Source: Asticcacaulis excentricus
GTDB taxonomy: Bacteria; Pseudomonadota; Alphaproteobacteria; Caulobacterales; Caulobacteraceae
Length of the DNA stretch: 64,000 bases
Assembly: GCF_003966695.1 (NCBI RefSeq)
Contig: NZ_AP018828.1
Span: 1-64,000 of the forward strand
Direction of reading: 5' to 3'
Shown: positions 1 to 64,000 of the stretch, piece after piece
How positions within the stretch are numbered: position 1 is the first letter of the stretch
Layout of the letters: the number at the start of each line of letters is the position of its first letter
Notes under the pieces: model-generated
Told to the model about the DNA's origin: nothing
The model's database searches: none
Seen by the model: only the letters and a program-made list of their open reading frames with translations
Program-made: the position numbers and the translations under genes

Positions 1-1
1 G

Positions 2-163
2 GGCGGCGCGGTCGAAAGCGGCCCGCGCTTTTTTGCGCAGCCGACCTGCCACTGGGCCCCCGACGTCACCGGCGGCGTGCTTGAGGCCGAGACGGGTCAG
101 GTGCTAAAAGACTTTTTCAGACAGCGGCGTAAAACCCGGTCCACGACAGCAGAGGGGGATTGA
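2..163 (+). CDS. 3' end of an unidentified gene (5' truncated by window edge)
   Basis: Frame 2 is open from the window edge to a TGA at 161-163 and gives about 53 residues, including FFAQPTCHWAPDVTGG and a basic tail. It ends 2 bp before the ATG of the next gene, which fits a gene read in the same direction. I do not recognise the family from this C-terminal piece. It could also be chance open frame in GC-rich DNA. Confidence 0.4.
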   Translation, partial: GGAVESGPRFFAQPTCHWAPDVTGGVLEAETGQVLKDFFRQRRKTRSTTAEGD

Positions 164-165
164 TC

Positions 166-1365
166 ATGAAATTACTGGCAAGTGTGGTCTTTGGGCTCGG
201 TCTTCTCATGACCACTACGGCCCACGCCGACACGGTCACCCAGACGGTGTACGAGGGGACCATCGGTAAAAGTCCCGTTGTTGTGGAACTGCGATCCGCC
301 ACGGTAAAGGGCAAGACCGTCTATATTGGTCAATACTATTACACCCGCTATCGTACCCTTATCTCACTGAAAGCCAGTGGTGCCGCCCTCACCTTTCAGG
401 AACACCCCGGCTGCTTCGTAGGGCCGGATTGCCCGGTCACGGGGACACTCACTCTCAAACCTGCACCCGCAGGATTAACTGGTACATGGACCGCCAAGGG
501 CAAGAAGGCCAGCCTGCCGGTTAGCCTTACGAAGAACGTGACGCGGTCTTTGACTTCGACCCTGAGCCTCACCCAACCGGGGGATCTGTACGCAGTTGAC
601 GACACACTCAATCAGGGGAGAGGCGAACTGGCGCGTAACGACCCGTTCCGCGCCCGCCGCGTCAACCAAAACAATGTCTATGGACCGGAGATCAGCGCCG
701 GACAGATCGCCTACCGGACCGTTACAGACAAGGCGACCGGTGTGCACTATCTGCAACTGACACGGCATCCTGATCCGGCGGTCCTTGCCAAGGTCAATGC
801 GACCCTGGACGTTGAACGGTTTTTCCGGGTGGAGAACGCTCTGGATTGTCTCTCGCAGACCGGTTTTGTCGGCGCGGGCACGACCGGCGGTTTTGAGGAC
901 TTCACCGATAAGGTCGTTTACGTGTCCTCCAGCCTGATGGCCGTCGAAAGCGCCGGATCGACCTATTGCGGTGGCGCACACCCCAGCAATAGCTGGGGTA
1001 TCACCATGTATGACCTCAAGCGGGGCGGGTATCTTAATGCCGATCAGTTGCTCAACCTGTATATCACGCCGCCCGGATGGGCCCCCGGCGATGAACGCCC
1101 GGAGACACCGGCCTTCCAAAGGCTCAAAGCGAAGTTATCGCCACAGTCACCCTGGTTTGTCGGGGACCGGTCGATCCCGGAATGTCTGGCCGACGACGTC
1201 GGTTATGACTACCAAACCTCGTTTAACGACAAGGGGCTGGTCTTCAGCCGCAGCGACCTGCCGCACGTCATGGGCGCCTGTATGGGCGTCTATTATGTGG
1301 TGCCCTATGCCGAGCTGAAAGCCCTGTGGCGGCCCGAAGCCAAAGCCTATTTTAGCGGACTCTGA
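166..1365 (+). CDS. secreted protein with DUF3298-like C-terminal domain
   Basis: The protein has about 399 residues and begins with a clear signal peptide (MKLLASVVFGLGLLMTTTAHA), so it is probably periplasmic. I chose ATG 166 because AGAGGGGG lies just upstream; a TTG at 160 is in frame but less likely. The middle is beta-rich and lacks motifs I know. The C-terminal part contains CGGAHPSN followed by a YDLKRGG stretch, like the GGAHP...F/YDLKTG core of DUF3298/RsiV-type domains. Such domains occur in envelope proteins of largely unknown function. The mscS gene follows 9 bp downstream in the same direction, so the two may be co-transcribed and linked to envelope stress. The function is not established. 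Confidence 0.7.
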   Translation: MKLLASVVFGLGLLMTTTAHADTVTQTVYEGTIGKSPVVVELRSATVKGKTVYIGQYYYTRYRTLISLKASGAALTFQEHPGCFVGPDCPVTGTLTLKPAPAGLTGTWTAKGKKASLPVSLTKNVTRSLTSTLSLTQPGDLYAVDDTLNQGRGELARNDPFRARRVNQNNVYGPEISAGQIAYRTVTDKATGVHYLQLTRHPDPAVLAKVNATLDVERFFRVENALDCLSQTGFVGAGTTGGFEDFTDKVVYVSSSLMAVESAGSTYCGGAHPSNSWGITMYDLKRGGYLNADQLLNLYITPPGWAPGDERPETPAFQRLKAKLSPQSPWFVGDRSIPECLADDVGYDYQTSFNDKGLVFSRSDLPHVMGACMGVYYVVPYAELKALWRPEAKAYFSGL

Positions 1366-1374
1366 GGCCCTGAG

Positions 1375-2271
1375 ATGACGTTTGACTTTCGTGAAATTCC
1401 GCAGCGTTTCAGCTATTTCGTCAGCAATGTGCAAACCTTCTGGGGTGACCTGACGCAGCATTCGGAGTTTCTGTCCAACCTTCTGATCGCCGCCCTCATC
1501 CTGATGGTCACCCTGTTCCTGTCGCAGTGGCTGTCGAACACGGTACGCAAAACCGCCAAGCGCTACGCCCATTCCGACGCCGACCGCACCCTGCCGGAGT
1601 TCCTGTCGCAGGTGGTGTGGTGGCTGATCATGGTGGTCGGTCTGGTGGTCATCCTCAACCGGCTGGGCGTGCAGACGACCTCGATCCTGACCGTTCTGGG
1701 GGCGGCGTCTCTGGCCATCGGTCTGGCGTTGCAAGGGACACTGTCCAATGTCGCCTCAGGCATCATGCTGCTGGTGCAAAAGCCCTATCGCATCGGCGAT
1801 ACGGTGACGATTGGCGATGTGACTGGCACCGTCGGGCGGCTGGGCCTGTTTTCGACTGAACTGACCAATGGCGACAGCCATAAGGTCTATATCCCCAATG
1901 CCAAGATCTTTTCCGACCGCATCATCAATATCAGCCATTACGGCCACCGCACCCTGGCCATACTGGTGACGGTCGATTTCGCCACCGATCTCGATAAGGC
2001 GCTGTCCATCCTGAAAAAAGTGACGGGCTCGCACCCCGGCACCCTGTCCACACCAGAGGTCTGGGCCGGGGTTGAGAACTTTACCGACAACGGCGTGCAA
2101 TTAAAGGTAACGGCGCAGGTGACGGTGGCTCAGCATGGTCAGGTGCGCGCCGACGTGCTGAAATCGGTCAAGGAAGAATTCGGTGCGGCGGGCATCTACA
2201 TCCCCTATCCGCATCAGGTGACGATGGAAAAGGCGCTGGCGGCCGCCACAGGTGAGAAGGCTGGCGCTTAA
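1375..2271 (+). CDS. mscS: small-conductance mechanosensitive channel, MscS family
   Basis: This 298-residue protein is close to the length of E. coli MscS (286). Three hydrophobic segments fill the N-terminal half (about residues 35-55, 80-100 and 105-130). The pore helix carries the family signature: glycine- and alanine-rich GAASLAIGLALQGTLSN, then ASGIMLLVQKPYRIGD leading into the beta domain. The C-terminal alpha/beta domain ends with IYIPYPHQ, as in MscS. Such channels sit in the inner membrane and release solutes on hypo-osmotic shock. It starts 9 bp after the preceding secreted-protein gene and is followed by a repeat-filled gap, so it probably ends a two-gene unit. Confidence 0.93.
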   Translation: MTFDFREIPQRFSYFVSNVQTFWGDLTQHSEFLSNLLIAALILMVTLFLSQWLSNTVRKTAKRYAHSDADRTLPEFLSQVVWWLIMVVGLVVILNRLGVQTTSILTVLGAASLAIGLALQGTLSNVASGIMLLVQKPYRIGDTVTIGDVTGTVGRLGLFSTELTNGDSHKVYIPNAKIFSDRIINISHYGHRTLAILVTVDFATDLDKALSILKKVTGSHPGTLSTPEVWAGVENFTDNGVQLKVTAQVTVAQHGQVRADVLKSVKEEFGAAGIYIPYPHQVTMEKALAAATGEKAGA

Positions 2272-2346
2272 CCCCCTCCCCGTTCGCTTCGCGCACAGGA
2301 GCGGCGGATTATAGCGGAACCATTTTAGATGGAAACGACATCTCGC

Positions 2347-2480
2347 TATAGCACCTCCCCTGATTTCAGGGGAGGGTGGCGCGTAGCGCCGGGTGGGGTT
2401 AAGGCAGCGGTATTAACCCCACCGTCTTTGAGACCTGCGGTCTCAAATCCACCTCCCCTGAAATCAGGGGAGGTGCTTAT
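2347..2480. repeat. Y-shaped inverted repeat (intergenic repeat family)
   Basis: Both ends carry the palindrome CCTCCCCTGATTTCAGGGGA or its AAATC variant. The arms continue into GGGTGGGGTTAA (2391-2402) and TTAACCCCACC (2413-2423), which pair around a 10-nt loop. Each arm has its own side hairpin: GGCGC-GTA-GCGCC-like on the left, TTTGAGACC/GGTCTCAAA on the right. The whole element could fold into one branched hairpin. It is flanked by TATA on both sides. The rest of the 2272-2615 gap holds an AT-rich palindrome (2311-2350, TATAGCG/CGCTATA) and the probable promoter of the downstream peptidase; no gene is seen. Confidence 0.85.
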
Positions 2481-2615
2481 ACGATTCCATTAAGAGATAT
2501 AGTCTTGCGCGTCCGGCAAAATTCGTTTCAAAAGGAACGTATAAAGACTTTTTTGCGGCCATCGGCGGCGCAATGCGCTTAGCCTGTCCGCACATCGTTT
2601 TCGCTGGGGTCATCC

Positions 2616-5009
2616 GTGTTTAAAAAGCTGCTGCTCGCTTCGTGTGTTCTGGCCTTTCCGGCCGTCACCTCCGTCGCACTGGCCGATCCGGTCGAACAGA
2701 CCAAGGGCCGTTTTGAGGACAAGTTCCGTCAGTTGGAAGGCGAAGAATGGCCGACGCCCACCGACTACCGCAATGCTGCGGGTGAGCCGGGCTATCGCTA
2801 CTGGCAGCAGAAGGTCGATTACCGCATCAAGGCCTCACTGAACGAGGCGACGCGCACCCTGACGGCGACGCAGACCGTCACCTACAAGAACAACTCGCCC
2901 GATACGCTGCGCTATCTGTGGCTGATGCTCGATCAGAACAATTACAAGCGCGACTCCATCGCGCAACTGGCCGACACCGTGTCGCCGTCGAAAGAGATTT
3001 CGGTGGGCGAAGTGCGCCGCGTCAAGCGCATGCAGGTGTGGGAAGGCGGCTTTAACGACCTCAAGGTCACCGCCGCCGACAGCAGCGCCCTGCCCTTCAC
3101 GCTCAACGACACCCTGATGCGTATTGATCTGGCGCAGCCGCTGAAGTCGGGCGAAAGCCTGACCTTCACCGTGGCGTGGAGCGTGCCCCTGCCCGAGACC
3201 CGCGTGGTTGGCGGCCGTTCGGGCTATGAATGCTTCACCAAGCCGGGCGAAGACGGCAACTGCATCTTTCTGGGGGCGCAGTGGTTCCCGCGTCTGGCCG
3301 TCTATTCGGACTATGAAGGCTGGCACAACAAGGCCTTTATCGGCTCGGGCGAATTCACGCTGGAATTCGGCGACTATGAGGTCGAACTGACCGTCCCCGC
3401 CGATCACGTCGTCTCGGCCACCGGCGAGCTGCTCAACCCCGGCGAGGTCCTGACCGCCGCGCAGCAAAAGCGCTTCACGGAGGCGAAGACGGCCACGGCC
3501 CCGGTCTATGTCGTGACACCCGATGAGGCCGCAGCCGCCGAAAAAGGCAAGGCCACAGGCACCAAGACCTGGAAGTTCAAGGCCGACAATGTGCGTGACT
3601 TCGCCTTCGGGTCGTCGCGCAAATTCATCTGGGACGCCATGGGCGTAAAGAACGCCGATCCGGCGCACCCGACCGTCATGGCCATGTCCTTCTTCCCCAA
3701 GGAGGCGCGCCCGCTGTGGGATGCCTATTCGACCAAGTCGATCGCCCACACGCTGAACGTCTATGGCAAGTTTGCCTTCGCCTACCCCTACCCGACGGCG
3801 CAGTCGGTCAACGGGCCAGTCGGCGGCATGGAATACCCGATGATCACCTTTAACGGCCCGCGCCCGGTGAAGGACAAGAAGACGGGGGAGCTGACCTATA
3901 CGGAACGCGCCAAATACGGCCTGATCGGCGTGGTTATCCACGAGATCGGCCATATCTGGTTCCCGATGACGGTTAATTCCGACGAGCGTCAGTGGACGTG
4001 GATGGACGAAGGCATCAACTCCTTCCTCCAGTTTCAGGCCGAAAAGGAATGGGACAAGGACTACCCCACCCGCCGCGGTGAGCCCAAGTCGATGGTCGAG
4101 TACATGCTGAGCGAAAATCAGGTGCCGATCATGACCAATTCGGAATCGATCCCGCAATTCGGCAACAACGCCTATGGCAAGCCGGCGGCGGCGTTGACCA
4201 TCCTGCGCGAAACCGTGCTGGGGCGCGAAAAGTTCGATTTTGCCTTCAAGGAATATTCGCGCCGCTGGCAGTTCAAGCGCCCGACCCCTTACGACTTCTT
4301 CCGCACCATGGAAGAGGCATCGGGCACCGACCTCGACTGGTTCTGGCGCGGCTGGTTCTATTCGACCGACCACGTGGATATCGAGCTGGCCGATGTGAAG
4401 AAGGCTCGCCTCAATACGCGCGATCCGGTCGTCGAAAAGGCTTGGGAAAAGGTGCAGGACGACGCGCAGCCCGACTCGCTGACCGCCGCGCGCAATACCG
4501 GCAAGACGGTCGTTGAGACCGATCCGGCCACGGTTGATTACTACAATACCGATGACAAGTGGGAACCCACGGTCAAGGAGAAGAAGAAGTATGCCGACCT
4601 GCAAAAGGACATCGACCCGGACCTGAAAGAGGCGCTGGCGGTGAAGGACAACTTCTACAACTTCACCTTCCGTAACAAGGGCGGTCTGGTCATGCCGGTG
4701 ATCCTCAAGATGGACTACACCGACGGCACCTCCGAAACCGTGCGTATCCCGGCCGAGGTCTGGCGCTATAATCCGGCGCAGGTCACGTGGCAGCACGCGA
4801 CGCTGAAGACATTGAAACAGGCGGTCATCGACCCGCTGTGGGAAACGGCGGACGCCGATGTCTCCAACAACGCCTTCCCGCGCAAGATCGACGAACAGCG
4901 CTTTGAGGTCCGCGAAGGCGAAGACGCGCCCAACCGCATGAAGGACGACGATCTGGTCGTCACGCCGGACAGCCTGAAAACCCAGCCCAAAAAGGCGGAC
5001 AAGAAGTAG
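2616..5009 (+). CDS. secreted M1-family (gluzincin) metallopeptidase
   Basis: This 797-residue protein starts at a GTG with a signal peptide (MFKKLLLASCVLAFPAVTSVALA). Around residue 440 it has VVIHEIGHIWFP, an HEXXH zinc site, followed by WTWMDEGINSFLQ, whose Glu is the third zinc ligand of M1 aminopeptidases. GGMEYPM upstream corresponds to the GAMEN substrate-binding motif of the family, with Met replacing Ala. It is probably a periplasmic or exported aminopeptidase that trims peptides. The C-terminal third is charged, ending in a Lys-rich tail after residue 780. It stands alone: a repeat precedes it and another follows directly after its stop. Exact substrate is unknown. Confidence 0.92.
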   Translation: MFKKLLLASCVLAFPAVTSVALADPVEQTKGRFEDKFRQLEGEEWPTPTDYRNAAGEPGYRYWQQKVDYRIKASLNEATRTLTATQTVTYKNNSPDTLRYLWLMLDQNNYKRDSIAQLADTVSPSKEISVGEVRRVKRMQVWEGGFNDLKVTAADSSALPFTLNDTLMRIDLAQPLKSGESLTFTVAWSVPLPETRVVGGRSGYECFTKPGEDGNCIFLGAQWFPRLAVYSDYEGWHNKAFIGSGEFTLEFGDYEVELTVPADHVVSATGELLNPGEVLTAAQQKRFTEAKTATAPVYVVTPDEAAAAEKGKATGTKTWKFKADNVRDFAFGSSRKFIWDAMGVKNADPAHPTVMAMSFFPKEARPLWDAYSTKSIAHTLNVYGKFAFAYPYPTAQSVNGPVGGMEYPMITFNGPRPVKDKKTGELTYTERAKYGLIGVVIHEIGHIWFPMTVNSDERQWTWMDEGINSFLQFQAEKEWDKDYPTRRGEPKSMVEYMLSENQVPIMTNSESIPQFGNNAYGKPAAALTILRETVLGREKFDFAFKEYSRRWQFKRPTPYDFFRTMEEASGTDLDWFWRGWFYSTDHVDIELADVKKARLNTRDPVVEKAWEKVQDDAQPDSLTAARNTGKTVVETDPATVDYYNTDDKWEPTVKEKKKYADLQKDIDPDLKEALAVKDNFYNFTFRNKGGLVMPVILKMDYTDGTSETVRIPAEVWRYNPAQVTWQHATLKTLKQAVIDPLWETADADVSNNAFPRKIDEQRFEVREGEDAPNRMKDDDLVVTPDSLKTQPKKADKK

Positions 5010-5010
5010 T

Positions 5011-5135
5011 TTAATCCCCTCTCCCTTGAGGGAGAGGGTGGCCTGAAAGGCCGGGTGAGGGGGAGAAGGAATTACGATGGTTTTGCTTTACTCCCCCCTC
5101 ACCCTACCCCTCTCCCTCAAGGGAGAGGGGATTAA
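5011..5135. repeat. Y-shaped inverted repeat spanning a translation start
   Basis: The left end TTAATCCCCTCTCCCTTGAG and the right end (complement, to 5135) pair. The arms continue as GGGTGAGGGGGAG (5053-5065) and CTCCCCCCTCACCC (5091-5104). The layout matches the element at 2347-2480: terminal palindrome, side hairpin (GGCC TGAAA GGCC) and inner arm. The loop, about 5066-5090, contains the start codon (5077) of the next gene, and its Shine-Dalgarno GGAGAAGGA (5062-5070) is partly within the stem. The element begins directly after the stop codon of the M1 peptidase gene. Confidence 0.85.
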
Positions 5136-5607
5136 AAGGCGCACAATCTTGCTGAGCGCCCTCGCACTGGCCGTTGCCTCTCCTGTGCTGGCCCATCGCG
5201 GCCATCATACACTGAGTGTGGTGGAAATCGCGGCCGATGGCACCGTAACGGTGATCCATACCCTGTCGGCGCACGACAGCGAGCCGGAGCTGGTCGAACT
5301 GGCCCCCGACGCGCAACCCTCCGTGGACGATCCGGACGCCCTCAAGGCGCTGGAAGGCCACCTGCGCGACGCCTTTACGATCAATGGTCAGAGGCTCGAC
5401 TTTTTTGCCTACGAAGCCTGGGGCGACGACCTGCAATTCACCTTCAAGGGCAAGCTGGACCGCGTGCCCAAAAGCGTGACGGTCGCCTATGGCCTGTTCC
5501 CGAACTCGCGCAAAACCGGCGTCGGGCTGGTCAATGTACGGATTAACGGCGTGACCAAGAGCCTGACCTTTGCCAAGGGCGATGCCCCGAAGACGGTGGG
5601 GTTTTAA
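5077..5607 (+). CDS. exported DUF6702-like protein with a repeat-derived N-terminus
   Basis: The protein has 176 residues. ATG 5077 has a strong Shine-Dalgarno (GGAGAAGGA, 6-nt spacing). The first roughly 20 residues (MVLLYSPLTLPLSLKGEGIK) are encoded by the loop and right arm of the inverted repeat at 5011-5135. A hydrophobic stretch (TILLSALALAVASPVLA) then follows, ending at a likely signal-peptidase site before HRGHH. The mature part resembles the small DUF6702 periplasmic domain, with HRGHHTLSVVEI and YGLFPNSRKTGVGLVNVRING. The function of that family is not known to me. The unusually long n-region looks like an insertion that moved the start upstream. It overlaps the end of the convergent gene by 4 bp. 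Confidence 0.75.
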   Translation: MVLLYSPLTLPLSLKGEGIKRRTILLSALALAVASPVLAHRGHHTLSVVEIAADGTVTVIHTLSAHDSEPELVELAPDAQPSVDDPDALKALEGHLRDAFTINGQRLDFFAYEAWGDDLQFTFKGKLDRVPKSVTVAYGLFPNSRKTGVGLVNVRINGVTKSLTFAKGDAPKTVGF

Positions 5608-5942
5608 CCTCTTGGCTTGGGGAACAGATAACCCACGATGGTGATAATCGCCGCGCCCAGTTGCACGGCGGTCGCCGTGATCAGTGCCATAACCACTTCA
5701 GGCGTGATCAGGGCTTTATAAACGCCGTTGAACTGACTGGCGGCGAGCAATTTCGCATCCTGTTGCAAGGCCTTGCCGACAAAGTCCATCACCTGCCAGT
5801 TCAGGAAGATAAACAGACCAACCAAGGCTGCGGCCATGCAGGCCCGCACCCAAGTATCGGTGCGTATGCTGGCCACTTCGGCCTTTTCACGATCGCTGAT
5901 CCGGCCAATAGGCGCATCAGATAGGTTGATAGATTCTGTCAT
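5604..5942 (-). CDS. small two-span membrane protein of unknown function
   Basis: The protein has 112 residues from ATG 5942 (a GTG one codon upstream is possible), with a GGGGGGCGG stretch upstream. A charged N-terminal third (SDREKAEVASIRTDTWVR) is followed by two hydrophobic segments at about residues 33-55 (ACMAAALVGLFIFLNW) and 85-107 (ALITATAVQLGAAIITIVGY). Both termini are likely on the same side of the membrane. It is the second gene of a pair with the ribbon-helix-helix protein upstream, 35 bp apart. The size and spans recall holin-like or toxin-like proteins, but no motif supports a specific role. Confidence 0.65.
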   Translation of the reverse strand: MTESINLSDAPIGRISDREKAEVASIRTDTWVRACMAAALVGLFIFLNWQVMDFVGKALQQDAKLLAASQFNGVYKALITPEVVMALITATAVQLGAAIITIVGYLFPKPRG

Positions 5943-5977
5943 CACCGCCCCCCAATGGCGTCCCAGTGCCCCCGGTG

Positions 5978-6181
5978 TTACTTCACGATGACTCTGATAT
6001 CCTTACCCTTGCCGTCGCTAAGCAGGATCGTACCATCTTCCGCTTCATTCTTGCTGGCGACACTCAGCAGGGCTACGGCCTTACGCAGGATTTCGGCTTT
6101 CGAGGTTGCGCCGTAGTGTGCCTTGAGCGACTCCAGCGTCTGATCCATCTTATCGTCAATATTGAAAGACGTTACGGCCAT
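5978..6181 (-). CDS. ribbon-helix-helix type small DNA-binding protein
   Basis: This 67-residue protein starts at ATG 6181 behind a good AGGAG. The N-terminal pattern, a short beta strand (TSFNIDD), then a helix (MDQTLESLKAHYGA), then SKAEILRKAVALLSVA, fits the MetJ/Arc ribbon-helix-helix fold used by many antitoxins and small repressors. The C-terminal 20 residues are charged. The small membrane protein follows in the same direction, so the pair could be a self-regulated unit; a toxin-antitoxin role is only a guess. The upstream region (6200-6245) is markedly AT-rich and holds TATATAGAATCTACATATA, a possible promoter/operator. Confidence 0.65.
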   Translation of the reverse strand: MAVTSFNIDDKMDQTLESLKAHYGATSKAEILRKAVALLSVASKNEAEDGTILLSDGKGKDIRVIVK

Positions 6182-6285
6182 AGGGCGCTCCTGCCATGCG
6201 GGTTATCCACGCACATCAATATATAGAATCTACATATAATTTCAATGCAGGTGAGCTATGGATGCCTGCCTGTACAGGCCGTGTC

Positions 6286-7242
6286 TTACACCAGCCCCGT
6301 CTGGCCGATCTTGTAGAAGCGTTCGGCGCGCTGCGCCACCAGTTGATCCGGCGACAGGTAATCCAGCGCCTGAAGCTCGGATTCCACCACATCGCCGACC
6401 TTTTTGATCGCCGCCTCCTTGTCGGCGTGCGCGCCGCCGGCGGGTTCTTCGATGATGCGATCAACGATCCCCAGTTTCAGCAGGTCGGTGGCGGTGATCT
6501 TCATCTGATCGGCAGCGTCCTTGGCGCGCGAGCCGTCGCGCCACAGGATGGAGGCCGCGCCTTCCGGTGAGATGACCGAATAGATGGAGTGTTCTAGGAT
6601 CAGCACGCGGTTGGCAGCCGCCAGCGCAATCGCCCCGCCTGACCCGCCTTCGCCGGTCACGGTGGCGACAAACGGCACCTTCAGCGTCAGGCCGCGCTCG
6701 GTCGAACGCGCAATGGCCTCGGCCTGACCGCGTTCCTCGGCCCCGATGCCGGGATAGGCCCCCGCCGTATCCACAAAGGTGATGACCGGCAGGCCATATT
6801 GTTCGGCCATATCCATCAGGCGCACCGCCTTGCGGTAGCCTTCCGGACGCGCCATGCCGAAATTGTGGCGCAGGCGCGAATTGGTGTCGTGGCCCTTTTC
6901 GTGGCCCATCACGACCACAGAGCGCCCACGGAAACGCCCCAGACCGCCGACAATCGCCTGATCGTCGCCGAATTTGCGGTCTCCACGCAGCTCAACGAAA
7001 TCCTCGATCAGGCCATTGAGATAATCGACCAGATGCGGGCGTTCCGGATGGCGGGCGACCATGGTCTTTTGCCACGGCTCAAGGCGGTCGTAGGTTTCCT
7101 TGATCAGCACCTGAGTGCGCTCACGCAGGGCGCGGATTTCGGTGTCGAGATTAGCCCCTCCCGAAGACGACAGGGCCGATAATTCCTCGATCTTGGCTTC
7201 CAGATCGGCGATCGGACGTTCGAATTCGAGATAATGGCGCAT
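6286..7242 (-). CDS. accA: acetyl-CoA carboxylase, carboxyltransferase alpha subunit
   Basis: The 318-residue protein matches the usual AccA length. With AccD it moves the carboxyl group from biotin to acetyl-CoA to make malonyl-CoA, the first committed step of fatty-acid synthesis. An N-terminal helical region (LEFERPIADLEAKIEEL) is followed by the crotonase-like core, including VVMGHEKGHDT, GMARPEGYRKA, FVDTAGAYPGI and TGEGGSGGAIA, which line the active site. The end (SPDQLVAQRAERFYKIG) is typical of the family. It lies downstream of xerD in the same direction with about 100 bp between them, so it may have its own promoter. Confidence 0.97.
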   Translation of the reverse strand: MRHYLEFERPIADLEAKIEELSALSSSGGANLDTEIRALRERTQVLIKETYDRLEPWQKTMVARHPERPHLVDYLNGLIEDFVELRGDRKFGDDQAIVGGLGRFRGRSVVVMGHEKGHDTNSRLRHNFGMARPEGYRKAVRLMDMAEQYGLPVITFVDTAGAYPGIGAEERGQAEAIARSTERGLTLKVPFVATVTGEGGSGGAIALAAANRVLILEHSIYSVISPEGAASILWRDGSRAKDAADQMKITATDLLKLGIVDRIIEEPAGGAHADKEAAIKKVGDVVESELQALDYLSPDQLVAQRAERFYKIGQTGLV

Positions 7243-7339
7243 GATCTTCCGGGACTCAGGTTCCGTTACAAACCTTGGCGTTTAGCTCAAGTCGCGGCGG
7301 GGAGCAATATGCCCAAAGGGACAAGGGTTCAGGAATTGC

Positions 7340-8254
7340 TTATCCGGCGCGGCGTTTCGACAGGGGGTGGTGCGTTTCGACCACCTCTTTCAGCCGTTCG
7401 GTCGCCACATGCGTATAGACCTGCGTCGTCGAAATGTCGGCGTGCCCCAGAAGCGTTTGCACGACGCGCAGGTCGGCCCCGCCTTCGAGCAGGTGGGTGG
7501 CAAAGGCATGGCGCAGGACGTGCGGCGACACACGCGCCGGGTCGATCCCGGCCTCAAGCGCCGCCTCGTCCAGCAACTGCCCCACCCGGCGGCGCGTCAG
7601 GTGCCCTTGCGCCCCGCGCGAGCAAAAAAGGTAGGGGTTGGCCTTGTCTTTCGCCCCCAGAAACAACGGCCGGATGTCGAGATAGTCTTTAATCGCCGCG
7701 CGTGCCGACGGATTGAGCGGCACCAGCCGCTCGGTGCCCCCCTTGCCCTTGACGATCAGATAGGCCGGGTCTTTTTGCACGGCATCAAGGCGTAAGGCGA
7801 CGATTTCCGACACCCGCATCCCTGAGGCATAGGCGATCTCGATCAGGCATTGCAGGCGGGTGGCCTGATGCGCGTCCTTCGCATCCGCAGCGGCGATCAG
7901 GGCGTCCACCTCTTCGCGGCTGAGGATTTTGGGCAGGGGCCGGCCTTTTCTGGCGGCGGCGATCTTGCGGCTGGGGTCGGTGTCGCTCAGCCCTTCGCGC
8001 ACGCAGAAGCGATAGAATTGCCGCACGGCGGCGCGCTTGCGCTGAAGCGTCGATGAGGCCAGTCCGCGCGCATCCAGCGCCGCAAAAAACCCGGCAATAT
8101 CGCTTTCGCCGAGCGTCAAAAGCCCGTCGGCATCGACGTTGGCATGGTTGCGCAGATCGAGCAGGTCCTGACCATAGGCCTCCCGCGTGCGCGGTGAGGC
8201 ATTGCGTTCGACGCTGAGCATCTCAAAAAAAGCGGTGAGCGGATCGGGACGCAT
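7340..8254 (-). CDS. xerD: site-specific tyrosine recombinase XerD
   Basis: The protein has 304 residues. The N-terminal SAM-like core-binding domain spans about residues 1-90 (DPLTAFFEMLSVERNAS). The catalytic domain has every expected residue: Arg in SGMRVSEIVAL, Lys in VKGKGGTERLVPL, HVLRHAFATHLL, and His/Tyr in LGHADISTTQVYTH. XerC/XerD resolve chromosome dimers at dif. Assignment to XerD rather than XerC rests on the match to LLEGGADLRVVQTLLGHADI and on the neighbours. It is divergent from aroK; the 152-bp gap between them should hold both promoters. Confidence 0.92.
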   Translation of the reverse strand: MRPDPLTAFFEMLSVERNASPRTREAYGQDLLDLRNHANVDADGLLTLGESDIAGFFAALDARGLASSTLQRKRAAVRQFYRFCVREGLSDTDPSRKIAAARKGRPLPKILSREEVDALIAAADAKDAHQATRLQCLIEIAYASGMRVSEIVALRLDAVQKDPAYLIVKGKGGTERLVPLNPSARAAIKDYLDIRPLFLGAKDKANPYLFCSRGAQGHLTRRRVGQLLDEAALEAGIDPARVSPHVLRHAFATHLLEGGADLRVVQTLLGHADISTTQVYTHVATERLKEVVETHHPLSKRRAG

Positions 8255-8406
8255 GGTGTGGCTTTCGAAACGGCGGACGATTAACCGTCCTTGGAACGAT
8301 CTGGGGCACTATCAAAGCAATTTGGTTTATGACTGGCTAAATCGGGCCAACATCGTGTAAAGCACCTGCATGCATATCGTTTTTCCGCGCACGGGGCGCG
8401 CGCGTC

Positions 8407-8967
8407 GTGCCTGAGACCTCGAAACCGACTGAACCGCGTCTGATCCTGCCGCGCCCGGTGGCGCTGGTGGGGCTGATGGGTGTGGGCAAGACCACGGTGG
8501 GCCGGCGGCTAGCCGAAGCCCTGGCCGTGCCCTTCCGCGATGCCGACGAAGAGATCGAAAAGGCCGCAGGCCTCAGCGTCTCCGACATCTTTGCCGCCTT
8601 TGGCGAGGCGGGCTTCCGCGACGGCGAGCAGAAGGTGATTTCGCGCCTGCTCGACGACGGGCCGCAGATACTGGCGACCGGCGGCGGGGCCTTTGTGCAG
8701 CCCGCCACCCACGACATCATCAAGCAAAAGGCCGTCACCGTGTGGCTGAAGACCGATCTGCGCGTCATCGCGCGGCGCGTCGCCCAGCGCAATCATCGCC
8801 CGCTGCTGCGCGACCGCGACCCGATGGAGGTCCTGCGCGAGCATGAGGCGAAACGCTATCCCTTCTACGCCAAGGCCGACATTACGGTCGATACCGGCGA
8901 TCAGTCGCACGGCAAGAGCGTCGAGCTGGTCATCGGCGCGCTTAAGCGCTTTCTGGAAACGAAATAA
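8407..8967 (+). CDS. aroK: shikimate kinase
   Basis: This 186-residue protein starts at GTG 8407. It has the P-loop [18 protein letters not shown], the shikimate-binding [13 protein letters not shown] and FRDGEQKVI, a TGGGAF Walker-B-like strand, and [11 protein letters not shown] in the lid. It phosphorylates shikimate at the 3-OH in the chorismate pathway. About 15 extra N-terminal residues precede the P-loop strand, as in many alphaproteobacteria. The Shine-Dalgarno is weak. It overlaps aroB by one base (TAATG), so the two are translationally coupled. Confidence 0.96.
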
Positions 8968-10079
8968 TGCCCACACTTCCTGTCTCCGGCGGCGATTTCC
9001 GCCCCTATGAGGTCGAGGTCGGCACCGGCCTGATCGCGTCGGCCGGTCGTCGCGTCCTCCCCTTCCTGAAAAACCGCCGCACCCTGATCATCACGGACAC
9101 CCATGTGGGGCCGCTGCACGCGGTGCGCCTCAAAGAGGTGCTGGAGGCCGAAGGCATTGCCGCGCAGATCCTGACCCTGCCCGCCGGGGAAGAAACCAAG
9201 TCCTGGGAGGGTCTGAAGGCCCTGACCGACGGTCTGGTCGAGGCCGGTCTGGACCGCAAGGACGTGATTATCGCGCTGGGTGGCGGCGTCATCGGTGACC
9301 TGACCGGCTTTGCGGCGGCCATCTATATGCGCGGCATCGACTTCGTGCAGATCCCCACCACCGTGCTGGCCCAGGTCGATTCCAGCGTCGGTGGCAAGAC
9401 GGCCATCGACCACCCGAAGGGCAAGAACCTGATCGGGGCCTTCCATCAGCCGCGTCTGGTCCTGTGCGATCTCGACGTGCTGGCCACCCTGCCGGCGCGC
9501 GACATCCGCTGCGGCTACGCCGAGGTGATCAAGTACGGCCTGCTGGGCGACAAGGCGTTTTTCGAGTGGCTGGAGGCGAATGATCAGGCCGTGCTGTCGC
9601 TGGAGCCGGCGGCCATTGAGCGCGCCGTCGCCCGCTCGGTCGAGATGAAGGCCGAAATCGTCGCCGCCGATGAACGCGAGGGCGGGCAACGGGCCCTGCT
9701 CAATCTGGGGCACACCTTCGGCCACGCGCTGGAGGCCGAGCTGGGGTTTGGCGACACCCTGCTGCATGGCGAAGCCGTGGCCATCGGCATGGGCATGGCC
9801 TTCCGCTATTCCGCGCGAATGGGCCTGTGTTCTCAGGCCGAGGCCGACCGCGCCGTGGCGGCTATTGCCAAGGCAGGCCTGCCGACGCAGATGACGCAGA
9901 TTCGCAACGCGGCCTTTGATGCGGATACGCTGATCCGCCATATGGGCCATGACAAGAAGGCCGAAGGCGGCAAGCTGGTCTTTGTGCTGGTCAAGGGGAT
10001 CGGTGAGGCCTTTGTGGCCAGGGATGTGTCCGCCGACTCGATCCGCGACTTCCTGATCGCCGAAGGGGCTCGTGCCTAA
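8967..10079 (+). CDS. aroB: 3-dehydroquinate synthase
   Basis: The 370-residue protein has the usual length. It converts DAHP to 3-dehydroquinate, using NAD and a divalent metal. Visible motifs are the dinucleotide-binding [15 protein letters not shown], the active-site [18 protein letters not shown], metal-site [12 protein letters not shown], and the later HGEAVAIGM with its metal His. It starts on the stop codon of aroK. No gene follows in the same direction; the next gene is convergent. Confidence 0.97.
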
Positions 10080-10112
10080 CCCACAGCGAAAGCGGATATC
10101 CGTTACGCAGGT

Positions 10113-10619
10113 TCACAAACCGCGGGCCTCTCTCAGGCGATACAGATCGCCCTTGATAAATTGTGCATAGGCCTCAACCGTCACCCAACCGTGGCGTTCA
10201 TTGAAGTAGCCCTGTTTATTGTCGGCATAAGCGGCAATCGTATCCCAGGTGAACAGGCTATGGTCGTGATCACCGTTATCGGGATAGTCCCTCAGACTCC
10301 ACACCGCCTCTGTATCCATCGCAGCATCCAGAAACTCTGGAATCCAGTACCCTCTGTAGAAATAGGTCTTCCCGATCTCCGGAACCCGATTATCCAGAGC
10401 ATCAAACCGTTCGAAGACGACACGTTTGCCAACCTTTTCAACCATCCTGTGCAGTTCACAGGCAGGGTTGTCGTATAGCGTCATGTCGAGCGCGCAGGGT
10501 GCCAGCGGACCGGAATACGGATAGTCCGCCGGATCAAAACTCAGCTCACAATGAACGCGCAGAGCATCGGCAACTTTCGATGTGGCCACTACGCGCACGG
10601 TGTTGGGGGCGTCGGACAC
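10113..10619 (-). CDS. hypothetical protein coupled to the RND efflux operon
   Basis: The protein has 168 residues and starts at a GTG directly abutting the TAG of the upstream RND gene, with no spacer. Its Shine-Dalgarno (GGGGGAG) lies inside the RND coding sequence. The sequence is acidic and rich in aromatic residues (YFYRGYWIPEF, SLFTWDTIAAYADN). It has no signal peptide or membrane span. I do not recognise a family. Base use is slightly less GC-rich than its neighbours. Position suggests co-expression with the pump, but nothing in the sequence points to a transport role. Confidence 0.65.
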   Translation of the reverse strand: MSDAPNTVRVVATSKVADALRVHCELSFDPADYPYSGPLAPCALDMTLYDNPACELHRMVEKVGKRVVFERFDALDNRVPEIGKTYFYRGYWIPEFLDAAMDTEAVWSLRDYPDNGDHDHSLFTWDTIAAYADNKQGYFNERHGWVTVEAYAQFIKGDLYRLREARGL

Positions 10620-13600
10620 CTACTCCCCCGCCACGGTTTCCGGATCGCTCTCCTTCTGGGCGCGGAAATATTTGCGCGTATGCCGCCCCAGAAACTGTGC
10701 GAAGTCATCGACCAGCGTATAGGCCACCGGCACGAAGAGCAGAGACAGAAGCGTGGACGTAATCAGCCCGCCAATAACCGCAATAGCCATAGGCGCGCGG
10801 AAAGCCACGTCGGCCCCCCAGCCCACGGCGATGGGCAACATGCCTGCCCCCATGGCCACGGTGGTCATCAGGATCGGCCGCGCCCGCTTATGCGCCGCGT
10901 CCATCAGGGCGTCCATGCGCGGCATCCCGCGATTGATGGCCTCCAGCGCGTATTCGACCAGCAGGATCGAGTTCTTGGCCGCAATGCCGGTCAGCATGAT
11001 CAGACCGATCAGGGCGGGCATGGACAGCGACTTATCGGTGATCAGCAGCAGGAAGAAGGCCCCGCCAAAGCTGAGCGGCAGGGCCGTCAGGATGGTGATG
11101 GGGATGGTGAAGCTGCGGAACAGCAGGACCAGCACCACATACATCAGCATGATACCCGTGCCGATGGCCACCATGAAGCCGGTGGCCATTTCGGCCTGAC
11201 TTTCCTGATCGCCGGTGACCAGTTCCTGCACGCCCTCGGGCAGGTTCTTCATGATCGGCAGGTTGCGTACGGCGTCCTGGGCGATACCCGCGGGCACGCC
11301 TTCGGGCAGGTTGGCCTTCACCGTCGCAGTGCGCGACCGGTCGATGCGCGTGATCTGGATCGGACCGGAGCCGAAGCGCACATCGGCCACTGCCTCCAGA
11401 GGCACAGGCACGCCCGTATTGGTCGGCACCTTCAGTTCGGCCAAAGTCTCCACGGCGGTACGCGCCTGCGTATCCATCAGCACGCGGATCGGCACCTGAC
11501 GGTCACCAATATTGTACTTCGCCAGAATCTGATCGAAGTCGCCGACCGTGGCCACACGCGCCGCCTGCGAAATGGCTTGCGACGAGACGCCCATCAGCGC
11601 CGCCTGATCCGGCTTCGGCGTCACCAGCACTTCGGGCCGCGACAGGTTGGAGGCCGAGAAGACGTTACGCAGGCTGGACAGGCCGCGCATCTGGCGCTCC
11701 AGCTCACGCGACGCGCGCTCCAGCGCCACCGGGTCGTCAGACGCCAGGGTGAAGGAGATGACGCCGCCCCCACCGCCTTCCTGCCCGAACGAGGCGCGCA
11801 CGCCCGGATAGCGCGACACGAAGGTGTTGAAGTCCGACTCAAACTGCTGCTGCGTCAGCTTGCGCTCATGGCGCGGGATCAGGTTGATGGTCAGGTTGGC
11901 CTTGCGCAGATCGACCGAGGCAAAGGCGCTCTTGACCTCCGGACGCTTTTTCAACTCCTCCATGACCGAGATGACCACGGCGTCGGTTTCATCCAGCCGC
12001 GTACCCGGCGGCATTTCGATGGACAGGAAGGAACGGCCATTGTCACCGACCGGGATGAACTCGCCCGGCAGCTTGCTCGAAATGAAGATCGACAGGACGA
12101 AGAAGCCGATACCGGCCATCAGAATGCCCCAGCGCATCTTCATGGCGTCGCCGCCGTGTTTGCGCAGAAGCGTCCACACGCCATAGGCCAGGGCCGCAAA
12201 GATGGCAAAGCCGATCCCGGCACCGATAAAGGCCCCCACACCCTTGGGCGGTGCGGCGGGCGCAGACGGCGGGGGCGGCATAAACGGCCCGGCCGCCATG
12301 AGGAGAGCCAGCGCCGCAAAGCCCAGCAACATCAGACCCAGCGGCCAGCGTGCATGTACCTCGGCGCGGCCGCTGATAAGGCCCAGCCCCAGACCGATCA
12401 CCAGCACGCCCAGCCCGACGGCACCGGTCATCAGACCCGCCCCCTTACCGACAAACTCCACCGCGCCAATCAAAAGCAACACACCGCCGACCGTGATCCC
12501 GACCGTCCACAAAAGCGTGCGCCAGTATAAGGGGCTCTCAAGCCCCCACCTCAAACTGCTCAGATAGCCCTTCATCCAGAACGGGTCGTCGTGCTCTTTA
12601 CCCGGATTGGCGCGCATCAGATAGGCCCCCATCAGCGGGGTCAGGGTGCGCGCCACCACCAGCGAGAAGAAGACCGAGACGCAGGCCGCCACCGCGAAGC
12701 TCTTGAAGAACTGCCCCACAATGCCCGGCATGAAGCCCACCGGGGCGAACACGGCGATGATCGTCGCCGTCGTCGCCACCACGGCAAGACCGATTTCGTC
12801 GGCGGCCTCAATAGCGGCGTCATAGGGCTTTTTTCCGTCGCGTATGTGTCTGACGATGTTCTCAATTTCCACGATGGCGTCATCGACCAGAATACCGATA
12901 GTCAGCGACAGGGCCAGCAGCGACACGATGTTGAACGAGTCGTTGATCACGTACATGACGAAGAAGGTCGGCAGCAGCGACATGGGCATGGCCACCGCCG
13001 AAACGAAGGTCGCCCGCAGGTCACGCAGGAACAGCCACACCACGAACACGGCCAAAGCCGCCCCGATCAGCAGGGTTTCCATCGAGGCCAGATAGCTTTC
13101 CTTGACCCAATCGACCGAGGCCGTGACCTCTTCGATCACCATGTTCGGATGCGCCTTGCGGATGGCGTCCATCGACTTGCGCACCGAGTCGGCCACATCG
13201 ACTTCGGATGAACCGATGGAGCGATAGACGGCGAAGCCCACCACCTCATTGCCATTGAAGCGCGCGCGTTCCCGCGGCTCGCCCCAGGTGTCGATCACCT
13301 GCCCCAGATCGCCCAGACGCACCGAGCCGCCGTTCGACAGGGCGATGCGCGTTTCGCGCAGGGCATCGACCGAACCGGCATTGCCGAGCGTGCGGATCGA
13401 CTGCTCAGAGCCACCGACCTCAAGCCGCCCGCCGGGCAGGTTGACATTGGTGGCGCGCAACTGGTTCGACACCTCGGCCGCCGTGATCCCCTGCCCGGCC
13501 AGACGCGCCGGATCGAGCTGGATACGGATTTCGCGCGCGACCCCGCCGATGCGCGACAGCTTGGCCACGCCCTTATTGGCCAGAATTTTCTTGGAAATGT

Positions 13601-14108
13601 CGTTATCGACGAACCACGACAACTGCTCCGGGTTCAGGCCGTCGCCGCGGATAATATAGTTGATCAGCGCTTCGCCAGACGCTTCTTCGCGGCGGATGAT
13701 CGGGTCCTGCACGTCGGCGGGCAGGTCCGAACGGATCTGCGCCACGGCGTTGCGCACATCATTGGTCGCCTTTTCGAGATCGACGCCCAACTGGAACTCG
13801 ATCGCGGTCGTGGAGACCCCGTCATTGACGTAGGAGGTAATATGCTTGACCGAGCCGATGCCGGAAACGGCGTCTTCGACGCGGCGCGTCACCTGGGTTT
13901 CCAGTTCCGCCGGGGCCGCGCCCGACTGCACATAGGTGGCGGTCACCACCGGCAGGTCGATATCCGGAAAGTTGTTGATGCGCAGGGCCTGAAACGCGCC
14001 CCAGCCGACAATGGTCATGACGATGAAGAACAGCACCGTCGGGATGGGGTTGCGGATCGACCAAGAAGAAATGGTGCCGCGATTGGGAGGCGTGACGGGG
14101 CTGTTCAT
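10620..14108 (-). CDS. RND efflux pump inner-membrane permease (HAE1 type) with extra membrane spans
   Basis: The protein has 1162 residues, about 110-120 longer than a typical AcrB-type pump. Standard features are present: an N-terminal span (NPIPTVLFFIVMTIVGWGAF), VDDAIVEIEN with the paired proton-relay Asp residues, and the repeated second half (AKNSILLVEYALEA, RPILMTTVAMGAGMLPIA). Between the first six spans and the second periplasmic domain (about residues 525-655) there is an insert. It has four added hydrophobic segments, including LMTGAVGLGVLVIGLGLGLI and a Pro-rich loop. It exports drugs or lipophilic compounds with the adaptor encoded just upstream (1-bp overlap). No outer-membrane TolC partner is present here. 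It is probably repressed by the divergent TetR protein. Confidence 0.93.
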   Translation of the reverse strand: MNSPVTPPNRGTISSWSIRNPIPTVLFFIVMTIVGWGAFQALRINNFPDIDLPVVTATYVQSGAAPAELETQVTRRVEDAVSGIGSVKHITSYVNDGVSTTAIEFQLGVDLEKATNDVRNAVAQIRSDLPADVQDPIIRREEASGEALINYIIRGDGLNPEQLSWFVDNDISKKILANKGVAKLSRIGGVAREIRIQLDPARLAGQGITAAEVSNQLRATNVNLPGGRLEVGGSEQSIRTLGNAGSVDALRETRIALSNGGSVRLGDLGQVIDTWGEPRERARFNGNEVVGFAVYRSIGSSEVDVADSVRKSMDAIRKAHPNMVIEEVTASVDWVKESYLASMETLLIGAALAVFVVWLFLRDLRATFVSAVAMPMSLLPTFFVMYVINDSFNIVSLLALSLTIGILVDDAIVEIENIVRHIRDGKKPYDAAIEAADEIGLAVVATTATIIAVFAPVGFMPGIVGQFFKSFAVAACVSVFFSLVVARTLTPLMGAYLMRANPGKEHDDPFWMKGYLSSLRWGLESPLYWRTLLWTVGITVGGVLLLIGAVEFVGKGAGLMTGAVGLGVLVIGLGLGLISGRAEVHARWPLGLMLLGFAALALLMAAGPFMPPPPSAPAAPPKGVGAFIGAGIGFAIFAALAYGVWTLLRKHGGDAMKMRWGILMAGIGFFVLSIFISSKLPGEFIPVGDNGRSFLSIEMPPGTRLDETDAVVISVMEELKKRPEVKSAFASVDLRKANLTINLIPRHERKLTQQQFESDFNTFVSRYPGVRASFGQEGGGGGVISFTLASDDPVALERASRELERQMRGLSSLRNVFSASNLSRPEVLVTPKPDQAALMGVSSQAISQAARVATVGDFDQILAKYNIGDRQVPIRVLMDTQARTAVETLAELKVPTNTGVPVPLEAVADVRFGSGPIQITRIDRSRTATVKANLPEGVPAGIAQDAVRNLPIMKNLPEGVQELVTGDQESQAEMATGFMVAIGTGIMLMYVVLVLLFRSFTIPITILTALPLSFGGAFFLLLITDKSLSMPALIGLIMLTGIAAKNSILLVEYALEAINRGMPRMDALMDAAHKRARPILMTTVAMGAGMLPIAVGWGADVAFRAPMAIAVIGGLITSTLLSLLFVPVAYTLVDDFAQFLGRHTRKYFRAQKESDPETVAGE

Positions 14109-15259
14109 TACTGGCCCCCGGCCTTTTCAGCCCCGGCCGGTGTGGTCGTTCTGGAGACGCGCACGGCATCCCCATCGACCAGGAAGCCCGCCCCGCTGGT
14201 CACCACCTTTTCCCCGGCACTGACGCCGCTCGCGATGACAATGGCGTCGCCGCGCCGTTCCCCCGTCTTCACCTTGCGGCCACTGACCTTGTTATTGGCC
14301 CCGACGACAAAGGCCACCGGCTGGTTCTGCTGATAGACGACGGCCTTTTGCGGGATAAGGACCGCCGGCTGTTCGCCGACCGTGATCGAAGCGCGCGCGA
14401 ACTGACCCGGCTTGAACCCGGCATCGGCGGGGATGCTGATGCGGGCATAGCCCAGCCGCGTCTGCTGATTGACCGCCGGGGTGACGACGCGCACCGTGCC
14501 GGTGACGGTCTGTCCGGTTTCGCCCGTGACGGTGGCGCTCATGCCGGCTTTCAGCGCGCTCAGCTCGGTTTCGACCACTTCCATATTCATTTCGATGCGA
14601 TTGTCGCGCACGATGCGGAACAGTTCCGTGCCCGGCGATACAATCTGACCGGCCACAGCCGTGCGTGAAGTGATCAGGCCCGATACCGGGGCGCGCACCA
14701 CCGTCTGATTGAGCTGGGTCTGGGCCTGCGCCGCAGACGCCTCGGCAGTGGCCACCTGCGCCTGAGCGGTCTTGTAGGCGGCCTCTTTCTGATCGAGCGC
14801 CGACTGAGAGGCATAGCCCTTATCGAACAACTCCTTATACCGCTGATAGGCGCGCTCGGCCTCAACGGCCTGTGCTCTGGCGCTCTGGATACCGGCCTGC
14901 GCCTGCTGAAGCTGGGCGCGCAACACCGCGTCATTCATCTTCAGCAGCGGCTGCCCCTGCTTTACATACTGCCCTTCGTCGGCCAGCACGGCGGTGGCGG
15001 TCAGCCCGCCGACCTCAGCACCAATCGGTGCCTCCTGCCAGGCAGCCACCGTGCCGGAGCCGGAAATCACCAGAGGCGCCACGGCTTCGGTAGCCAGCGT
15101 CGCCTCGACCAGCGCCCCTTCGGCGGGCTTCTTTTGCGCCTCACCCTTCTGACCGGAGCACGCCGCCACAGACAGGGCCAGCACACCGCTCAGCAAAAGC
15201 CGCGAGGCGGACCGTTTGAAAACCGTGGAAACATAAGGAGCCGAGGCCAAAGCGCGCAT
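14108..15259 (-). CDS. RND efflux periplasmic adaptor lipoprotein
   Basis: This 383-residue membrane-fusion protein has a lipobox (LALSVAAC) at about residue 34 for anchoring. The order is typical: a biotinyl-lipoyl half (IGAEVGGLTATAVLADEGQYVKQGQPL), a long alpha hairpin (QAQAGIQSARAQAVEAERAYQ), the second lipoyl half (VRAPVSGLITSRTAVAGQIV), then beta-barrel and membrane-proximal domains. It links the pump to an outer-membrane channel. It is the first gene of the operon and overlaps the permease gene by one base. Its promoter region contains the palindrome at 15306-15321, next to the divergent TetR gene. Confidence 0.93.
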   Translation of the reverse strand: MRALASAPYVSTVFKRSASRLLLSGVLALSVAACSGQKGEAQKKPAEGALVEATLATEAVAPLVISGSGTVAAWQEAPIGAEVGGLTATAVLADEGQYVKQGQPLLKMNDAVLRAQLQQAQAGIQSARAQAVEAERAYQRYKELFDKGYASQSALDQKEAAYKTAQAQVATAEASAAQAQTQLNQTVVRAPVSGLITSRTAVAGQIVSPGTELFRIVRDNRIEMNMEVVETELSALKAGMSATVTGETGQTVTGTVRVVTPAVNQQTRLGYARISIPADAGFKPGQFARASITVGEQPAVLIPQKAVVYQQNQPVAFVVGANNKVSGRKVKTGERRGDAIVIASGVSAGEKVVTSGAGFLVDGDAVRVSRTTTPAGAEKAGGQ

Positions 15260-15305
15260 GGGCGATATCCTGAAGACTTGTAATCTGTAAAGACTTATCG
15301 TTTCA

Positions 15306-15321
15306 TTGACCGATCAGTCAA
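15306..15321. promoter_or_regulatory. probable TetR operator between the efflux operon and its regulator
   Basis: TTGACCGATCAGTCAA is a 16-bp near-perfect palindrome, with one mismatched pair, in the 86-bp gap between divergent genes. Read on the minus strand, TTGACT could serve as the -35 of the efflux promoter, with GATAAG 16 bp further on as -10. A bound repressor would therefore cover it. The TGACYGATCRGTCA-like form is common for TetR-family efflux repressors. Confidence 0.65.
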
Positions 15322-15345
15322 CGAACAGCGTATTAAAAATAATCA

Positions 15346-16029
15346 ATGCCGCCAAAACCCCACACTGCCGCTGCCGAGGACGCCTGCGCCTGCGGCCTGA
15401 AAGCCGTCGCCAGACGGCTCGGCATCCGCGAGCGCGCCAAGGCGCTGCGGCCGGGTCAGATACTGGAGGCGGCGCGTGACGAATTCTGTCAGCATGGGTT
15501 TGCGGCGACGCGGCTGGAAGACATTGCCCGACGCGCCGGCATCTCCAAGGCGCTGATCTACGTCTATTATCCGACCAAAACGGATTTGTTTCTGGCGGTT
15601 GCCCGTCATGTTACCGACCCCATCAAAGGCGCAGACTTCGTCCTTGACCCGGAACGCTCCGCCGAGGACCAGTTGCGGCACGAGCACGAACGCTTCTACG
15701 CCAACCTGCTTCAGGACGAACATACGCTGGGCATCCTCAGACTGATCATTTCGGAGAGCCACCGCGTGCCCGAAATCGGTCAGTTCTATGCGCTGGAGCT
15801 GGTCGGCGGCGAAATCGAGAGCCTGCGCGACCTGATCCGGCACGGCATGGCGCGCGGCGAATTTGCGCCCGACGCGCTGGAGCGGCTGACCGGCATCGAA
15901 GACATTGTGATCGCGCCGGGCATCATGATTATGCTGACCCAGATCATTGGCGGCGGCGTGAAATACGACCTGAGTAAATGGTCACGCACGCACCTCGACA
16001 TGGTGCTGGGGCTACTGAAAACCGCCTGA
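15346..16029 (+). CDS. TetR-family repressor of the adjacent RND pump
   Basis: The protein has 227 residues. A short variable N-terminus (about 35 residues) precedes the TetR DNA-binding domain: ILEAARDEFCQHGFAATRLE, DIARRAGISKALIYVYYPTK. The C-terminal ligand domain is helical (LGILRLIISESHRVPEIGQF, also seen in AcrR/TetR_C efflux regulators). It is divergent from the pump operon and separated by only 86 bp containing the operator-like palindrome, so it probably represses both itself and the pump. The inducer is unknown. Confidence 0.88.
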   Translation: MPPKPHTAAAEDACACGLKAVARRLGIRERAKALRPGQILEAARDEFCQHGFAATRLEDIARRAGISKALIYVYYPTKTDLFLAVARHVTDPIKGADFVLDPERSAEDQLRHEHERFYANLLQDEHTLGILRLIISESHRVPEIGQFYALELVGGEIESLRDLIRHGMARGEFAPDALERLTGIEDIVIAPGIMIMLTQIIGGGVKYDLSKWSRTHLDMVLGLLKTA

Positions 16030-16117
16030 ACCGCCTCTCCTATTGCCTTCTTATGTGAGGTGCGTACACTTTGGGACAATAGAACGAATATTTGTTTTTC
16101 GACTGGGGGGTTATGAA

Positions 16118-16405
16118 ATGCTGCTTCGTTCAAATGCTGTCACCATCATTGGCTTCGCCTTAATTGTATGGGCTATGTCGAACAAGGGAAGTCCAGCGGC
16201 CATTTTCATTGCCCTCTTGGGTGTTTGCCTTGGTTCGAACTACTTTTTCTTGAGGTGCCCGCGTTGCCGAACTCACCTTGTGGATGATGGCAAGGGTTGG
16301 GCCTTCAAGGGGGCGATTGCGACAACAGACTGTGTGAAATGCGGTCGAAACAAAACGAGAGTCTGGCCTTTCCAGTTTTTATTGTCGCCTGAAAATTCCA
16401 AATAA
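16118..16405 (+). CDS. small membrane protein with a zinc-ribbon
   Basis: The protein has 95 residues from ATG 16118, preceded by GGGGGG with about 7-nt spacing; an in-frame upstream start would add 25 residues with no supporting signal. Two hydrophobic segments (AVTIIGFALIVWAMS and AAIFIALLGVCLGSNYFFL) precede a cysteine pair CPRC and a second pair CVKC about 35 residues later, a likely zinc-binding unit. Base composition is visibly lower in GC than in both neighbours, hinting at recent acquisition. I do not recognise a family. Confidence 0.6.
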   Translation: MLLRSNAVTIIGFALIVWAMSNKGSPAAIFIALLGVCLGSNYFFLRCPRCRTHLVDDGKGWAFKGAIATTDCVKCGRNKTRVWPFQFLLSPENSK

Positions 16406-16482
16406 TCTGAGTGTTTTCTGGTTCACCCAACCCGTCTATGCTGCCAGCTTAAAAAAGTAGTTCACTAAAACAGGATTTTATC

Positions 16483-17319
16483 ATGGTCGATTGGGAAGGC
16501 GGACGCCGCAGCGGGGTTGAGGATCGGCGCGGTCTGGGCGGCGGGGCCCTGATCGGCGGCGGCAGTATCGGGGCCATCGTGCTGGCCCTGATCGGCTACT
16601 TCGTCTTCGGCATCGACCCGCAGACCCTGCTCAGCCAGACGGCGCAGGTGACGGGTCAGGCCTCCGGTCCGGCCGCGGTCGGGGCCTGTCCCGAAGGCGA
16701 CAAGGCCTGCGAATTTACCGACGTCATGCACACCTCGGCCAATGAGGTGTGGGCCTCGGCTATCCGCGGCTATGAGCCCTCGACGCTTGTCCTCTATACG
16801 CAAGGCACCCAGACGGGCTGCGGCATGGGTCAGTCGGCCATGGGGCCCTTCTACTGCCCCGCCGACCGCAAGGTCTATCTCGATCTCGACTTTGCCCGCA
16901 CGCTGGAACAGCAACTGGGCGCATCCGGCGACTTTGCCCTGGCCTACGTCATCGGCCATGAGGTCGGCCACCACGTGCAAAACATTACCGGCCTGTCCGG
17001 CGAGGTGCAGCAAAGGCAGCAGCGCCTGAGCGAGCGCGGCTCAAACGCCCTGTCGGTCAAGCTGGAGCTTCAGGCGGACTGCTACGCCGGGGTATGGGCT
17101 AAGCGGTCAGACGCGCAGGCCCACTGGCTGGAAGCCGGTGATCTGGAGGAGGCGCTCAACGCCGCCTCGGCCGTCGGCGACGACACCTTGCAACGGCGCA
17201 GCGGCGGCGAAGTCGTGCCCGATTCCTTCACCCACGGCACGTCGCAGGAACGGGTCTATTGGTTCAAAACCGGCTATGCGTCCGGTGATCCCAAGGCCTG
17301 CGACACCTTCAAAGCCTGA
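16483..17319 (+). CDS. ypfJ: neutral zinc metallopeptidase (YpfJ family)
   Basis: The 278-residue protein begins MVDWEGGRRSGVEDRRG, a strongly conserved start of this family. A single membrane span follows (IGAIVLALIGYFVFGI, about residues 25-45), so the rest is probably periplasmic. The zinc site is YVIGHEVGHHVQN (HEXXH) near residue 165, with LELQADCYAGVWA downstream supplying the third ligand. SCATALYTQGTQTGCG-like surroundings (TQTGCGMGQSAMGPFYCP) are also typical. Physiological substrates are not known. It stands alone between the zinc-ribbon protein and the Crp-like regulator. Confidence 0.93.
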   Translation: MVDWEGGRRSGVEDRRGLGGGALIGGGSIGAIVLALIGYFVFGIDPQTLLSQTAQVTGQASGPAAVGACPEGDKACEFTDVMHTSANEVWASAIRGYEPSTLVLYTQGTQTGCGMGQSAMGPFYCPADRKVYLDLDFARTLEQQLGASGDFALAYVIGHEVGHHVQNITGLSGEVQQRQQRLSERGSNALSVKLELQADCYAGVWAKRSDAQAHWLEAGDLEEALNAASAVGDDTLQRRSGGEVVPDSFTHGTSQERVYWFKTGYASGDPKACDTFKA

Positions 17320-17447
17320 GCCCGCCCCGCTCAACTCCACGCTAAAACAACGGCTTATGGCACGATTTTGGTTCAAACCCGGCGGAATCGGCTGTAAGGT
17401 GATGCCTGAGACAGGGGCAATAGACACAGGGAGGGCCGGACACCGCC

Positions 17448-18227
17448 ATGAGGGAAAGCGACGCCAACCGTATCCGTCAGTTGCAACTGCTGGCGACCAT
17501 CTCCGATGAGGCCTTCGCGCAGATCACGCGCGGCGCGCTGGTGCAGACCTTCCCCGCCGGGGCCAACCTCATCTACGAAGCGGATTCGGTCGATTTTCTG
17601 TACATCCTGATCGACGGCATGGTCGAGCTTCAGGGCCACTGGCACGATAAGGAAAGCACACTGGCCGTGCTGCGGCCCATCTCGACCTTCATTCTGGCCG
17701 CCGTGGTCCTCGACGCTCCGGCCCTGATGGCGGCGCGCACCCTCAGCCGCTCGCAGATCGTCATGCTGCCCGCCGAGACGTTCCGCGCCGCCATGCGCGA
17801 CGACGCGGGTTTTGCCGTCGCCGTGGCGCAGGAGCTGTCGGGCTGCTATCGCGGGCTGGTCAGAACCATCAAAAACCACAAGCTGCGTTCGGGCACCGAG
17901 CGGCTGGCCAACTATCTCCTGACCCAGCAGGTGCGGCAAGGCGGTGGCGACACGGTCGACCTGCCCTACGAAAAGCGCATATTAGCCTCGCTGCTTGACC
18001 TGACGCCGGAAAGCCTGTCGCGCGCCTTCGCCCAGCTCGACAAGTACGGCGTCGCCGTTACCGGCAGCCGCGTCGTCATCGGCAATGCGGCGGGCCTGCG
18101 CAAGCTGGCGCGCCCCAATGCCCTGATCGACAACCACCAGCCGCCCAGAGCCGACGTGCAGGGCAAGGCCGCCAAGGAGCTGTGGCCCCTGCCCGGCGAT
18201 CGCGGCTGCGGCATGGAAGTGGAGTAG
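17448..18227 (+). CDS. Crp/Fnr-family transcription regulator next to the cbb3 locus
   Basis: The protein has 259 residues. An N-terminal cyclic-nucleotide-binding fold (FPAGANLIYEADSVDFLYIL, then a dimerisation helix near residue 130) is followed by a winged helix. The recognition helix contains LTPESLSRAFAQL, with the E..SR pattern that FNR and FixK use to read TTGAT half-sites. It lacks the N-terminal cysteine cluster of oxygen-sensing FNR, so it is more like FixK or a cNMP/ligand sensor. Standing ahead of the oxidase genes, it may control them. I found no clear TTGAT-N4-ATCAA site in this region. A weak hairpin (18316-18341) follows the gene. Confidence 0.85.
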   Translation: MRESDANRIRQLQLLATISDEAFAQITRGALVQTFPAGANLIYEADSVDFLYILIDGMVELQGHWHDKESTLAVLRPISTFILAAVVLDAPALMAARTLSRSQIVMLPAETFRAAMRDDAGFAVAVAQELSGCYRGLVRTIKNHKLRSGTERLANYLLTQQVRQGGGDTVDLPYEKRILASLLDLTPESLSRAFAQLDKYGVAVTGSRVVIGNAAGLRKLARPNALIDNHQPPRADVQGKAAKELWPLPGDRGCGMEVE

Positions 18228-18388
18228 CCACCTATCAAATATCAAGTCGCCGCACGGCCTTGATCAATAGCGCCCCTATCGCACGTTAAGGCGCGTGCGG
18301 CGCGAGCTGAATATACCACTCCCTGAGGCTGTTTCAGGAGTGAGTCCATGTCCATTTCCCTTTTTCCCAGACGTTGTTGAGGGCACGG

Positions 18389-18580
18389 ATGCCCGTCTCC
18401 GTCGATAAGGCCCTGCGCACGGTGCGACGCAAGGGCTGGGAACCCACGCCGACCGACGACGGTCTGTGGTCGCTGGCGCACGTCGTGTTGTCCACCGACG
18501 AACTGATCGCGCTGGCGGCGGCTCTGGTCGCGGCGGAACCGAAGGCGGCCCCGGCAGACGATCCCACACGCCAAAAATAA
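18389..18580 (+). CDS. small hypothetical protein upstream of the cbb3 genes
   Basis: The protein has 63 residues from ATG 18389, with GAGGG five bases upstream; a TTG at 18374 is in frame but less likely. The sequence MPVSVDKALRTVRRKGWEP is followed by an Ala-rich acidic tail. It has no membrane span or metal motif. It lies in the same direction as the oxidase cluster. I do not recognise it; its codon pattern and good ribosome site are the main evidence that it is real. Confidence 0.5.
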   Translation: MPVSVDKALRTVRRKGWEPTPTDDGLWSLAHVVLSTDELIALAAALVAAEPKAAPADDPTRQK

Positions 18581-18738
18581 CAGCGGCTTGCGGCAAATTG
18601 CCCCGCGCCATTTGGCTCAGGCGCTTTTGTCCGCGCGGAACGGTAACCACCCCCTACACACACAGGCCGCCCAACGGCCTTTCACCCACAGCGAGGCGGC
18701 GGCCGGGTTCCATCCGGCCCCCATCAGGACAGACACAT

Positions 18739-19455
18739 ATGACGGCGCACGAGGTCTTTTCGGGACTGTTCCCGGCCTGCGGCGCCCTTGTCGAGGGACA
18801 GGGGCCGCTGTGGCTTGGCCTGTTCCTGGCCGGTCTGACGGGCAGTGTCGCCCACTGCCTGCCCATGTGCGGGCCGTTTGTGCTGATGCAGATGGCCGCG
18901 CCGGGTCAGTCGCGGTGGGCGCGCCTGCTCTTGCCCTATCACGCCGGTCGCCTGTCCACCTATGCCCTCCTGGGGGCCGCCGCCGGGAGCGTGCTGTTCT
19001 TCCTGCCCGCCTCGCCTGTGCTGGAGCTGGTGCGCCGCGCCCTGCTGGCTCTGGTGGCCACGGCCTTTCTCTATCTGCTGGCCGAAGGGCTTCTGGCGCG
19101 GGTGGGCCTGCGCCTGCCTTTTCGGTTGGGGCTGCGCCTGCCGTGCCGTCTCAAGGCGATGTCCGGCCACAACAGTCCCAGCAGCGTGGCGCGCTATGCG
19201 CTCGGCCTCAGTTTGGGCCTCCTGCCGTGCGGCCTCGTCTTCGTCGCCCTGACGGCGGTGGCCGCGGCGGGCAATCCCCTCTCCGGCGCGCTGGGGATGC
19301 TGGCCTTCGGAGCCGGCACCGTCCCGGCGCTCAGCGCGCTGGGCCTGTTCGGCGCGCCCCTCCTGCAACGCTGGCCGTGGTTTCAGGACGCCCTGCGCCT
19401 GACCGCGCTTGGCGTCAATGCCGCCCTCCTCTTCGCCCTCAGCGCCCGATTCTGA
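18739..19455 (+). CDS. TauE/SafE-like (DsbD_2-type) membrane protein of the cbb3 cluster
   Basis: The protein has 238 residues from ATG 18739, with roughly six hydrophobic spans. The N-terminal [20 protein letters not shown] is the family signature, and a second Cys motif, [13 protein letters not shown], starts the fourth span. Proteins of this type next to cco genes in other proteobacteria are thought to help copper delivery or cytochrome assembly; the exact job is not settled. Cys pairs in membrane spans would suit metal or thiol handling. It ends 19 bp before ccoN, so it is probably co-transcribed with the oxidase. Confidence 0.85.
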
Positions 19456-19474
19456 CACAGTAAGGAAACACTTC

Positions 19475-20971
19475 ATGTCACAAACCGCTATAGCCCCACC
19501 GCCAAAGGTCGCCCCCGCTGCCGCCGCCTCCCGGCCGGTCTATGACGAGACGATCCTCAAATACTTCACCATCGCCGCCATGTTCTGGGGCATAGCGGGC
19601 TTTGCCGTCGGCCTCCTGATCGCCGTGCAGATGGCCTTTCCCGACTTCAACATCCCGCCCTATCTGACCTTCGGGCGGTTGCGTCCGCTGCACACCTCGG
19701 CGGTGATTTTTGCCTTTGGCGGCAATGTGTTGTTTGCCACCTCCTACCACGTGGTGCAGCGCACCTGCCGCGCGCGCCTCTTCTCGGACGGCCTGAGCTG
19801 GTTCACCTTCTGGGGCTATCAGGCCTTCATCCTGATGGCGGGTCTGGGCTACGTGTTCGGCGTCACACAGGGCAAGGAATATGCGGAGCCGGAATGGTAT
19901 GCCGACCTGTGGCTGACCATCGTCTGGGTGGCCTATCTGATCAACTTCCTCGGCACCCTGTGGAAGCGTCAGGAAAAGCACATCTACGTCGCCAACTGGT
20001 TCTATCTGGCCTTTATCGTCACCGTGGCCATCCTGCACCTCGTCAACAACGTGTCGGTGCCCATCCAGATCGGCAGCGTCCACAGCTATTCGGCCTGGGC
20101 GGGCGTGCAGTCTGCCCTGATCCAGTGGTGGTACGGCCATAATGCTGTGGGCTTCTTCCTGACCGCCGGCTTTCTCGGCATCATGTATTACTACATCCCG
20201 AAGCAGGCCAACCGTCCGGTCTATTCCTACCGCCTGTCGATCATTCACTTCTGGGCGCTGATCTTCATCTATATCTGGGCCGGTCCGCATCACCTGCTTT
20301 ACACCGCCCTGCCCGACTGGGCGCAGACTCTGGGCATGACCTTCTCCATCATTCTATGGATGCCGTCCTGGGGCGGCATGATCAACGGCATGATGACCCT
20401 GTCGGGTGCGTGGCACAAACTGCGCGACGACCCGATCCTGCAATTCATGATCATCGCGCTGAGCTTCTACGGCATGTCCACCTTTGAGGGGCCGCTGATG
20501 TCGATCAAGGCCGTCAACTCCCTGTCGCACTATACGGACTGGACCATCGGTCACGTCCATGCGGGCGCGCTGGGCTGGGTCGCCTTCATCTCATTCGGCG
20601 CCATCTACTATCTGGTGCCGCACCTGTGGAAGAAGCCCGGCATGTATTCGACCAAGCTGATTTCGCTGCACCTGTGGGTCGCGACCGTCGGTATCGTGGT
20701 CTACATCACCTCGATGTGGGTGGCGGGCATTATGCAGGGCCTGATGTGGCGCGCCTATAACGAGATGGGCTTCCTGACCTATTCGTTCGTCGAAACCGTC
20801 GCGGCCATGCACCCCTACTACATCATCCGCGCCATCGGGGGCCTCCTGTTCCTGCTGGGGGCACTGATCATGGTCTTCAACATCTGGAAGACCATCGCCA
20901 GCCCTGACAGCGTCGCCTCGGAAACGGACACCCCCTCGCTGACCCCCGCCGTCCTGCCGGAGCACGTCTGA
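19475..20971 (+). CDS. ccoN: cbb3-type cytochrome c oxidase subunit I
   Basis: The protein has 498 residues from ATG 19475 with TAAGGA upstream. It is the catalytic subunit that carries the heme b and heme b3-CuB centre. About 12 spans are present. Recognisable pieces are [15 protein letters not shown] with a low-spin heme His, [27 protein letters not shown] with the CuB His and the Tyr region, and [14 protein letters not shown] with the heme ligands. It reduces O2 to water at low oxygen and pumps protons. The stop overlaps the ATG of ccoO by one base. Confidence 0.97.
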
Positions 20972-21726
20972 TGCTGGAAAAACATAAAAAACTCGAACGC
21001 AACTCCATGCTCCTGCTGATCTTCACCGTCATTGCGGTGTCAATCGGCGGCATCATCGAGATCCTGCCACTGTTCCGTATGCAAACCACGATCGAGCCGG
21101 TCAAGGGCGTGCGTCCCTATACGCCGCTGGAGCTGATGGGGCAGGAAATCTACATCCGCGAAGGCTGCAACACCTGCCATTCGCAGCAGATCCGCCCCCT
21201 GCGCGATGAGCAGCAGCGCTATGGCCACTACTCGCTGGCGGCCGAAAGCATGTACGACCACCCCTTCGTCTGGGGCTCCAAGCGCACCGGGCCCGATCTG
21301 GCCCGCGTCGGCGGCAAATATTCCGACGAATGGCACGTCGCGCACCTCAAAAACCCGCGCGCCGTGGTGCCGGAATCGATCATGCCCAGCTATGCCTTTC
21401 TGGCCGAAAAGCCCTATGGCGACTGGCGCATCAAAAAGCGCCTGAAGGTGCTTCAGTCGCTGGGCGTGCCCTATACGCAGGCCATGATCGACGAGGCGCC
21501 GAACGATTATGAGGCGCAGGCCAATCCCAACACCATTATCGACCCCAGCGGCCTTCAGGAACGCTATGGCGACAAGGTGGCGGTGCGCGATTTCGACGGC
21601 AATCCCGATGAAATCACCGAGATGGATGCTCTGATCGCCTATCTGCAAAAGCTGGGCACGGATGTTGATTTCTCGACCTACGACCCGGATTACGCCCTGA
21701 AACCCAAGGCGGGAGCCGCCAAATGA
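20971..21726 (+). CDS. ccoO: cbb3-type cytochrome c oxidase monoheme subunit II
   Basis: The protein has 251 residues. An N-terminal anchor ([21 protein letters not shown]) is followed by the periplasmic cytochrome c domain with the heme site [23 protein letters not shown] supplies the axial Met. It passes electrons from CcoP toward CcoN. It begins on the ccoN stop codon and its own stop overlaps the ccoQ start (ATGA), a tightly packed operon. Confidence 0.97.
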
Positions 21727-21878
21727 TGAACCTGTCGCTTATGGGCGGGCTCATCACGCTCGCCTTCACGCTCACCTTCCTCGGCATCGCCCTGTGGGCC
21801 TACTGGCCGAAGAACAAAGACGCGCTTCAGGCGCATCGCCTTATCCCCCTCCAAGACGAGGACACCGACCATGTCTGA
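21723..21878 (+). CDS. ccoQ: cbb3-type cytochrome oxidase small subunit CcoQ
   Basis: This 51-residue protein has one membrane span ([20 protein letters not shown]) followed by a short charged tail ([17 protein letters not shown]), as in other CcoQ/FixQ proteins, which stabilise the oxidase. Two tandem ATGs (21723 and 21726) are possible starts; the first overlaps the ccoO stop as ATGA. The end overlaps the first 8 bases of ccoP in another frame. Confidence 0.9.
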
Positions 21879-22761
21879 TGCGCCCGAACCCCACAAAGAC
21901 ATCGACTCCCACAGCGGGGTCGAGACGACGGGCCACGAATGGGACGGCCTGAAGGAACTGAACAACCCCGCCCCGCGCTGGTGGCTGATCGTGTGGATGC
22001 TGACCATCGTCTGGGCCATCGGCTACTGGGTGGTCTATCCGTCCTGGCCGACGCTGACCGGTCACACCAAGGGCATTGCCGGCTGGACCCAGTACGACAA
22101 GCTGAAGCACGAGCAGGCCGAGATCACGCAGCGTCAGAGCGGCTGGCTCGGTAAGTTCCACAAGGCGAGCTTTGCCGAAATCAAGCAGGACCCCGTCCTG
22201 TTTGAATTTGCCCGCGCCGGTGGCGAAGTGGTGTTCAAGGAAAACTGCGCGGCCTGTCACGGGGCGGGCGGCGAAGGCCGTCGCGGCTATCCCAACCTCA
22301 ATGACGATGACTGGCTGTTCGGCGGCACGGCCGAAGACATCTACAACACCATCAATGTCGGCTCGCATTCGACCCACCCGAACACGCACGCCGTGGCCAT
22401 GCCCGCCTTTGGCGCCGTCATGGGGCGCGAAGGGATGCTGACCCCGGCCCAGATCGACGACGTGGCCACCTATGTCAGCTATCTGCGTCAGCCGGTGGCC
22501 TCTGAAGCCTTCACGCGCGGTCAGGCGGTGTTTCAGCAGAACTGCGTCAGTTGTCACGGCGAAGGCGGTATAGGCAACCGTCAGATGGGCGCCCCGCGCC
22601 TCAATGACGCCATCTGGCTCTATGGCGGTGACAAGGCCACCCTTGTCCAGACCATCACCAAGGGCCGCGCCGGCGTCATGCCGTCCTGGCAGTCGCGCAT
22701 GTCAGACGATTCCCGCCGTCAGGTCGCCATCTACGTCCACAGTCTGGGCGGCGGTGAGTGA
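21871..22761 (+). CDS. ccoP: cbb3-type cytochrome c oxidase diheme subunit III
   Basis: The protein has 296 residues. One N-terminal span (WWLIVWMLTIVWAIGYWVVYP) is followed by two class-I cytochrome c domains with heme sites CAACHG (about residue 127) and CVSCHG (about residue 225). VAMPAFGA and GVMPSWQ provide the axial methionines. It accepts electrons from soluble cytochrome c. Start ATG 21871 lies inside the end of ccoQ. A strong hairpin follows the stop. Confidence 0.97.
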   Translation: MSDAPEPHKDIDSHSGVETTGHEWDGLKELNNPAPRWWLIVWMLTIVWAIGYWVVYPSWPTLTGHTKGIAGWTQYDKLKHEQAEITQRQSGWLGKFHKASFAEIKQDPVLFEFARAGGEVVFKENCAACHGAGGEGRRGYPNLNDDDWLFGGTAEDIYNTINVGSHSTHPNTHAVAMPAFGAVMGREGMLTPAQIDDVATYVSYLRQPVASEAFTRGQAVFQQNCVSCHGEGGIGNRQMGAPRLNDAIWLYGGDKATLVQTITKGRAGVMPSWQSRMSDDSRRQVAIYVHSLGGGE

Positions 22762-22764
22762 CCC

Positions 22765-22802
22765 GTCCCCCCTCCCGGCTCGCCCCCGCCGGGAGGAGGG
22801 AC
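22765..22802 (+). terminator. strong hairpin between ccoNOQP and ccoGHSI
   Basis: GTCCC..CCTCCCGG and CCGGGAGGAGGGAC pair across a short C-rich loop. It starts 3 bp after the ccoP stop. Only a weak T stretch follows, so it may act as a partial terminator or mRNA-stabilising 3' end that separates the structural from the assembly genes. Confidence 0.6.
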
Positions 22803-22815
22803 ACTTTGATTTGTC

Positions 22816-22859
22816 GCGATGTGGAGGCGGAAAACCGCTCACACGTTTCCGCACATCGC
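22816..22859. repeat. bulged hairpin element, copy 1 (ahead of ccoG)
   Basis: The outer stem GCGATGT/ACATCGC, a 4-nt left bulge and the inner stem GCGGAAA/TTTCCGC enclose a loop holding CCGCTCACAC. A second element at 56818-56861 has the same upstream TTTGTC, the same bulge position and the identical loop core. Here it ends 16 bp before the ccoG start codon. Confidence 0.7.
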
Positions 22860-22875
22860 TCCTGAGTGTGTAATC

Positions 22876-24348
22876 ATGTCCCTGTTTGAAACCGCCCGGA
22901 AAATCTACCCGCGCCGCGTCAAAGGCACCTTCCGGTCCCTGAAATGGCTGAGCATGATCGTCCTGCTCGGTATCTACTACGCCGCCCCGTGGCTGCGCTG
23001 GGACCGTGGCCCGCACGTGCCGGATCAGGCCATACTGGTCGACCTGGTGGGGCAGCGCGGCTACTTCTTCGGCATCGAAATCTGGCCGCAGGAGGTCTAT
23101 CTGCTGGTCGGCGTGCTGATCCTCGCCGCCATCGGCCTGTTCTTCGCCACGGCGCTTCTGGGGCGGGTGTGGTGCGGCTATGCCTGCCCGCAGACCGTAT
23201 GGACCGACCTGTTCGTGTGGGTCGAACGCTTCGTGCAGGGCGACCGCAATGCGCGACGCAAGCTGGACGAAAGCGCGTGGACGCTCGAAAAGCTCTGGAA
23301 AAAGACGCTGACCCACCTGATCTGGCTGCTGATCGGGGCGGTCACCGGCGGGGCGTGGGTCTTCTATTTCAATGACGCCCCCACCCTTTTCAGCGACCTG
23401 TGGCATCTGGACGTCTCGTGGTCGGTGCTGGGCTGGATCATCGCCCTGACGCTTTCGACCTATTTCATGGCCGGTTTCGCGCGCGAAAACGTCTGCACCT
23501 ATATGTGCCCCTATGCGCGCTTTCAGTCGGCCATGTTCGACAAGGACACCCTGATCATCACCTATGAGGCCGAGCGCGGCGAACCGCGCGGTAAGCACAA
23601 GAAGGGCGAAAGCTGGGACGGCAAGGGCCACTGCATCGACTGCGACTCATGCGTCATCGTCTGCCCCATGGGCATCGACATCCGCGACGGCCTTCAGATG
23701 CAGTGCATCTCCTGCGGCCTGTGCATCGACGCCTGCAACAGCGTGATGGACAAGATCGAGCTGCCGCGCGGCCTGATCCGCTATGATACCGAGTCGAACC
23801 AGCGTCAGCGGCGCGACGGCTATCGCACGCTCGATATCGCTCACCGCAAAAGCGGCAAGACCGTCGTGCCGCAACAGAAGATGCGCTGGGTGCGGCCGCG
23901 CACCGTGGCCTATGCCCTGATCCTGTCCACCGTGGGCAGCCTGATGCTGACCGCCATTGTGCTGCGCCCGATGACCGAACTGACGGTCAATCACGCCCGC
24001 GCGCCACAATTTGTGCGCCTGTCCGACGGCAGCGTGCGCAATGATTACCAGATCAAGATCCTGAACAAATCGCACGACGACCGCGCCTATCACCTCAGTA
24101 CGCAGGGCCTGCCTCAGGCGCGTCTGGAGGTGCTGGCCGCCGGGGATGAGACGGTCGAGACGCTGCACGTCCCCGCCAACAGCGTCGCCAGCTTCCGCGT
24201 GCGCGTCGATACGCCGGAGGCCACGACGCATGGCCGCAGTGACATCCGTTTCCTTTTGTCTGACACCCAAAACCCTGCCCAAAACTCTGCCCAGAACTCT
24301 GGCAAAACCCCGGAAAGCGCCCGCCATGACAGCTACTTCATTCGCTGA
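22876..24348 (+). CDS. ccoG: cbb3 oxidase accessory iron-sulfur protein CcoG
   Basis: The protein has 490 residues from ATG 22876; the longer in-frame start would translate the hairpin. It has several membrane spans, the conserved WCGYACPQTVWTD and CTYMCPYARFQ motifs, then two 4Fe-4S ferredoxin motifs (CIDCDSCVIVCPMGID and CISCGLCIDACN). A periplasmic Ig-like C-terminal domain follows. CcoG is known to be a Cu(II) reductase in cbb3 assembly in Rhodobacter. Its 3' end overlaps ccoH by 23 bp. Confidence 0.96.
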   Translation: MSLFETARKIYPRRVKGTFRSLKWLSMIVLLGIYYAAPWLRWDRGPHVPDQAILVDLVGQRGYFFGIEIWPQEVYLLVGVLILAAIGLFFATALLGRVWCGYACPQTVWTDLFVWVERFVQGDRNARRKLDESAWTLEKLWKKTLTHLIWLLIGAVTGGAWVFYFNDAPTLFSDLWHLDVSWSVLGWIIALTLSTYFMAGFARENVCTYMCPYARFQSAMFDKDTLIITYEAERGEPRGKHKKGESWDGKGHCIDCDSCVIVCPMGIDIRDGLQMQCISCGLCIDACNSVMDKIELPRGLIRYDTESNQRQRRDGYRTLDIAHRKSGKTVVPQQKMRWVRPRTVAYALILSTVGSLMLTAIVLRPMTELTVNHARAPQFVRLSDGSVRNDYQIKILNKSHDDRAYHLSTQGLPQARLEVLAAGDETVETLHVPANSVASFRVRVDTPEATTHGRSDIRFLLSDTQNPAQNSAQNSGKTPESARHDSYFIR

Positions 24349-24832
24349 GGCCAAGCCCCTCTCTCAGGCCGAGATCGACCGCCGCCGTGGCCGCTTCGTG
24401 CCGTGGGTGATCGCGGTCTTTTTCCTCAGCTTCATGATCCCCCTGATCTGTTTCACCGTCATCGCCTTTCGCCACCAACCCAGCGAGGTCACGCCGCAGG
24501 CCTATGAAAAGGGGCTGGCCTACAACCAGACTCTGGAAGCCGCCGCCGCTCAGAAGGCGCTCGGCTGGCAGGTGACGCTCAGCCATGCGGACGGACGGCT
24601 GACGGTACGGGCGCGCGATGCTAAGGGCGCACCGCTGGACAGCGGGCAGGTCGAGGTGTGGCTGATCCACCCGGCGCAAAAGGCGCTTGACCGCCATCTG
24701 GTGCTCACGCCCGAAGGCCAGGGCGTTTATGCGACCGCCGCCGCCCTGCCCTCCCCCAGCGTGTGGACCGCCCACATCACCGTGCAGGTGGCGGACCAGC
24801 AGATGCAGACGCGCGCCTTCGTGGAAAACTGA
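24326..24832 (+). CDS. ccoH: cbb3 oxidase assembly protein CcoH/FixH
   Basis: The protein has 168 residues from ATG 24326, inside the last 23 bases of ccoG. One N-terminal span (WVIAVFFLSFMIPLICFTVIAF) is followed by a periplasmic beta-rich FixH domain (EVTPQAYEKGLAYNQTLEAA). CcoH is needed for stable oxidase assembly. The 2-bp gap to ccoS suggests co-translation. Confidence 0.93.
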   Translation: MTATSFAEAKPLSQAEIDRRRGRFVPWVIAVFFLSFMIPLICFTVIAFRHQPSEVTPQAYEKGLAYNQTLEAAAAQKALGWQVTLSHADGRLTVRARDAKGAPLDSGQVEVWLIHPAQKALDRHLVLTPEGQGVYATAAALPSPSVWTAHITVQVADQQMQTRAFVEN

Positions 24833-24834
24833 TC

Positions 24835-24981
24835 GTGGACATTCTGATCCTTCTGGTGGCGGCGGCGGGCGTGCTGGCCCTGATCGCGGGGGCGGCCTTC
24901 ATGTGGGCCCTGCGCAGCCAGCAGTTCGACGACCCGGAGATGCAGGCCGAGCGCATCCTGCACGACGATGACGAGTCATGA
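24835..24981 (+). CDS. ccoS: cbb3 oxidase maturation protein CcoS
   Basis: This 48-residue protein starts at GTG 24835, 2 bp after the ccoH stop. It has one span (ILILLVAAAGVLALIAGAAF) followed by WALRSQQFDDPEMQAERIL and an acidic end, the usual CcoS pattern. CcoS is required for cofactor insertion. In the usual order ccoGHIS it follows ccoI; here it precedes ccoI and overlaps its start by 4 bases (ATGA). Confidence 0.93.
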   Translation: MDILILLVAAAGVLALIAGAAFMWALRSQQFDDPEMQAERILHDDDES

Positions 24982-27155
24982 CCGACACCCTGACCGATTA
25001 CGGCTGCTACGTCACCGAAGAGGACGAAGCCCATCAGGCCCTCTATCTGCGCGTCGAAGGGATGCGCTGTGCGGCCTGCGCGTGGAAGGTCGAAAGCACG
25101 CTCAATGCCTATGACGGCGTCAGCGCGCGCATGACCTACGCCACCCAGAGGCTGAAACTGGTGTGGGACAAGGGGGCCGACACCGCCGCCAATGATCTGG
25201 CCGCCGCCGTCGAGGCGCTGGGGTTTTCCGTCGCCCCTTTCGACATTTCAAAATCCAGCGGAGGGGCGAAGGCCGAAGAGAGCCTGCTGCTGCGCTGTCT
25301 GGCCGTGGCCGGGTTTGCCACCACCTTTGTCATGCTGTTCGCCGACGCCCTGTGGTTCAGCGATGACGCCTCGCTCAACGGGGCGACGCGCGACCTGATG
25401 CACTGGGCTATGGCGCTGGTCGCCCTGCCGACCACGCTTTATGCCGGCCGCCCCTTCTTCCGCAGCGCCATCGCCGCCCTCAGGCACGGGCGCAGCAATA
25501 TGGACGTGCCGATCAGCGTCGCCGTGCTGCTGACGGCGGGGATGAGCCTGTTCGAGACGATCCGCCACGGGCCGCACGTCTATTTCGACGCCTCGGTCAT
25601 GCTGCTGTTCTTCCTGCTGATCGGGCGCTATCTCGACCTCAAGGCGCGCGGCAAGGCGCGGGAGGCCGCCGAGGGGCTGCTGGCCATGCTCGACGGCACG
25701 GCCAGTGTGCGCGAGGGCGGTCAGGTGCGGGCGTGCAAGATCAGCGACCTGCGCCCCGGCATGACGCTTCTCGTGGCCGCCGGTGAAAAGATCGCCGCCG
25801 ACGCCACCCTGACGCGCGGCACGACTGAGGTTGATACCAGCCTGCTGACCGGTGAGACCCTGCCGCGCTCCGTCGGCCCCGGTGAGACGGTCTATGCCGG
25901 CACGATCAATGTCGCCGCCCCCGTCGAGGCCGTCATCACGGCGGCCTCAGAGAACAGCCTGTTGTCGCGCACCGTGGCGCTGATGGAGACGGCCGAACAG
26001 GGTCAGGCGCGCTTTGTGCACATTGCCGACCGCGTGGCGGCCATCTACGCGCCGGTGGTGCATATTGTGGCGGCCCTGACCTTTGCGGGGTGGGCCCTGT
26101 GGGGACATGGCGGCTGGCAGGACGCGCTGCTGAAGGCCATGGCCGTGCTGATCGTCACCTGCCCCTGTGCGCTGGGGCTGGCCGTGCCGGTGGCGCAGGT
26201 TCTGGCGTCGGGGCAATTGTTCCGGCGCGGCATCCTGCTGAAATCGGCGCGGGGGCTGGAGCGTCTGGCCGCCGCCGATACGGTCATCTTTGACAAGACC
26301 GGCACCCTGACGCGCGGTCAGCCGACCTGGATGAACCCGCAGGCGCTCAATGAATACGAGACGCGGCTGTCTCTGGCGCTGGCGGCGCAAAGCCGTCACC
26401 CCCTGTCGCGCGCTCTGGTGCAGGCGCGGCCCGACCTGCCCGTCGCGCCCGCCACGGTCGAAGACGTCCCCGGCTGCGGCCTGCGCGGCGAAGTGGAGGG
26501 TGAGCCGGTATGGCTGGGCAAGGCGAAGTGGCTGGGGATAGAGTCCACCGGCGACAGCGCCCCCGAACTGTGGTTCCGGCGGGGTAACAACGCCCCGGTG
26601 CGTCTGGCGTTCGAGGACACGCTGCGGCTTGATGCGCGGCGGACCATCGACGCTTTGAAGGCGCGCGGGCTCGACATCTGGCTGCTGTCCGGCGACCGGC
26701 ACGTCGCGGCGCAACGGGTGGCAGCGGAGTTGGGCATCGACACCTGTCACGCCGACCTGTCGCCGCTGGAAAAGCTCGCCACCGTGCAGCGGTTACAAGC
26801 CGAAGGACGCAAAGTGCTGATGGTCGGCGATGGGCTAAACGACGCGGCGGCCCTGTCGGCGGCCAGCGTCTCTATCTCCCCGGCGTCAGGCATGGACATC
26901 ACGCAGAACGCCGCCGACCTCGTGTTTCGTGGCGACAGTCTTTGGCCCGTGGCCGAGGCGCTGCGTGTGGCCGAACGCACCGGGCGCATCGTCACGCAGA
27001 ACTTCGTCCTGTCGTTTGGCTATAATCTGATCGCTGTGCCGCTGGCCGTGGGGGGCTGGGTGACACCGCTGATCGCCGCCATCGCCATGTCGGCCTCGTC
27101 ACTGGTGGTGGTAGCCAATGCGTTTCGGCTCAAACTGCCGGGGCGGATAGCATAG
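24978..27155 (+). CDS. ccoI: copper-exporting P-type ATPase CcoI/FixI of the cbb3 cluster
   Basis: The protein has 725 residues. An N-terminal heavy-metal-associated domain carries GMRCAACAWKVE. Eight spans follow, with the CPC metal site in TCPCALGLAVPVAQ, the phosphorylation site DKTGTLT, SRHPLS in the nucleotide domain and VGDGLNDAAAL at the hinge. It delivers copper to the periplasm for CuB of CcoN. The start overlaps ccoS (ATGA). A good terminator follows. Confidence 0.96.
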   Translation: MTDTLTDYGCYVTEEDEAHQALYLRVEGMRCAACAWKVESTLNAYDGVSARMTYATQRLKLVWDKGADTAANDLAAAVEALGFSVAPFDISKSSGGAKAEESLLLRCLAVAGFATTFVMLFADALWFSDDASLNGATRDLMHWAMALVALPTTLYAGRPFFRSAIAALRHGRSNMDVPISVAVLLTAGMSLFETIRHGPHVYFDASVMLLFFLLIGRYLDLKARGKAREAAEGLLAMLDGTASVREGGQVRACKISDLRPGMTLLVAAGEKIAADATLTRGTTEVDTSLLTGETLPRSVGPGETVYAGTINVAAPVEAVITAASENSLLSRTVALMETAEQGQARFVHIADRVAAIYAPVVHIVAALTFAGWALWGHGGWQDALLKAMAVLIVTCPCALGLAVPVAQVLASGQLFRRGILLKSARGLERLAAADTVIFDKTGTLTRGQPTWMNPQALNEYETRLSLALAAQSRHPLSRALVQARPDLPVAPATVEDVPGCGLRGEVEGEPVWLGKAKWLGIESTGDSAPELWFRRGNNAPVRLAFEDTLRLDARRTIDALKARGLDIWLLSGDRHVAAQRVAAELGIDTCHADLSPLEKLATVQRLQAEGRKVLMVGDGLNDAAALSAASVSISPASGMDITQNAADLVFRGDSLWPVAEALRVAERTGRIVTQNFVLSFGYNLIAVPLAVGGWVTPLIAAIAMSASSLVVVANAFRLKLPGRIA

Positions 27156-27159
27156 CACA

Positions 27160-27190
27160 AAGCCGCCCGTCGCCGGGCGGCTTCCCTTTA
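27160..27190 (+). terminator. intrinsic terminator after ccoI
   Basis: AAGCCGCCCG and CGGGCGGCTT form a perfect 10-bp stem with a TCGC loop, followed by CCCTTTA. It starts 4 bp after the ccoI stop. The convergent chemoreceptor gene ends 25 bp further on. Confidence 0.8.
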
Positions 27191-27214
27191 CGCTTACTGT
27201 ACGCTTACTAAAAC

Positions 27215-28699
27215 CTACGCCACCAGGGCTTCGACATTTTCTTTCACCTCTTCAGAGGCTTGCGCCACGTCGTTGAAGGTAGTGCTCAGATGGCTGAGCT
27301 TTTCGTCGATCTCGTGCACCGCGGTCACCGCCGCCTGCATATTGCCCGATATTTCGGCGCTGACGGCGTTTTGCTGCTCGATAGCCGAGGCGACACCGGC
27401 GACATTGTCCATTACCGCCGTCATGCTGGAGGTGATGATGCCCAGCGCGCCCACCACCTCGGTCGTCACCGTCTGCATGTTGGCGATTTCCTTGGAGATG
27501 GTCTCCGTGGAACGCGCCGCCTGATTGGCCAGCGACTTAACCTCAGACGCCACGACGGCAAAGCCCCGGCCCGCTTCGCCCGCGCGCGCCGACTCGATGG
27601 TGGCATTGAGCGCCAGAAGATTGATCTGGCTGGCGATTTCACGGATCATTTCGACCACATTGTTCATCGAGGTCGCTGAGTCGTTGAGCGCCCCGGCAGA
27701 CTTCCCGGCCCCTTCGGCGTGACGGAAGATGCCTTCGACGCTTTCGCGCGCCTGACCCATATTGCCGGCGATTTCCTTGACGCTGGCGCTCAGTTCCTCA
27801 GACGCAGCCGCTACGGCATTGACCACCGAGCCGGTTTCTGTCGAGGCCGTCGAGGCCGTGGCCGCCATCTGTGTCGCTTCGACCATCTGTTTGACGACGC
27901 CGTTCAACTGCCGATCGACCTCACGGCTCAGTTGTTCATTGCGCAGACGGCGTTTGACGGCCTCGGTCGTGTCGGTAGCGAACTTAACCACCTTGATGAC
28001 CGCACCCGTGTCATCAAAGACGGGATTGTAGGAGGCCTGAATATAGACTTCCCGACCACCCTTCCCCAGACGCCGGTATTCCGCCGCCTGAAACTCACCG
28101 CGTTGCAGTCGCTCCCAGAACTGCCGGTAGTCTGCGGACTGCGCGTATTGCGGTTCACAAAAGAGGCGGTGATGCTGACCGACGATCTCCTTGAGGCTAT
28201 AGCCCAGGGTTTTCAGAAAATTGTCATTGGCGGTCAGAATCTCGCCCTGCGGCGTGAATTCGATGACCGCCTGAGCGCGGGAAATGGCGTCGACCTTGCC
28301 CGCATGATCAAGGGATTTCGCCTTGGCCTCGGTGATATCGGCGGCGATTTTCAGCACCCGCACGACCTTACCGCTCTTGTCCTTGACGGGGTTATAGCTG
28401 GCCTGAAGCCAGACGATCTTGCCATGATTGCCGATGCGCTTGAATTCGCCCGCCTGAAAGCGTCCGGCGGCCAGATCGCTCCAGAAATGGCGGTAAGCCT
28501 CAGAATTCACATAGTCGGGCAGGCAAAAGAGTCTGTGATGCTGACCGACCACTTCGCGCTCGCTATAGCCCACCGCCGCCAGAAAATTGGCATTGGCCGA
28601 AATGATCTTGCCGTCCGGCGTGAACTGGATGATCGCCTGCGACGTATGCAATGCGTCAAGTACAGCTTTGTCCAGGCTGGTGTTTGAACCGAAAAACAC
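27215..28699 (-). CDS. soluble methyl-accepting chemoreceptor with two tandem PAS domains
   Basis: The protein has 494 residues and no membrane span or HAMP domain. Two PAS domains at about residues 20-125 and 140-245 are near copies of each other ([10 protein letters not shown] and [17 protein letters not shown] in both), so one arose by internal duplication. The rest is a receptor signalling domain with the hairpin tip core [20 protein letters not shown] and [17 protein letters not shown]. The layout equals that of BdlA and other cytoplasmic energy or redox sensors. No chemotaxis genes are next to it. A palindrome GATAATGCCATTATC lies at 28829-28843, upstream of its promoter region. Confidence 0.93.
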
Positions 28700-28828
28700 G
28701 TTAATTCACCCTATCCCTACGCGGACCCTATGGTATCCGCTCAGCCTTAATTTACCGCAGCTTCAAGGCTCTTTCCGGCCTCTGATGCATCACTGCGCCT
28801 GATTTTGGGGCACAAACCTTAATGCGCT

Positions 28829-28843
28829 GATAATGCCATTATC
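28829..28843. promoter_or_regulatory. small palindrome upstream of the chemoreceptor gene
   Basis: GATAAT-GCC-ATTATC is a perfect 6+6 palindrome in the gap between the LuxR-type gene and the chemoreceptor. It lies about 130 bp upstream of the receptor start. It could be an operator, but no partner site was found. Confidence 0.3.
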
Positions 28844-28881
28844 GTTAGTAGGGTCTTTACGCCTCACTATATAGGTGTCGC

Positions 28882-29622
28882 TCAGGCAATCACCTTGCGG
28901 CGCAAGGCTTCGGCCACCGCGTGGGTGCGCCCGCGCACGCCCATCTTCTTCCCCGCCGACTTGGCATAGGTATAGATGGTATCGGTGGTGTAACCGGTCA
29001 CCTGATGGATGGCGGGCACCTCAAGACCATCGGCAAAGTGTTTGAGGCAGGCCAGTTCGCCGTCGGACAGGCCCAGATGCTGGTTCATGGCGCCGAGAAG
29101 CTGATCCGACAGTTCGGCGTGCACCACGCGCGTCGTCATTTCGAGGATGAATTTTTCGTGATCATTAAACGGCGTGGCCCGGCAGAAGGTCACGCCGCCG
29201 AAGCGGTGTTCACCATTGAAAAAACCGACGGCGCTGCGCGTCGTGATATCGAACTGCCGCTCCAGTTGCCGGATGCGCTCGACGCCGGGCCCGGTCAGCA
29301 CGTCGGGCCCCAGATCGTGCCAACTCCCCCAATGCTGCTCCGCCGTCATCAGGTAGGACATGGGGTCCTGATGATAGAGCTTTTCAGTGAGGAACAGGCG
29401 GATAAACGCTTCCGGCATATCCGAAGCCAGCATGACGCCACGCCCGACCCCCAGCCCGAAAAAAGCAAGACCCGACATGGCAAAGCTGTCGAAAGGCACG
29501 ATCTGGCGCAGGGTTTCCATCATCGGGTGCCGGGCGTGAGCGCGCCCGAACTGATTGGCGATCACTTCCATCGCCGCCTGCCGGGCGGGGTCCGCGACAC
29601 GCTTGGAGATATAGCTGGGCAT
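28882..29622 (-). CDS. orphan LuxR-family transcription regulator
   Basis: The protein has 246 residues. The N-terminal two-thirds (about 1-170) resembles an autoinducer-binding-type sensor fold, with MEVIANQFGRAHARHPMMET and WGSWHDLGPD. The C-terminal LuxR helix-turn-helix reads LSDGELACLKHFADGLEVPA, then TTDTIYTYAKSAGKKMGVRG, the latter in place of the usual V..H...I..KL. There is no luxI-type synthase in the window, so it would be a solo regulator answering an exogenous or unknown ligand. It stands alone, downstream of the esterase gene. Confidence 0.8.
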   Translation of the reverse strand: MPSYISKRVADPARQAAMEVIANQFGRAHARHPMMETLRQIVPFDSFAMSGLAFFGLGVGRGVMLASDMPEAFIRLFLTEKLYHQDPMSYLMTAEQHWGSWHDLGPDVLTGPGVERIRQLERQFDITTRSAVGFFNGEHRFGGVTFCRATPFNDHEKFILEMTTRVVHAELSDQLLGAMNQHLGLSDGELACLKHFADGLEVPAIHQVTGYTTDTIYTYAKSAGKKMGVRGRTHAVAEALRRKVIA

Positions 29623-29637
29623 GTACCGTCCGATTCA

Positions 29638-29660
29638 ATGAAAAACCAGTCCGGTTTCAT
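29638..29660. promoter_or_regulatory. imperfect inverted repeat in front of the luxR-type gene
   Basis: ATGAAAAACC and GGTTTCAT are inverted around CAGTCC-like sequence, 16 bp upstream of the start codon. Its place suits autoregulation by the LuxR-type protein. The two arms differ by two bases in length. Confidence 0.3.
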
Positions 29661-29736
29661 TTATACCGCGAAGGCGCGTTTGCAAACGTCTTCATCCGCC
29701 AAACGCCCAACTTGTCGCCCGCTCCGACGTCTGAGC

Positions 29737-30870
29737 TTATTTGCGCGCCTGGGTAAACAGCGTCGCCGACTCCGTCTGCGCCTTTTGCGCCTCAGGGACA
29801 TAGGCCGTGGTTTGCAGGAAGGCGTGGATCAGGCTGGGGTAGTGCAGGCGTTTGACCATCACCCCCGCCCCGCTCAGCTTGTCGGTAAAGGCGCGCTGTG
29901 AGTCTTTCAGCGGATCAAAGCCCGCCGTGACGATCACCGTAGCCGGCAGGCCTTTCAGGTCGGCCTGCATCGGGGAGGCGTCTTCAGCGGGCGGCGTCGT
30001 GCCGGCGGGATAGACCTGCGCCGCCAGATACTCCAGATTGTCGGCATCAAGCCCGTAGCCGCTGCCCAACTCCGTCATCGACGGATAGCTGTTCACCCGA
30101 TCCACCCCCGGATAGTAGAGCAGAAGCCCCGTTGGACGGACCGCCGCCTTTTTCTGTTTCAACGCCACCGACAGGGCCAAGGTGCCGCCCGCACTGTCGC
30201 CGCCGAGGCTCAGGCGTTTCATATCGCCGCCGAACTCTTTGGCGTGCGCGGCCACCCAAGTCCAGGCGTCTTCGGCGTCCTGATGCGCCGCCGGGTACGG
30301 GTGTTCAGGGGCCAGCCGATAGCCGGGGGCGACCACGATCATCTTCAGGTCGCGCGCCAGTGCCCGCAGGCTGGGGTCAAAGGCGTCCAGGCTGCCGAAC
30401 ATGAAGCCGCCGCCGTGATAATAGACCAGAACCGGGGCGGATTTGACGCCCTGCAAGGCCGCCGGGACGAAGATCCGCACGGGCAGGTCGCCGCCGCGCG
30501 TCGGGATGCTCCGGTCGCTGGCCAGTACGCCTTCGACCGGCGCAGTGCGCGTCGCCCAGTAGCGATCGAGCGCGGCGCGCGTGGCGTTACGCCCGGCCTC
30601 AGTGGCATAGACGGCGCGCATCTGCGCCTTGACGGCAGGCGTCGCCGCCGGGCGCGTCACGTTTTCCAGCACGTATTGCAGACGCGGATCGAGCGCGTGG
30701 CCTTCTGACACTTCGCGCGGCCCTTTGAGGTGGGCGATAAACCATGCCTCGTCCTGCTGCATGAAGGCGACGGCCTGCGCCTCGACAGGCGTCGGCACGA
30801 TGGGTTCAGCCGCCAGCGGCGTGGTCATAAGGCAGGCTCCGACGGTCAGCACAGGCAGCAGGTGTTTCAT
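29737..30870 (-). CDS. secreted alpha/beta-hydrolase esterase (hormone-sensitive lipase family)
   Basis: The protein has 377 residues with a signal peptide (MKHLLPVLTVGACLMTTPLAAEP). The oxyanion-hole motif VYYHGGGFMFGS and the nucleophile elbow LGGDSAGGTLALS define the HSL/GDSAG group. The Asp (ASPMQADLKGLPATVIVTAGFDPL) and the His (HAFLQTT) complete the triad. It probably hydrolyses short-chain esters in the periplasm. The palindrome at 30936-30951, shared with the TetR regulator and with the hydroxybutyrate genes, lies 65 bp upstream, which suggests common control. Its precise substrate is not known. Confidence 0.9.
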   Translation of the reverse strand: MKHLLPVLTVGACLMTTPLAAEPIVPTPVEAQAVAFMQQDEAWFIAHLKGPREVSEGHALDPRLQYVLENVTRPAATPAVKAQMRAVYATEAGRNATRAALDRYWATRTAPVEGVLASDRSIPTRGGDLPVRIFVPAALQGVKSAPVLVYYHGGGFMFGSLDAFDPSLRALARDLKMIVVAPGYRLAPEHPYPAAHQDAEDAWTWVAAHAKEFGGDMKRLSLGGDSAGGTLALSVALKQKKAAVRPTGLLLYYPGVDRVNSYPSMTELGSGYGLDADNLEYLAAQVYPAGTTPPAEDASPMQADLKGLPATVIVTAGFDPLKDSQRAFTDKLSGAGVMVKRLHYPSLIHAFLQTTAYVPEAQKAQTESATLFTQARK

Positions 30871-30935
30871 GTGGCGTCTCCCGGTGTTGTTTTACGGAGA
30901 GCATGACCGCATCCCCTGCCGGGCGCAACGAGAAA

Positions 30936-30951
30936 TTCAACAGCCGTGGAA
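30936..30951. promoter_or_regulatory. TetR-type palindrome, site 1 (ahead of the esterase)
   Basis: TTCAACAGCCGTGGAA matches site 3 (31820-31835) at 15 of 16 positions. It sits 1 bp after the stop of the TetR gene and about 65 bp upstream of the esterase start. Confidence 0.6.
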
Positions 30952-30952
30952 C

Positions 30953-31660
30953 TTACAGCGTGACGGCCGCCTTTGCGTGGTCTTCCATGGCCTGAAACGC
31001 CCCCAGATGAAAGCTGATCAGGTGCTCATAGGCGTCTTCGGCGTCGTCCGACCGGCAAAGCCCATTCGACAGGTGGTCGATGCGCCCGGTCGAGGCCATG
31101 GTCAGGGTCAAAGCCCCCGACAGGCAATGATAACCCCAGTACAGCTCGCGGTCAGCGACGTGCGGCAGGACGCGGCGCAGGGCGTCGATGAATTTGAGGA
31201 TCAGGCGGTCGAAATGCGTGGTCATCATCGGGGCCAGCACGCCCGACGAATTGACCTGCGCCACCAGCCGGCAATAGTTGCGAAAGCCCGGATCGGCGGC
31301 GGCGTGCATGGTCTGCACCGGCACGATAAAGGCGCGCAGGATCGACTCCAGCGTGGGCGCCTCTTCGCTTTCCAGCACCGCACGCAGCGCCGCCTCGCGC
31401 CGGTCATTGAGCACCAAAGCCCGCCGCCCGAAGACCGCGTCGTAGAGGCCTTGTTTGGACTCGAAATAGTAGTTGGGCAGGGCCACATCGACGCCCGCCG
31501 CCTGTGCCACCTGACGCACCGTCACCCCGTCAAACCCGTGCTGTGAGAACAGGGCCTCGGCCGCATCCAGCACCAGATCACGGCGCGAGGGCGCATCCGA
31601 CACCTTGCGGCGTCCCTTGGGGCTTTTGACGATCGGTTCAGGGACAGAGTCGGGCGGCAT
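30953..31660 (-). CDS. TetR-family regulator, probable controller of the esterase/hydroxybutyrate regulon
   Basis: The protein has 235 residues. A charged N-terminus of about 25 residues precedes the DNA-binding domain (LVLDAAEALFSQHGFDGVTV, RQVAQAAGVDVALPNYYFES). The C-terminal ligand domain (about 120-235) has the CecR/DUF1956-like pattern LPHVADRELYWGYHCLSGAL. It is divergent from the alpha/beta hydrolase gene; the gap has two palindromes of one type (31789-31804 and 31820-31835). A third lies just past its own stop and a fourth between the hydroxybutyrate dehydrogenase and CoA-transferase genes. Confidence 0.85.
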   Translation of the reverse strand: MPPDSVPEPIVKSPKGRRKVSDAPSRRDLVLDAAEALFSQHGFDGVTVRQVAQAAGVDVALPNYYFESKQGLYDAVFGRRALVLNDRREAALRAVLESEEAPTLESILRAFIVPVQTMHAAADPGFRNYCRLVAQVNSSGVLAPMMTTHFDRLILKFIDALRRVLPHVADRELYWGYHCLSGALTLTMASTGRIDHLSNGLCRSDDAEDAYEHLISFHLGAFQAMEDHAKAAVTL

Positions 31661-31788
31661 GTATCCACGGGATGAGATTCGATGATGGTTCCGTCTAACA
31701 CAGGCGCGCAGATGGCGAAAAGGAAAACGTTTTCCCTCCGTTCGTCTGCGAATACAGGGTGCGCCGATTTGGCCACAGCAGGGTTAAT

Positions 31789-31804
31789 TTCAACGGAAAT
31801 TGAA
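31789..31804. promoter_or_regulatory. TetR-type palindrome, site 2
   Basis: TTCAACGGAAATTGAA has the same TTCAAC/YTTGAA outer bases as sites 1, 3 and 4. It is 31 bp from site 3, about three helix turns, in the gap between the divergent TetR and hydrolase genes. Confidence 0.55.
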
Positions 31805-31813
31805 TTTAGCGGC

Positions 31814-31842
31814 TTGACATTCAACAGCCGTTGAAAAATCCT
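31814..31842 (+). promoter_or_regulatory. promoter with TetR-type palindrome (site 3) in its spacer
   Basis: TTGACA (31814-31819) is followed directly by the perfect palindrome TTCAACAGCCGTTGAA (31820-31835). A weak -10 candidate AATCCT begins at 31837. The operator would fill the -35/-10 spacer, a usual way for TetR proteins to block transcription. The hydrolase gene starts 64 bp downstream. Confidence 0.6.
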
Positions 31843-31906
31843 CTGACCACCGGCCCGCGCACAGAAGCCGGACCTACACGGGAAAAACAGCACAGGACAC
31901 AATGCC

Positions 31907-32797
31907 ATGTCGGCAGGGTTAACCTACGACGACGTGACCTATTACAGCGGCGCGGATTCGCTGGGCAGCGGACGCCTGAGCCTGTACGCCCGCGACTATA
32001 ACCCGACGGCTGAGCACGTGGTGATCTGCCTGCACGGCCTGACGCGCAACAGCGCCGATTTCGAGCCGCTGATGGCGCACCTGCCTGCCGATCATCGCTT
32101 TATCATCCCGGATCAGCGCGGGCGCGGGCGCTCGGACTATGACAGCGAACCGGCCCACTATGCGCTCGGCGTCTATGTGCAGGACATGCTGGCCCTGATG
32201 GCGCATCTGGGGGTGGAACGCGCCACCTTTATCGGTACGTCTATGGGCGGGCTGATCTCGATGCTGCTGGCGGCCACCGCGCCGCAGTCCGTGCGCGGCA
32301 TCGTGCTCAACGACATAGGCCCGAAGCTGTCGCCCGAAGGGCTGGAGCGCATCCGCGGCTATGTCGGCAAAGGGAAGCCGGTCGCCACCTGGGCTGATGC
32401 GGCGGAAAACACCCGCCTGATCAATGCCGAAGCCTTCCCCGGTTTCGGTCCTGACGACTGGCTGGCCTTTGCGCGCCGCACCCACGTGGAGGTCGCGGGC
32501 CGCCCTGTCCCCGCCTATGATCCGGCCATAGCGGCGGGCATGGCACCGGGCAGTCAGGCCGTCGCCCCGCCCGAACTGTGGGACCTGTGGGCCGGGCTGA
32601 AAGACATACCCGTCCTGGCTCTGCGCGGGGCCCTGTCCGACCTCCTGTCGGCGGAGACCTTGCAACGCATGGGCGACACCCACCCGCAGACGCGCACCGT
32701 CACCGTCCCCGACCGGGGCCACGCGCCCCTGCTGGACGAACCGGTGGCCCTGTCGGCCATCCAAGCCTTTTTGCGGGAACAGGCCCTGCGCCCCTGA
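31907..32797 (+). CDS. alpha/beta-fold hydrolase
   Basis: The protein has 296 residues and no signal peptide, so it is cytoplasmic. Motifs are CLHGLTRNSADFEPL (oxyanion hole), PDQRGRGRSDYDSE, the nucleophile elbow FIGTSMGGLISM, and the His in VTVPDRGHAPLLDE, all typical of epoxide-hydrolase/lactonase-like alpha/beta hydrolases. It probably cleaves an ester or lactone taken in by the receptor or carrier encoded downstream. Its promoter carries the TetR-type operator. The following TonB receptor gene is in the same direction 63 bp away. Confidence 0.88.
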   Translation: MSAGLTYDDVTYYSGADSLGSGRLSLYARDYNPTAEHVVICLHGLTRNSADFEPLMAHLPADHRFIIPDQRGRGRSDYDSEPAHYALGVYVQDMLALMAHLGVERATFIGTSMGGLISMLLAATAPQSVRGIVLNDIGPKLSPEGLERIRGYVGKGKPVATWADAAENTRLINAEAFPGFGPDDWLAFARRTHVEVAGRPVPAYDPAIAAGMAPGSQAVAPPELWDLWAGLKDIPVLALRGALSDLLSAETLQRMGDTHPQTRTVTVPDRGHAPLLDEPVALSAIQAFLREQALRP

Positions 32798-32860
32798 TCC
32801 GGGCGTTGGTCGCTGCCGCCTCAAGTATGCGTTTCAACTATAAACCTACAGGGAAACCCC

Positions 32861-35125
32861 ATGAAACAGACCTTCAAACCCTTGCTGATGGCCTCTGTGG
32901 CCAGCCTCGGCACCCTTCTCGGCCTCGCCGCGCCGCAGGCCTTTGCTCAAACCGCACCCCAGCCCGCCGCTTCCGCCGATGAGGTGACCGACGTCGTCGT
33001 CACCGCCCGTCGCCGCGCCGAAACCCTGAAAGACGTGCCGATCGCCGTCTCCACCTTCTCTTCGGCCAAGCTGGACCAGACCGGCGCACAGGACATCACC
33101 GCGCTTCAGCAACAAGCCCCCAACATGACGCTTCAGGTGGCGCGCGGCTCCAACTCGACCCTGATCGCCTTCATCCGCGGCGTGGGTCAGCAGGACCCGC
33201 TGTGGGGCTTTGAACCGGGCGTCGGCCTCTATGTCGATGACGTCTATGTGGCGCGTCCGCAAGGCGCCGTGCTCGACATCTATGATGTGCAGCGCGTCGA
33301 AGTGCTGCGCGGCCCGCAAGGCACCCTCTATGGCCGCAACACCATCGGCGGCGCCATCAAATACGTCACCAAGCCGCTGGACATGACCTCGCCCACCTTT
33401 ATGGCGCGCGGCTCGCTGGGCAGCTATAATCAACGCGACCTCGTCCTGACCGGCTCGATCCCCCTGACGGATCAGTTCGCCGTCGGCGCGGCGATTGCCA
33501 AATATAACCGTGACGGCTTCGGCAAGAACCTGTTCACCGGCGCCGAGCATTACAACAAGGACGTCACCGCGGTCCGCCTGAGCGCCGAATATAACCCGAC
33601 GGACAAGCTGTCGCTGCGTCTCGCCTATGACCGCACACAGGACGATTCCAACGCCCGTCACGGTCACCGCGAAACCACGGCCCTGAACTCCGCAGGCGGC
33701 CCGCTGTACACCGGCACGCAGGCCGTGTGGAACACGCCACCGGCCGATCCGTATGACACCTATGCGGGTCTGGGCGACAAGAACAAGGTCGAAACCGACG
33801 GCGTGTCGCTGACGGCGGAATACAAGATCTCGGACACGCTGACCTTCAAGTCGATCTCAGCCGTGCGTTCGGGTGAGACGGCGACGAAGATCGACTTCGA
33901 CAACACGCCGGGCGGCTTCATGGACGTGCCGGCCAAGTACGAAGACACGCAGGCCACGCAGGAACTTCAGTTCACCTATGGCGGCGAACGCTGGTCGTGG
34001 GTGGCCGGTCTCTTCTATCTCAACAGCACGGCCTCGGGCGCGTTCGACACCACCATCCTCGGTAATGCCGCCACCACCCTGACCCAGGGCAAGGTGCGCA
34101 CCAACTCCATCGCCGCCTTTGCCGACTTTAACTACAAGCTGACGGACAAGTGGTCGCTGTCGTTCGGCGGCCGCTACACCAAGGATAACAAGCGCGGCAC
34201 CGTCTATCGCGCCAACTATGCCGGGGCCCCCTCGCCCGTCTTCGGCGGCAAGGGTGCGGTGACGCTGCTGCGCTCAAACTACTCCAACGACAAATCGTTC
34301 GACAAGTTCACGCCACGCATCTCGCTGTCCTACGCCTTTACCCCGGCCCTGACTGGCTATGCGGCCATTTCCGAAGGCTTCAAGTCCGGTGGCTTCGACA
34401 TGCGCGGCGACGTTATCCTGACCCCCTCGACCGTCAATGGCTACAATCCGGAAACCGTCCTCAGCAAGGAAATCGGCCTGAAAGGCACCACCTTTGACGG
34501 CCTGATGAACTTCACCTTCGCTCTGTTCGACTCGAAGTACGACGACATGCAGATCACCCGTCAGACCCCGGTGGGCGCGACGGTGGCCTCTCAGGTCGAA
34601 AACGCCGGTAAGGCCTCGATCCGCGGCGCGGAATTCGAAGGGACGCTGCGCTTCTCAGACAAGCTGACCGGCAATTTCGCCCTCGGCTATACCGATGCCA
34701 AGTTCGACGAATTCATCAGCTACAACGTGCTGACCGCCTCTTACGTCAATCTGGCAGGTGTCTATAAGTTCCAGATGACGCCGGAATGGACCAATAATTT
34801 TGGCCTGACCTACAAGACGGACGCCTTTGGCGGCTCGCTGGTGGTGTCGCCGCAGGCCAGCTACCGCTCCGACATGCAGATGTTCGAAGCGGCCAATACC
34901 GCCCTCGATCAGAAGGCCTACTGGCTCTATGATATGGGCGTCACCTGGACCGCGCCGGGCGCCAAATACAAGGTCGGCCTCTATGGCCGCAACCTCGGCG
35001 ATGAGCGCTACCGCACGGGGGGCTATAACTTCCCCAGCAGCGTATCGCCGCTGTTCGGCAACTCGGTCTCGGCCTTCTACGGCGCGCCGCGCACCGTGAC
35101 CCTTACTCTGGAATATCGTTACTAA
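32861..35125 (+). CDS. TonB-dependent outer-membrane receptor
   Basis: The protein has 754 residues. A signal peptide (LMASVASLGTLLGLAAPQAFA) is followed by a TonB box-like segment (DVVVTARRR), the plug domain (FIRGVGQQDPLWGFEPGVGLY, VLRGPQGTLYGRNTIGGAIK), then the 22-strand barrel ending in a terminal aromatic strand (VTLTLEYRY). It imports a ligand with energy from TonB-ExbBD. The neighbours suggest an ester or small organic ligand rather than iron; I cannot tell which. It is followed by a strong terminator. Confidence 0.95.
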   Translation: MKQTFKPLLMASVASLGTLLGLAAPQAFAQTAPQPAASADEVTDVVVTARRRAETLKDVPIAVSTFSSAKLDQTGAQDITALQQQAPNMTLQVARGSNSTLIAFIRGVGQQDPLWGFEPGVGLYVDDVYVARPQGAVLDIYDVQRVEVLRGPQGTLYGRNTIGGAIKYVTKPLDMTSPTFMARGSLGSYNQRDLVLTGSIPLTDQFAVGAAIAKYNRDGFGKNLFTGAEHYNKDVTAVRLSAEYNPTDKLSLRLAYDRTQDDSNARHGHRETTALNSAGGPLYTGTQAVWNTPPADPYDTYAGLGDKNKVETDGVSLTAEYKISDTLTFKSISAVRSGETATKIDFDNTPGGFMDVPAKYEDTQATQELQFTYGGERWSWVAGLFYLNSTASGAFDTTILGNAATTLTQGKVRTNSIAAFADFNYKLTDKWSLSFGGRYTKDNKRGTVYRANYAGAPSPVFGGKGAVTLLRSNYSNDKSFDKFTPRISLSYAFTPALTGYAAISEGFKSGGFDMRGDVILTPSTVNGYNPETVLSKEIGLKGTTFDGLMNFTFALFDSKYDDMQITRQTPVGATVASQVENAGKASIRGAEFEGTLRFSDKLTGNFALGYTDAKFDEFISYNVLTASYVNLAGVYKFQMTPEWTNNFGLTYKTDAFGGSLVVSPQASYRSDMQMFEAANTALDQKAYWLYDMGVTWTAPGAKYKVGLYGRNLGDERYRTGGYNFPSSVSPLFGNSVSAFYGAPRTVTLTLEYRY

Positions 35126-35150
35126 GTAACGAATTAAGGTCTGTATCCTG

Positions 35151-35192
35151 ACCTCTCTCCCGTGACCCCCTACGGGAGAGAGGTTCTTTTTC
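35151..35192 (+). terminator. intrinsic terminator after the TonB receptor gene
   Basis: ACCTCTCTCCCGT and ACGGGAGAGAGGT form a perfect 13-bp stem around GACCCCCT, followed by TCTTTTT. It ends the hydrolase/receptor unit. Confidence 0.9.
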
Positions 35193-35246
35193 CGAGCGCA
35201 TTCGTCGGCTCAGTTGAGCCGCCGCATGGCTCTCATCTTTTGCAAC

Positions 35247-35303
35247 GCCTCATGTGTTTCCGAAAAGTGCCAAGAAAGTGTTTTGCACTTTTCGGCATGA
35301 GGC
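35247..35303. repeat. bulged hairpin element, copy 2 (ahead of the MFS gene)
   Basis: Outer stem GCCTCATG/CATGAGGC, a 5-nt left bulge TGTTT, and inner stem CCGAAAAGTGC/GCACTTTTCGG: 19 perfect base pairs in all around a 14-nt loop. It ends 1 nt before the Shine-Dalgarno AAGGG of the MFS gene. Layout equals the elements at 22816 and 56818, although the loop differs. Confidence 0.75.
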
Positions 35304-35316
35304 TAAGGGTCCACCC

Positions 35317-36582
35317 ATGTCCAGCCCCACCCCCGACGCGGCCCCGATCAAGGGGCGTTATCTGGCCCTGTTTGCCCTGATCGTCGTCTATACGTTCAAC
35401 TTCCTCGACCGGCAGATCATCTCGATCCTGAAAGACCCCATCGCGCAGGAACTGGGCCTCAGCGATACGCAACTGGGGCTGATGGGCGGGCTGGCCTTTG
35501 CGCTGCTCTACACCACCCTGGCCATTCCGGTGGCGTGGCTGGCCGACCGGACCTCGCGCGTGTGGATCATGACCACGGCTCTGGCCGTCTGGTCCGGCTT
35601 CACCGCCCTGTGCGGTCTGGCGCAGAACTTCACCCATCTGTTTATTGCCCGCATGGGCGTCGGCGTCGGCGAAGCGGGTGGCGTCGCCCCGGCCTACAGC
35701 CTGATTGCCGATTATTTTCCGCCGAAACAGCGGGCCAAGGCGCTGGCCATCTATTCGTTTGGTATTCCGGTGGGCTCCGCCGCCGGTGTGCTGTTCGGCG
35801 GGCTTCTGGCCGCGAAGGTGGACTGGCGATTTGCCTTTATCGCCATCGGGCTGGCGGGCATTCTGATCGCGCCGCTGTTCCGCCTGATGGTCAAGGACCC
35901 ACCGCGCGGACGCTATGACGCCGCTGCGGGCAAGCCGCTGGGCTTTATCGCTGCGTGCAAGCTGGCCTTCGCCAAGCCGACCTTCTGGCTCCTGTCGTTC
36001 GGGGCCGCCTGTTCGTCCATGGTCTCTTATGGTTTCATGTACTGGCTGCCGACCTTCCTGTCGCGCTCGCTGCACCTCGACCTCGTGTCGCGCTCATGGT
36101 TTCTGGCCGCCCTTCTGTTCATCGGCGGCGTGGCCGGCATGGCGCTGGGCGGCGTGCTGGGCGACAAGCTGGGGCAGAAGTCCAAGCGCGCCTATCCGCT
36201 CATCCCGTGCGTCGCCTTTATCATCTCGGTACCGCTCTACGCGCTGGGCGTGCTGGCCACCACGCCGGAGACAGCCTTTGCCCTGTTCCTGCTGCCGCAG
36301 GCGCTGGGCCTGATGTGGCTGGGCCCGGTGCTGACGGCGGTTCAGCATCTGGGGCCGGGCCATTCGCGCACCATGATCTCGTCGCTGTTCCTGCTGATCA
36401 ACAACCTGATCGGCATTGCGGTGGGGACGTGGTTCTTCGGTGCGGCGTCGGACTATCTGAAGCCCCTCTATGGCGACGCCTCGATCAAGTACGCCTTCCT
36501 GGCGGGCCTGAGCTTCTATGTGCTGGCGGCGATCCTGCTGTTCTTCGCCTCGCTGCGCATCCGCCGCGACTGGGTGGATTAG
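35317..36582 (+). CDS. MFS transporter (Spinster-like group)
   Basis: The protein has 421 residues from ATG 35317 with AAGGG upstream. An in-frame GTG at 35254 would put 21 residues of hairpin sequence in front and is unlikely. About 12 spans are present. Signatures are FNFLDRQIISIL in span 1, AWLADRTSRVWIM in the loop 2-3 region and GVGVGEAGGVAPAY in span 4/5. Members move organic acids, sugars or lipids. Its place between a TonB receptor and hydroxybutyrate genes suggests it imports the acid released by the hydrolases, but this is inference. Confidence 0.9.
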   Translation: MSSPTPDAAPIKGRYLALFALIVVYTFNFLDRQIISILKDPIAQELGLSDTQLGLMGGLAFALLYTTLAIPVAWLADRTSRVWIMTTALAVWSGFTALCGLAQNFTHLFIARMGVGVGEAGGVAPAYSLIADYFPPKQRAKALAIYSFGIPVGSAAGVLFGGLLAAKVDWRFAFIAIGLAGILIAPLFRLMVKDPPRGRYDAAAGKPLGFIAACKLAFAKPTFWLLSFGAACSSMVSYGFMYWLPTFLSRSLHLDLVSRSWFLAALLFIGGVAGMALGGVLGDKLGQKSKRAYPLIPCVAFIISVPLYALGVLATTPETAFALFLLPQALGLMWLGPVLTAVQHLGPGHSRTMISSLFLLINNLIGIAVGTWFFGAASDYLKPLYGDASIKYAFLAGLSFYVLAAILLFFASLRIRRDWVD

Positions 36583-36684
36583 ATCATCATGTTTAGCCCC
36601 TCACCGGGTGCGGCCTGCGCCACCTTGGCCGCCGCTGCAATGGCGGCTTGAGCGGAATGATTTTAGAAATCATCCCGCTCTAAT
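36583..36684. repeat. dispersed ~100-bp intergenic repeat, copy A (inverted orientation)
   Basis: The reverse complement reads AGAGCGGGATGATTTC, then AATCATTCCGCTCAAGCCGC, GGCGGCCAAGGTGGCG and GAGGGGCTAAACATGATGAT. Copies B (41844) and C (56625) match along the whole length. It begins right after the MFS stop codon and ends 2 bp before the convergent dehydrogenase stop. Confidence 0.85.
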
Positions 36685-36686
36685 AC

Positions 36687-37478
36687 CTACTGCGCGGTCC
36701 ATCCCCCGTCGATGGGGATGGCCGTCCCAGTCACATTGTGCGCCAGAGGCGAAGACAGCCACAGGGCCAGCGCTGCGATTTCCTCCGGGGCGCTCATGCG
36801 CTGCGACGGCTGTTTTTCAGCCAGAAGCGCGGCGATCCCTGCTTGACGATCCCCCCCGGCGGCCGCGGCGCGGGCCTGAATCTGCGGTTCGATCAGGGCC
36901 GTCTCGGTCCAGCCGGGGCACAGGCAGTTGATGGTCACGCCGGTGCGCGCATATTCGAGCGCCGCCACCTTCGACAGGCCGACCAACCCGAACTTCGAGG
37001 CCACATAGGGCCCCTTCTCCACCGAGGCGACAAGGCCGTGCACTGAGGCGATATTGATGACGCGCCCGAAGCCGCGCGCCGCCATACGCGGCAGGGCATA
37101 GCGCAGGGTGGCCATGCCCGCCGTCAGATTGACCGACAACACCGTATCCCAGGTGGCATCATCTATCTGGGCAAAGGGCAGGGTCTTCTGCACCCCGGCA
37201 TTGTTGATCAGTATGTCGATACCGCCGCCCCAGTTCCACACGGCCTCCATCAGGCCGTCAATGGCCGCCCGGTCGCGCAGATCGCCGTCGAAAAAGCGCA
37301 CCTGCGCCCCCAGACGGCGGATATGATCGGTGGCGGCATCAATCTGTTGCGGCGTCGCCAGCCCGTGCAGGGCGATATTGGCCCCAGCCCTGGCAAAGGC
37401 TTCGGCGATGGCCAGCCCTATGCCCTGAACGGAACCGGTGATCAGCGCGGTCCGCCCGCGAAGAGAAGCGTCGGTCAT
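36687..37478 (-). CDS. hbdH: 3-hydroxybutyrate dehydrogenase (SDR family)
   Basis: The protein has 263 residues from ATG 37478 (AGGGA 8 nt upstream); a longer start adds 11 residues. It shows TGSVQGIGLAIAEAFA (NAD-binding), LINNAGVQ, and the catalytic Ser-Tyr-Lys in NIASVHGLVASVEKGPYVAS with Lys in the following KFGLVG. The end (NVTGTAIPIDGGWTAQ) is typical of D-3-hydroxybutyrate dehydrogenases, which oxidise 3-hydroxybutyrate to acetoacetate. The neighbouring CoA-transferase is the next enzyme in that path. It is divergent from scoA, with palindrome site 4 between them. Confidence 0.88.
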   Translation of the reverse strand: MTDASLRGRTALITGSVQGIGLAIAEAFARAGANIALHGLATPQQIDAATDHIRRLGAQVRFFDGDLRDRAAIDGLMEAVWNWGGGIDILINNAGVQKTLPFAQIDDATWDTVLSVNLTAGMATLRYALPRMAARGFGRVINIASVHGLVASVEKGPYVASKFGLVGLSKVAALEYARTGVTINCLCPGWTETALIEPQIQARAAAAGGDRQAGIAALLAEKQPSQRMSAPEEIAALALWLSSPLAHNVTGTAIPIDGGWTAQ

Positions 37479-37568
37479 GGTGTGTGTCCCTGTTTTGGCC
37501 CTTCTGTGCACGGTGGCGGGGCTTCAGAGTTAACTATCGGCGGGCCGTCACAGGGGGTCAATAAAAAA

Positions 37569-37584
37569 TTCAACAATTGCTGAA
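37569..37584. promoter_or_regulatory. TetR-type palindrome, site 4 (between hbdH and scoA)
   Basis: TTCAACAATTGCTGAA has the outer half-sites TTCA/TGAA and TTCAAC of sites 1-3, with a different centre. It sits between two divergent genes of 3-hydroxybutyrate use, 91 bp from the hbdH start and 74 bp from scoA. Confidence 0.55.
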
Positions 37585-37657
37585 TTTTTTGCTCGCAAGG
37601 GGATGACAAACGGCACCGGAGTGCGTAGGAATGAGCAAAAATATAAGGGAGAGACCG

Positions 37658-38365
37658 ATGCCGTCGAAGATATATGCGGACGCGAAGAGTGCGCTGGAGG
37701 GGCTGACGTTTGACGGGATGACGGTGATGGCCGGAGGCTTTGGCCTGTGCGGCATCCCGGAGAACCTGATCGCCGCGCTGCGTGACTCAGGCGTGACCGG
37801 GATCACCGCCATTTCCAACAATGCCGGGGTCGATGGCTTCGGGCTGGGGATGCTGCTCAACACCCGTCAGATCAAAAAGATGATCTCGTCCTATGTCGGC
37901 GAAAACAAGGAGTTCGAGCGGCAGTATCTGGCGGGCGAGTTGGAGCTGGAGTTCAATCCGCAGGGCACCCTGGCCGAACGCATTCGCGCCGGCGGGGCCG
38001 GGATTCCGGGCTTCTACACCGCCACCGGCGTCGGCACGCTGGTCGCCGAGGGCAAAGAACTGAAAGACTTCAACGGCAAGACCTATGTGCTGGAGACGGG
38101 TCTGGTCGCTGACCTCTCGATCGTCAAGGCGTGGAAGGCCGATGAGCGCGGCAACCTGATCTTCCGCAAGACGGCGCGCAATTTCAACCCGATGATGGCC
38201 ACCGCCGGCAAGGTCTGCGTCGCCGAGGTTGAGGAAATCGTGCCGGTGGGCTCGCTCGACCCCGACGCCATCCACACGCCCGGCATCTATGTTGACCGTA
38301 TCGTGCAGGGCACGTTCGAGAAACGCATCGAACAGCGCACCGTGCGTCAGAGAGAAGGCGCCTGA
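37658..38365 (+). CDS. scoA: 3-oxoacid CoA-transferase, subunit A
   Basis: The protein has 235 residues from ATG 37658, which has a perfect AAGGGAGAG; ATG 37631 is in frame but its TAGGA is too close. Family motifs include [18 protein letters not shown] near the N-terminus, [13 protein letters not shown] and [20 protein letters not shown]. With ScoB it moves CoA from succinyl-CoA to acetoacetate, feeding the thiolase step. It is the first gene of the scoAB pair and is divergent from the hydroxybutyrate dehydrogenase gene. Confidence 0.95.
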
Positions 38366-38367
38366 TC

Positions 38368-38475
38368 ATGCCCTGGACACGTGACCAACTGGCCGATCAG
38401 CGCTCAAGCAGCGAAGCGGTAGCGCAACAAAAAATGCGCGAGGCCTGCCCGGCGCACCTTGTTTTGGAGTTTTAA
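38368..38475 (+). pseudogene. partial duplicate of the scoB 5' end (35-codon mini-ORF)
   Basis: ATG 38368 is followed by CCCTGGACACGTGACCAACT, matching the true scoB start at 38478 with one change over about 33 bases (TGATC/TAATC before the ATG too). After MPWTRDQLAD the sequence diverges, but stays open to TAA 38473-38475, ending just 2 bp before the scoB ATG. The stretch therefore looks like a partial tandem duplication wedged between scoA and scoB. Whether the 35-residue peptide is made is unknown. Confidence 0.75.
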
Positions 38476-38477
38476 TC

Positions 38478-39125
38478 ATGCCCTGGACACGCGACCAACT
38501 GGCCGAGCGCGCGGCTAAAGAACTTCAGGACGGTTTCTACGTCAATCTGGGCATCGGCATCCCGACTCTGGTGGCCAATCACATCCCGCAGGGCATGACC
38601 GTCACCTTTCAGTCGGAAAACGGTATGCTGGGCATGGGCCCCTTCCCGTATGAGGATGAGGTCGATCCCGACCTGATCAATGCGGGTAAGCAGACCATCA
38701 CCGAACTGCCCGAAACCAGCTATTTTTCGTCAGCGGACTCGTTCGCCATGATCCGCGGCGGGCATATCGACCTGACCATATTGGGGGCGATGGAGGTGGC
38801 CGAAAACGGCGACATCGCCAACTGGATGATACCGGGCAAGCTGGTCAAGGGCATGGGCGGGGCGATGGACCTCGTCGCCGGGGTGCAGAAGGTCGTGGTC
38901 GTTATGGAACACGCCAACAAGCACGGCGAGTCCAAGGTGCTGAAACGCTGCGACCTGCCGCTGACCGGGGCGGGCGTGGTCGATCTGATCATCTCGACGC
39001 TCGGCGTGTTTGAGGTCAAGCCCGATGGCTCAGGCCTTGTGCTGGTCGAACTGGCCCCCGATGTCACCCTCGACGACATCGCCGCCCAGACACAGGCCAC
39101 CTATGAGGTGGCGCTGCGGGCGTAA
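38478..39125 (+). CDS. scoB: 3-oxoacid CoA-transferase, subunit B
   Basis: The protein has 215 residues. It has VNLGIGIPTLVANHIP, the catalytic Glu in SENGMLGMGPFP, and FSSADSFAMIRGGHIDL and WMIPGKLVKGMGGAMDLVAG, all typical of the beta subunit. It pairs with ScoA. Most genomes have the two genes abutting or overlapping; here 112 bp with a duplicated gene fragment separate them. Confidence 0.95.
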   Translation: MPWTRDQLAERAAKELQDGFYVNLGIGIPTLVANHIPQGMTVTFQSENGMLGMGPFPYEDEVDPDLINAGKQTITELPETSYFSSADSFAMIRGGHIDLTILGAMEVAENGDIANWMIPGKLVKGMGGAMDLVAGVQKVVVVMEHANKHGESKVLKRCDLPLTGAGVVDLIISTLGVFEVKPDGSGLVLVELAPDVTLDDIAAQTQATYEVALRA

Positions 39126-39226
39126 GACTGGAAGATTGGGGTCCGGACTCGCTACAGCCACCAGATAACAGCGGCGGCGAGTGCAACGGCGCTCATGAAG
39201 GTTTTGATGTTTGCGGCAATGGTCAC

Positions 39227-39436
39227 GTGCAGGAGCGCAAATACGGCCCCCCCCACGTGGACTTTGCCTCCTTCTACAACGTCACGCCGCGCTTGACGCT
39301 GACCTTTGAGGGCATCAACATCACCGACGAAGTCGAGCGCATCTACGGTACCGGCGATACGGGCGATATGGATCTGACGCGCGAATATACCCACACCGGG
39401 GCGCAGTGGATTTTGGGCCTGCGTTATAAGTACTGA
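39227..39436 (+). pseudogene. C-terminal remnant of a TonB-dependent receptor
   Basis: About 69 codons read VDFASFYNVTPRLTLTFEGI, NITDE and end AQWILGLRYKY, the last beta strands of a TonB receptor barrel with its aromatic terminal residue. No plug or upstream barrel is found; the 100 bp before it (39126-39226) has no receptor homology that I can see. It is the 3' end of a lost receptor gene, and the esterase gene that follows may have belonged to the same locus. Confidence 0.8.
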
Positions 39437-39491
39437 TAAACATAAAGCGGCCATCGGCACCCGCCGGTGGCCGCCTTTACGGGAGTAAACC

Positions 39492-40451
39492 ATGCGGCTT
39501 TTGCCCGCCCTTACCGTCGCCGCGCTGGGTCTGGGGCTCCTGTCCCCCGCCCTCGCCGCCGACCTGATCCCCGTGGACGACAGCTACACCGTCTCGCAGC
39601 GGTTTGAGCGCTATAAGGATCAGTATGCGGGCATAAGCTGGCCCGTGGCCGAGTTCCAGAGCGGGCAAAAGGTGCTGTTTGACCGCCGCTACAAGAGTAT
39701 CGGCGGGCGCGAACTGCATATCGACGTCTTCCTGCCGGTTGCCGGGCGCGCCAATGACAAAGGTATCCTGCTGGTGCACGGTGGTGGCTGGCGCTCAGGC
39801 AACAAGTCGCATTTCTACGCTCTGGCTACCCGGCTGGCGCAGCGCGGCTATACCGTCTTCCTGCCGGAGTTTCGCCTGTCACCCGAAGCCCCCTATCCGG
39901 CGGGTCTGATTGACGTCAATGACGCCCTTGTCTGGGTCAAAGGGCAGGCGCAGACCTTTGGCATCGACCCCAAGCGGCTGGCCATAGGCGGGGCCTCGTC
40001 CGGCGGGCAGATGGCCGCGCTTGTGGCCTATACGGCGGACACGCCGCTCTACAAAAGCCAGGCGGGCGACGATACGCGCGTCAGCGCCCTGATCGACATT
40101 GACGGCGTGCTCGACTTCACCACACCTCTGGCCCTGCAATACGAAAACGCCGCCGGGGACAGCTCGGCCGCCGGTCTGTGGCTGGGCGGTGCGATGGAAA
40201 AGGTGCCCGACCGCTGGCGCGAAGCCAGTGCCGCGAAGCACGTCAGCGCCGCATCGCCGCCGACCCTCGTCATCAGCAGCGGCCTGACGCGCTTTACCGC
40301 CGGTCACGAAGACGTCGAGGCCAAGCTGAAAGCGCAGGGCATCGCCTATCGCTACACCGCGTTTGACAACGCCCCGCACGACATCTGGCTGTTCGATCCG
40401 TGGTTCAGCCGTATTGTCGATCTGATGGATGATTTCCTCTCGGAACACTGA
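39492..40451 (+). CDS. secreted alpha/beta-hydrolase (carbohydrate-esterase-like)
   Basis: The protein has 319 residues with a signal peptide (LLPALTVAALGLGLLSPALAA). The oxyanion motif LLVHGGGWRSGNKSHF, the nucleophile elbow AIGGASSGGQMAALV, and the His near the end (DNAPHDIWLF) form the triad. Substrates of such enzymes include acetyl or feruloyl esters. Because the next gene is a pectinesterase 7 bp downstream in the same direction, removal of acetyl groups from pectin is a reasonable guess. Confidence 0.85.
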   Translation: MRLLPALTVAALGLGLLSPALAADLIPVDDSYTVSQRFERYKDQYAGISWPVAEFQSGQKVLFDRRYKSIGGRELHIDVFLPVAGRANDKGILLVHGGGWRSGNKSHFYALATRLAQRGYTVFLPEFRLSPEAPYPAGLIDVNDALVWVKGQAQTFGIDPKRLAIGGASSGGQMAALVAYTADTPLYKSQAGDDTRVSALIDIDGVLDFTTPLALQYENAAGDSSAAGLWLGGAMEKVPDRWREASAAKHVSAASPPTLVISSGLTRFTAGHEDVEAKLKAQGIAYRYTAFDNAPHDIWLFDPWFSRIVDLMDDFLSEH

Positions 40452-40458
40452 GCCGCTC

Positions 40459-41583
40459 ATGTCTGTACGCCCCACCCTGCTCGCCAGCGCCGTCGCCTGT
40501 CTGACCCTTGCGGCGCTGAGCCTCCCCGCCGAGGCCGCCACCCGTCTCACAGTGCGCCCGGACTGCGGTTCGCAAAAGGCCTGTTTCACAAAGGTGCAGG
40601 CCGCGCTCGACGCCGCGCAAAAGGACACAAGCGACACCTGGGTCGTGATCGACGTGGCGGCGGGTGACTATTATGAAAAGGTGACGGTCAGCCGCCCGAA
40701 AGTGCGTCTCAAAGGCGCTGGGGTGAAACGCACCCGCCTGCACTTTGACGCCGTGGCCGAAACGGCGGGCAAGTACCACCGCCGCAACTGGGGTACGCCC
40801 GGCTCGGCCACCCTGACTATTAATGCCGATCAGGTGACGGTGGAGGGTCTGACCATCGAAAACACCTTCGACTATCTAAGCAACGACGCGCGACCGAGCG
40901 ATGACCCGCAGAAGATCAAAAATTCGCAAGCTGTCGCGGTGCTGCTCGATATCGACAGCGACCGCGTGCTGTTCCGCAAGACGGCGATGCTCGGCTATCA
41001 GGACACGCTGTTTGCCAATGGCAAGCGGGCGGTGATCCGCGACAGCCTGATCGCCGGCAATATCGACTTCATCTTCGGCAACGGGCAATTGCTGATCGAA
41101 GACAGCGAATTGCGCACCCGCAATCGCGGCGCGCCCACGCCGCCGGGGGAGTTCCATTCCTTCCTGCTGGCCCCCTCCACGCCCCTGAGCCAGCCCATCG
41201 GCCTCGTCGTTTATCGGTCGCGCCTGACACGCGAAGCCGGTGTGCCCGACGGCGCGGTGGCGCTGGCCCGACCCTGGCACCCGACGACCACCTTCCAGGA
41301 CGGGCGCTATGCCGACCCCAACGCCATGGGGCAGGCCCTGTTTATCGACTGCGTGATGGACGCCCATATCCACCCCGACCACTGGACCAGCATGGGCGGC
41401 ACGGCGCGCGACGGCACCAAGACCGCCGTCTTCCATCCGCAGGACTCCCGCTTTTTTGAAAGCGGCTCGACCGGACCGGGCGCCAGACACCGCGACATCG
41501 GCATACGCTGGAAAGACGCCCCGGACATCGCGACCGTGCGCCGTCAGCTCTCCAATGGCTGGCCTCATACCAGGAGTCATTGA
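40459..41583 (+). CDS. secreted pectinesterase (pectin methylesterase, CE8)
   Basis: The protein has 374 residues from ATG 40459, with a signal peptide ending near LPAEA. The right-handed beta-helix family motifs are all present: GYQDTLF (first Asp), GNIDFIFGNGQ (second Asp) and LARPWHP (Arg; most members have LGRPW). It removes methyl groups from homogalacturonan in the periplasm or outside. Genes for uronate import (hexuronate MFS) and an IclR regulator lie 0.6-2 kb downstream. Its stop codon is in the loop of a 12-bp terminator hairpin. Confidence 0.93.
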   Translation: MSVRPTLLASAVACLTLAALSLPAEAATRLTVRPDCGSQKACFTKVQAALDAAQKDTSDTWVVIDVAAGDYYEKVTVSRPKVRLKGAGVKRTRLHFDAVAETAGKYHRRNWGTPGSATLTINADQVTVEGLTIENTFDYLSNDARPSDDPQKIKNSQAVAVLLDIDSDRVLFRKTAMLGYQDTLFANGKRAVIRDSLIAGNIDFIFGNGQLLIEDSELRTRNRGAPTPPGEFHSFLLAPSTPLSQPIGLVVYRSRLTREAGVPDGAVALARPWHPTTTFQDGRYADPNAMGQALFIDCVMDAHIHPDHWTSMGGTARDGTKTAVFHPQDSRFFESGSTGPGARHRDIGIRWKDAPDIATVRRQLSNGWPHTRSH

Positions 41584-41597
41584 AAATGACTCCTGGT
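41569..41597 (+). terminator. hairpin carrying the pectinesterase stop codon in its loop
   Basis: ACCAGGAGTCAT and ATGACTCCTGGT form a perfect 12-bp stem around TGAAA; TGA is the pectinesterase stop. A short T-rich stretch (ATTCCTTTC) follows. Confidence 0.75.
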
Positions 41598-41599
41598 AT

Positions 41600-41772
41600 T
41601 CCTTTCGAGAATTTCTCATATCGCTGATACATATGAGACAGTCTCGTTTCTTCAACGGCCGGATGCGGTCAGCATCTTCGGCCGTTGGCATCAAGTGAAA
41701 TAACCCTTCCTGACGCTTCGGCTACCCGTTGATGCGTCGCACTGGCCGCCCCTCACCGGGCGGCCTTTCTTT
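41600..41772 (+). ncRNA. candidate structured RNA ending in an intrinsic terminator
   Basis: No gene is visible here, but several hairpins follow one another. These are TCTCATAT/ATATGAGA (41614-41638), AACGGCCGGATGC pairing with GCATC-TT-CGGCCGTT (41654-41686), GACGC/GCGTC (41712-41738), and the terminator GGCCGCCC/GGGCGGCC with TTTCTTT (41744-41772). The terminator has no coding gene to serve other than the pectinesterase, which already has a hairpin. The region may be a long 3' UTR or a separate small RNA; a promoter is not obvious. Confidence 0.35.
41744..41772 (+). terminator. intrinsic terminator
   Basis: GGCCGCCC and GGGCGGCC form a perfect 8-bp stem around CTCACC, followed by TTTCTTT. 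It is 160 bp beyond the pectinesterase stop. Confidence 0.85.
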
Positions 41773-41843
41773 GTGGGCGCGTTCACAATTAAACCCATAT
41801 TTCATATTTAACACACCGTCTGACGCGCTGTAGCTACAGACGA

Positions 41844-41944
41844 TAGAGCGAAATGATTTCTAGTGGAATCATTTCGCTCAAGCCGCCTTTGAGGCGGCGG
41901 CCAAGGTGGCGGATCCGCCGCCCGGCGAGGGCCAAACATAATGA
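41844..41944. repeat. dispersed ~100-bp intergenic repeat, copy B
   Basis: AGAGCGAAATGATTTC, GGAATCATTTCGCTCAAGCC, GGCGGCGGCCAAGGTGGCGG, then CCGCCCGGCGAGGG and AAACATAATGAT align with copies A and C. The start of the element is itself a palindrome (GAAATGATT/AATCATTTC). Confidence 0.85.
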
Positions 41945-42015
41945 TCGACCCCTCACGGACTTTTTGTGATTTGTAACTGAACTTGACACAGTCCTGCCTT
42001 GCAATTGCCGCATCG

Positions 42016-42115
42016 CAGCATATATGATGCAGGTGTTCGATGCCTTGCATCGATTGCCCTTCCTGGGCGTTTCCTCCCTGTAAACTGGCCGCGCCGAAAT
42101 GCGCGGCTTTTTTTT
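42016..42115 (+). ncRNA. candidate trans-acting small RNA with anti-Shine-Dalgarno loops
   Basis: A promoter-like TTGCAA (41999-42004) and TATATG (42021-42026) precede a likely start near 42033. Then come a hairpin TCGATGC-CTT-GCATCGA (42037-42053), a second hairpin GCCC-TTCCT-GGGC (42056-42068), an unpaired TTTCCTCCCTG (42070-42080), and a strong terminator GCCGCGC/GCGCGGC with eight Ts (42088-42115). The CU-rich loops and single-stranded CCUCCC resemble known alphaproteobacterial small RNAs that block ribosome-binding sites. No open frame fits. The RNA would be about 80 nt; the start given includes the -10. Confidence 0.5.
42088..42115 (+). terminator. intrinsic terminator of the candidate small RNA
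   Basis: GCCGCGC-CGAAAT-GCGCGGC followed by TTTTTTTT. It lies 84 bp upstream of the IclR gene with no coding gene directly before it. Confidence 0.9.
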
Positions 42116-42199
42116 GCCTGCGACCAAGGGTCCGCGAGGCCTTTTTGACGCCGCAGCGCGAAACGGCTATCACATTATCAATAAGCCAATGGAATCGTG

Positions 42200-42949
42200 A
42201 TGTCCGAACCGACCTACAGCGCGCCTGCCCTTGAAAAGGGCATTGAGATTCTTGAGTTTCTGGCCGGGCGGTCGGGCCCGCTGAGCATCGGTGAGATCTG
42301 CGCCGGGGTCGGCCGTTCCAAGGCCGAAATCTACCGCATGATCCTGACTCTGGAGGGCAAGGGGTATCTGCGGCGCGATATAGCCGGTCGCTACACCATG
42401 ACCAGCCGCCTGTTCGATTTCGGTATGCTGTACCCGCCGCGTCAGAGCCTGATCGAGACGGCCCTGCCGCATATGCGCGCTCTGGCCCGCGACAGCGAAC
42501 AATCGTGCCACATGACCGTCCTGTCGCGCGAGCATATCGTCGCCATTGCCCGCGCCGAAAGCGAGAGCATGACCGCCTTCGGGGTTAAGGTCGGCTTCCG
42601 CGCCCCGGCGGCCACGGCCACGTCCGGGCGCATGATCTTCGGCTTTCTGCCCCTGCGCGATCAGCTCAACTGGTATCACACCATGCGTGGCCGCATCGAC
42701 CGGCCCGTTCTGCGCGCCTTCCTTGATGAAGCGCGTGAAGCGAAGCGTCGGGGCTATCTGGTGCGCGACAGTGCCTATACGCTGGGTGTTGTCGATCTGG
42801 CCGTGCCGATCTTCGCGGCGCGCTCAAACCACGCCGTCGCCGCCCTGATCGTGCCCTTCATGACGCACGTGGTCTGCCATATGGACAAGCCGCAGGTGCT
42901 GGAGCGCCTGCGCCAGACGGCACAGGCCATTTCCAGCGAGCTGTATTAA
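42200..42949 (+). CDS. IclR-family transcription regulator
   Basis: The protein has about 249 residues from ATG 42200 (GTG 42197 is also possible). The N-terminal winged helix reads LEKGIEILEFLAGRSGPLSI then VGRSKAEIYRMILTLEGKGY. The C-terminal effector domain follows (LAVPIFAARSNHAVAALIVP). IclR proteins of this type often control uronate, aromatic or pectin genes. The pectinesterase lies upstream and the hexuronate carrier downstream, so it may sense a galacturonate-derived compound. A GH95 pseudogene lies between it and the carrier on the other strand. Confidence 0.88.
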   Translation: MSEPTYSAPALEKGIEILEFLAGRSGPLSIGEICAGVGRSKAEIYRMILTLEGKGYLRRDIAGRYTMTSRLFDFGMLYPPRQSLIETALPHMRALARDSEQSCHMTVLSREHIVAIARAESESMTAFGVKVGFRAPAATATSGRMIFGFLPLRDQLNWYHTMRGRIDRPVLRAFLDEAREAKRRGYLVRDSAYTLGVVDLAVPIFAARSNHAVAALIVPFMTHVVCHMDKPQVLERLRQTAQAISSELY

Positions 42950-43250
42950 AGCTTCACAAGGCCCTCGGCCCGCAGGCTAAAGCTCGCCGACTGGTCCTTT
43001 TTCAGGGTCAGCGGCAGGCGATGATCCCCCAGCACCAGCGTCGCCTTTTCGCCAAAGGCGCTGCGGATCGTCACTCGCTCAAGCGTCATATCGGCCCAGT
43101 GGAGGTCTACCGTAAAGCCACCACGCGCCTTCAGGCCCGTGACGTGCCCCTTCGGCCACGCCGCGCCCACAGATTGATGCGCCAGCCGATGGACATATCA
43201 CCACGCAGCTCCAGCGATTTTTTGGCCGCCGCCGCAAAACACCATCGCCC
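42946..43250 (-). pseudogene. degraded GH95 alpha-fucosidase, C-terminal fragments
   Basis: Read on the minus strand, one frame gives AAKKSLELRGDMSIGWRINL then WA (about 43250-43170). A second frame continues AAWPKGHVTGLKARGGFTVD and LHWADMTLERVTIRS to a stop at 42946. The first piece matches the GH95 motif RSL.LRGD..TGWS.AWKINLWAR and the second the C-terminal LP..WP.G.V.GLRARGGFEVD. The roughly 100 residues normally between them are missing and the frame shifts. It is a decayed fucosidase gene. Confidence 0.75.
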
Positions 43251-43443
43251 CCAGCCGCCAAAGCCGCGTCATTCTGGCAGACCAAACGCTACGCAATCGT
43301 TTTTATTTCCCCAACGGACGTTTTGCCCCTTTTCAGGGTCGCAAACCTCGGCATAGGTTGCGCCACCGGTGTCACAGGCACCCAAAACAAGGAAAGCCCC
43401 GGCACAGGGGCCCTGCCCACACAGAGAAAAAGGAAACATCCGC

Positions 43444-44754
43444 ATGACCGCCTCCGCCTCACCGGCCGCGACGGGCCCGATCAGCCGCTATCGCTGGGTG
43501 ATCTGCGCGCTGTTGTTCATCGCCATCGGCATCAACTATATTGACCGCCAGATGATCGGCATCCTGAAGCCCACCCTTCAGGGCGAGCTTCAGTGGAGCG
43601 AAACCGACTATGCCAACATCGTGTTCTGGTTTCAGTGCTTCTATGCCGTAGGCTTTCTGACCTTCGGGCGCGTTATCGACGCGGTGGGCGTGCGCATCGG
43701 CTATGCGGTGGCCTTCACCATCTGGACCATCGCCTCGATCGGCCACGGCCTGATCCACAGCGTCACGCAATTCGCTGTGGCTCGCGCCGTACTGGGCTTC
43801 GGTGAGGCCGGCGCCTTCCCCGCTTCGCTGAAAGCCATATCGGAATGGTTCCCCCAGAAGGAGCGCGCGCAGGCCGTCGGCATCTTCAACGCCGGCACGG
43901 CCATGGGGCCGATCATCACGCCCCTGCTCGTCCCGGCGATTACGCTGGCCTTTGGCTGGCGCGCCGCCTTTATCTCCATCGGCATCGTAACAGCCCTGTG
44001 GCTGGTGGCGTGGCTAATCATGTACCGGCGTCCGCAGGAGCACCCCAAGGTGTCGGCTGCCGAGCTGGCGCATATTCAGTCCGACGATGCGACCCCCACC
44101 GAAGCCGCCGCGCCTACGGCCAAGATCTCGTGGTTCAAGCTCTTAACCTTCCGTCAGACCTGGGCCTATGCGCTGGGCAAGTTCCTCACCGACCCCATCT
44201 GGTGGCTCTATCTGTTCTGGCTGCCCGACTTCCTGAACAAGCGGCATGGCCTTGATCTGAAGACCTTCGGCCCGCCGCTGATCGCCATCTACATTCTCGC
44301 CGATTTCGGCTCTGTTTTCGGGGGCTGGGCGTCGTCAAAGCAAATCAAAGCCGGGCGCACCCCCAATGCGGCGCGCAAATCGACCATGCTGGTCTGTGCG
44401 CTTCTGGTTACGCCCATTTTCGCGGCGCAGTTCGTCGATAATCTGTGGGCCGCCGTGGCCATTATCGGCCTGGCCGCTGCCTCGCATCAGGCGTGGTCGG
44501 CCAATCTGATGACCCTGCCGTCGGACCTCTTCCCCAAGCAGGCGGTGGCCTCGGTCATTGGCATCGGCGGCATGGCCGGGGCCATCGGCGGTATGCTGAT
44601 GACCACTTTTAACGGTTATATCCTTGAGTTCTTCAAATCGTACCAGCCGATCTTTATCGTCGCGGGCTGTGCCTATCTGGTAGCCATTCTCGTCATCCAC
44701 ACCCTGACGCCTAAGCTCGAAAAGGTCCCCGAAGAGAAGATTTTGAAGGCGTAA
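43444..44754 (+). CDS. exuT: MFS hexuronate transporter (ExuT-like)
   Basis: The protein has 436 residues from ATG 43444, with AAAAAGGAAA upstream. Twelve spans are present. GINYIDRQMIGILKPTLQGE in span 1, FGRVIDAVGVRIGYAV and GFGEAGAFPASLKAISEWFP are hallmarks of the ExuT/anion:cation symporter group, which takes up galacturonate or glucuronate with protons. It fits with the pectinesterase and IclR regulator upstream. A terminator follows that may also serve the convergent ABC operon. Confidence 0.9.
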   Translation: MTASASPAATGPISRYRWVICALLFIAIGINYIDRQMIGILKPTLQGELQWSETDYANIVFWFQCFYAVGFLTFGRVIDAVGVRIGYAVAFTIWTIASIGHGLIHSVTQFAVARAVLGFGEAGAFPASLKAISEWFPQKERAQAVGIFNAGTAMGPIITPLLVPAITLAFGWRAAFISIGIVTALWLVAWLIMYRRPQEHPKVSAAELAHIQSDDATPTEAAAPTAKISWFKLLTFRQTWAYALGKFLTDPIWWLYLFWLPDFLNKRHGLDLKTFGPPLIAIYILADFGSVFGGWASSKQIKAGRTPNAARKSTMLVCALLVTPIFAAQFVDNLWAAVAIIGLAAASHQAWSANLMTLPSDLFPKQAVASVIGIGGMAGAIGGMLMTTFNGYILEFFKSYQPIFIVAGCAYLVAILVIHTLTPKLEKVPEEKILKA

Positions 44755-44763
44755 AAAACAGAA

Positions 44764-44798
44764 AAGCCCGTTCCGATGAGGAGCGGGCCTTTCTTCTT
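44764..44798. terminator. terminator between exuT and the ABC permease gene
   Basis: GCCCGTTCC and GGAGCGGGC pair around GATGA, followed by TTTCTTCTT on the plus strand and preceded by AAAA, so it can work in both directions. It starts 10 bp after the exuT stop. Confidence 0.85.
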
Positions 44799-47247
44799 AC
44801 TGGTGCCTGAGCGCCTTGCCCGGTTCGGTCGAAGCGCTGCTGAGTGCCAGCCCCCCCACCGTCCCCAGCGCGATGGCCAGAGCCGCCGCCGTGGCGATAA
44901 GGAAGAACAGCGGGCTGATGCCAATGGCGTCGTCGAACTGCGACAGCCACCGCCCCAGAGCCAGCCACGCCAGAGGCCAGGCGATAACGCTGGCGATCAG
45001 CACCGGGCGCAGGAATTGCAGCGTCAGGAGCCGCACCACCTGACCGCGCGACGCCCCCAGCACCTTGCGCAGACCGATCTCACGGGCCCGGCGCGAGGTA
45101 TTGAACGCCGCCATCCCATAAAGCCCAATACAGCCGATCAGCGCCGCCACCCCGGCCCCGACCCCGAACAGGTTGGAGCGGTCGCGTTCGGGCTTGTAAT
45201 ACTTGTCGAGGTTCTCATAGGCGGAGGTGACTTCAAACGGCACGTCTGGCGCGATCTGACGCCACACCTTGCGCAGGCGTTCGCGCATCACGCTTTCACT
45301 GATCCCGGCATAGCGGACAAAGCCAACCGCCGCATAGGAGACGTGGGCATCGAACATATACAGCTTGGCCGGAATGGGCTCAGACGGGTGATAGAAGCGC
45401 GCGTCTTCGACCACACCGACAATACGCACCGTATGATCGGCAAAGCGCGCCGTCTGCCCCACTGCGGCCTGTGGCGTCTTGAAGCCCAGACGCTGCACCG
45501 CCAGACGGCTGACGACCACATTGGTCACCCGGTTGCTGTCCGTCTCAGACCTGTTGTCCACCCACGTCTGATCCTCGGCAAAGCGCGGATCGAAAAGGCG
45601 TCCGGCTAGCAGCTTGATACCAATCAGCTCGAAATAGCCCGGCCCGACCATGGACCAGTTGACCGTCGGCGACTCCGTCAGCTCCTGACGCCGCCCCGGC
45701 AGGACGATATTGGAGTTATTGACCGTGTTCTGATCGCCCGGAATGGCATTGGCGATGGTCACCGCCGTAACATTGGGCAGGGCCCGCACGGCGGCCTGAA
45801 AGCCTTCGCGCTGCGCGGCATTGATATTGACATCGCGGATCGAATTGACCAGCAGCAGGCCGTCGCGTTTGAAGCCGAGATCGGCCGACTGGATATGCTC
45901 GATCTGCTTGATGAAGCCGAGCATCAGGGTAAAGGCCATAACCACCGCCGCAAATTGCAGGATGACAAGGCCTTCGCGCAGGCGCATCCCCAGACGCCCG
46001 CCCGCCGGGGTGCGGCTCGACGCCAGAACCTGCGCCGGTTTAAAGGCCGACAGGGCAAAGGCCGGATAGAGGGCCGCGACCAGACCGGCCAGCAGCACCA
46101 CACCCAGAAGCCCGGCCAGCCACGCCCCGTCCTTCACGTAATCGAGCGCCAAAGACAGGCCCCCGGCGGCATTGATCAGCGGCAGGGTCAGTTCGACCAG
46201 AGACAGGCCCACAATAAAGGCGACCAGCAGGGTCAGCAGGGCCTCCCCCAGAAATTGCAGCCGCAGCGCCGAAGGACGCGCCCCCAGTGTCTTGCGCACC
46301 GCCACTTCACGCGCCCGCAAGCCGGCCCGCGCCGTGGCCAGATTGACGTAGTTGATCAGGGCCAGCCCCAGCGCCACCACGCCGACCAGACCCAGCGTGA
46401 CGATGGCCGCCTTCTGTTTGGGGTCGATCAGGTGCATGTCGGCCAGCGGCACCAGCACCAGCTTCATCAGGCTGCTGCCCTTGGTGCCGGGCCCGAAGGT
46501 GTCGCCCACCTGACGATCGGTAAAGGCGTCCATCTGGGCCTGAAGCGCCCGCGCCTCAGCCGGTGTGTTGAATTTGAGGAAAGCGAAAAGCTCCACCGAG
46601 CCCCAGTGATGCCAGGTGTCGGGCTCCATCGCCGTGCGCTGCGGCGTGATGCGGCGCATCAGGTCCAGCTTCAGATCGGCATTTTTGGGCAGGTCGCGCA
46701 TAACGGCGCTGACCACATAGGGTTTGCGCCCCTCGGCGTCGCTGAGCGTCAGGGTCTTGCCCACCGCATCCGCCGTGCCGAAATATTTGCGCGCCTTTTC
46801 CTCGCTGATGACCACGCTACCCGGATCATTCAGCGCACTGGCCGCGTCGCCTTCGCGCATGGGCACGCCGAAAAAGGTGAGAAACTCCGGATCGACCAGC
46901 TCGATCTGTTCGGAATAGACCTCCGACCCCTTGTGCACCGTGACCGGGTTGGACCAGTCGCGCACGGTGACCAGTTGCGGATAGCTGGCCTTCAGTTCTT
47001 CGGTCAGGCCGCCCATGGCGCCGATACGCACCTCATCGGTCATGCCGGGGAAGAAGTAGCGGGTGCCGACGGTATAGATTTTGGCGCGTTCGGGGCTCCA
47101 GCTCTCATAGCCGGTTTCAAAGCGCACCAGCAGGCTGAGCGCGATAAAGACGGCGATGCCGAGGCTGAGGCCCAGAAGGTTGAGACCGCCATACAGCGGA
47201 TGCCGGGTGAAGGAGCGCCAGAAGGCGATCAGGACAGAGCGTAACAT
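44797..47247 (-). CDS. ABC transporter permease, MacB/FtsX type
   Basis: The protein has about 816 residues from ATG 47247, with TGAGG 6 nt upstream; a GTG four codons earlier overlaps the ATPase stop. Two FtsX-like halves are present, each with a large extracytoplasmic MacB-PCD domain (LVDPEFLTFFGVPMREGDAA; then FELIGIKLLAGRLFDP) followed by membrane spans with the EVAVRKTLGARPSAL and EIGLRKVLGASRGQV coupling motifs. These systems export peptides, lipoproteins or drugs from the periplasm. It belongs to an operon with the ATPase and HlyD-like adaptor upstream. Confidence 0.93.
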   Translation of the reverse strand: MLRSVLIAFWRSFTRHPLYGGLNLLGLSLGIAVFIALSLLVRFETGYESWSPERAKIYTVGTRYFFPGMTDEVRIGAMGGLTEELKASYPQLVTVRDWSNPVTVHKGSEVYSEQIELVDPEFLTFFGVPMREGDAASALNDPGSVVISEEKARKYFGTADAVGKTLTLSDAEGRKPYVVSAVMRDLPKNADLKLDLMRRITPQRTAMEPDTWHHWGSVELFAFLKFNTPAEARALQAQMDAFTDRQVGDTFGPGTKGSSLMKLVLVPLADMHLIDPKQKAAIVTLGLVGVVALGLALINYVNLATARAGLRAREVAVRKTLGARPSALRLQFLGEALLTLLVAFIVGLSLVELTLPLINAAGGLSLALDYVKDGAWLAGLLGVVLLAGLVAALYPAFALSAFKPAQVLASSRTPAGGRLGMRLREGLVILQFAAVVMAFTLMLGFIKQIEHIQSADLGFKRDGLLLVNSIRDVNINAAQREGFQAAVRALPNVTAVTIANAIPGDQNTVNNSNIVLPGRRQELTESPTVNWSMVGPGYFELIGIKLLAGRLFDPRFAEDQTWVDNRSETDSNRVTNVVVSRLAVQRLGFKTPQAAVGQTARFADHTVRIVGVVEDARFYHPSEPIPAKLYMFDAHVSYAAVGFVRYAGISESVMRERLRKVWRQIAPDVPFEVTSAYENLDKYYKPERDRSNLFGVGAGVAALIGCIGLYGMAAFNTSRRAREIGLRKVLGASRGQVVRLLTLQFLRPVLIASVIAWPLAWLALGRWLSQFDDAIGISPLFFLIATAAALAIALGTVGGLALSSASTEPGKALRHQ

Positions 47248-47255
47248 ATCAGGCC

Positions 47256-47936
47256 TCACAACATCTGGGCGACGGAGGCCACCAGTTGCCCGTCGAGTAT
47301 ATCGACGCGACGGCTGGCCTGATCGGCGTGGCTGGGTGAGTGGGTGACCATGATGATGGTCGCCCCGGAGGCATTCAACCCTTTGAGGATGTCCATGACC
47401 TGCGCGCCGTTTTCGGTATCGAGATTGCCCGTCGGTTCGTCGGCCAGGATCAGGTCGGGATTGCCGACAATGGCGCGCGCAATGGCGGCGCGCTGCTGCT
47501 GACCACCCGACAACTGATGCGGGAAGTGGCGCGCCCGGTGGGCGATGCCCACGCGGTCCATGGCCGTTTCGATGGCCTGACGGCGCGACCCCTTCTGCCC
47601 CTGACGATAGAGCAGGCCCAGCTCGATATTCTCATAGATGGTCAGGTCATCGACCAGATTGAAGCTCTGAAAAATGAAGCCGAGATGGCGGGCGCGGTGC
47701 TGCGCCAGCTTGGCTTCACTCAATTTGGCCAGATCGACCCCGTTGAACAGATAGGCCCCCGAGGTCGGGCGGTCGATGGTGCCCAGCGTGTTGAGCAATG
47801 TCGATTTTCCGCAGCCCGACGGCCCCATAATGGCGACGAATTCACCCTGACGGATGGTCAGGTTGATATTGTGCAGGGCCGTGGTTTCGATCTCATCGGA
47901 CCGGTAAAGGCGGGAGACGTTTTGAAGCTCAATCAT
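47256..47936 (-). CDS. ABC transporter ATP-binding protein (MacB/LolD type)
   Basis: The protein has 226 residues. Walker A is GPSGCGKSTLLN, the Q-loop FIFQSFNLVDDLT, the signature LSGGQQQRAAIARA, Walker B LILADEPTGNLD, and the H-loop MVTHSPSHA. The PTSG..LFNGVDL stretch is usual for the LolD/MacB group. It powers the permease encoded next to it. Its start overlaps the adaptor gene by 4 bases. Confidence 0.95.
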   Translation of the reverse strand: MIELQNVSRLYRSDEIETTALHNINLTIRQGEFVAIMGPSGCGKSTLLNTLGTIDRPTSGAYLFNGVDLAKLSEAKLAQHRARHLGFIFQSFNLVDDLTIYENIELGLLYRQGQKGSRRQAIETAMDRVGIAHRARHFPHQLSGGQQQRAAIARAIVGNPDLILADEPTGNLDTENGAQVMDILKGLNASGATIIMVTHSPSHADQASRRVDILDGQLVASVAQML

Positions 47937-49231
47937 GAATTCGAGTCCGATTTGATGTGGAGATATTGCGCATTGCGCAGGTTGGAGACCCCGGCCGTGA
48001 CGATGCGCTCGCCGGGTTTGAGGCCGCTGAGGATTTCGACCTGTTCAGGATTGCGGCGGCCCACGGTGACGGCGCGGCGGCTGGCCTGATCGCCCTTGGC
48101 GTTGAGCACAAACACCCACGCCCCGCCCGATTCCGTCAGCCAGCTTCCCGACGGGGCCAGAATGGCCGGCGTCGTCTGACCCAGTCTCAGGCGGATATCG
48201 ACGGTTTCGCCGCGCTTGAGATCGGCGGGCGGCGGCGTGACAAACTGCAATTCGGCCACCACGCGGCCATTGGTCACCTGCGGGAAGACTTTCGAGACGG
48301 CGACGCTGACCGTCTGACCGTGCAGGCTGGCCTCGGCCTTCTGCCCTTCGGACAGACGTTGCAGGTAGAATTCATCGACCTCGGCGCGCAGTTTGTAGCT
48401 GCCTTCGGAATCGACCTGCGCCACCGCGTCGCCCTCCTTCACCGCCTGCCCCGGTTTGAGGCTGAAGGCGGTCAGGCGGCCTGCGGCGGGGGCCGCGATG
48501 GTCAGGGCGTCGAGGCCGCGACGCACCTCGCCCAGATTACGGCGCAGGTCCTGCGCATTGTCCTGCACCTGACGGCGCTGACCGGCATAGAATTGCGCGT
48601 CGGGCGTCTGGGCGGTCTTGAGCGCCGCCACGCGCTGACGCTGATAGGCCACCTCATCGGCATAGGGTTTGACCGCCGCCGCATTGATAAAGCCCTTATC
48701 GAGCAGGGTCTGACGCTTCTGATATTCCTGTTCGGCGCGGCTGAGGGCATAGGCGGCATCGGCCAGCGCCTGTTCGCGGTTTTCCTGCGCGGTTTTCAGC
48801 GCCATCAACTGATTGGCATTGTCGGCCAGCCGCGCCGAAATATCCGCCTCACGCCCCGACACATCCAGCGTCAGGGCCGGATTGACCAGATAGACCAGCG
48901 CCTGCCCCTTGGTCACGCGGTCGCCGTCGCTGACCGCCACGGCCTGCACGCGACCGGCCGTCGCCGCCGTGATATAGACCGTATCGAGCGGCACGGCTTC
49001 GGCGCGCAGCGGCACATAGTCCTGATAAGGGGCCCGCACCACCTCACCGGTTTCGAGGGTACGCGCCGCGACCGTTACCGTGCCCGACCTGGGCAGGGTC
49101 AGGTAAAAGGCGAGACCCGCCGTGGCGATGACGACGGCGGCAGCGGTAATCTGAAACGGACGGCGGCGATACCAGGGTTTGGCGCGCTTGCGGTCCATGG
49201 CGGTGGGGGATGAGAGGACGTTATCGGGCAT
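47933..49231 (-). CDS. HlyD-family periplasmic adaptor of the ABC exporter
   Basis: The protein has 432 residues. A positively charged N-terminus and one span (FQITAAAVVIATAGLAFYLT) anchor it. Lipoyl halves (ITAATAGRVQAVAVSDGDRV and ALTIAAPAAGRLTAFSLKPG) flank a long coiled coil (about residues 130-235), followed by beta domains. It links the inner-membrane ABC permease with an outer-membrane channel, as MacA does. It is the first gene of the operon and divergent from the two-component genes, which may control it. Confidence 0.92.
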   Translation of the reverse strand: MPDNVLSSPTAMDRKRAKPWYRRRPFQITAAAVVIATAGLAFYLTLPRSGTVTVAARTLETGEVVRAPYQDYVPLRAEAVPLDTVYITAATAGRVQAVAVSDGDRVTKGQALVYLVNPALTLDVSGREADISARLADNANQLMALKTAQENREQALADAAYALSRAEQEYQKRQTLLDKGFINAAAVKPYADEVAYQRQRVAALKTAQTPDAQFYAGQRRQVQDNAQDLRRNLGEVRRGLDALTIAAPAAGRLTAFSLKPGQAVKEGDAVAQVDSEGSYKLRAEVDEFYLQRLSEGQKAEASLHGQTVSVAVSKVFPQVTNGRVVAELQFVTPPPADLKRGETVDIRLRLGQTTPAILAPSGSWLTESGGAWVFVLNAKGDQASRRAVTVGRRNPEQVEILSGLKPGERIVTAGVSNLRNAQYLHIKSDSNS

Positions 49232-49348
49232 GTTAAAACGCTAACACAGAGTTTTCAATTCATATAAATAATTCATTTTGCTTGATTTTTGTCGATTTTT
49301 ACCCTCAAATCAGGATTGAAATCACCACGCAGGTGTCCGAATCCGAAC

Positions 49349-49921
49349 ATGTCTTCCGAAGCCGAAACACCCCCTCTGACGCGCGCCGTCTTTCTTGATG
49401 ACGACCCCGATATTCTGGCGGCGGCCGAGCTGGTCCTGACGCGGCAGGGCTTCACCCTGCGCACGGCGCAGTCGCCGGATGAGGCGCGCGCTTTGCTTGA
49501 GTCTGAGACGCCGGATGTGCTTCTGCTCGATCTCAACTACCGGCGCGGCGATACGTCGGGCGAAGCGGGTCTGGCCTTTTTGCAGGAACAACTGGCGAAG
49601 ACCCCGCACCTGCCCGTCGTCGTCATCACCGGCCATTCGGGCATGAGCATCGCCATTCAGGCCATGCGGCTGGGGGCGCAGGATTTTGTCGTAAAGCCGT
49701 GGAACAATGATCGGCTGGTCGCCGCCCTGCGTGCGGCCATTGAGACGCCGCCGCGCGTGCCCGCCGACCTGCCGCCGCAGGACCTCAATCTGGAGCGCTC
49801 CGAGCGCGAGCTGATCAAGGCGGCGCTCAGCCGGCATCAGTTCAATATCTCGCACGCCGCCAGAGACCTTGGCCTGACGCGGGCGGCGCTGTACCGGCGC
49901 ATGGAAAAACACGGTCTGTGA
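49349..49921 (+). CDS. response regulator with receiver and Fis-type helix-turn-helix, no AAA+ domain
   Basis: The protein has 190 residues from ATG 49349. The receiver domain has FLDDDPDILAA, the phospho-acceptor DLNYRRGD region (LLLDLN), VVITGHSG and FVVKPWNN. It is joined directly to a C-terminal Fis-like HTH (LIKAALSRHQFNISHAARDL, GLTRAALYRRM). The sigma-54 ATPase module usual in the NtrC-type partners of such ABC loci is absent, as in RegA/ActR regulators. It is followed 3 bp later by its sensor kinase and is divergent from the ABC operon. Confidence 0.88.
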   Translation: MSSEAETPPLTRAVFLDDDPDILAAAELVLTRQGFTLRTAQSPDEARALLESETPDVLLLDLNYRRGDTSGEAGLAFLQEQLAKTPHLPVVVITGHSGMSIAIQAMRLGAQDFVVKPWNNDRLVAALRAAIETPPRVPADLPPQDLNLERSERELIKAALSRHQFNISHAARDLGLTRAALYRRMEKHGL

Positions 49922-49924
49922 CGC

Positions 49925-51148
49925 ATGGGGTCTCATCGCATCTGGCTCAGCATTGTCGCGCAGGTAGGCGTCTTCGCCCTGGGGGTCGGGCTGTGGCTGG
50001 CCCTCAGTCAGGGCTATTACGCCACGGCGCTGGTCTGCGGGCTGGCCGCCGTCGGACTGGCCGTGGCGGGCGTCAACAGCCCGGCCTTCCATCTGGCGCG
50101 TGAACGCCTGCGCGCCCGGCTAAGCCCGGCGCCGATCTTTACGGCGGAGCTGGGGCGGCGCAGGCTTCAGATGCTGCTCGATCAGGCCCCCTCGCCGCTT
50201 CTTCTGCAAACCGATGACGGGCAGATCATCGCCGTCAATCGCGCGGCACGTCAACTGTTCGGCGTCGCCTACGCCCTGCCTCTGGCGGTGCGGCGCACGC
50301 TTGTCGGTGATGGCGGTGACCTGTTCACACCGGGGCAGCAGATCGTCTGGGAAGGACACACCTTCGCCGTTCAGCACAACGAACTGATCGAGGATGAGCG
50401 CACCTCGCAACTGGCCATCCTGACCGATATTTCCGCCGATGTGCGCGCCGCCGAAGCCACGGCGCTGCGTGACCTGCTGCGGGTACTCAATCACGAACTG
50501 ATGAACGCCCTGACGCCCGTCGCGTCGATGAGCAAGAGCGCGCTCGACCTCCTGCATGACGACACGCCGCACTCGCGCGAACTGGCCATCAAGGCGCTGG
50601 AGCGGGTGGTGGCGCGCACCGAAGGCCTGCACGACTTTATCAATGCCTATCGCGCCCTGACCCGCCTGCCGCCGCCCAGCCTGCAACCGGTGCGCCTGTC
50701 CGAATGGCTGGATGTCCTGCACGAAAGCTTCACCGCTCAATGGAGCGACAAGGGGGTCAGCCTTTTGTGGGAGGTGCCCGCCGAAGACGCCCTGATCCGC
50801 ATGGACGAAGATCAGATGTGGCTGTGCGCCGGGAACCTGCTCAACAATGCGGCGCAGGCAGCGCTGGAAAAGGGCGGCGACCCCAAGGTGCGCCTGCATG
50901 CCACCACCGGAGACAGCAGCCTGAGCGTGGTGATCGAGGATTCCGGTCCCGGCATCCCGGCCGAACATGGCCGTCAGGTCTTCATGCCCTTCTTCACCAC
51001 CAAGGCCACCGGCACCGGGGTGGGCCTCAGTCTGGCCCGTCAGATCGTGCAAGGCCACGGCTCGGACCTCAGCCTGTTGCCGCTCAGTCCCGGCGATCCG
51101 GACGCCTTGGGCGGCGCCCGTTTCGCCTTTAGTCTGTCACGAATTTAA
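49925..51148 (+). CDS. membrane-bound sensor histidine kinase (NtrY/PAS type)
   Basis: The protein has 407 residues. Two N-terminal spans (about residues 8-50) precede a PAS-like segment (LLDQAPSPLLLQTDDGQIIA). The phospho-acceptor helix is LLRVLNHELMNALTPVASMS. The ATPase domain has NNAAQAAL (N box), IEDSGPGIP (G1), FFTTKATGTGVGLSLARQIV (F and G2). It should phosphorylate the regulator just upstream. The signal it senses, perhaps an envelope compound exported by the ABC system, is inferred only from the neighbours. Confidence 0.9.
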   Translation: MGSHRIWLSIVAQVGVFALGVGLWLALSQGYYATALVCGLAAVGLAVAGVNSPAFHLARERLRARLSPAPIFTAELGRRRLQMLLDQAPSPLLLQTDDGQIIAVNRAARQLFGVAYALPLAVRRTLVGDGGDLFTPGQQIVWEGHTFAVQHNELIEDERTSQLAILTDISADVRAAEATALRDLLRVLNHELMNALTPVASMSKSALDLLHDDTPHSRELAIKALERVVARTEGLHDFINAYRALTRLPPPSLQPVRLSEWLDVLHESFTAQWSDKGVSLLWEVPAEDALIRMDEDQMWLCAGNLLNNAAQAALEKGGDPKVRLHATTGDSSLSVVIEDSGPGIPAEHGRQVFMPFFTTKATGTGVGLSLARQIVQGHGSDLSLLPLSPGDPDALGGARFAFSLSRI

Positions 51149-51831
51149 AACTTCTTCGACAGGGTGACGAAGGTGGACTCGCCGTACTTGGCCCCCAGAT
51201 CGCCCTTATCCGTCGTGGTATAGGTCAGGCTGACCAGAAACTTCGGCGTCACCGCATAGCTCGCCCCGGCCAGATAGCTGGTGTAATCCACGCTCTCCCG
51301 ATTGTGGCGGAAGCCGTTGGCCGCCTGAAGCGTCAGTTTCGGCGTCACCTTGTAGTCCAGCCCCCATTCGCTGAAAGTGGCCTGCTTTGCCTTGCCATAG
51401 TTGTCCGGCGAATAGGCCAGATTGAGCTTGGCCGTCAGGCGCGCGTTCAGCTTGCGCGCGGCATTGATCTCATACTCCATAAACGCGTTATCAATGCCGG
51501 TTTTGGTGCCGTTATACTGTTTGAAGATGGCGCGTGACGTCACGTCATTGCCCAGCCACTTCGACTTGTACCCGATCAGAAGCTGGGTCTGGTTATCGAC
51601 GCCGGTCGTGCGGTCACGCATCGACTTGTAGAGGACACCGCCAAACACCTTGCCATAGGCGGCCTGCCCGCCGACGGTATACTGGGGGCGGCCTTCGGTC
51701 TGGCTGACGCCGCGATAGATGCCATCGCTGAGGGCTTTGATTTCCGCCGAATATTTGACCGTTTCGGCCTGAGCGACCGTTGGCAAGGCAAAAAGCAGGG
51801 TTGCGGGCAAAAGGAGGCTGTTCGCAGACAT
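51145..51831 (-). CDS. TorF-family putative porin
   Basis: The protein has 228 residues with a signal peptide (LLLPATLLFALPTVAQAE). It begins after cleavage with KYSAEIKALSDGIYRGVSQT and EGRPQ, the hallmark of the Gcw_chp/TorF outer-membrane family. Alternating beta strands follow and the C-terminal residue is Phe, as in barrel proteins. It probably lets small anions across the outer membrane. It is downstream of dctA in the same direction, which would suit dicarboxylate entry, but a terminator-like hairpin separates them. Its end overlaps the convergent kinase gene. Confidence 0.88.
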   Translation of the reverse strand: MSANSLLLPATLLFALPTVAQAETVKYSAEIKALSDGIYRGVSQTEGRPQYTVGGQAAYGKVFGGVLYKSMRDRTTGVDNQTQLLIGYKSKWLGNDVTSRAIFKQYNGTKTGIDNAFMEYEINAARKLNARLTAKLNLAYSPDNYGKAKQATFSEWGLDYKVTPKLTLQAANGFRHNRESVDYTSYLAGASYAVTPKFLVSLTYTTTDKGDLGAKYGESTFVTLSKKF

Positions 51832-51896
51832 GAGGGTCTCCGTTGGCGAAACCGCAGCGCAGTCTCGCCTTCATCTCAAAAGAAGGGATTAAAAGA

Positions 51897-51937
51897 GACC
51901 CGTGCCGGGGGCTCGAACCGATACACCGGCACGGGTC
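51897..51937 (-). terminator. intrinsic terminator downstream of dctA
   Basis: GACCCGTGCCGG and CCGGCACGGGTC form a perfect 12-bp stem. On the minus strand TCTTTTAATCCCTTCTTTT follows, a suitable T-rich tail. It would end the dctA message ahead of the porin gene. Confidence 0.75.
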
Positions 51938-51941
51938 AGTG

Positions 51942-51997
51942 AGGATGGAACCGTTGGGGGGGGACACGACCGGGCTACGGCCGGAAGGTTCCATCCT
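51942..51997. repeat. inverted repeat just after dctA
   Basis: AGGATGGAACC (51942-51952) and GGTTCCATCCT (51987-51997) are perfect 11-bp inverted arms around a G-rich 34-bp loop with CCGGGC/GGCCGG. It starts 8 bp beyond the dctA stop and could add to termination or protect the mRNA end. Confidence 0.7.
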
Positions 51998-52004
51998 TAA
52001 AAGG

Positions 52005-53381
52005 TTAGTCCGCGCTCTTTTCGCCGAGCTGGACGCCGGCCGGAGCGCCGTGGATGGCCATCACGGGTTCGGCCTCGATCACAGGCTTGCCATTCATGGC
52101 GGCGCGGAACGTGTCCATGTCGATCGACTTTTCCCAGCGGCTGACGACGACGGTGGCGACCGCATTGCCGATGAAGTTGGTGATCGAGCGGCATTCCGAC
52201 ATGAAGCGGTCAACGCCCAGAATGATGGCCATACCGGCAAGCGGCACGGTCGGCACCACCGACAGGGTGGCGGCCAGGGTGATGAAGCCCGCGCCCGTCA
52301 CGCCCGCCGCACCCTTCGACGACAGCATGGCGACCGACAGCAACAGCAGTTGTTGCTCAAGCGACAAGTGGGTGTTGGTGGCCTGAGCGATAAACAGGGC
52401 CGCCAGCGTCATGTAGATATTGGTGCCATCGAGGTTGAACGAATAGCCGGTCGGCACGACAAGGCCCACGACCGAACGCTTGCAGCCCGCAGCCTCCATC
52501 TTCTCCATCAGGCTCGGCAGGGCCGATTCCGAGGACGAGGTGCCGAGCACCAGAAGAAGTTCCGCCTTCAGATAACCGATCAGCTTTAAGATCGAGAAGC
52601 CGTTGGCGGCACAGACAGCCCCCAGAATGACGATCACGAACAGGGCCGAGGTGGCGTAGAAGGTGCCAACCAGCGCCGCCAGATTGACGATGGAGGCGAT
52701 GCCGTACTTGCCGATGGTGAAGGCAAAGGCGCCGAAGGCCCCGATGGGCGCGGCCTTCATCAGGATTGACACCATCTTGAAAATGGCGTGGCTGACGGTT
52801 TCCAGCAGGTTGACCAGCGGCTTGGCGCGCTCACCCACAAAGATCAGCGAAATGCCGAACAGGATGGCGATAAACAGCACCTGAAGGATGTTGCCTTCGA
52901 CAAAGGCCGAGGTGAAGGTCGTCGGAATAATATCCATCACGAAGCCGATCAGGGTCGTTTCGTGCGCCTTGGCGGCGTATTCATCTACCTTGGCATTGTG
53001 CAGCGTGGCCGGGTCGATATTCATGCCGTGACCGGGCTGCACCACATTGGCGACGATCAGGCCGACGATCAGGGCCAGGGTCGAAAAGGTCAGGAAGTAG
53101 GCAAAGGCCTTGCCCGTGACCGAGCCGACGCCTTTCAGCGAGCCCATGCCGGCAATACCCGTGACGATGGTCAGGAAGATGACTGGCGAAATGATCATCT
53201 TGACCAGCTTGATAAAGCCGTCACCCAGCGGTTTCAGCGCCTCGCCGGTCTGCGGGTAAAAGTGCCCCATGGCCGCGCCCAGAGCAATGGCAACCAGCAC
53301 CTGAAAATAGAGATGGGCATAGAAGGGGCGCTTGCGCGGGGCGGCCGCGGTCAGCGTGTCCGTAGGGATATGCATCTGCAT
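52005..53381 (-). CDS. dctA: C4-dicarboxylate transporter DctA
   Basis: The protein has 458 residues from ATG 53381 (GAGGA 6 nt upstream). It carries the sodium:dicarboxylate symporter fold with eight or more spans. [19 protein letters not shown] is the serine-rich re-entrant loop, [20 protein letters not shown] the substrate/cation site, and [21 protein letters not shown]-like sequence ([20 protein letters not shown]) the C-terminal signature. It imports succinate, fumarate and malate with protons. It is divergent from dctBD, with two matching boxes in the gap. Confidence 0.96.
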
Positions 53382-53512
53382 GGGTGTTCCTCGACCCTTT
53401 GGTGGTTTTTGTTAACTCACCATAATCCGGCAACATCCCTGTGCCCACAATTCAGCTAATTTTCATTAATATATTGAAATATATAAATTTATATTATAGG
53501 CAGTCCTCCATT

Positions 53513-53563
53513 TTGTGTGAAATTTCGCACACATAATCCAGACATTGTGCGAAATTTCACAAA
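53513..53563. promoter_or_regulatory. paired regulator-binding boxes between dctA and dctB
   Basis: TTGTGTGAAATTTCGCACA (53513-53531) and TTGTGCGAAATTTCACAAA (53545-53563) agree at 16 of 19 positions. Their starts are 32 bp apart, about three helix turns. They resemble the TGTGCG-N-AAATC-CGCACA sites that DctD binds in rhizobia. They lie about 132 bp upstream of dctA and right before dctB. Confidence 0.75.
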
Positions 53564-53579
53564 GGTTTATGATGGCCAC

Positions 53580-55274
53580 ATGTTCCTTGTACCGCGCAAG
53601 ATTCGACGGCCTCTGCTGATCCTCGCCGGCCTTGCTTGCGTGGTCGGTCTGGGGCTGGCCCTGTGGGCCGTCTATAGCCTGAGCTATACCGGGGCCCTGC
53701 GCAGCGTCTCCGAAGACGTCGAAACGCGCGCTCGCTTGCGCGCCGCCGTCCTGCAAAGCGAGATGGAGCGGCAGGCGACGGTGGCGCTGGTCCTCAGCGA
53801 CGACAGCGACGTGACCGCCGCCCTGCTGGGCAACCAGCCCGCGCTGTATAGCGGCGTCTCCAAAAAGCTGGATCGACTGCGCACCCAGACGCGCAGTTCG
53901 GTCATCTATATCATTCAGGCCTCCGGCCAGACGGTGTCGGCCAGCAACTGGGCCCTGCCCGTCTCCTTTGTCGGCAGCAATTACAGCTTCCGGCCCTATT
54001 TCCGCGAAGCCATGACGAACGGCACGGCGACGCAGTTCGCGCTGGGCACGGTCAGCCGCAAGCCCGGCCTGTTTTTCGCCCGCGCCGTCACCGCCTCCGG
54101 ACACCGGCTGGGCGTAGTGGTGGTAAAGATGGAGTTCGACCCGATCGAGGCCACGTGGGGTGGGTTGGACGAAGACACCTACGTCACGGGCCCCACGGGC
54201 GAGGTCTTCCTGACGGCGCACCCGGAGCGACGCTTCAAACCCCTCCCCACCCTGACGGCGCGTCAGATCGACACGGTGATCGACCTGCCCGGTGTCGGCT
54301 GGAAGCTGCACGTGATCAGCAGCGATCAGGCGGCGCGCGATACGGCCATCGCCGCCACCCTGACCACCGCTCTGGCCTTTGGCCTGCTGGGGACGCTGAG
54401 CGCCTGGCAATGGCGCCGACTGCGGCAGAGGCGGCTGTCGGCGGCGCGCGAAACCGAATACCGCGAGCGGCTGGAGCGCGATGTCGCCACCCGCACCGAG
54501 GCCCTGAGCGCCACCAATGACCGCCTGTCGAAGGAGATCCGCGAACGCCGCAACGCCCAGCGTCGCCTCAGTCGCCTTCAGGCCGATCTGGTGCAAGCCA
54601 ACAAGCTGGCCAGTCTGGGGCAGATCACCGCCGGCGTGGCCCACGAGATCAATCAGCCGGTCGCCACCATCCGCGTACTGGCCGAAACCGCCGCCAGCCA
54701 GAAACCGTCAGCGCGCGGGGCGAAGGCGATCATTGCCGAAAACCTCAGCGCCATTATCCGCATGTGCGACCGCCTCGGCCACATCACCGGCGAATTGCGC
54801 ACCTTTTCGCGCAAGGCCTCCAGCGAGGTCGAGCCCGTGCCGCTGAAAGAGGCGGTGGACTCGTCCATCCTGCTCAACGAAAGCCGCCTGCGCGACCACC
54901 GCGTCACCCTTAGTTGCGACCCCATCGACCCGCAATTGCGGGTGATGGCCAGCCGCGTGCGACTGGAGCAGGTGCTGGTCAATCTGTTGCAAAACGCCTT
55001 TGAGGCGCTGGACGGCGTGCCCGATGCGCAGGTGCGCCTCAGCCTCAGCGCCGACGGCGATCAGGTGCGCCTGCGCGTCGCCGATAACGGGCCGGGCCTG
55101 CCGCCACAGGTACAGGCGCAGCTTTTCAGCCCCTTCGTCACCACCAAGCCCCAAGGGCTGGGTCTCGGCCTCGTCATCGCCCACGACATTCTGCGCGATT
55201 TCGGCGGGGCGCTCAGCGCCGAAAGCTCTGAGACCGGTGCCACCTTCGTTCTGACCCTGCGTAAAGCCTCATGA
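53580..55274 (+). CDS. dctB: C4-dicarboxylate sensor histidine kinase DctB
   Basis: The protein has 564 residues from ATG 53580; an in-frame GTG at 53517 would put the operator boxes inside the coding region and is unlikely. A first span (LLILAGLACVVGLGLALWAV) is followed by a periplasmic tandem Cache/PAS sensor (about residues 45-270, with SVIYIIQASGQTVSASNW and FRPYFREAM) and a second span near 280. The phospho-acceptor is ITAGVAHEINQPVATIRVL. ATP-binding boxes are NLLQNAFEAL, VADNGPGLPP and TTKPQGLGLGLVIAHDI. It senses external dicarboxylates and phosphorylates DctD, whose gene overlaps by 4 bases. Confidence 0.94.
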   Translation: MFLVPRKIRRPLLILAGLACVVGLGLALWAVYSLSYTGALRSVSEDVETRARLRAAVLQSEMERQATVALVLSDDSDVTAALLGNQPALYSGVSKKLDRLRTQTRSSVIYIIQASGQTVSASNWALPVSFVGSNYSFRPYFREAMTNGTATQFALGTVSRKPGLFFARAVTASGHRLGVVVVKMEFDPIEATWGGLDEDTYVTGPTGEVFLTAHPERRFKPLPTLTARQIDTVIDLPGVGWKLHVISSDQAARDTAIAATLTTALAFGLLGTLSAWQWRRLRQRRLSAARETEYRERLERDVATRTEALSATNDRLSKEIRERRNAQRRLSRLQADLVQANKLASLGQITAGVAHEINQPVATIRVLAETAASQKPSARGAKAIIAENLSAIIRMCDRLGHITGELRTFSRKASSEVEPVPLKEAVDSSILLNESRLRDHRVTLSCDPIDPQLRVMASRVRLEQVLVNLLQNAFEALDGVPDAQVRLSLSADGDQVRLRVADNGPGLPPQVQAQLFSPFVTTKPQGLGLGLVIAHDILRDFGGALSAESSETGATFVLTLRKAS

Positions 55275-56626
55275 CCCCGCACATGAACCCTGTGACCGCG
55301 CCCCTGATCCTGATTGACGACGATGCCGATCTGCTGGCGGCGCAAAGTCAGGCCCTGCGCCTCGACGGCTTTAGCGTGCAGGCCTTTGCCAGCGGGGCCG
55401 AGGCGCTGAAGGCTCTGGATGCGACCTTCCCCGGCGTGGTGATCACCGATGTGCGGATGCCGGTCATGGACGGCCTTGAGGTCTTTGCCCGTATCCGCGC
55501 CCTTGACCCCGACCTGCCGGTGATCCTGATGACCGGGCACGGCGACGTGCCGATGGCCGTGCAGGCGCTGAAGGACGGAGCCTATGACTTCCTGTCGAAG
55601 CCCTTTGCGCAGGACGATCTGCGTCAGAGCGTGCGCCGCGCCTTACAGACGCGCGAACTGGTGCTGGAAAACCGCCGCCTGCGGCAGGCCCATGCGCAAC
55701 TGGCCGATCAGGACAGCCGCTACCCCCTGCTGGGCGATTCCGCCGTCATGACCCATCTGAAAAGCGTGGTGGTGCGCGTGGCCGAGGCCGAGGTCGATAC
55801 GCTGATCAGCGGCGATACGGGCGTGGGCAAGGACCGCGTGGCGCGCGCCCTGCACGCGCTCAGTGCCCGCAAGGGCCGGGCCTTTGTGCATATCGGCTGC
55901 GCGGCGCTGGACGAGGAGCGCTTTCAGAGCGAGTTGTTCGGCAGCGAACAGGGCCTGCGCCCCGGTGCGCCGCGCCTGATCGGACGCATCGAAAAGGCGC
56001 ATAAGGGGACGCTGTTCCTCGATGAGGTGGAGGGCCTGACGCTCAGCCAGCAGGCGCGGCTGTTGCGCGTGCTGGAAACGCGCGAAGTGTGGCCGGAAGG
56101 GGCCGAAAGCCCGCGGCAGGTCGATATCCGCGTCATTGCCGCCACGCGCATTGATCTGGTGCAGGCCGTGCGCGATGGACGGTTCCGCGCCGACCTCTAT
56201 TACCGGCTGAGCGGCGTAACCCTGCGCGTACCGCCGCTCAGTGAACGGCGCGAGGACATACCACTGCTGTTTCAGCACTTCCTGCTGGCGGCGGCGGCGC
56301 GCCTCAACCGCCCGGCCCCGCGCCTCAGCCTTCAGGCCCAGAGCCATCTGCGCCAGCACGACTGGCCCGGCAATGTGCGCGAGCTGGAACAATATGCCGA
56401 ACGCTATGCGCTGGGCATCGACGACAGCCTGCCGGGCAACGATGCCGATGCGCCGGGTCTGGCCGAGCAGGTGGCGCGCTACGAAGAGGCCCTGCTGCGC
56501 GAAACCCTGGAACGCCACGAAGGACAGGTGCGCAGCGTCATGGAGGCCCTCAAGCTGCCACGCAAGACCTTCTACGACAAGGTCAATCGCTATGGCATCG
56601 ACCTCAACCTCTATCGCGGGCGATAG
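55271..56626 (+). CDS. dctD: DctD-type response regulator lacking the sigma-54 GAFTGA loop
   Basis: The protein has 451 residues. The receiver (LIDDDADLLAAQSQAL; VVITDVRMPVMDG) is followed by an AAA+ domain with Walker A SGDTGVGKDRVARALHA, Walker B GTLFLDEVEGL and the R-finger region DLYYRLSGVTLRVPPL. A Fis-type HTH ends it (VRSVMEALKLPRKTFYDKVN). The sigma-54 contact loop reads ELFGSEQGLRPGAPRLIGRI, where rhizobial DctD has GAFTGA. It should therefore not open sigma-54 promoters and may act with the main sigma factor. No properly spaced -24/-12 site is seen before dctA. Confidence 0.9.
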   Translation: MTPHMNPVTAPLILIDDDADLLAAQSQALRLDGFSVQAFASGAEALKALDATFPGVVITDVRMPVMDGLEVFARIRALDPDLPVILMTGHGDVPMAVQALKDGAYDFLSKPFAQDDLRQSVRRALQTRELVLENRRLRQAHAQLADQDSRYPLLGDSAVMTHLKSVVVRVAEAEVDTLISGDTGVGKDRVARALHALSARKGRAFVHIGCAALDEERFQSELFGSEQGLRPGAPRLIGRIEKAHKGTLFLDEVEGLTLSQQARLLRVLETREVWPEGAESPRQVDIRVIAATRIDLVQAVRDGRFRADLYYRLSGVTLRVPPLSERREDIPLLFQHFLLAAAARLNRPAPRLSLQAQSHLRQHDWPGNVRELEQYAERYALGIDDSLPGNDADAPGLAEQVARYEEALLRETLERHEGQVRSVMEALKLPRKTFYDKVNRYGIDLNLYRGR

Positions 56627-56740
56627 AGCGGGATGATTTTGGAGCGGAATGATTTCCAATGGAATCATTCCGCTCAAGCCGCCATTGAGGCGGCGGCCAA
56701 GGTGGCGAAGCCACCGCCCGGCGAGGGGCTAAACAAAAAT
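56625..56740. repeat. dispersed ~100-bp intergenic repeat, copy C (extended)
   Basis: AGAGCGGGATGATTTTGGAG, CGGAATGATTTCCAATGGAA, TCATTCCGCTCAAGCCGCCA, GGCGGCCAAGGTGGCGAAGC and GGCGAGGGGCTAAAC match copies A and B. It starts on the dctD stop codon. A further 70 bp (56741-56811) hold ATGTTTCCA/TGGAAACAT and CATTATG/CATAATG inverted repeats not found in the other copies. No gene is visible in 56627-56862. Confidence 0.85.
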
Positions 56741-56817
56741 CTAGATCATTATGTTTCCACCAGAAATCATAATGTTCTAAATGGAAACATCATCCCGATC
56801 TAAATTTTTGTTTTGTC

Positions 56818-56861
56818 GCGATATTTTTGTCGAAAACCGCTCACACTTTTCGACATATCGC
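56818..56861. repeat. bulged hairpin element, copy 3
   Basis: Outer stem GCGATAT/ATATCGC, left bulge TTTT, inner stem GTCGAAAA/TTTTCGAC and loop CCGCTCACAC. The loop, the preceding TTTGTC and the overall layout equal the element at 22816-22859. It lies 1 bp from the lacZ stop codon. Confidence 0.7.
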
Positions 56862-56862
56862 T

Positions 56863-59800
56863 CTATCGCGGGCTGAGCGTGAAGCCATAGCTCAGCGGCG
56901 CATTGGGGATGCGGTATTTGACGTGCGGACGCCCGACCGTATTCCACCCTGTATCGCCGCCCACACCCGTCTGAAGCGCGTCGATCATCAGCGTGCCGTC
57001 GCCATGCGGCGCGATGTCTGACGAGTGGCGCTGCCCCACCGGCTGCTGATAGAGGTCCTCAACCGGGAAGGCCAGGGCATTGGCCGACAATGGCTGATGC
57101 CCGGTGACGCGCACCCCCTGCCCCGTCGCCGTGGTCAGAGCCATCCAGCGCACATCGGTCTTGTTGCCCGACTCCTGCGGCCGGGTGTAGTTGTGGTACT
57201 GATCGGCCACCTTGCCCTGATAGAGGCCGATGGCCGCCCCGGTCTTGCGATCGGCATAGGATTCCTGCGGCCCGCGCCCGTACCACTGAAGATCGGTCAG
57301 AGCGGGGTTGGTCGCAAACTTCAGACCGACGCGCAACGGATCGGGCAGGTCGTCACGCAGCGGCACATAGTCGGCCTTCACGTCCAGCGTGCCATCGCCA
57401 TAGAGGTGCCAGGTGGTCGTAAAGCGCACCGATCCCGCCCCGACGCGCCAGCCGACCCTGACGTCTCCTGCCTCAGACACCTCCAGCGTTTCCAGCGTGC
57501 GTTTCTCGCTAAGGGTCTTCCAGATGGCGTGACTGGTCACCACGCCCGTGCCGATATCGTTATCGGTCGGCCCGCGCCAGAAATAGGGCGTACCGCCGCT
57601 CAGCAGCACCTGCCCGTTGACGGCATAGGCGGTCAGCAGGCCGGTCTTGGCATCGAGCGTCAGGCGCGACGGCCCGGCGCTCAGTTCGACCGCCGCCGCC
57701 GTCCGGGTGACTTTCACCGGCCCGCTGGCGGTCAGGGCCGCCGGGCGCGCTGTCTGAAGGACAAACTGCGTCCAGCCCATCGAACTGCCTTTCGGCACGC
57801 CCGGCATACGGTCATCAGCGGCCACGGCCGAGACGGTCAGCACATATTCGGCTGCCGGGTCATAGCTGACGGCACCGAGATCAAGCGGCACCGTCGCGCG
57901 GCCTGCCGCCGGGGCATTGACGCCCGTTAAGGTGCCGGTCTTTACCGTCACCCCGTCCTTTTCGAGTTTCCAGCCAAGGGCATAGCCCGACAGGTCGATC
58001 AGGTCGTTGCGGTTGACGACCGTCAGCGTCCCCGTTTTGGGATCGCCTTCGAACACCACCGGCGAATAGACCTTCTGAAGCTCGTAATATTCCGGGTCCG
58101 GCGTGCGGTCGGCCTGCACCACGCCGTCGCCGATGGTCGAGTCGTCTTCCCACTCACCCTTGGGGAAGTCGAAGCCCTGCGCCCAGTATGGCCTGCCCTT
58201 GTCGTCCTTGCGGATCACCGCCTGATCGACCCAGTCCCAGATAAAGCCGCCTTGCAGCTTCTTATAGGCGCGGATCGTCTCCCAATAGTCTTCCAGATTG
58301 CCCAGACTGTTGCCCATGGCGTGGGCGTATTCGCACTGGATCATCGGCTGGCTGTAGCGGTTGTCCTGCGCATAGTCAGCCATCTTGACCGGGCTGTCGT
58401 ACATGGGGGCGTAGATATCGACATAGGCATTGGGGCGGTGCTCCTCGCCGATCGTGCCATAGCCCAGAAAGTTGAGCAGGCGCGTCTTGTCGTGCGCCCG
58501 CACCCAGGTGGCGGCGCGCTCAAAGGCCGGCCCGATGCCCGCTTCGTTGCCCAGCGACCAGAAGACGACCGAGGTGACATTCTTGTCGCGTTCGACCATG
58601 CGCGACACGCGGTCGAGGTGCGCCGCGTACCAGTGCGGCTTATAGCCCAGTTGCACCTTGTAGCGCTGATCGATGTCGCGGATCATGGCCATATAGGTAT
58701 GGCTCTCGATATTGGCCTCATCCATCACATAGAGGCCGTATTCGTCGGCCAGATCATAGACGTGCGGATCGTTGGGATAGTGCGACAGGCGCAGCGCATT
58801 GACGTGCGCCTGCTTCATCAGTTCCATGTCCCTGCGCGTCGTTTCGGGCGACACCACGCGGAAGGTATAGGGGTCGTGCTCGTGGCGGTTGACGCCCTTG
58901 ATCATGACGCGCTTGCCATTGACCTGCACCTCGCCATTGCGGATTTCGATGGTGCGGAAGCCGATCTTTTTCGACGTGGCCGAGACCAGAGCGCCCTTGG
59001 CGTCGCGGTATTCGATGACCATGCGATAGAGGTTCGGAGTCTCCGCCGACCATGGCCTGACGTTTTTGATCGTGCCCGACAGGTGCGCCGGCTTGTCCGT
59101 AGTAGCGCGCCCCTTGGTCGTCAGCATCACAGCCTTGCCGTCATACAGGGTGGCGGTGATCGTCCCCGACCCCTTGACGCCCTTCAGTTCGGCCTCCAGC
59201 GCGAAGACGCCGTCCGTATAGGTCTTGTCCAGCAGGGCCGTAACCGTATAGTCGCCCAGCCGCGTTTTGGGTTCGGCATAGAGATAGACCGAGCGCTCGA
59301 TGCCCGACAGGCGCCAGAAGTCCTGATCCTCAAGGTAGGAGCCATCAGCGTAGCGATATAGCTCGATACTGATGGTGTTCTTACCCGCCCGGACATAGGG
59401 CGTCAGGTCGAATTCCGACGGCAGTTTGGAGTCTTCCGAATAGCCGACCTTCTGCCCGTTGACCCAGATATAATAGGCCGCACCCGCCGCACCGATATGC
59501 AGGAAGACGTCCTTGCCGCTCCAGTTCGGCAACTCAAAATCACGGCGATAGGCGCCGACCTCGTTCACCTCGTGGCGCACATAGGGCTGATTGGCCCCGA
59601 ACGGATAGCCGGCCCCGCTGAACAGCGGCACGCCATAGCCCTGCGCCTGAAGGATGCCGGGCACCTGCACCGTGCCCCAGCCGGAGACATCGAAGTCGGG
59701 CTTGTAGAAGTCCACCGGGCGAGTTTCTGGCGTCTTGGACAGGGCGAATTTCCAGGTGCCGTCGAGCGACAGATAGTTGGCCGAAGCCGCCATCTGACCG

Positions 59801-60039
59801 GCCACGGCCTTTTCCACGCTCTCATAGTTGAAGAAGGTCGACTTCATGGGCAGGCGATTGACCGCCATGACTTCCGGCTGTTCCCACTCGGCACGACCGG
59901 TGACATCAGGCGGCGGGGCATCGGCTATGGCCTTAAGCTCCGCCGCCGTCTGAGCCTGCCCGCCGGCCGCCGCCAGCAGCGCCAGACACGAAACCGATAC
60001 CGCGAACAGGACGCGGCGCGCCCCCACCTTGCTGACCAT
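56863..60039 (-). CDS. lacZ: periplasmic beta-galactosidase, GH2
   Basis: The protein has 1058 residues with a signal peptide (VLFAVSVSCLALLAAAGGQAQ), so it acts outside the cytoplasm, unlike E. coli LacZ. The five LacZ domains can be traced: the sugar-binding jelly roll (VFLHIGAAGAAYYIWVNGQK), Ig-like domains, the TIM barrel with GVNRHEHDPY, the acid/base in WSLGNEAGIG and the nucleophile in QCEYAHAMGNSLGN. The C-terminal Bgal_small_N domain holds FWRGPTDNDIG and WYGRGPQESYADR. It releases terminal beta-galactose from plant polymers or lactose. A TATAC-N-GTATA operator lies 35 bp upstream of its start. Confidence 0.96.
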   Translation of the reverse strand: MVSKVGARRVLFAVSVSCLALLAAAGGQAQTAAELKAIADAPPPDVTGRAEWEQPEVMAVNRLPMKSTFFNYESVEKAVAGQMAASANYLSLDGTWKFALSKTPETRPVDFYKPDFDVSGWGTVQVPGILQAQGYGVPLFSGAGYPFGANQPYVRHEVNEVGAYRRDFELPNWSGKDVFLHIGAAGAAYYIWVNGQKVGYSEDSKLPSEFDLTPYVRAGKNTISIELYRYADGSYLEDQDFWRLSGIERSVYLYAEPKTRLGDYTVTALLDKTYTDGVFALEAELKGVKGSGTITATLYDGKAVMLTTKGRATTDKPAHLSGTIKNVRPWSAETPNLYRMVIEYRDAKGALVSATSKKIGFRTIEIRNGEVQVNGKRVMIKGVNRHEHDPYTFRVVSPETTRRDMELMKQAHVNALRLSHYPNDPHVYDLADEYGLYVMDEANIESHTYMAMIRDIDQRYKVQLGYKPHWYAAHLDRVSRMVERDKNVTSVVFWSLGNEAGIGPAFERAATWVRAHDKTRLLNFLGYGTIGEEHRPNAYVDIYAPMYDSPVKMADYAQDNRYSQPMIQCEYAHAMGNSLGNLEDYWETIRAYKKLQGGFIWDWVDQAVIRKDDKGRPYWAQGFDFPKGEWEDDSTIGDGVVQADRTPDPEYYELQKVYSPVVFEGDPKTGTLTVVNRNDLIDLSGYALGWKLEKDGVTVKTGTLTGVNAPAAGRATVPLDLGAVSYDPAAEYVLTVSAVAADDRMPGVPKGSSMGWTQFVLQTARPAALTASGPVKVTRTAAAVELSAGPSRLTLDAKTGLLTAYAVNGQVLLSGGTPYFWRGPTDNDIGTGVVTSHAIWKTLSEKRTLETLEVSEAGDVRVGWRVGAGSVRFTTTWHLYGDGTLDVKADYVPLRDDLPDPLRVGLKFATNPALTDLQWYGRGPQESYADRKTGAAIGLYQGKVADQYHNYTRPQESGNKTDVRWMALTTATGQGVRVTGHQPLSANALAFPVEDLYQQPVGQRHSSDIAPHGDGTLMIDALQTGVGGDTGWNTVGRPHVKYRIPNAPLSYGFTLSPR

Positions 60040-60073
60040 GATCTGCCCTTATTCGTAGCTTTCGGTCAGATTA

Positions 60074-60098
60074 TTATACAGTATACAATATGGCAATG
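60074..60098. promoter_or_regulatory. TATAC-N-GTATA operator, site 1 (ahead of lacZ)
   Basis: TATACAGTATA (60075-60085) is a perfect 5+5 palindrome followed by CAATATGGCAATG. The reverse complement of site 2 (62568-62592) reads TATACCGTATA then CAATATGCAATG, so both palindrome and flank are shared. It fits GntR-family sites. Confidence 0.65.
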
Positions 60099-60119
60099 CC
60101 TTGCTTTGGCTTTACCGCC

Positions 60120-61307
60120 TCACAACCGGTCGATGGCCGGTTGCGGTTCGGTAAACCATTTCGCGCCGGATTCCGTGACGTACATATGGTCTTCCAGACG
60201 GATACCGAAGCGTTCCGGCACCACGATCATCGGCTCGTTGGAAAAGCACATGCCCGGCGCCAGCGGCGTCTGGTCGCCACGCACCAGATAGGCCGGTTCG
60301 TGGATGCTCAGGCCAATGCCGTGGCCTGTGCGGTGCGGCGTGCCGGGTAACTGATAGTCCGGCCCCAGCCCGTGCTTTTCCAGAATGGCGCGCGCCGCGT
60401 AATCGACGCTCTCGCACGGCTTGCCCACCTCGACAGCGGCAAAGGCGGCGGCCTGCGCTTCCTTTTCGATGTCCCAGATGCGCTGCTGTTCCGCCGTCGC
60501 CTGACCATAGACATAGGTGCGGGTGATGTCGGACGTATAGCCCTGCACGTAGCAGCCCGTATCGATCAGAACGAGGTCGTTTTCCCGCAAGGTCTGCACG
60601 CCCGGCAGGCCGTGCGGATAGGCGGTGGCGTGGCCGAACTGCACGATGACGAAGCTGTTGCCCGCCGCCCCCATCTTACGGTGTGCGGCTTCGATAAAGT
60701 TGATCACCTCGGTGGTGGTGATGCCCTCTTTCAGGATGCGTGCCGTGGCCCGGTGCACGGTTTCGGTCATCGACTTGGCCTGCTGCATCAGGGCCAGTTC
60801 GGCCTCGGACTTGTACATGCGGCAGCCATTGACCACCGCCGAGGCCTCGCGCACCTCAAGGCCGGTTTCGCGCATCAGGCGGCTGACCATTTCGAAGCTG
60901 ATCGCCGGATCGACGGCCAGCACACCGCCGCCCAGGTCCTGCATGGCGGCGTGGATCAGGGCGTGCGGGCTCTCGTCTTCCTGCCACAGGCGCAGCTCTG
61001 CCGGGATCTTCAGATCGGCCTCCAGCGACCCGCGCTCGAAATAGGGGCAGATGATCAGTGGCTCGCCTTCGACCGGCAGCAGCATGGCCACCAGACGCTC
61101 CGACGCGCCCCACGGCACCCCGGCGAAATAGCGCAAAGACGCCCCGGCCCCGACCAGCAGCGCCTTCGCCCCCAGATCGCGCGTCAACCGCCGCGCCTTG
61201 TCCAGACGCGCCTGATATTCATAGTCGCCGATGGCCGCCGCGGCCGGCGGCGGGCTCAGCTTCGCCAGTTCGGCCTCGATGGTGGAACCGCCAATGCTCA
61301 TAGACAT
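60120..61307 (-). CDS. M24-family Xaa-Pro dipeptidase/aminopeptidase
   Basis: The protein has 395 residues. An N-terminal creatinase-like domain (about 1-165) precedes the pita-bread catalytic domain. All five metal ligands are visible: VLIDTG, YTSDITRTYVYG, GHGIGLSIHEPA, FSNEPMIVV and RLEDHMYV. Such enzymes free residues from an adjoining proline or hydroxyproline. In this cluster that would supply hydroxyproline or proline from peptides. It is 5 bp downstream of the FAD dehydrogenase gene in one operon. Confidence 0.9.
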   Translation of the reverse strand: MSMSIGGSTIEAELAKLSPPPAAAAIGDYEYQARLDKARRLTRDLGAKALLVGAGASLRYFAGVPWGASERLVAMLLPVEGEPLIICPYFERGSLEADLKIPAELRLWQEDESPHALIHAAMQDLGGGVLAVDPAISFEMVSRLMRETGLEVREASAVVNGCRMYKSEAELALMQQAKSMTETVHRATARILKEGITTTEVINFIEAAHRKMGAAGNSFVIVQFGHATAYPHGLPGVQTLRENDLVLIDTGCYVQGYTSDITRTYVYGQATAEQQRIWDIEKEAQAAAFAAVEVGKPCESVDYAARAILEKHGLGPDYQLPGTPHRTGHGIGLSIHEPAYLVRGDQTPLAPGMCFSNEPMIVVPERFGIRLEDHMYVTESGAKWFTEPQPAIDRL

Positions 61308-61312
61308 ACCTC

Positions 61313-62548
61313 TTATGCGAAACGCTTGATATCAAAGGCCTGCGGGCCGGTGCCCCTTTCGACCATGTCGGCGACGATCTCGCCGGTGACAGGTCCCAAG
61401 GTAAGGCCCAGATGCTGATGCCCGAAGGCATAGTAGAGATTCTGCGCCTTGTCGCTGCGCCCGATGGCCGGCAGATAGTCCGGCAGGGTCGGGCGTATGC
61501 CCATCCATTGCGCCACCTCTGCGTCCATCGGCAGGCCCAGCTCGCTGACGTGCTGCCGCAGCCTCTGCCATTTGCGCGCGTCCGGCGGCGCATCGGGCTG
61601 GTTCAGTTCGACAAAGCTGGCGGCGCGCAAGCCGCCCTCAAAGCCCGTCACGATCATCGAACGGTCCTCGAACACCACGGGCGGCATCCCTGCGGGCCAG
61701 CCGTGCGGCGCGCTCTGGATATGGTAACCGCGCTCGGCGATCAGCGGCACGACGTGGCCGATCCCCTGCATCAAAGGCTTTGAGCGCGCCCCGGCGCAGA
61801 TGATCACCGACTCCGCCGCCCGCATCAGGCCGTCATCGCATTCGACCTGCGCATGGCCGTCGCGCAGGCTCAGCCCCACCGCCCTTTGCCGTACCACCTG
61901 CCCACCTGCCGCCAGATAGGCCGCCTCCATCTGCGCCAGCAGACGCGCAGTGTCGGCGACCTGACCCGTATTCTCAAAACGGATACCGCCAGACAGAGGC
62001 CGCGGCGTCAGGGCCGATACCGCCGCCCGCTCGTCCGGCGTCAGGACATGAAACCGCGCGGTTCCGGTATCCGTATCGCGCCACGCCGCCAGACCGGCCT
62101 TTGCCGAGGCCTCGCTCTCCCAGACGACGTAGTGGCCGTCTTCGCGGATCAGGTCGGGCGCTCCCAGCGACTGCACCAGCCGCCGCCAGGCGGGCATGGC
62201 CTCGCGCATCAGGCCAGACAAGGCCGTCTTGCCGTGCGCAAAGCGCGCCGGTTCGGCGGCGGCCATCAGTCGCAACCCGAAGGGCAGCCACGCCGAAATC
62301 CCTGACGGCGGAAAGGATAAGGCCCCGCCGCGCGCAAACCAGCGCCGCCACGCGCTGCGAATCAGGTCCCATGAGGCCAGCGGCTCCACCTGTTCGATAG
62401 CAATATGGCCCGCATTGCCGTATGATGCGCCTTTCCGGGGGGAGTCCGGGTCCAGCAAAATCACATCGCCGTGGCGTTTCTGGAGTTCCAGGGCGATGGA
62501 CAGACCGACGATTCCGCCCCCGACAACGATAACCTTAGACAAATGCAC
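61313..62548 (-). CDS. FAD-dependent D-amino-acid (D-hydroxyproline) dehydrogenase
   Basis: The protein has 411 residues. The FAD-binding VVGGGIVGLSIALELQ starts near residue 8, SPRKGASYGNAGHIA contacts the flavin, and the C-terminal GHQHLGLTLGPVTGEIVAD is typical of DadA-like enzymes. In bacterial hydroxyproline pathways such an enzyme oxidises cis-4-hydroxy-D-proline to pyrroline-4-hydroxy-2-carboxylate. That step fits between the epimerase and the DapA-like gene here. It is divergent from the latter, with the operator at 62568-62592 between them. Confidence 0.85.
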   Translation of the reverse strand: MHLSKVIVVGGGIVGLSIALELQKRHGDVILLDPDSPRKGASYGNAGHIAIEQVEPLASWDLIRSAWRRWFARGGALSFPPSGISAWLPFGLRLMAAAEPARFAHGKTALSGLMREAMPAWRRLVQSLGAPDLIREDGHYVVWESEASAKAGLAAWRDTDTGTARFHVLTPDERAAVSALTPRPLSGGIRFENTGQVADTARLLAQMEAAYLAAGGQVVRQRAVGLSLRDGHAQVECDDGLMRAAESVIICAGARSKPLMQGIGHVVPLIAERGYHIQSAPHGWPAGMPPVVFEDRSMIVTGFEGGLRAASFVELNQPDAPPDARKWQRLRQHVSELGLPMDAEVAQWMGIRPTLPDYLPAIGRSDKAQNLYYAFGHQHLGLTLGPVTGEIVADMVERGTGPQAFDIKRFA

Positions 62549-62567
62549 GTTCCTTCTTGCGCCGCAT

Positions 62568-62592
62568 CATTGCATATTGTATACGGTATATA
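62568..62592. promoter_or_regulatory. TATAC-N-GTATA operator, site 2 (between the divergent hydroxyproline genes)
   Basis: CATTGCATATTG leads into TATACGGTATA (62580-62590), the same palindrome and flank as site 1 in inverted orientation. It sits in the 71-bp gap between the dehydrogenase and the DapA-like gene, so one regulator could control both. No GntR-type gene is in the window. Confidence 0.65.
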
Positions 62593-62619
62593 TTCTTACG
62601 CAAGCAGTTGGAGTAAACT

Positions 62620-63534
62620 ATGAAAGTCGATTGGCGCGGCGTATTCCCGGCGGTCACCACTCAATTCAAAGAAGACCTATCCATTGACGTGCCCGAAAGC
62701 CAGCGCGTAATCGACGATCTGATCAAGGACGGCGTGACCGGCATCATCGCGCTCGGCACCTGCGGTGAGAACAATTCGCTGGAGCCTGACGAAAAGCGGA
62801 TGCTGCTGTCCGCCATTGTCGAAGTCGTCAATGGTCGCGTGCCGGTCGTCGTCGGCACTTCCGAACTGACCACGCCGCGCGCCGTCGCTTTTGCGCGCGA
62901 TGCCGAAACCATCGGTGCCAATGGCCTGATGCTGCTGCCGGCCATGGTCTATGTGCCGAAGACGAATGAGCTGGTTGAGCACTTCACGCAGGTGGCCAAT
63001 GCCACCGCCCTGCCGATCATGCTCTACAACAACCCGACCGCCTACCGCGTCAATATCGGCAATGATGCGCTCGAAGCGCTGCGTCCGGTGAAGAACATCG
63101 TGGCGATCAAGGAATCCGCCGCCGATACGCGCCGCTTCACCGACGTCTATAACGCCTTTGGCAGCCGCTATTCGATCTTCGCCGGTCTCGACGACGTGGC
63201 CTATGAAGGCCTGCTGCTGGGCGCGCAGGGCTGGGTGTCGGGCCTGACCTCGGCCTTCCCGCACGAATCCGTCATGCTGGTCAAGGCGCTGGAAGCGGGC
63301 GACACCAAGACCGCGCTCGAAATCTATCGCTGGTTCCTGCCGCTGCTGCACCTCGATGCCGAGCACGATCTGGTGCAGTCGATCAAGCTGGCCGAGCAGG
63401 TCATGGGCCGCGGCTCTGAGCGCGTACGTATGCCGCGTATGCCGCTGATCGGGGAGCGCCGCGCCCAGATCATCAAAATGGTCGAAGACGCCGCCGCCTC
63501 GCGCCCGTCGCTGAGCATCAACAAGGCGGCGTAA
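62620..63534 (+). CDS. DapA-superfamily deaminase/lyase (probable 1-pyrroline-4-hydroxy-2-carboxylate deaminase)
   Basis: The protein has 304 residues with the class-I aldolase fold. TCGENNSLEPDEKRMLL, VGTSELTTPRAVAFARDAE, YNNPTAYRVNI with the catalytic Tyr and VAIKESAADTRRFTD with the Schiff-base Lys are visible. A dihydrodipicolinate-synthase role is possible. However, the divergent FAD dehydrogenase and the downstream epimerase point to the pathway deaminase that yields alpha-ketoglutarate semialdehyde. The matching dehydrogenase should lie beyond the window. Confidence 0.85.
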   Translation: MKVDWRGVFPAVTTQFKEDLSIDVPESQRVIDDLIKDGVTGIIALGTCGENNSLEPDEKRMLLSAIVEVVNGRVPVVVGTSELTTPRAVAFARDAETIGANGLMLLPAMVYVPKTNELVEHFTQVANATALPIMLYNNPTAYRVNIGNDALEALRPVKNIVAIKESAADTRRFTDVYNAFGSRYSIFAGLDDVAYEGLLLGAQGWVSGLTSAFPHESVMLVKALEAGDTKTALEIYRWFLPLLHLDAEHDLVQSIKLAEQVMGRGSERVRMPRMPLIGERRAQIIKMVEDAAASRPSLSINKAA

Positions 63535-63628
63535 GCTCCGTACCCCGCAAAGTGGGGAGATATAAAAATCCGCGCCAAAGCGAAGGGCCAACCAGAGCTA
63601 AGGCGCGTCCTTATTGATTTCCATGAAA

Positions 63629-63658
63629 AAGTATCCCGATTTATCGGGAGACTTTTTT
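63629..63658 (+). terminator. hairpin with T-run directly before the epimerase start
   Basis: TCCCGAT-TT-ATCGGGA (63634-63649), extended by AAGT/ACTT, is followed by TTTTTT (63653-63658). An ATG at 63659 comes right after the T-run and another at 63671 follows. It may terminate the DapA-like message or act as an attenuator for the epimerase. A smaller CCCC/GGGG hairpin lies at 63543-63557. Confidence 0.65.
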
Positions 63659-63670
63659 ATGAGGCCCCCT

Positions 63671-64000
63671 ATGCGTCACACCTTCTTCTGCATTGATGGT
63701 CACACCGCCGGTAATCCGGTGCGTCTGGTGGCGGGCGGTGCACCGCTGTTGCGCGGATCGAACATGTCCGAGCGTCGGCAGGACTTCCTGAACCGCTTCG
63801 ACTGGATCCGTACCGGCCTGTGCTATGAGCCGCGCGGTCACGATATGATGTCGGGCGGTTTCCTCTATCCGCCGACGCGCGAGGACACCGACGCCGGTAT
63901 CCTGTTTATCGAAACCTCCGGCTGCCTGCCCATGTGCGGCCACGGCACTATCGGCATGGTGACCTTCGCGCTGGAAAACGGCCTGATCACGCCGCGCACA
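63671..64000 (+). CDS. 4-hydroxyproline epimerase (3' truncated by window end)
   Basis: About 110 residues are in the window. The start MRHTFFCIDGHTAGNPVRLV and the active-site segment SGCLPMCGHGTIGMVTFALE identify the proline racemase family. The MCGHGT Cys is one of the two catalytic thiols; the second lies beyond the end. It converts trans-4-hydroxy-L-proline to the cis-D form, the first step of the pathway. I use ATG 63671 with GAGG 6 nt upstream; ATG 63659 is in frame and also has GGGAGA upstream. Proline racemase itself cannot be fully excluded. Confidence 0.9.
   Translation, partial: MRHTFFCIDGHTAGNPVRLVAGGAPLLRGSNMSERRQDFLNRFDWIRTGLCYEPRGHDMMSGGFLYPPTREDTDAGILFIETSGCLPMCGHGTIGMVTFALENGLITPRT

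Follow-up and report, generated by a model that had tools for sequence, protein, structure and literature searches.

Four similar 16-bp palindromes lie within 6.65 kb of the genome of Asticcacaulis excentricus (NCBI RefSeq assembly GCF_003966695.1, contig NZ_AP018828.1), beside genes for a TetR-family regulator, two esterases/hydrolases, a TonB-dependent receptor, a carrier and 3-hydroxybutyrate (3HB) catabolism. A first-pass annotation of the 64,000-nucleotide stretch analysed here (positions 1 to 64,000 of the contig, hereafter the window) proposed that these palindromes tie the genes into a single candidate regulon that could take hydroxybutyrate or acetoacetate esters from outside the cell to acetoacetyl-CoA. 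Is this a genuine regulon, and if so, what does it serve? The features concerned are as follows:

29737..30870, minus strand: secreted Abhydrolase_3 / hormone-sensitive-lipase-type esterase with a hydrophobic N-terminal leader
30936..30951, no strand: operator O1, TTCAACAGCCGTGGAA, upstream of the secreted esterase
30953..31660, minus strand: tetR, a PsrA/NicR2-like TetR_C_30 regulator, predicted repressor of the regulon and of itself
31789..31804, no strand: operator O2, TTCAACGGAAATTGAA, probably covering the tetR promoter, 31 bp centre to centre from O3
31820..31835, no strand: operator O3, perfect TTCAACAGCCGTTGAA, directly after TTGACA (31814-31819) of the hydrolase promoter
31907..32797, plus strand: cytoplasmic alpha/beta hydrolase, candidate 3HB-oligomer hydrolase
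32861..35125, plus strand: TonB-dependent outer-membrane receptor, candidate oligomer importer
35317..36582, plus strand: MFS transporter, candidate inner-membrane carrier
36687..37478, minus strand: 3-hydroxybutyrate dehydrogenase (SDR)
37569..37584, no strand: operator O4, TTCAACAATTGCTGAA, between the 3-hydroxybutyrate dehydrogenase and scoA
37658..38365, plus strand: scoA, 3-oxoacid CoA-transferase subunit A (alternative start 37631)
38478..39125, plus strand: scoB, 3-oxoacid CoA-transferase subunit B

All four sites are present, with one (30936), one (31789), zero (31820) and one (37569) mismatches to TTCAACN4GTTGAA, and they are the only matches in the window with fewer than 3 mismatches, where base composition predicts about 0.04 sites with at most one mismatch per 64 kb. 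In the whole 3.79 Mb genome only eight sites have at most one mismatch, and random placement of eight sites would put four this close together about 1.5e-6 times. Each of the four lies between genes: 30936 is 1 bp past the tetR stop and 65 bp before the esterase ATG, 31789 and 31820 lie between tetR and the hydrolase, and 37569 lies between the dehydrogenase and scoA. The first-pass annotation had correctly noted that 31820 directly follows TTGACA; a small correction is that scoA more likely starts at 37658, after AAGGGAGAGA, than at 37631. Of the other four genomic sites, three sit in or beside unrelated genes and break the spacer rule described below, while one (C2:732203, TTCAAAATGCGTTGAA) obeys it and is unresolved.

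The gene identities proposed in the first-pass annotation hold, except that the 'intracellular hydrolase' and the secreted esterase are only generic alpha/beta hydrolases by sequence. The regulator belongs to the TetR_C_30 subgroup of the TetR family, scoring 53.5 bits against PF00440 (cut-off 24) and 108.4 bits against PF17939 (cut-off 26.3), with NicR and 2fbq as the closest solved structures. The esterase matches PF07859 (199 bits) but falls below the cut-off of the LipP1 family. The hydrolase matches PF00561 and has GTSMGG and the acid/histidine invariant in ten orthologues, but scores only 65.3 bits against the intracellular short-chain PHA depolymerase model NF050089 (cut-off 300), and its nearest solved structure, 3bwx, is of unknown function. 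The receptor matches PF00593 and PF07715, and the MFS transporter PF07690 (176 bits). The dehydrogenase scores 263.9 bits against NF009093 (cut-off 258), though 264.6 against 307 for TIGR01963; its best solved relatives are all 3-hydroxybutyrate dehydrogenases, and the five substrate-binding residues (probably numbered Q94, H144, K152, W187 and Q196 in the solved enzymes) all align. Both 3-oxoacid CoA-transferase (SCOT) subunits are above cut-off (TIGR02429, 261 against 128.5; TIGR02428, 323.5 against 243.6).

If the palindromes were operators they should be conserved with the regulator, and this is what we observe. Orthologues of the TetR in Asticcacaulis, Hyphomonadaceae, Kordiimonas and Gammaproteobacteria carry the same operator, TTCAAC-RNNY-GTTGAA. 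Sites are kept in Asticcacaulis orthologues down to 60% TetR identity, O1 in four of them, and TTGACA followed by the operator is kept in 60%-identity relatives whose flanks no longer align. Perfect sites stand in front of tetR, hydrolase or TonB-receptor orthologues in Ponticaulis, Hyphomonadaceae, Kordiimonas, Halieaceae and other Gammaproteobacteria, with the receptor orthologues preceded by the operator in Ponticaulis, Kordiimonas and Gammaproteobacteria. In 12 relatives, perfect sites total 33, against 1 for the reversed control pattern. The unselected spacer positions are R and Y in 98% of 68 sites (31789 breaks this rule), and paired operators, mostly 26-33 bp apart, recur in relatives. 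Three perfect sites in two relatives (G199 and G206 in our genome numbering) have no plausible target gene, two of them being intragenic, and break the spacer rule, and so were taken as chance. A plasmid search with the TetR gave only hits under 60% identity.

Interestingly, the operator also tracks the recognition helix of the regulator, which is VDVALPNYYF in the window. A site is found at 27 of 28 loci with VD[VL]AL but at 0 of 52 with VDTAL, and the site-bearing TetRs form a 28-row clade (support 100/99), 27 of 28 with sites. No consensus emerged from a search for a shared palindrome upstream of the Brevundimonas TetR clade.

The operator travels with genes that have moved. In other Asticcacaulis it precedes unlinked scoAB (loci L085, L086 and L089), secreted esterase (L087 in A. 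biprosthecium and L092 in AC402) and prpB (L082-L084), and the unlinked scoA of A. biprosthecium, AC460 and AC402 has a site. Overall, scoA has a site in 8 of 9 TetR-bearing Asticcacaulis and in 0 of 16 that lack the TetR. The second scoAB of genome G104 has none, and neither does scoA of G114, although the TetR locus of G114 has two perfect sites. In the window genome, prpB and phaC have no site.

Further clues to the substrate come from relatives. In Gammaproteobacteria, paired sites precede type-1 extracellular PHB (polyhydroxybutyrate) depolymerases (loci L111 and L198/L261) and a PhaZ7 homologue (L191) that matches PhaZ7 (2vtv) at 8.1e-114 over residues 36-368, with HSMGVSM and GVGHF kept. 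Type-1 enzymes in relatives pass the NF050058 cut-off of 150 bits (L111 171.2, L101 168.7, G204 177.9, G205 173.6 and G200 172.2). Sodium:solute symporters and an SDR beside phaC/phaB also carry the operator, and in relatives the MFS transporter is replaced by site-bearing SSS symporters. It is important to note, however, that only 3 of 12 site-bearing relatives have a type-1 depolymerase, that a second one in G204 (L265) has no site, and that in Gammaproteobacteria the SDR is FabG-like (PRK08217) and not a canonical 3-hydroxybutyrate dehydrogenase. Nor was a known PHB depolymerase found in the window genome: no gene tested with the related model TIGR01840 was a type-1 enzyme over the family cut-off, and there is no PhaZ7 homologue. 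Type-1-like esterase genes over the TIGR01840 cut-off in three Asticcacaulis have no site.

We consider it likely that the TetR_C_30 protein is an autoregulated repressor that binds TTCAAC-RNNY-GTTGAA as a dimer in front of genes for using extracellular 3HB oligomers or esters, the breakdown products of PHB, although this rests on sequence alone, without binding or expression data. In this model the perfect operator at 31820 fills the space between the -35 and -10 of the hydrolase-receptor promoter in the absence of substrate (the -10 is weak and was not scored by our promoter scan), its partner at 31789 covers the tetR side, and sites 30936 and 37569 do the same for the secreted esterase and the dehydrogenase/scoAB promoters. 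When oligomers enter, a breakdown product (3HB, an oligomer, or an acyl-CoA made from it) would release the repressor. The route would run from secreted esterase (or, in other species, extracellular PHB depolymerase) through the TonB receptor, MFS or symporter, intracellular hydrolase and 3-hydroxybutyrate dehydrogenase, then via SCOT to acetoacetyl-CoA. The interpretation of the first-pass annotation is supported, but repression rather than activation, the inducer, and the substrates of the two esterases, the receptor and the MFS are inferred, as is the substrate in the window organism.

Chance palindromes in AT-richer intergenic DNA might be invoked, since only one of the four sites is perfect and other one-mismatch sites occur in the genome, but this is already refuted by the conservation, relocation with genes, spacer rule, coupling to the recognition helix and absence upstream of scoA in TetR-less Asticcacaulis. 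A less easily dismissed, though still unlikely, alternative is that the regulon is real but serves another ester or short-chain hydroxyacid, for example plant or microbial acyl esters, 3-hydroxyvalerate-rich polyesters or acetoacetate esters, with the PHB depolymerase link a lineage-specific addition in Gammaproteobacteria. The absence of a canonical depolymerase in the window genome and the generic hydrolases are consistent with this, and prpB in the regulon of three Asticcacaulis points to a propionyl-CoA source such as 3-hydroxyvalerate. However, the constant chemistry across lineages is 3HB-like (3-hydroxybutyrate dehydrogenase plus SCOT, or ligase plus symporter, and depolymerase genes with paired perfect sites), and a 3HB/3HV copolymer would account for prpB without another substrate.

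It is doubtful that the sites act as activator sites or in DNA looping. They are often paired near whole helical turns, and PsrA acts as an activator at rpoS (PMC13104628), but the main site sits inside the promoter spacer directly after TTGACA in distant relatives, a classic repressor position. We regard as improbable a PsrA-like sensor of fatty acids or acyl-CoA governing a broader lipid-ester regulon with 3HB genes as one branch. The shared C-terminal domain family, the related operator and the secreted HSL-type esterase are suggestive, but no beta-oxidation gene was found next to any of the sites whose neighbours were read, the score to the NCBIfam PsrA model NF053516 is 92.1 bits against a cut-off of 300, and the half-sites are one base shorter.

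Among known systems, PsrA of Pseudomonas blocks promoters, as proposed here, and has a palindromic operator starting TTCAA and ending TTGAA around four central bases (TTCAAACN4GTTTGAA at rpoS; PMC13104628), the closest known operator. The operator described here is 16 bp against 18 bp overall and has an R..Y spacer rule, and its proposed regulon is 3HB/PHB uptake and catabolism, not fatty-acid beta-oxidation, rpoS or virulence. PhaD of Pseudomonas putida is also a TetR-family regulator in PHA metabolism, with a proposed carbon-source metabolite as ligand (PMC7204398); it activates intracellular medium-chain PHA synthesis and turnover genes (phaC1ZC2D, phaIF), while the regulator here is linked to uptake from outside and short-chain 3HB catabolism. 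The NicR2-type nicotine regulator (5fgl) is the best solved-structure match by sequence (2.4e-16) but has a different operator and targets. PhaR/AniA also control PHB metabolism genes (PMC12542648), but appear not to be TetR proteins and to sense the polymer granule inside the cell.

We found no paper describing this regulon or operator, and to our knowledge and in the papers searched, neither a dedicated transcription factor for extracellular PHB depolymerases nor TonB-dependent import of 3HB oligomers has been described. It is tempting to speculate, and we think somewhat more likely than not, that a widespread TetR regulon for PHB/3HB-oligomer scavenging spans Alpha- and Gammaproteobacteria, with TonB-dependent active import of oligomers. 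This would be a 'polyester utilisation locus' analogous to polysaccharide utilisation loci, in which some members make the depolymerase and others only scavenge the released oligomers. The operator would give a DNA signature for finding PHB-using bacteria, including those that scavenge oligomers without making a depolymerase, and a 3HB-linked repressor-operator pair useful as a sensor. The finding also bears on the fate of a major natural storage polymer and of PHA bioplastics in water, where Kordiimonas, one genus with this regulon, was listed among the bacteria of seawater biofilms on PHBH film (PMC5877338).

The window lies on the 1.08 Mb second contig of a 3.79 Mb Asticcacaulis genome, and the four palindromes that the first-pass annotation proposed as operators of a single regulon (at 30936, 31789, 31820 and 37569) are indeed present. 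Every other match to TTCAACN4GTTGAA in the window has three mismatches. In the whole genome one site is perfect and seven have one mismatch, and four of these eight lie inside 6.65 kb, an arrangement that random placement would produce about 1.5e-6 times. Among the remaining genomic sites, an intergenic one at position 732203 of contig C2, TTCAAAATGCGTTGAA, obeys the spacer preference described below and is kept in genome G129, but its target gene is unresolved. The gene assignments of the first-pass annotation also hold: a secreted Abhydrolase_3 esterase, a TetR protein with the TetR_C_30 domain, an alpha/beta hydrolase, a TonB-dependent receptor, an MFS carrier, a 3-hydroxybutyrate dehydrogenase and scoAB. 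A LuxR-type regulator with an autoinducer-binding domain (28882-29622) lies next to the esterase.

The sites are kept in four close Asticcacaulis genomes, in which TetR is 97% identical. In four further genomes (TetR about 60-63%) the tetR-hydrolase intergenic region still has two operators about 28-29 bp apart, with TTGACA directly before one of them, although the rest of the region no longer aligns. Gene order differs: in AC466 the dehydrogenase lies behind the hydrolase, while in AC460 and AC402 hydrolase and dehydrogenase are together without receptor and MFS. A 70-nt intergenic element also occurs in the window as inverted copies at 36593-36662 and 41867-41936 (81% complementary), with a third partial copy further on at about 56663-56690, and pieces of it recur in related Asticcacaulis loci.

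Interestingly, the operator follows the genes. In A. biprosthecium, AC460 and AC402 scoAB lies elsewhere, yet a one-mismatch site precedes scoA; in A. biprosthecium and AC402 the esterase lies elsewhere and also has a site. The same three genomes have a perfect site in front of prpB, which encodes methylisocitrate lyase of propionate breakdown (positions 8686, 8555 and 8358 of the prpB loci L082, L083 and L084, respectively), while prpB has no site in the close relatives of the window. An operator at prpB would fit 3-hydroxyvalerate units, which end as propionyl-CoA. As a control, scoA was located in 16 Asticcacaulis genomes without a detectable TetR, and none has a site with fewer than three mismatches, whereas eight of nine TetR-bearing genomes have one (Fisher 8e-6, not corrected for relatedness). 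The A. excentricus-like genome G104 carries two scoAB copies, and only the one in the cluster has the site. The start of scoB in the window is itself duplicated (38365-38506), with ATCATGCCCTGGACACG(T/C)GACCAACTGGCCGA at 38365 and 38475 (97% identical); the first copy runs into a short insert (CAGCGCTCAAGCAGCGAAGCGGTAGCGC...) and a stop. A similar duplicated start with a related insert is present in the scoA-scoB gap of AC402, while G104 has none. It looks like a small mobile palindromic element aimed at this place.

A scan of named genomes with the TetR alignment gave 80 loci. Perfect palindromes stand beside the TetR, hydrolase or receptor genes in Ponticaulis, Hyphomonadaceae, Robiginitomaculum, Kordiimonas, Luminiphilus, Halieaceae and other Gammaproteobacteria. 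Of 28 loci whose TetR recognition helix reads VD[VL]AL, 27 have the site (at most one mismatch, anywhere in the locus examined), while of 52 reading VDTAL (Brevundimonas, Phenylobacterium and kin) none has. This VDTAL group is a sister TetR clade (L108-L171, loci from Brevundimonas and Phenylobacterium) that sits beside TonB receptor and MFS genes 50-60% identical to those of the window; these loci have no TTCAACN4GTTGAA, and an operator of their own was not found. In a maximum-likelihood tree the site-bearing proteins form a clade of 28 rows with support 100/99, in which only Henriciella lacks the site in the DNA examined. It is important to note that these rows are related, and so the counts are not independent events. 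Across 68 different sites, the two spacer positions that were not part of the search pattern are purine and pyrimidine in 98% of cases, and the flanks are A/T; a true binding motif should show such unselected preferences.

In twelve of these genomes there are 33 perfect sites, against one for the reversed control pattern. Among the genes beside sites, most of them away from the TetR locus, we identified a type-1 extracellular PHB depolymerase that is over the NF050058 cut-off and has two perfect sites; a second such enzyme with two sites, in this case next to the TetR; a secreted protein matching PHB depolymerase PhaZ7 (2vtv) with E 8e-114, also with two perfect sites; sodium:solute symporters in two Kordiimonas-type genomes; and an SDR divergent from phaB and phaC. 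In Kordiimonas and Gammaproteobacteria an acyl-CoA ligase stands in the receptor-hydrolase operon, where Asticcacaulis has SCOT under the operator. Unrelated proteins for the same steps (MFS or symporter; SCOT or ligase; esterase or depolymerase) are thus placed under one operator, which points to PHB-derived 3-hydroxybutyrate oligomers.

Site 31820 occupies the 16 bases after TTGACA, so a bound dimer would block RNA polymerase, while 31789, 31 bp away centre to centre, would cover the tetR side. Positions and conservation of the sites, their coupling to the recognition helix, and the associated gene sets are directly evident from sequence, but repression is inferred, as are the inducer and the substrates. 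The main gap is the window organism itself, which has no type-1 depolymerase over the family cut-off and no PhaZ7 homologue. It may use its secreted esterase, or scavenge oligomers released by others. It does have a PhaC-type synthase gene, without a site.

PsrA shares the domain family and binds TTCAAACN4GTTTGAA (PMC13104628), but the operator here is one base shorter per arm and the protein fails the PsrA model cut-off. PhaD is a TetR activator of intracellular medium-chain PHA genes (PMC7204398). Among the open-access papers searched, none describes a regulator with this set of genes or this operator. The first-pass annotation had proposed that a TetR-controlled set of genes could take hydroxybutyrate or acetoacetate esters from outside the cell to acetoacetyl-CoA; that interpretation is supported, and is sharpened here to a probable TetR regulon, inferred from sequence, for PHB/3HB-oligomer use that is spread over two classes of Proteobacteria.

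Follow-up and report, generated by a model that had tools for sequence, protein, structure and literature searches.

A chain of hairpins behind a pectinesterase gene of Asticcacaulis excentricus joins a MITE-like mobile repeat to the native gene end

The window, a stretch of 64,000 nucleotides of Asticcacaulis excentricus (contig NZ_AP018828.1, positions 1 to 64,000 of the forward strand), carries a pectinesterase gene whose ORF (40429-41583) ends GWPHTRSH* and is followed by a succession of stem-loops. The features of this gene end are as follows.

41565-41567, no strand: left copy of the target-site duplication TCA, identical to 41691-41693
41568-41690, + strand: MITE-like dispersed repeat of 123 bp, here TACCAG...TTGGCA (consensus TACCAA...TTGGTA), delimited by its copies and empty alleles
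41568-41598, + strand: hairpin 1 of the element, 14 bp with a loop of 3, with a GANTC site; the stop codon now used by the pectinesterase gene lies within it
41581-41583, + strand: present pectinesterase stop TGA, supplied by the element inside hairpin 1; the new C-terminus is HTRSH
41606-41646, + strand: hairpin 2 of the element, in the family 14 strongly covarying pairs, in the window copy interrupted (5 and 9 pairs)
41653-41687, + strand: hairpin 3 of the element, its stem of 9+5 bp broken by a 2-nt bulge
41691-41693, no strand: right copy of the target-site duplication TCA, identical to 41565-41567
41694-41703, + strand: what is left of the former gene end (..A GTG AAA TAA), now untranslated, matching the intact end in the related genome G001
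41711-41739, + strand: native 3′-UTR hairpin with a C-rich apical loop (alignment A2 of 16 orthologues, 86.0% of helix cells paired)
41744-41772, + strand: intrinsic terminator belonging to the pectinesterase gene, a stem (41744-41765) followed by a T-run (terminator scan, 3′ ends of relatives, A2)

The hairpins of 41565-41775 are real and far from chance: this stretch folds to -95.3 kcal/mol compared with -56.9 +/- 3.8 for shuffled sequences (z -10.2), and 41600-41775 to -72.5 compared with -47.7 +/- 3.9 (z -6.4), with 0 of 200 shuffles as low in either case. An earlier note, made from the letters alone, had described four stem-loops after the pectinesterase hairpin (41568-41598), and the folds and the terminator scan recover all four, at about 41606-41646, 41653-41687 and 41711-41739 and at the terminator. 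The interrupted 13-bp stem that it had placed at 41654-41686 is hairpin 3, to which the fold adds one U-G pair. The start of the chain, set by the note at 41600, has to be moved; because the pectinesterase hairpin groups with the next two hairpins, the natural unit begins at 41568. Terminator scanning by itself is weak evidence here, since it returned 2 sites against 1.3 in shuffles. No Rfam family reaches its gathering score within 41500-41775, and a relaxed search of 41500-42200 returned only the MmgR/suhB small RNA and sub-threshold rows. MmgR (42049-42122, + strand, 54.2 bits) is the only family at gathering score in the window; it is separate from the hairpin chain and already known.

Searching 100 relatives with 41600-41775 gave matches in 11 genomes. 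Five of these (G000, G001, G010, G019 and G023) belong to one genus, and most of the matches listed for them span only about the first 95 bases and lie in many places; the other six genomes have single short matches. Copies of the element were also recognised in G001, G010, G019 and G023, and one resides on a plasmid of Asticcacaulis sp. DW145. Within the genome of the window itself, right-end patterns occur at 63 places (up to 3 mismatches) compared with 5 for a control pattern, and left-end patterns at 87 compared with 0, a count in which the palindromic left hairpin can match on both strands. The best 40 of 73 candidate copies in this genome were scored; among 30 aligned copies the length is 123 bp in 28 and 122 bp in two, with the common ends TACCAA ... 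TTGGTA. The repeat is thus present in many dispersed copies with sharp common ends, and its terminal inverted repeat, TACCAA/TTGGTA, is only about 6 bp long.

Copies of the element are flanked by a duplicated 3-bp target, TNA. From 212 distinct match rows, 125 distinct full-length copies were taken, 105 from Asticcacaulis and 20 from other genomes, and the two 3-bp flanks are the same in 85 of them: in 70 of the Asticcacaulis copies and in 15 of the 20 others, the latter count becoming 12 of 18 if the right flank is required to be TNA. When the assumed boundary of the element is shifted, identical flanks drop to 32 or fewer. TNA stands on both sides of 93 of the 125 copies, and the middle base agrees in 84 of these, whereas permuted flanks agree in 27.8 on average and in 47 at most (10,000 permutations). 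Collapsing the copies to 104 distinct sites, with the representative of each site picked to favour TNA flanks, leaves 76 sites with identical flanks and 28 without; where TNA is present on both sides, the middle base agrees in 75 of 82 (permuted mean 25.0, maximum 42). Five weak matches in G010, for which short stretches were available, show no exact target duplication.

Empty alleles accompany the duplications. At the 3′ ends of 17 orthologous pectinesterase genes the element is absent from 15; the window and G019 carry it, inserted at TCA across the Pro-Gln codons, and G001, G010 and G023 provide the empty allele of the same site, reading GCA where the occupied ones read TCA. Three further sites (L022/L222, L025/L091 and L178/L244) show empty alleles with a single TNA copy each. 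The pair L221/L202 is one base off and was left out of this count, and L164/L261, L179/L261 and L082/L136 were rejected as empty alleles, a remnant of the element being present. Dispersion, fixed termini, the 3-bp TNA target duplication and occupied and empty alleles of one site are all directly observed, and with high confidence we regard 41568-41690 as one copy of an Asticcacaulis mobile DNA element that is MITE-like and non-autonomous.

The exact insertion of this element has altered the C-terminus of the pectinesterase. The intact gene in G001 ends GGC TGG CCG CAG GTG AAA TAA (GWPQVK*), and those in G010 and G023 end GWPQAN*. The insertion exchanged the last three codons (QVK) for HTRSH and a TGA within hairpin 1, and it pushed the old stop, the native hairpin with the C-rich loop and the native terminator downstream. 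The effect on PECTINESTERASE is that the old end, AGTGAAATAA, is now found at 41694-41703. Since the insertion moved the stop upstream of hairpins 2 and 3, both now lie in a longer 3′ UTR, in agreement with the earlier suggestion of a structured 3′ UTR behind the pectinesterase gene. REP elements are said to shield mRNA ends, and hairpins 2 and 3 probably do no more than this in their new position. The locus represents a case of a repeat that rewrites a protein C-terminus and lengthens a 3′ UTR.

Beyond the element, the region 41694-41772 (hairpin plus terminator) can be aligned downstream of the gene in 16 of the 17 orthologues, and the native terminator region is clearly kept in relatives. 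The terminator, for which the earlier note had found no coding gene, is the pectinesterase gene's own, and relatives without the inserted hairpins have it too; the puzzle of the missing gene is solved because 41694-41772 is the native end of the pectinesterase gene. The hairpin chain is therefore two things joined, a mobile repeat (41568-41690) and a native gene end (41694-41772). An independent RNA gene for the whole chain is ruled out, the first three hairpins being dispersed and missing at this place in relatives, and an independent RNA, one of the possibilities raised before, is not needed.

A native regulatory RNA is a different proposition, in which part or all of the chain would be a structured 3′ UTR or a 3′-UTR-derived small RNA from the pectinesterase transcript. 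In the alignment of the 16 orthologues (A2, from which the seventeenth, G014, was left out) the loop columns are nearly invariant, 81.9% of cells are paired (77.2% in the terminator helix), and covariation amounts to 0.251 compared with 0.195 in shuffled alignments, a value reached by 2 of 500 shuffles, and with 0.201 when the partner columns are slid by +1. Support from covariation is only moderate, because double changes are slightly more numerous at the slide by +1 (7 pairs and 18 cells, compared with 6 and 17 for the structure itself); moreover, the structure's counts of pairs and pair types are reached by 79 and 272 of 500 shuffles. A covariance model built from A2 (R2) gives strong matches in 16 of 41 genomes, always at the 3′ end of the pectinesterase gene, but these are the genomes behind the model, and the search therefore adds no independent support. 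R2 has no match in G014, returns six further weak rows elsewhere (E 4e-7 to 4e-4) and, within the window, weakly matches the known small RNA MmgR (20.1 bits, E 0.00036). With hairpins 1-3 missing from 15 of 17 orthologous 3′ ends and found elsewhere in dozens of contexts, we regard a native regulatory RNA as a doubtful account of the chain; a small RNA derived from the 3′ UTR is possible for 41694-41772 only, judging by the alignment.

Between copies of the element, changes in one arm of hairpin 1 or 2 are compensated in the other. In an alignment of 34 copies (A1, 19 from Asticcacaulis and 15 others) 96.7% of the cells of these two hairpins are paired, 17 of 28 pairs are changed on both sides (11 of 14 in hairpin 2), and covariation is 0.301, compared with 0.027-0.058 for slid partners and 0.111 when shuffled; hairpin 3 is one base out of register across the two clades and was not counted. 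Among 40 distinct copies from the window's own genome, hairpin 2 has double changes in 6 of 14 pairs (30 cells, falling to at most 4 when slid by one or two columns) and hairpin 1 has three double-changed cells. Hairpin 3 has no covariation support: in the same 40 copies 96.6% of its cells are paired and only one of 14 pairs is double-changed, in one cell, while 101 mixed copies, 14 of them from non-Asticcacaulis genomes in which this hairpin is out of register, give 9 double-changed cells, below the 11 at slide +1. Compensatory changes, which the earlier note had named as a check on its chain, do exist, in hairpins 1 and 2 and to a moderate degree in 41694-41772. It is important to point out that good covariation in a chain of hairpins need not mean an RNA gene.

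Such changes could also arise without selection for structure, through template-switch correction of imperfect palindromes during replication. The mixed arms of some copies, including that of the window (CGAGAATTTCT opposite AGACAGTCTCG), are what a half-corrected intermediate would look like. However, copies from Rhizobiaceae keep the paired columns of hairpin 2 while the outer bases are largely different, and template switching alone would not obviously maintain length and position, which is an argument rather than a test. Overall, we consider this explanation of the arm changes somewhat unlikely.

The element has relatives in Rhizobiaceae and in a second Asticcacaulis. A pattern for the left hairpin matched 84 stretches of the genome collection, and the 80 listed come from Asticcacaulis, Allorhizobium undicola and terrae, Agrobacterium vitis, Rhizobium paknamense, Oryzibacter, Martelella and MAGs labelled Rhizobiaceae, Rhodobacteraceae and Kiloniellaceae. 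The Rhodobacteraceae and Kiloniellaceae MAGs (4 loci) have a solo 31-bp hairpin only, with identical TNA flanks in one of the four (L155). Solo hairpins are found in the window's own genome too, and at L261 in G000 one occupies a site at which the element is complete in L164 (A. currens) and L179 (MAG W46), consistent with deletion between direct TTGGTAT copies; solo hairpins in general may arise by deletion between the two such copies of one element. A sister family of 133-147 bp is present in G009, with 266 left-end matches (2 for the control), 74 right-end matches (0 for the control) and, at all four of the loci that were inspected, exact TNA duplications. A covariance model of the element (R1) detected members in 6 of 199 genomes of the family, each of them an Asticcacaulis, and among 385 class genomes matched the own genome only (1/385), in a search that scored 9 candidates per genome under stricter filters, with no hairpin 3 pairs in the model, and can miss members; the Rhizobiaceae members emerged from the pattern scan. 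Such a patchy range is as expected of a horizontally moving element, given searches that can miss weak members. Two variants may be mentioned alongside. A deletion derivative about 79 bp long, which lacks hairpin 2, is present at L127 (own genome, C1:443300-446300) and at L202, and the two genomes apparently carry it in the same position. In G620 (Rhizobium paknamense, via L163) many left ends have TACGAAGAGTCAT in place of TACCAA..., which suggests a sub-family with changed termini.

Insertions gather at gene ends. Among 66 sites with an exact duplication and enough flank, the target lies 0-50 nt at or beyond the stop for 54 gene 3′ ends, the genes being script-called ORFs of at least 100 aa rather than annotated ones. 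The duplicated target is the stop codon itself at 26 of the 54, compared with 14.9 expected if TNA sites there were used equally, and 2 of 10,000 simulations reach 26; this excess may reflect true preference, selection against damaging insertions or both. Hairpin 1 also carries a GANTC site in 87 of 101 distinct 123-nt copies, whereas 39 of 101 single shuffles have one anywhere; the site lies in the stem.

IS5/IS1031-type insertion sequences and Tourist-like MITEs make a 3-bp TNA-type target duplication, which the element shares, and usually have longer terminal repeats. The parts of PMC2229807 and PMC10969869 that describe bacterial MITEs and small mobile repeats (RUP, Correia/NEMIS, ERIC) portray sequences akin to ours: about 100-200 bp, with fixed ends, target duplication, strong folding and many copies near genes. 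Those repeats form one end-to-end stem, whereas the element has three separate hairpins and termini that share only about 6 bp; in PMC2229807 the termini of Correia, ERIC and RUP are tabulated as TA, in contrast with the 3-bp TNA target. By description the CcrM-associated intergenic repeats of Caulobacter (CIR, in the relevant part of PMC2229807) are similar too, being alphaproteobacterial, about 110 bp long, common to several species and built of hairpin arms and a linker with GANTC. They differ, again by description, from an element with three hairpins, an established target duplication and GANTC in the stem rather than at or in the apical loop; the same source enters the CIR target duplication as '?' and calls CIR only partly MITE-like, with more information on movement needed. 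The RIME, Sm-repeats and AB/C motifs of Sinorhizobium, as introduced in PMC2573895, are dispersed intergenic repeats of Rhizobiales and can be likened, by description, to an element with Rhizobiaceae relatives. A keyword search of the open-licence literature brought to light no description of the element.

Palindromic hairpins, placement at gene ends and a fold kept despite sequence change would also suit a repeat of the REP/REPIN type whose spread depends on a RAYT (TnpA-REP) tyrosine transposase, which would recognise hairpins as single strands. RAYT-type mobilisation is not known to leave a target duplication, and the 3-bp duplication of the element is not expected of this chemistry, which makes such an origin very improbable.

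The MITE-like reading calls for an enzyme acting in trans. No insertion sequence with TACCAA ends was found among the loci searched, and none of 30 PF01609 transposase loci (among 33 rows listed) has ends on both sides; one has a right end only and one a left end only. A scan of the collected loci for end pairs gave two, whose longest ORFs are not transposase-like, and the lone ends examined in the own genome revealed no autonomous element. Pairing left and right ends in G009 likewise yielded none among the places listed, where 36 of 73 right ends have no listed left end. An 874-bp candidate there (L351, G009:C1, 825-1698) is apparently no transposon; a solo left hairpin and a right-end remnant flank a gene whose product appears to resemble Crp/FNR-type regulators. 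A trans-acting transposase would make a 3-nt staggered cut at a TNA target, in this gene the TCA spanning the Pro-Gln codons, and insert the element, and the folded hairpins may be needed for mobilisation or maintenance. More tentatively, and we think rather unlikely, the family could be part of a wide alphaproteobacterial superfamily of multi-hairpin mobile elements with TACCAA ends and a TNA target, in which the transposase would recognise folded hairpins instead of long terminal repeats and prefer stop codons (TAA and TGA are TNA sites). If this were true, the 3-bp duplication would leave the stop intact, and hairpins would come to lie at the 3′ ends of mRNAs with little harm to the host gene. 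The family offers target duplications and empty alleles, and the same data set adds a deletion derivative and covarying stems; with all four lines together, the movement of CIR-like repeats therefore becomes testable.

Further along the window, a second, apparently unrelated dispersed repeat of at least about 89 bp occupies 41843-41931 (+ strand), running GAGCGRAATGATT...AATCATTYCGCTC and then into a GCCGCC/GGCGGC hairpin; it recurs in many of the collected loci at 82-92% identity, and the common sequence seems to extend towards GATCATTATG. A sub-threshold Rfam match to SorX overlies the MmgR gene (42055-42114, + strand; 24.5 bits against a gathering score of 46.6), and the ORF downstream of MmgR, 42197-42949, encodes a protein that by its translation resembles an IclR-type regulator.
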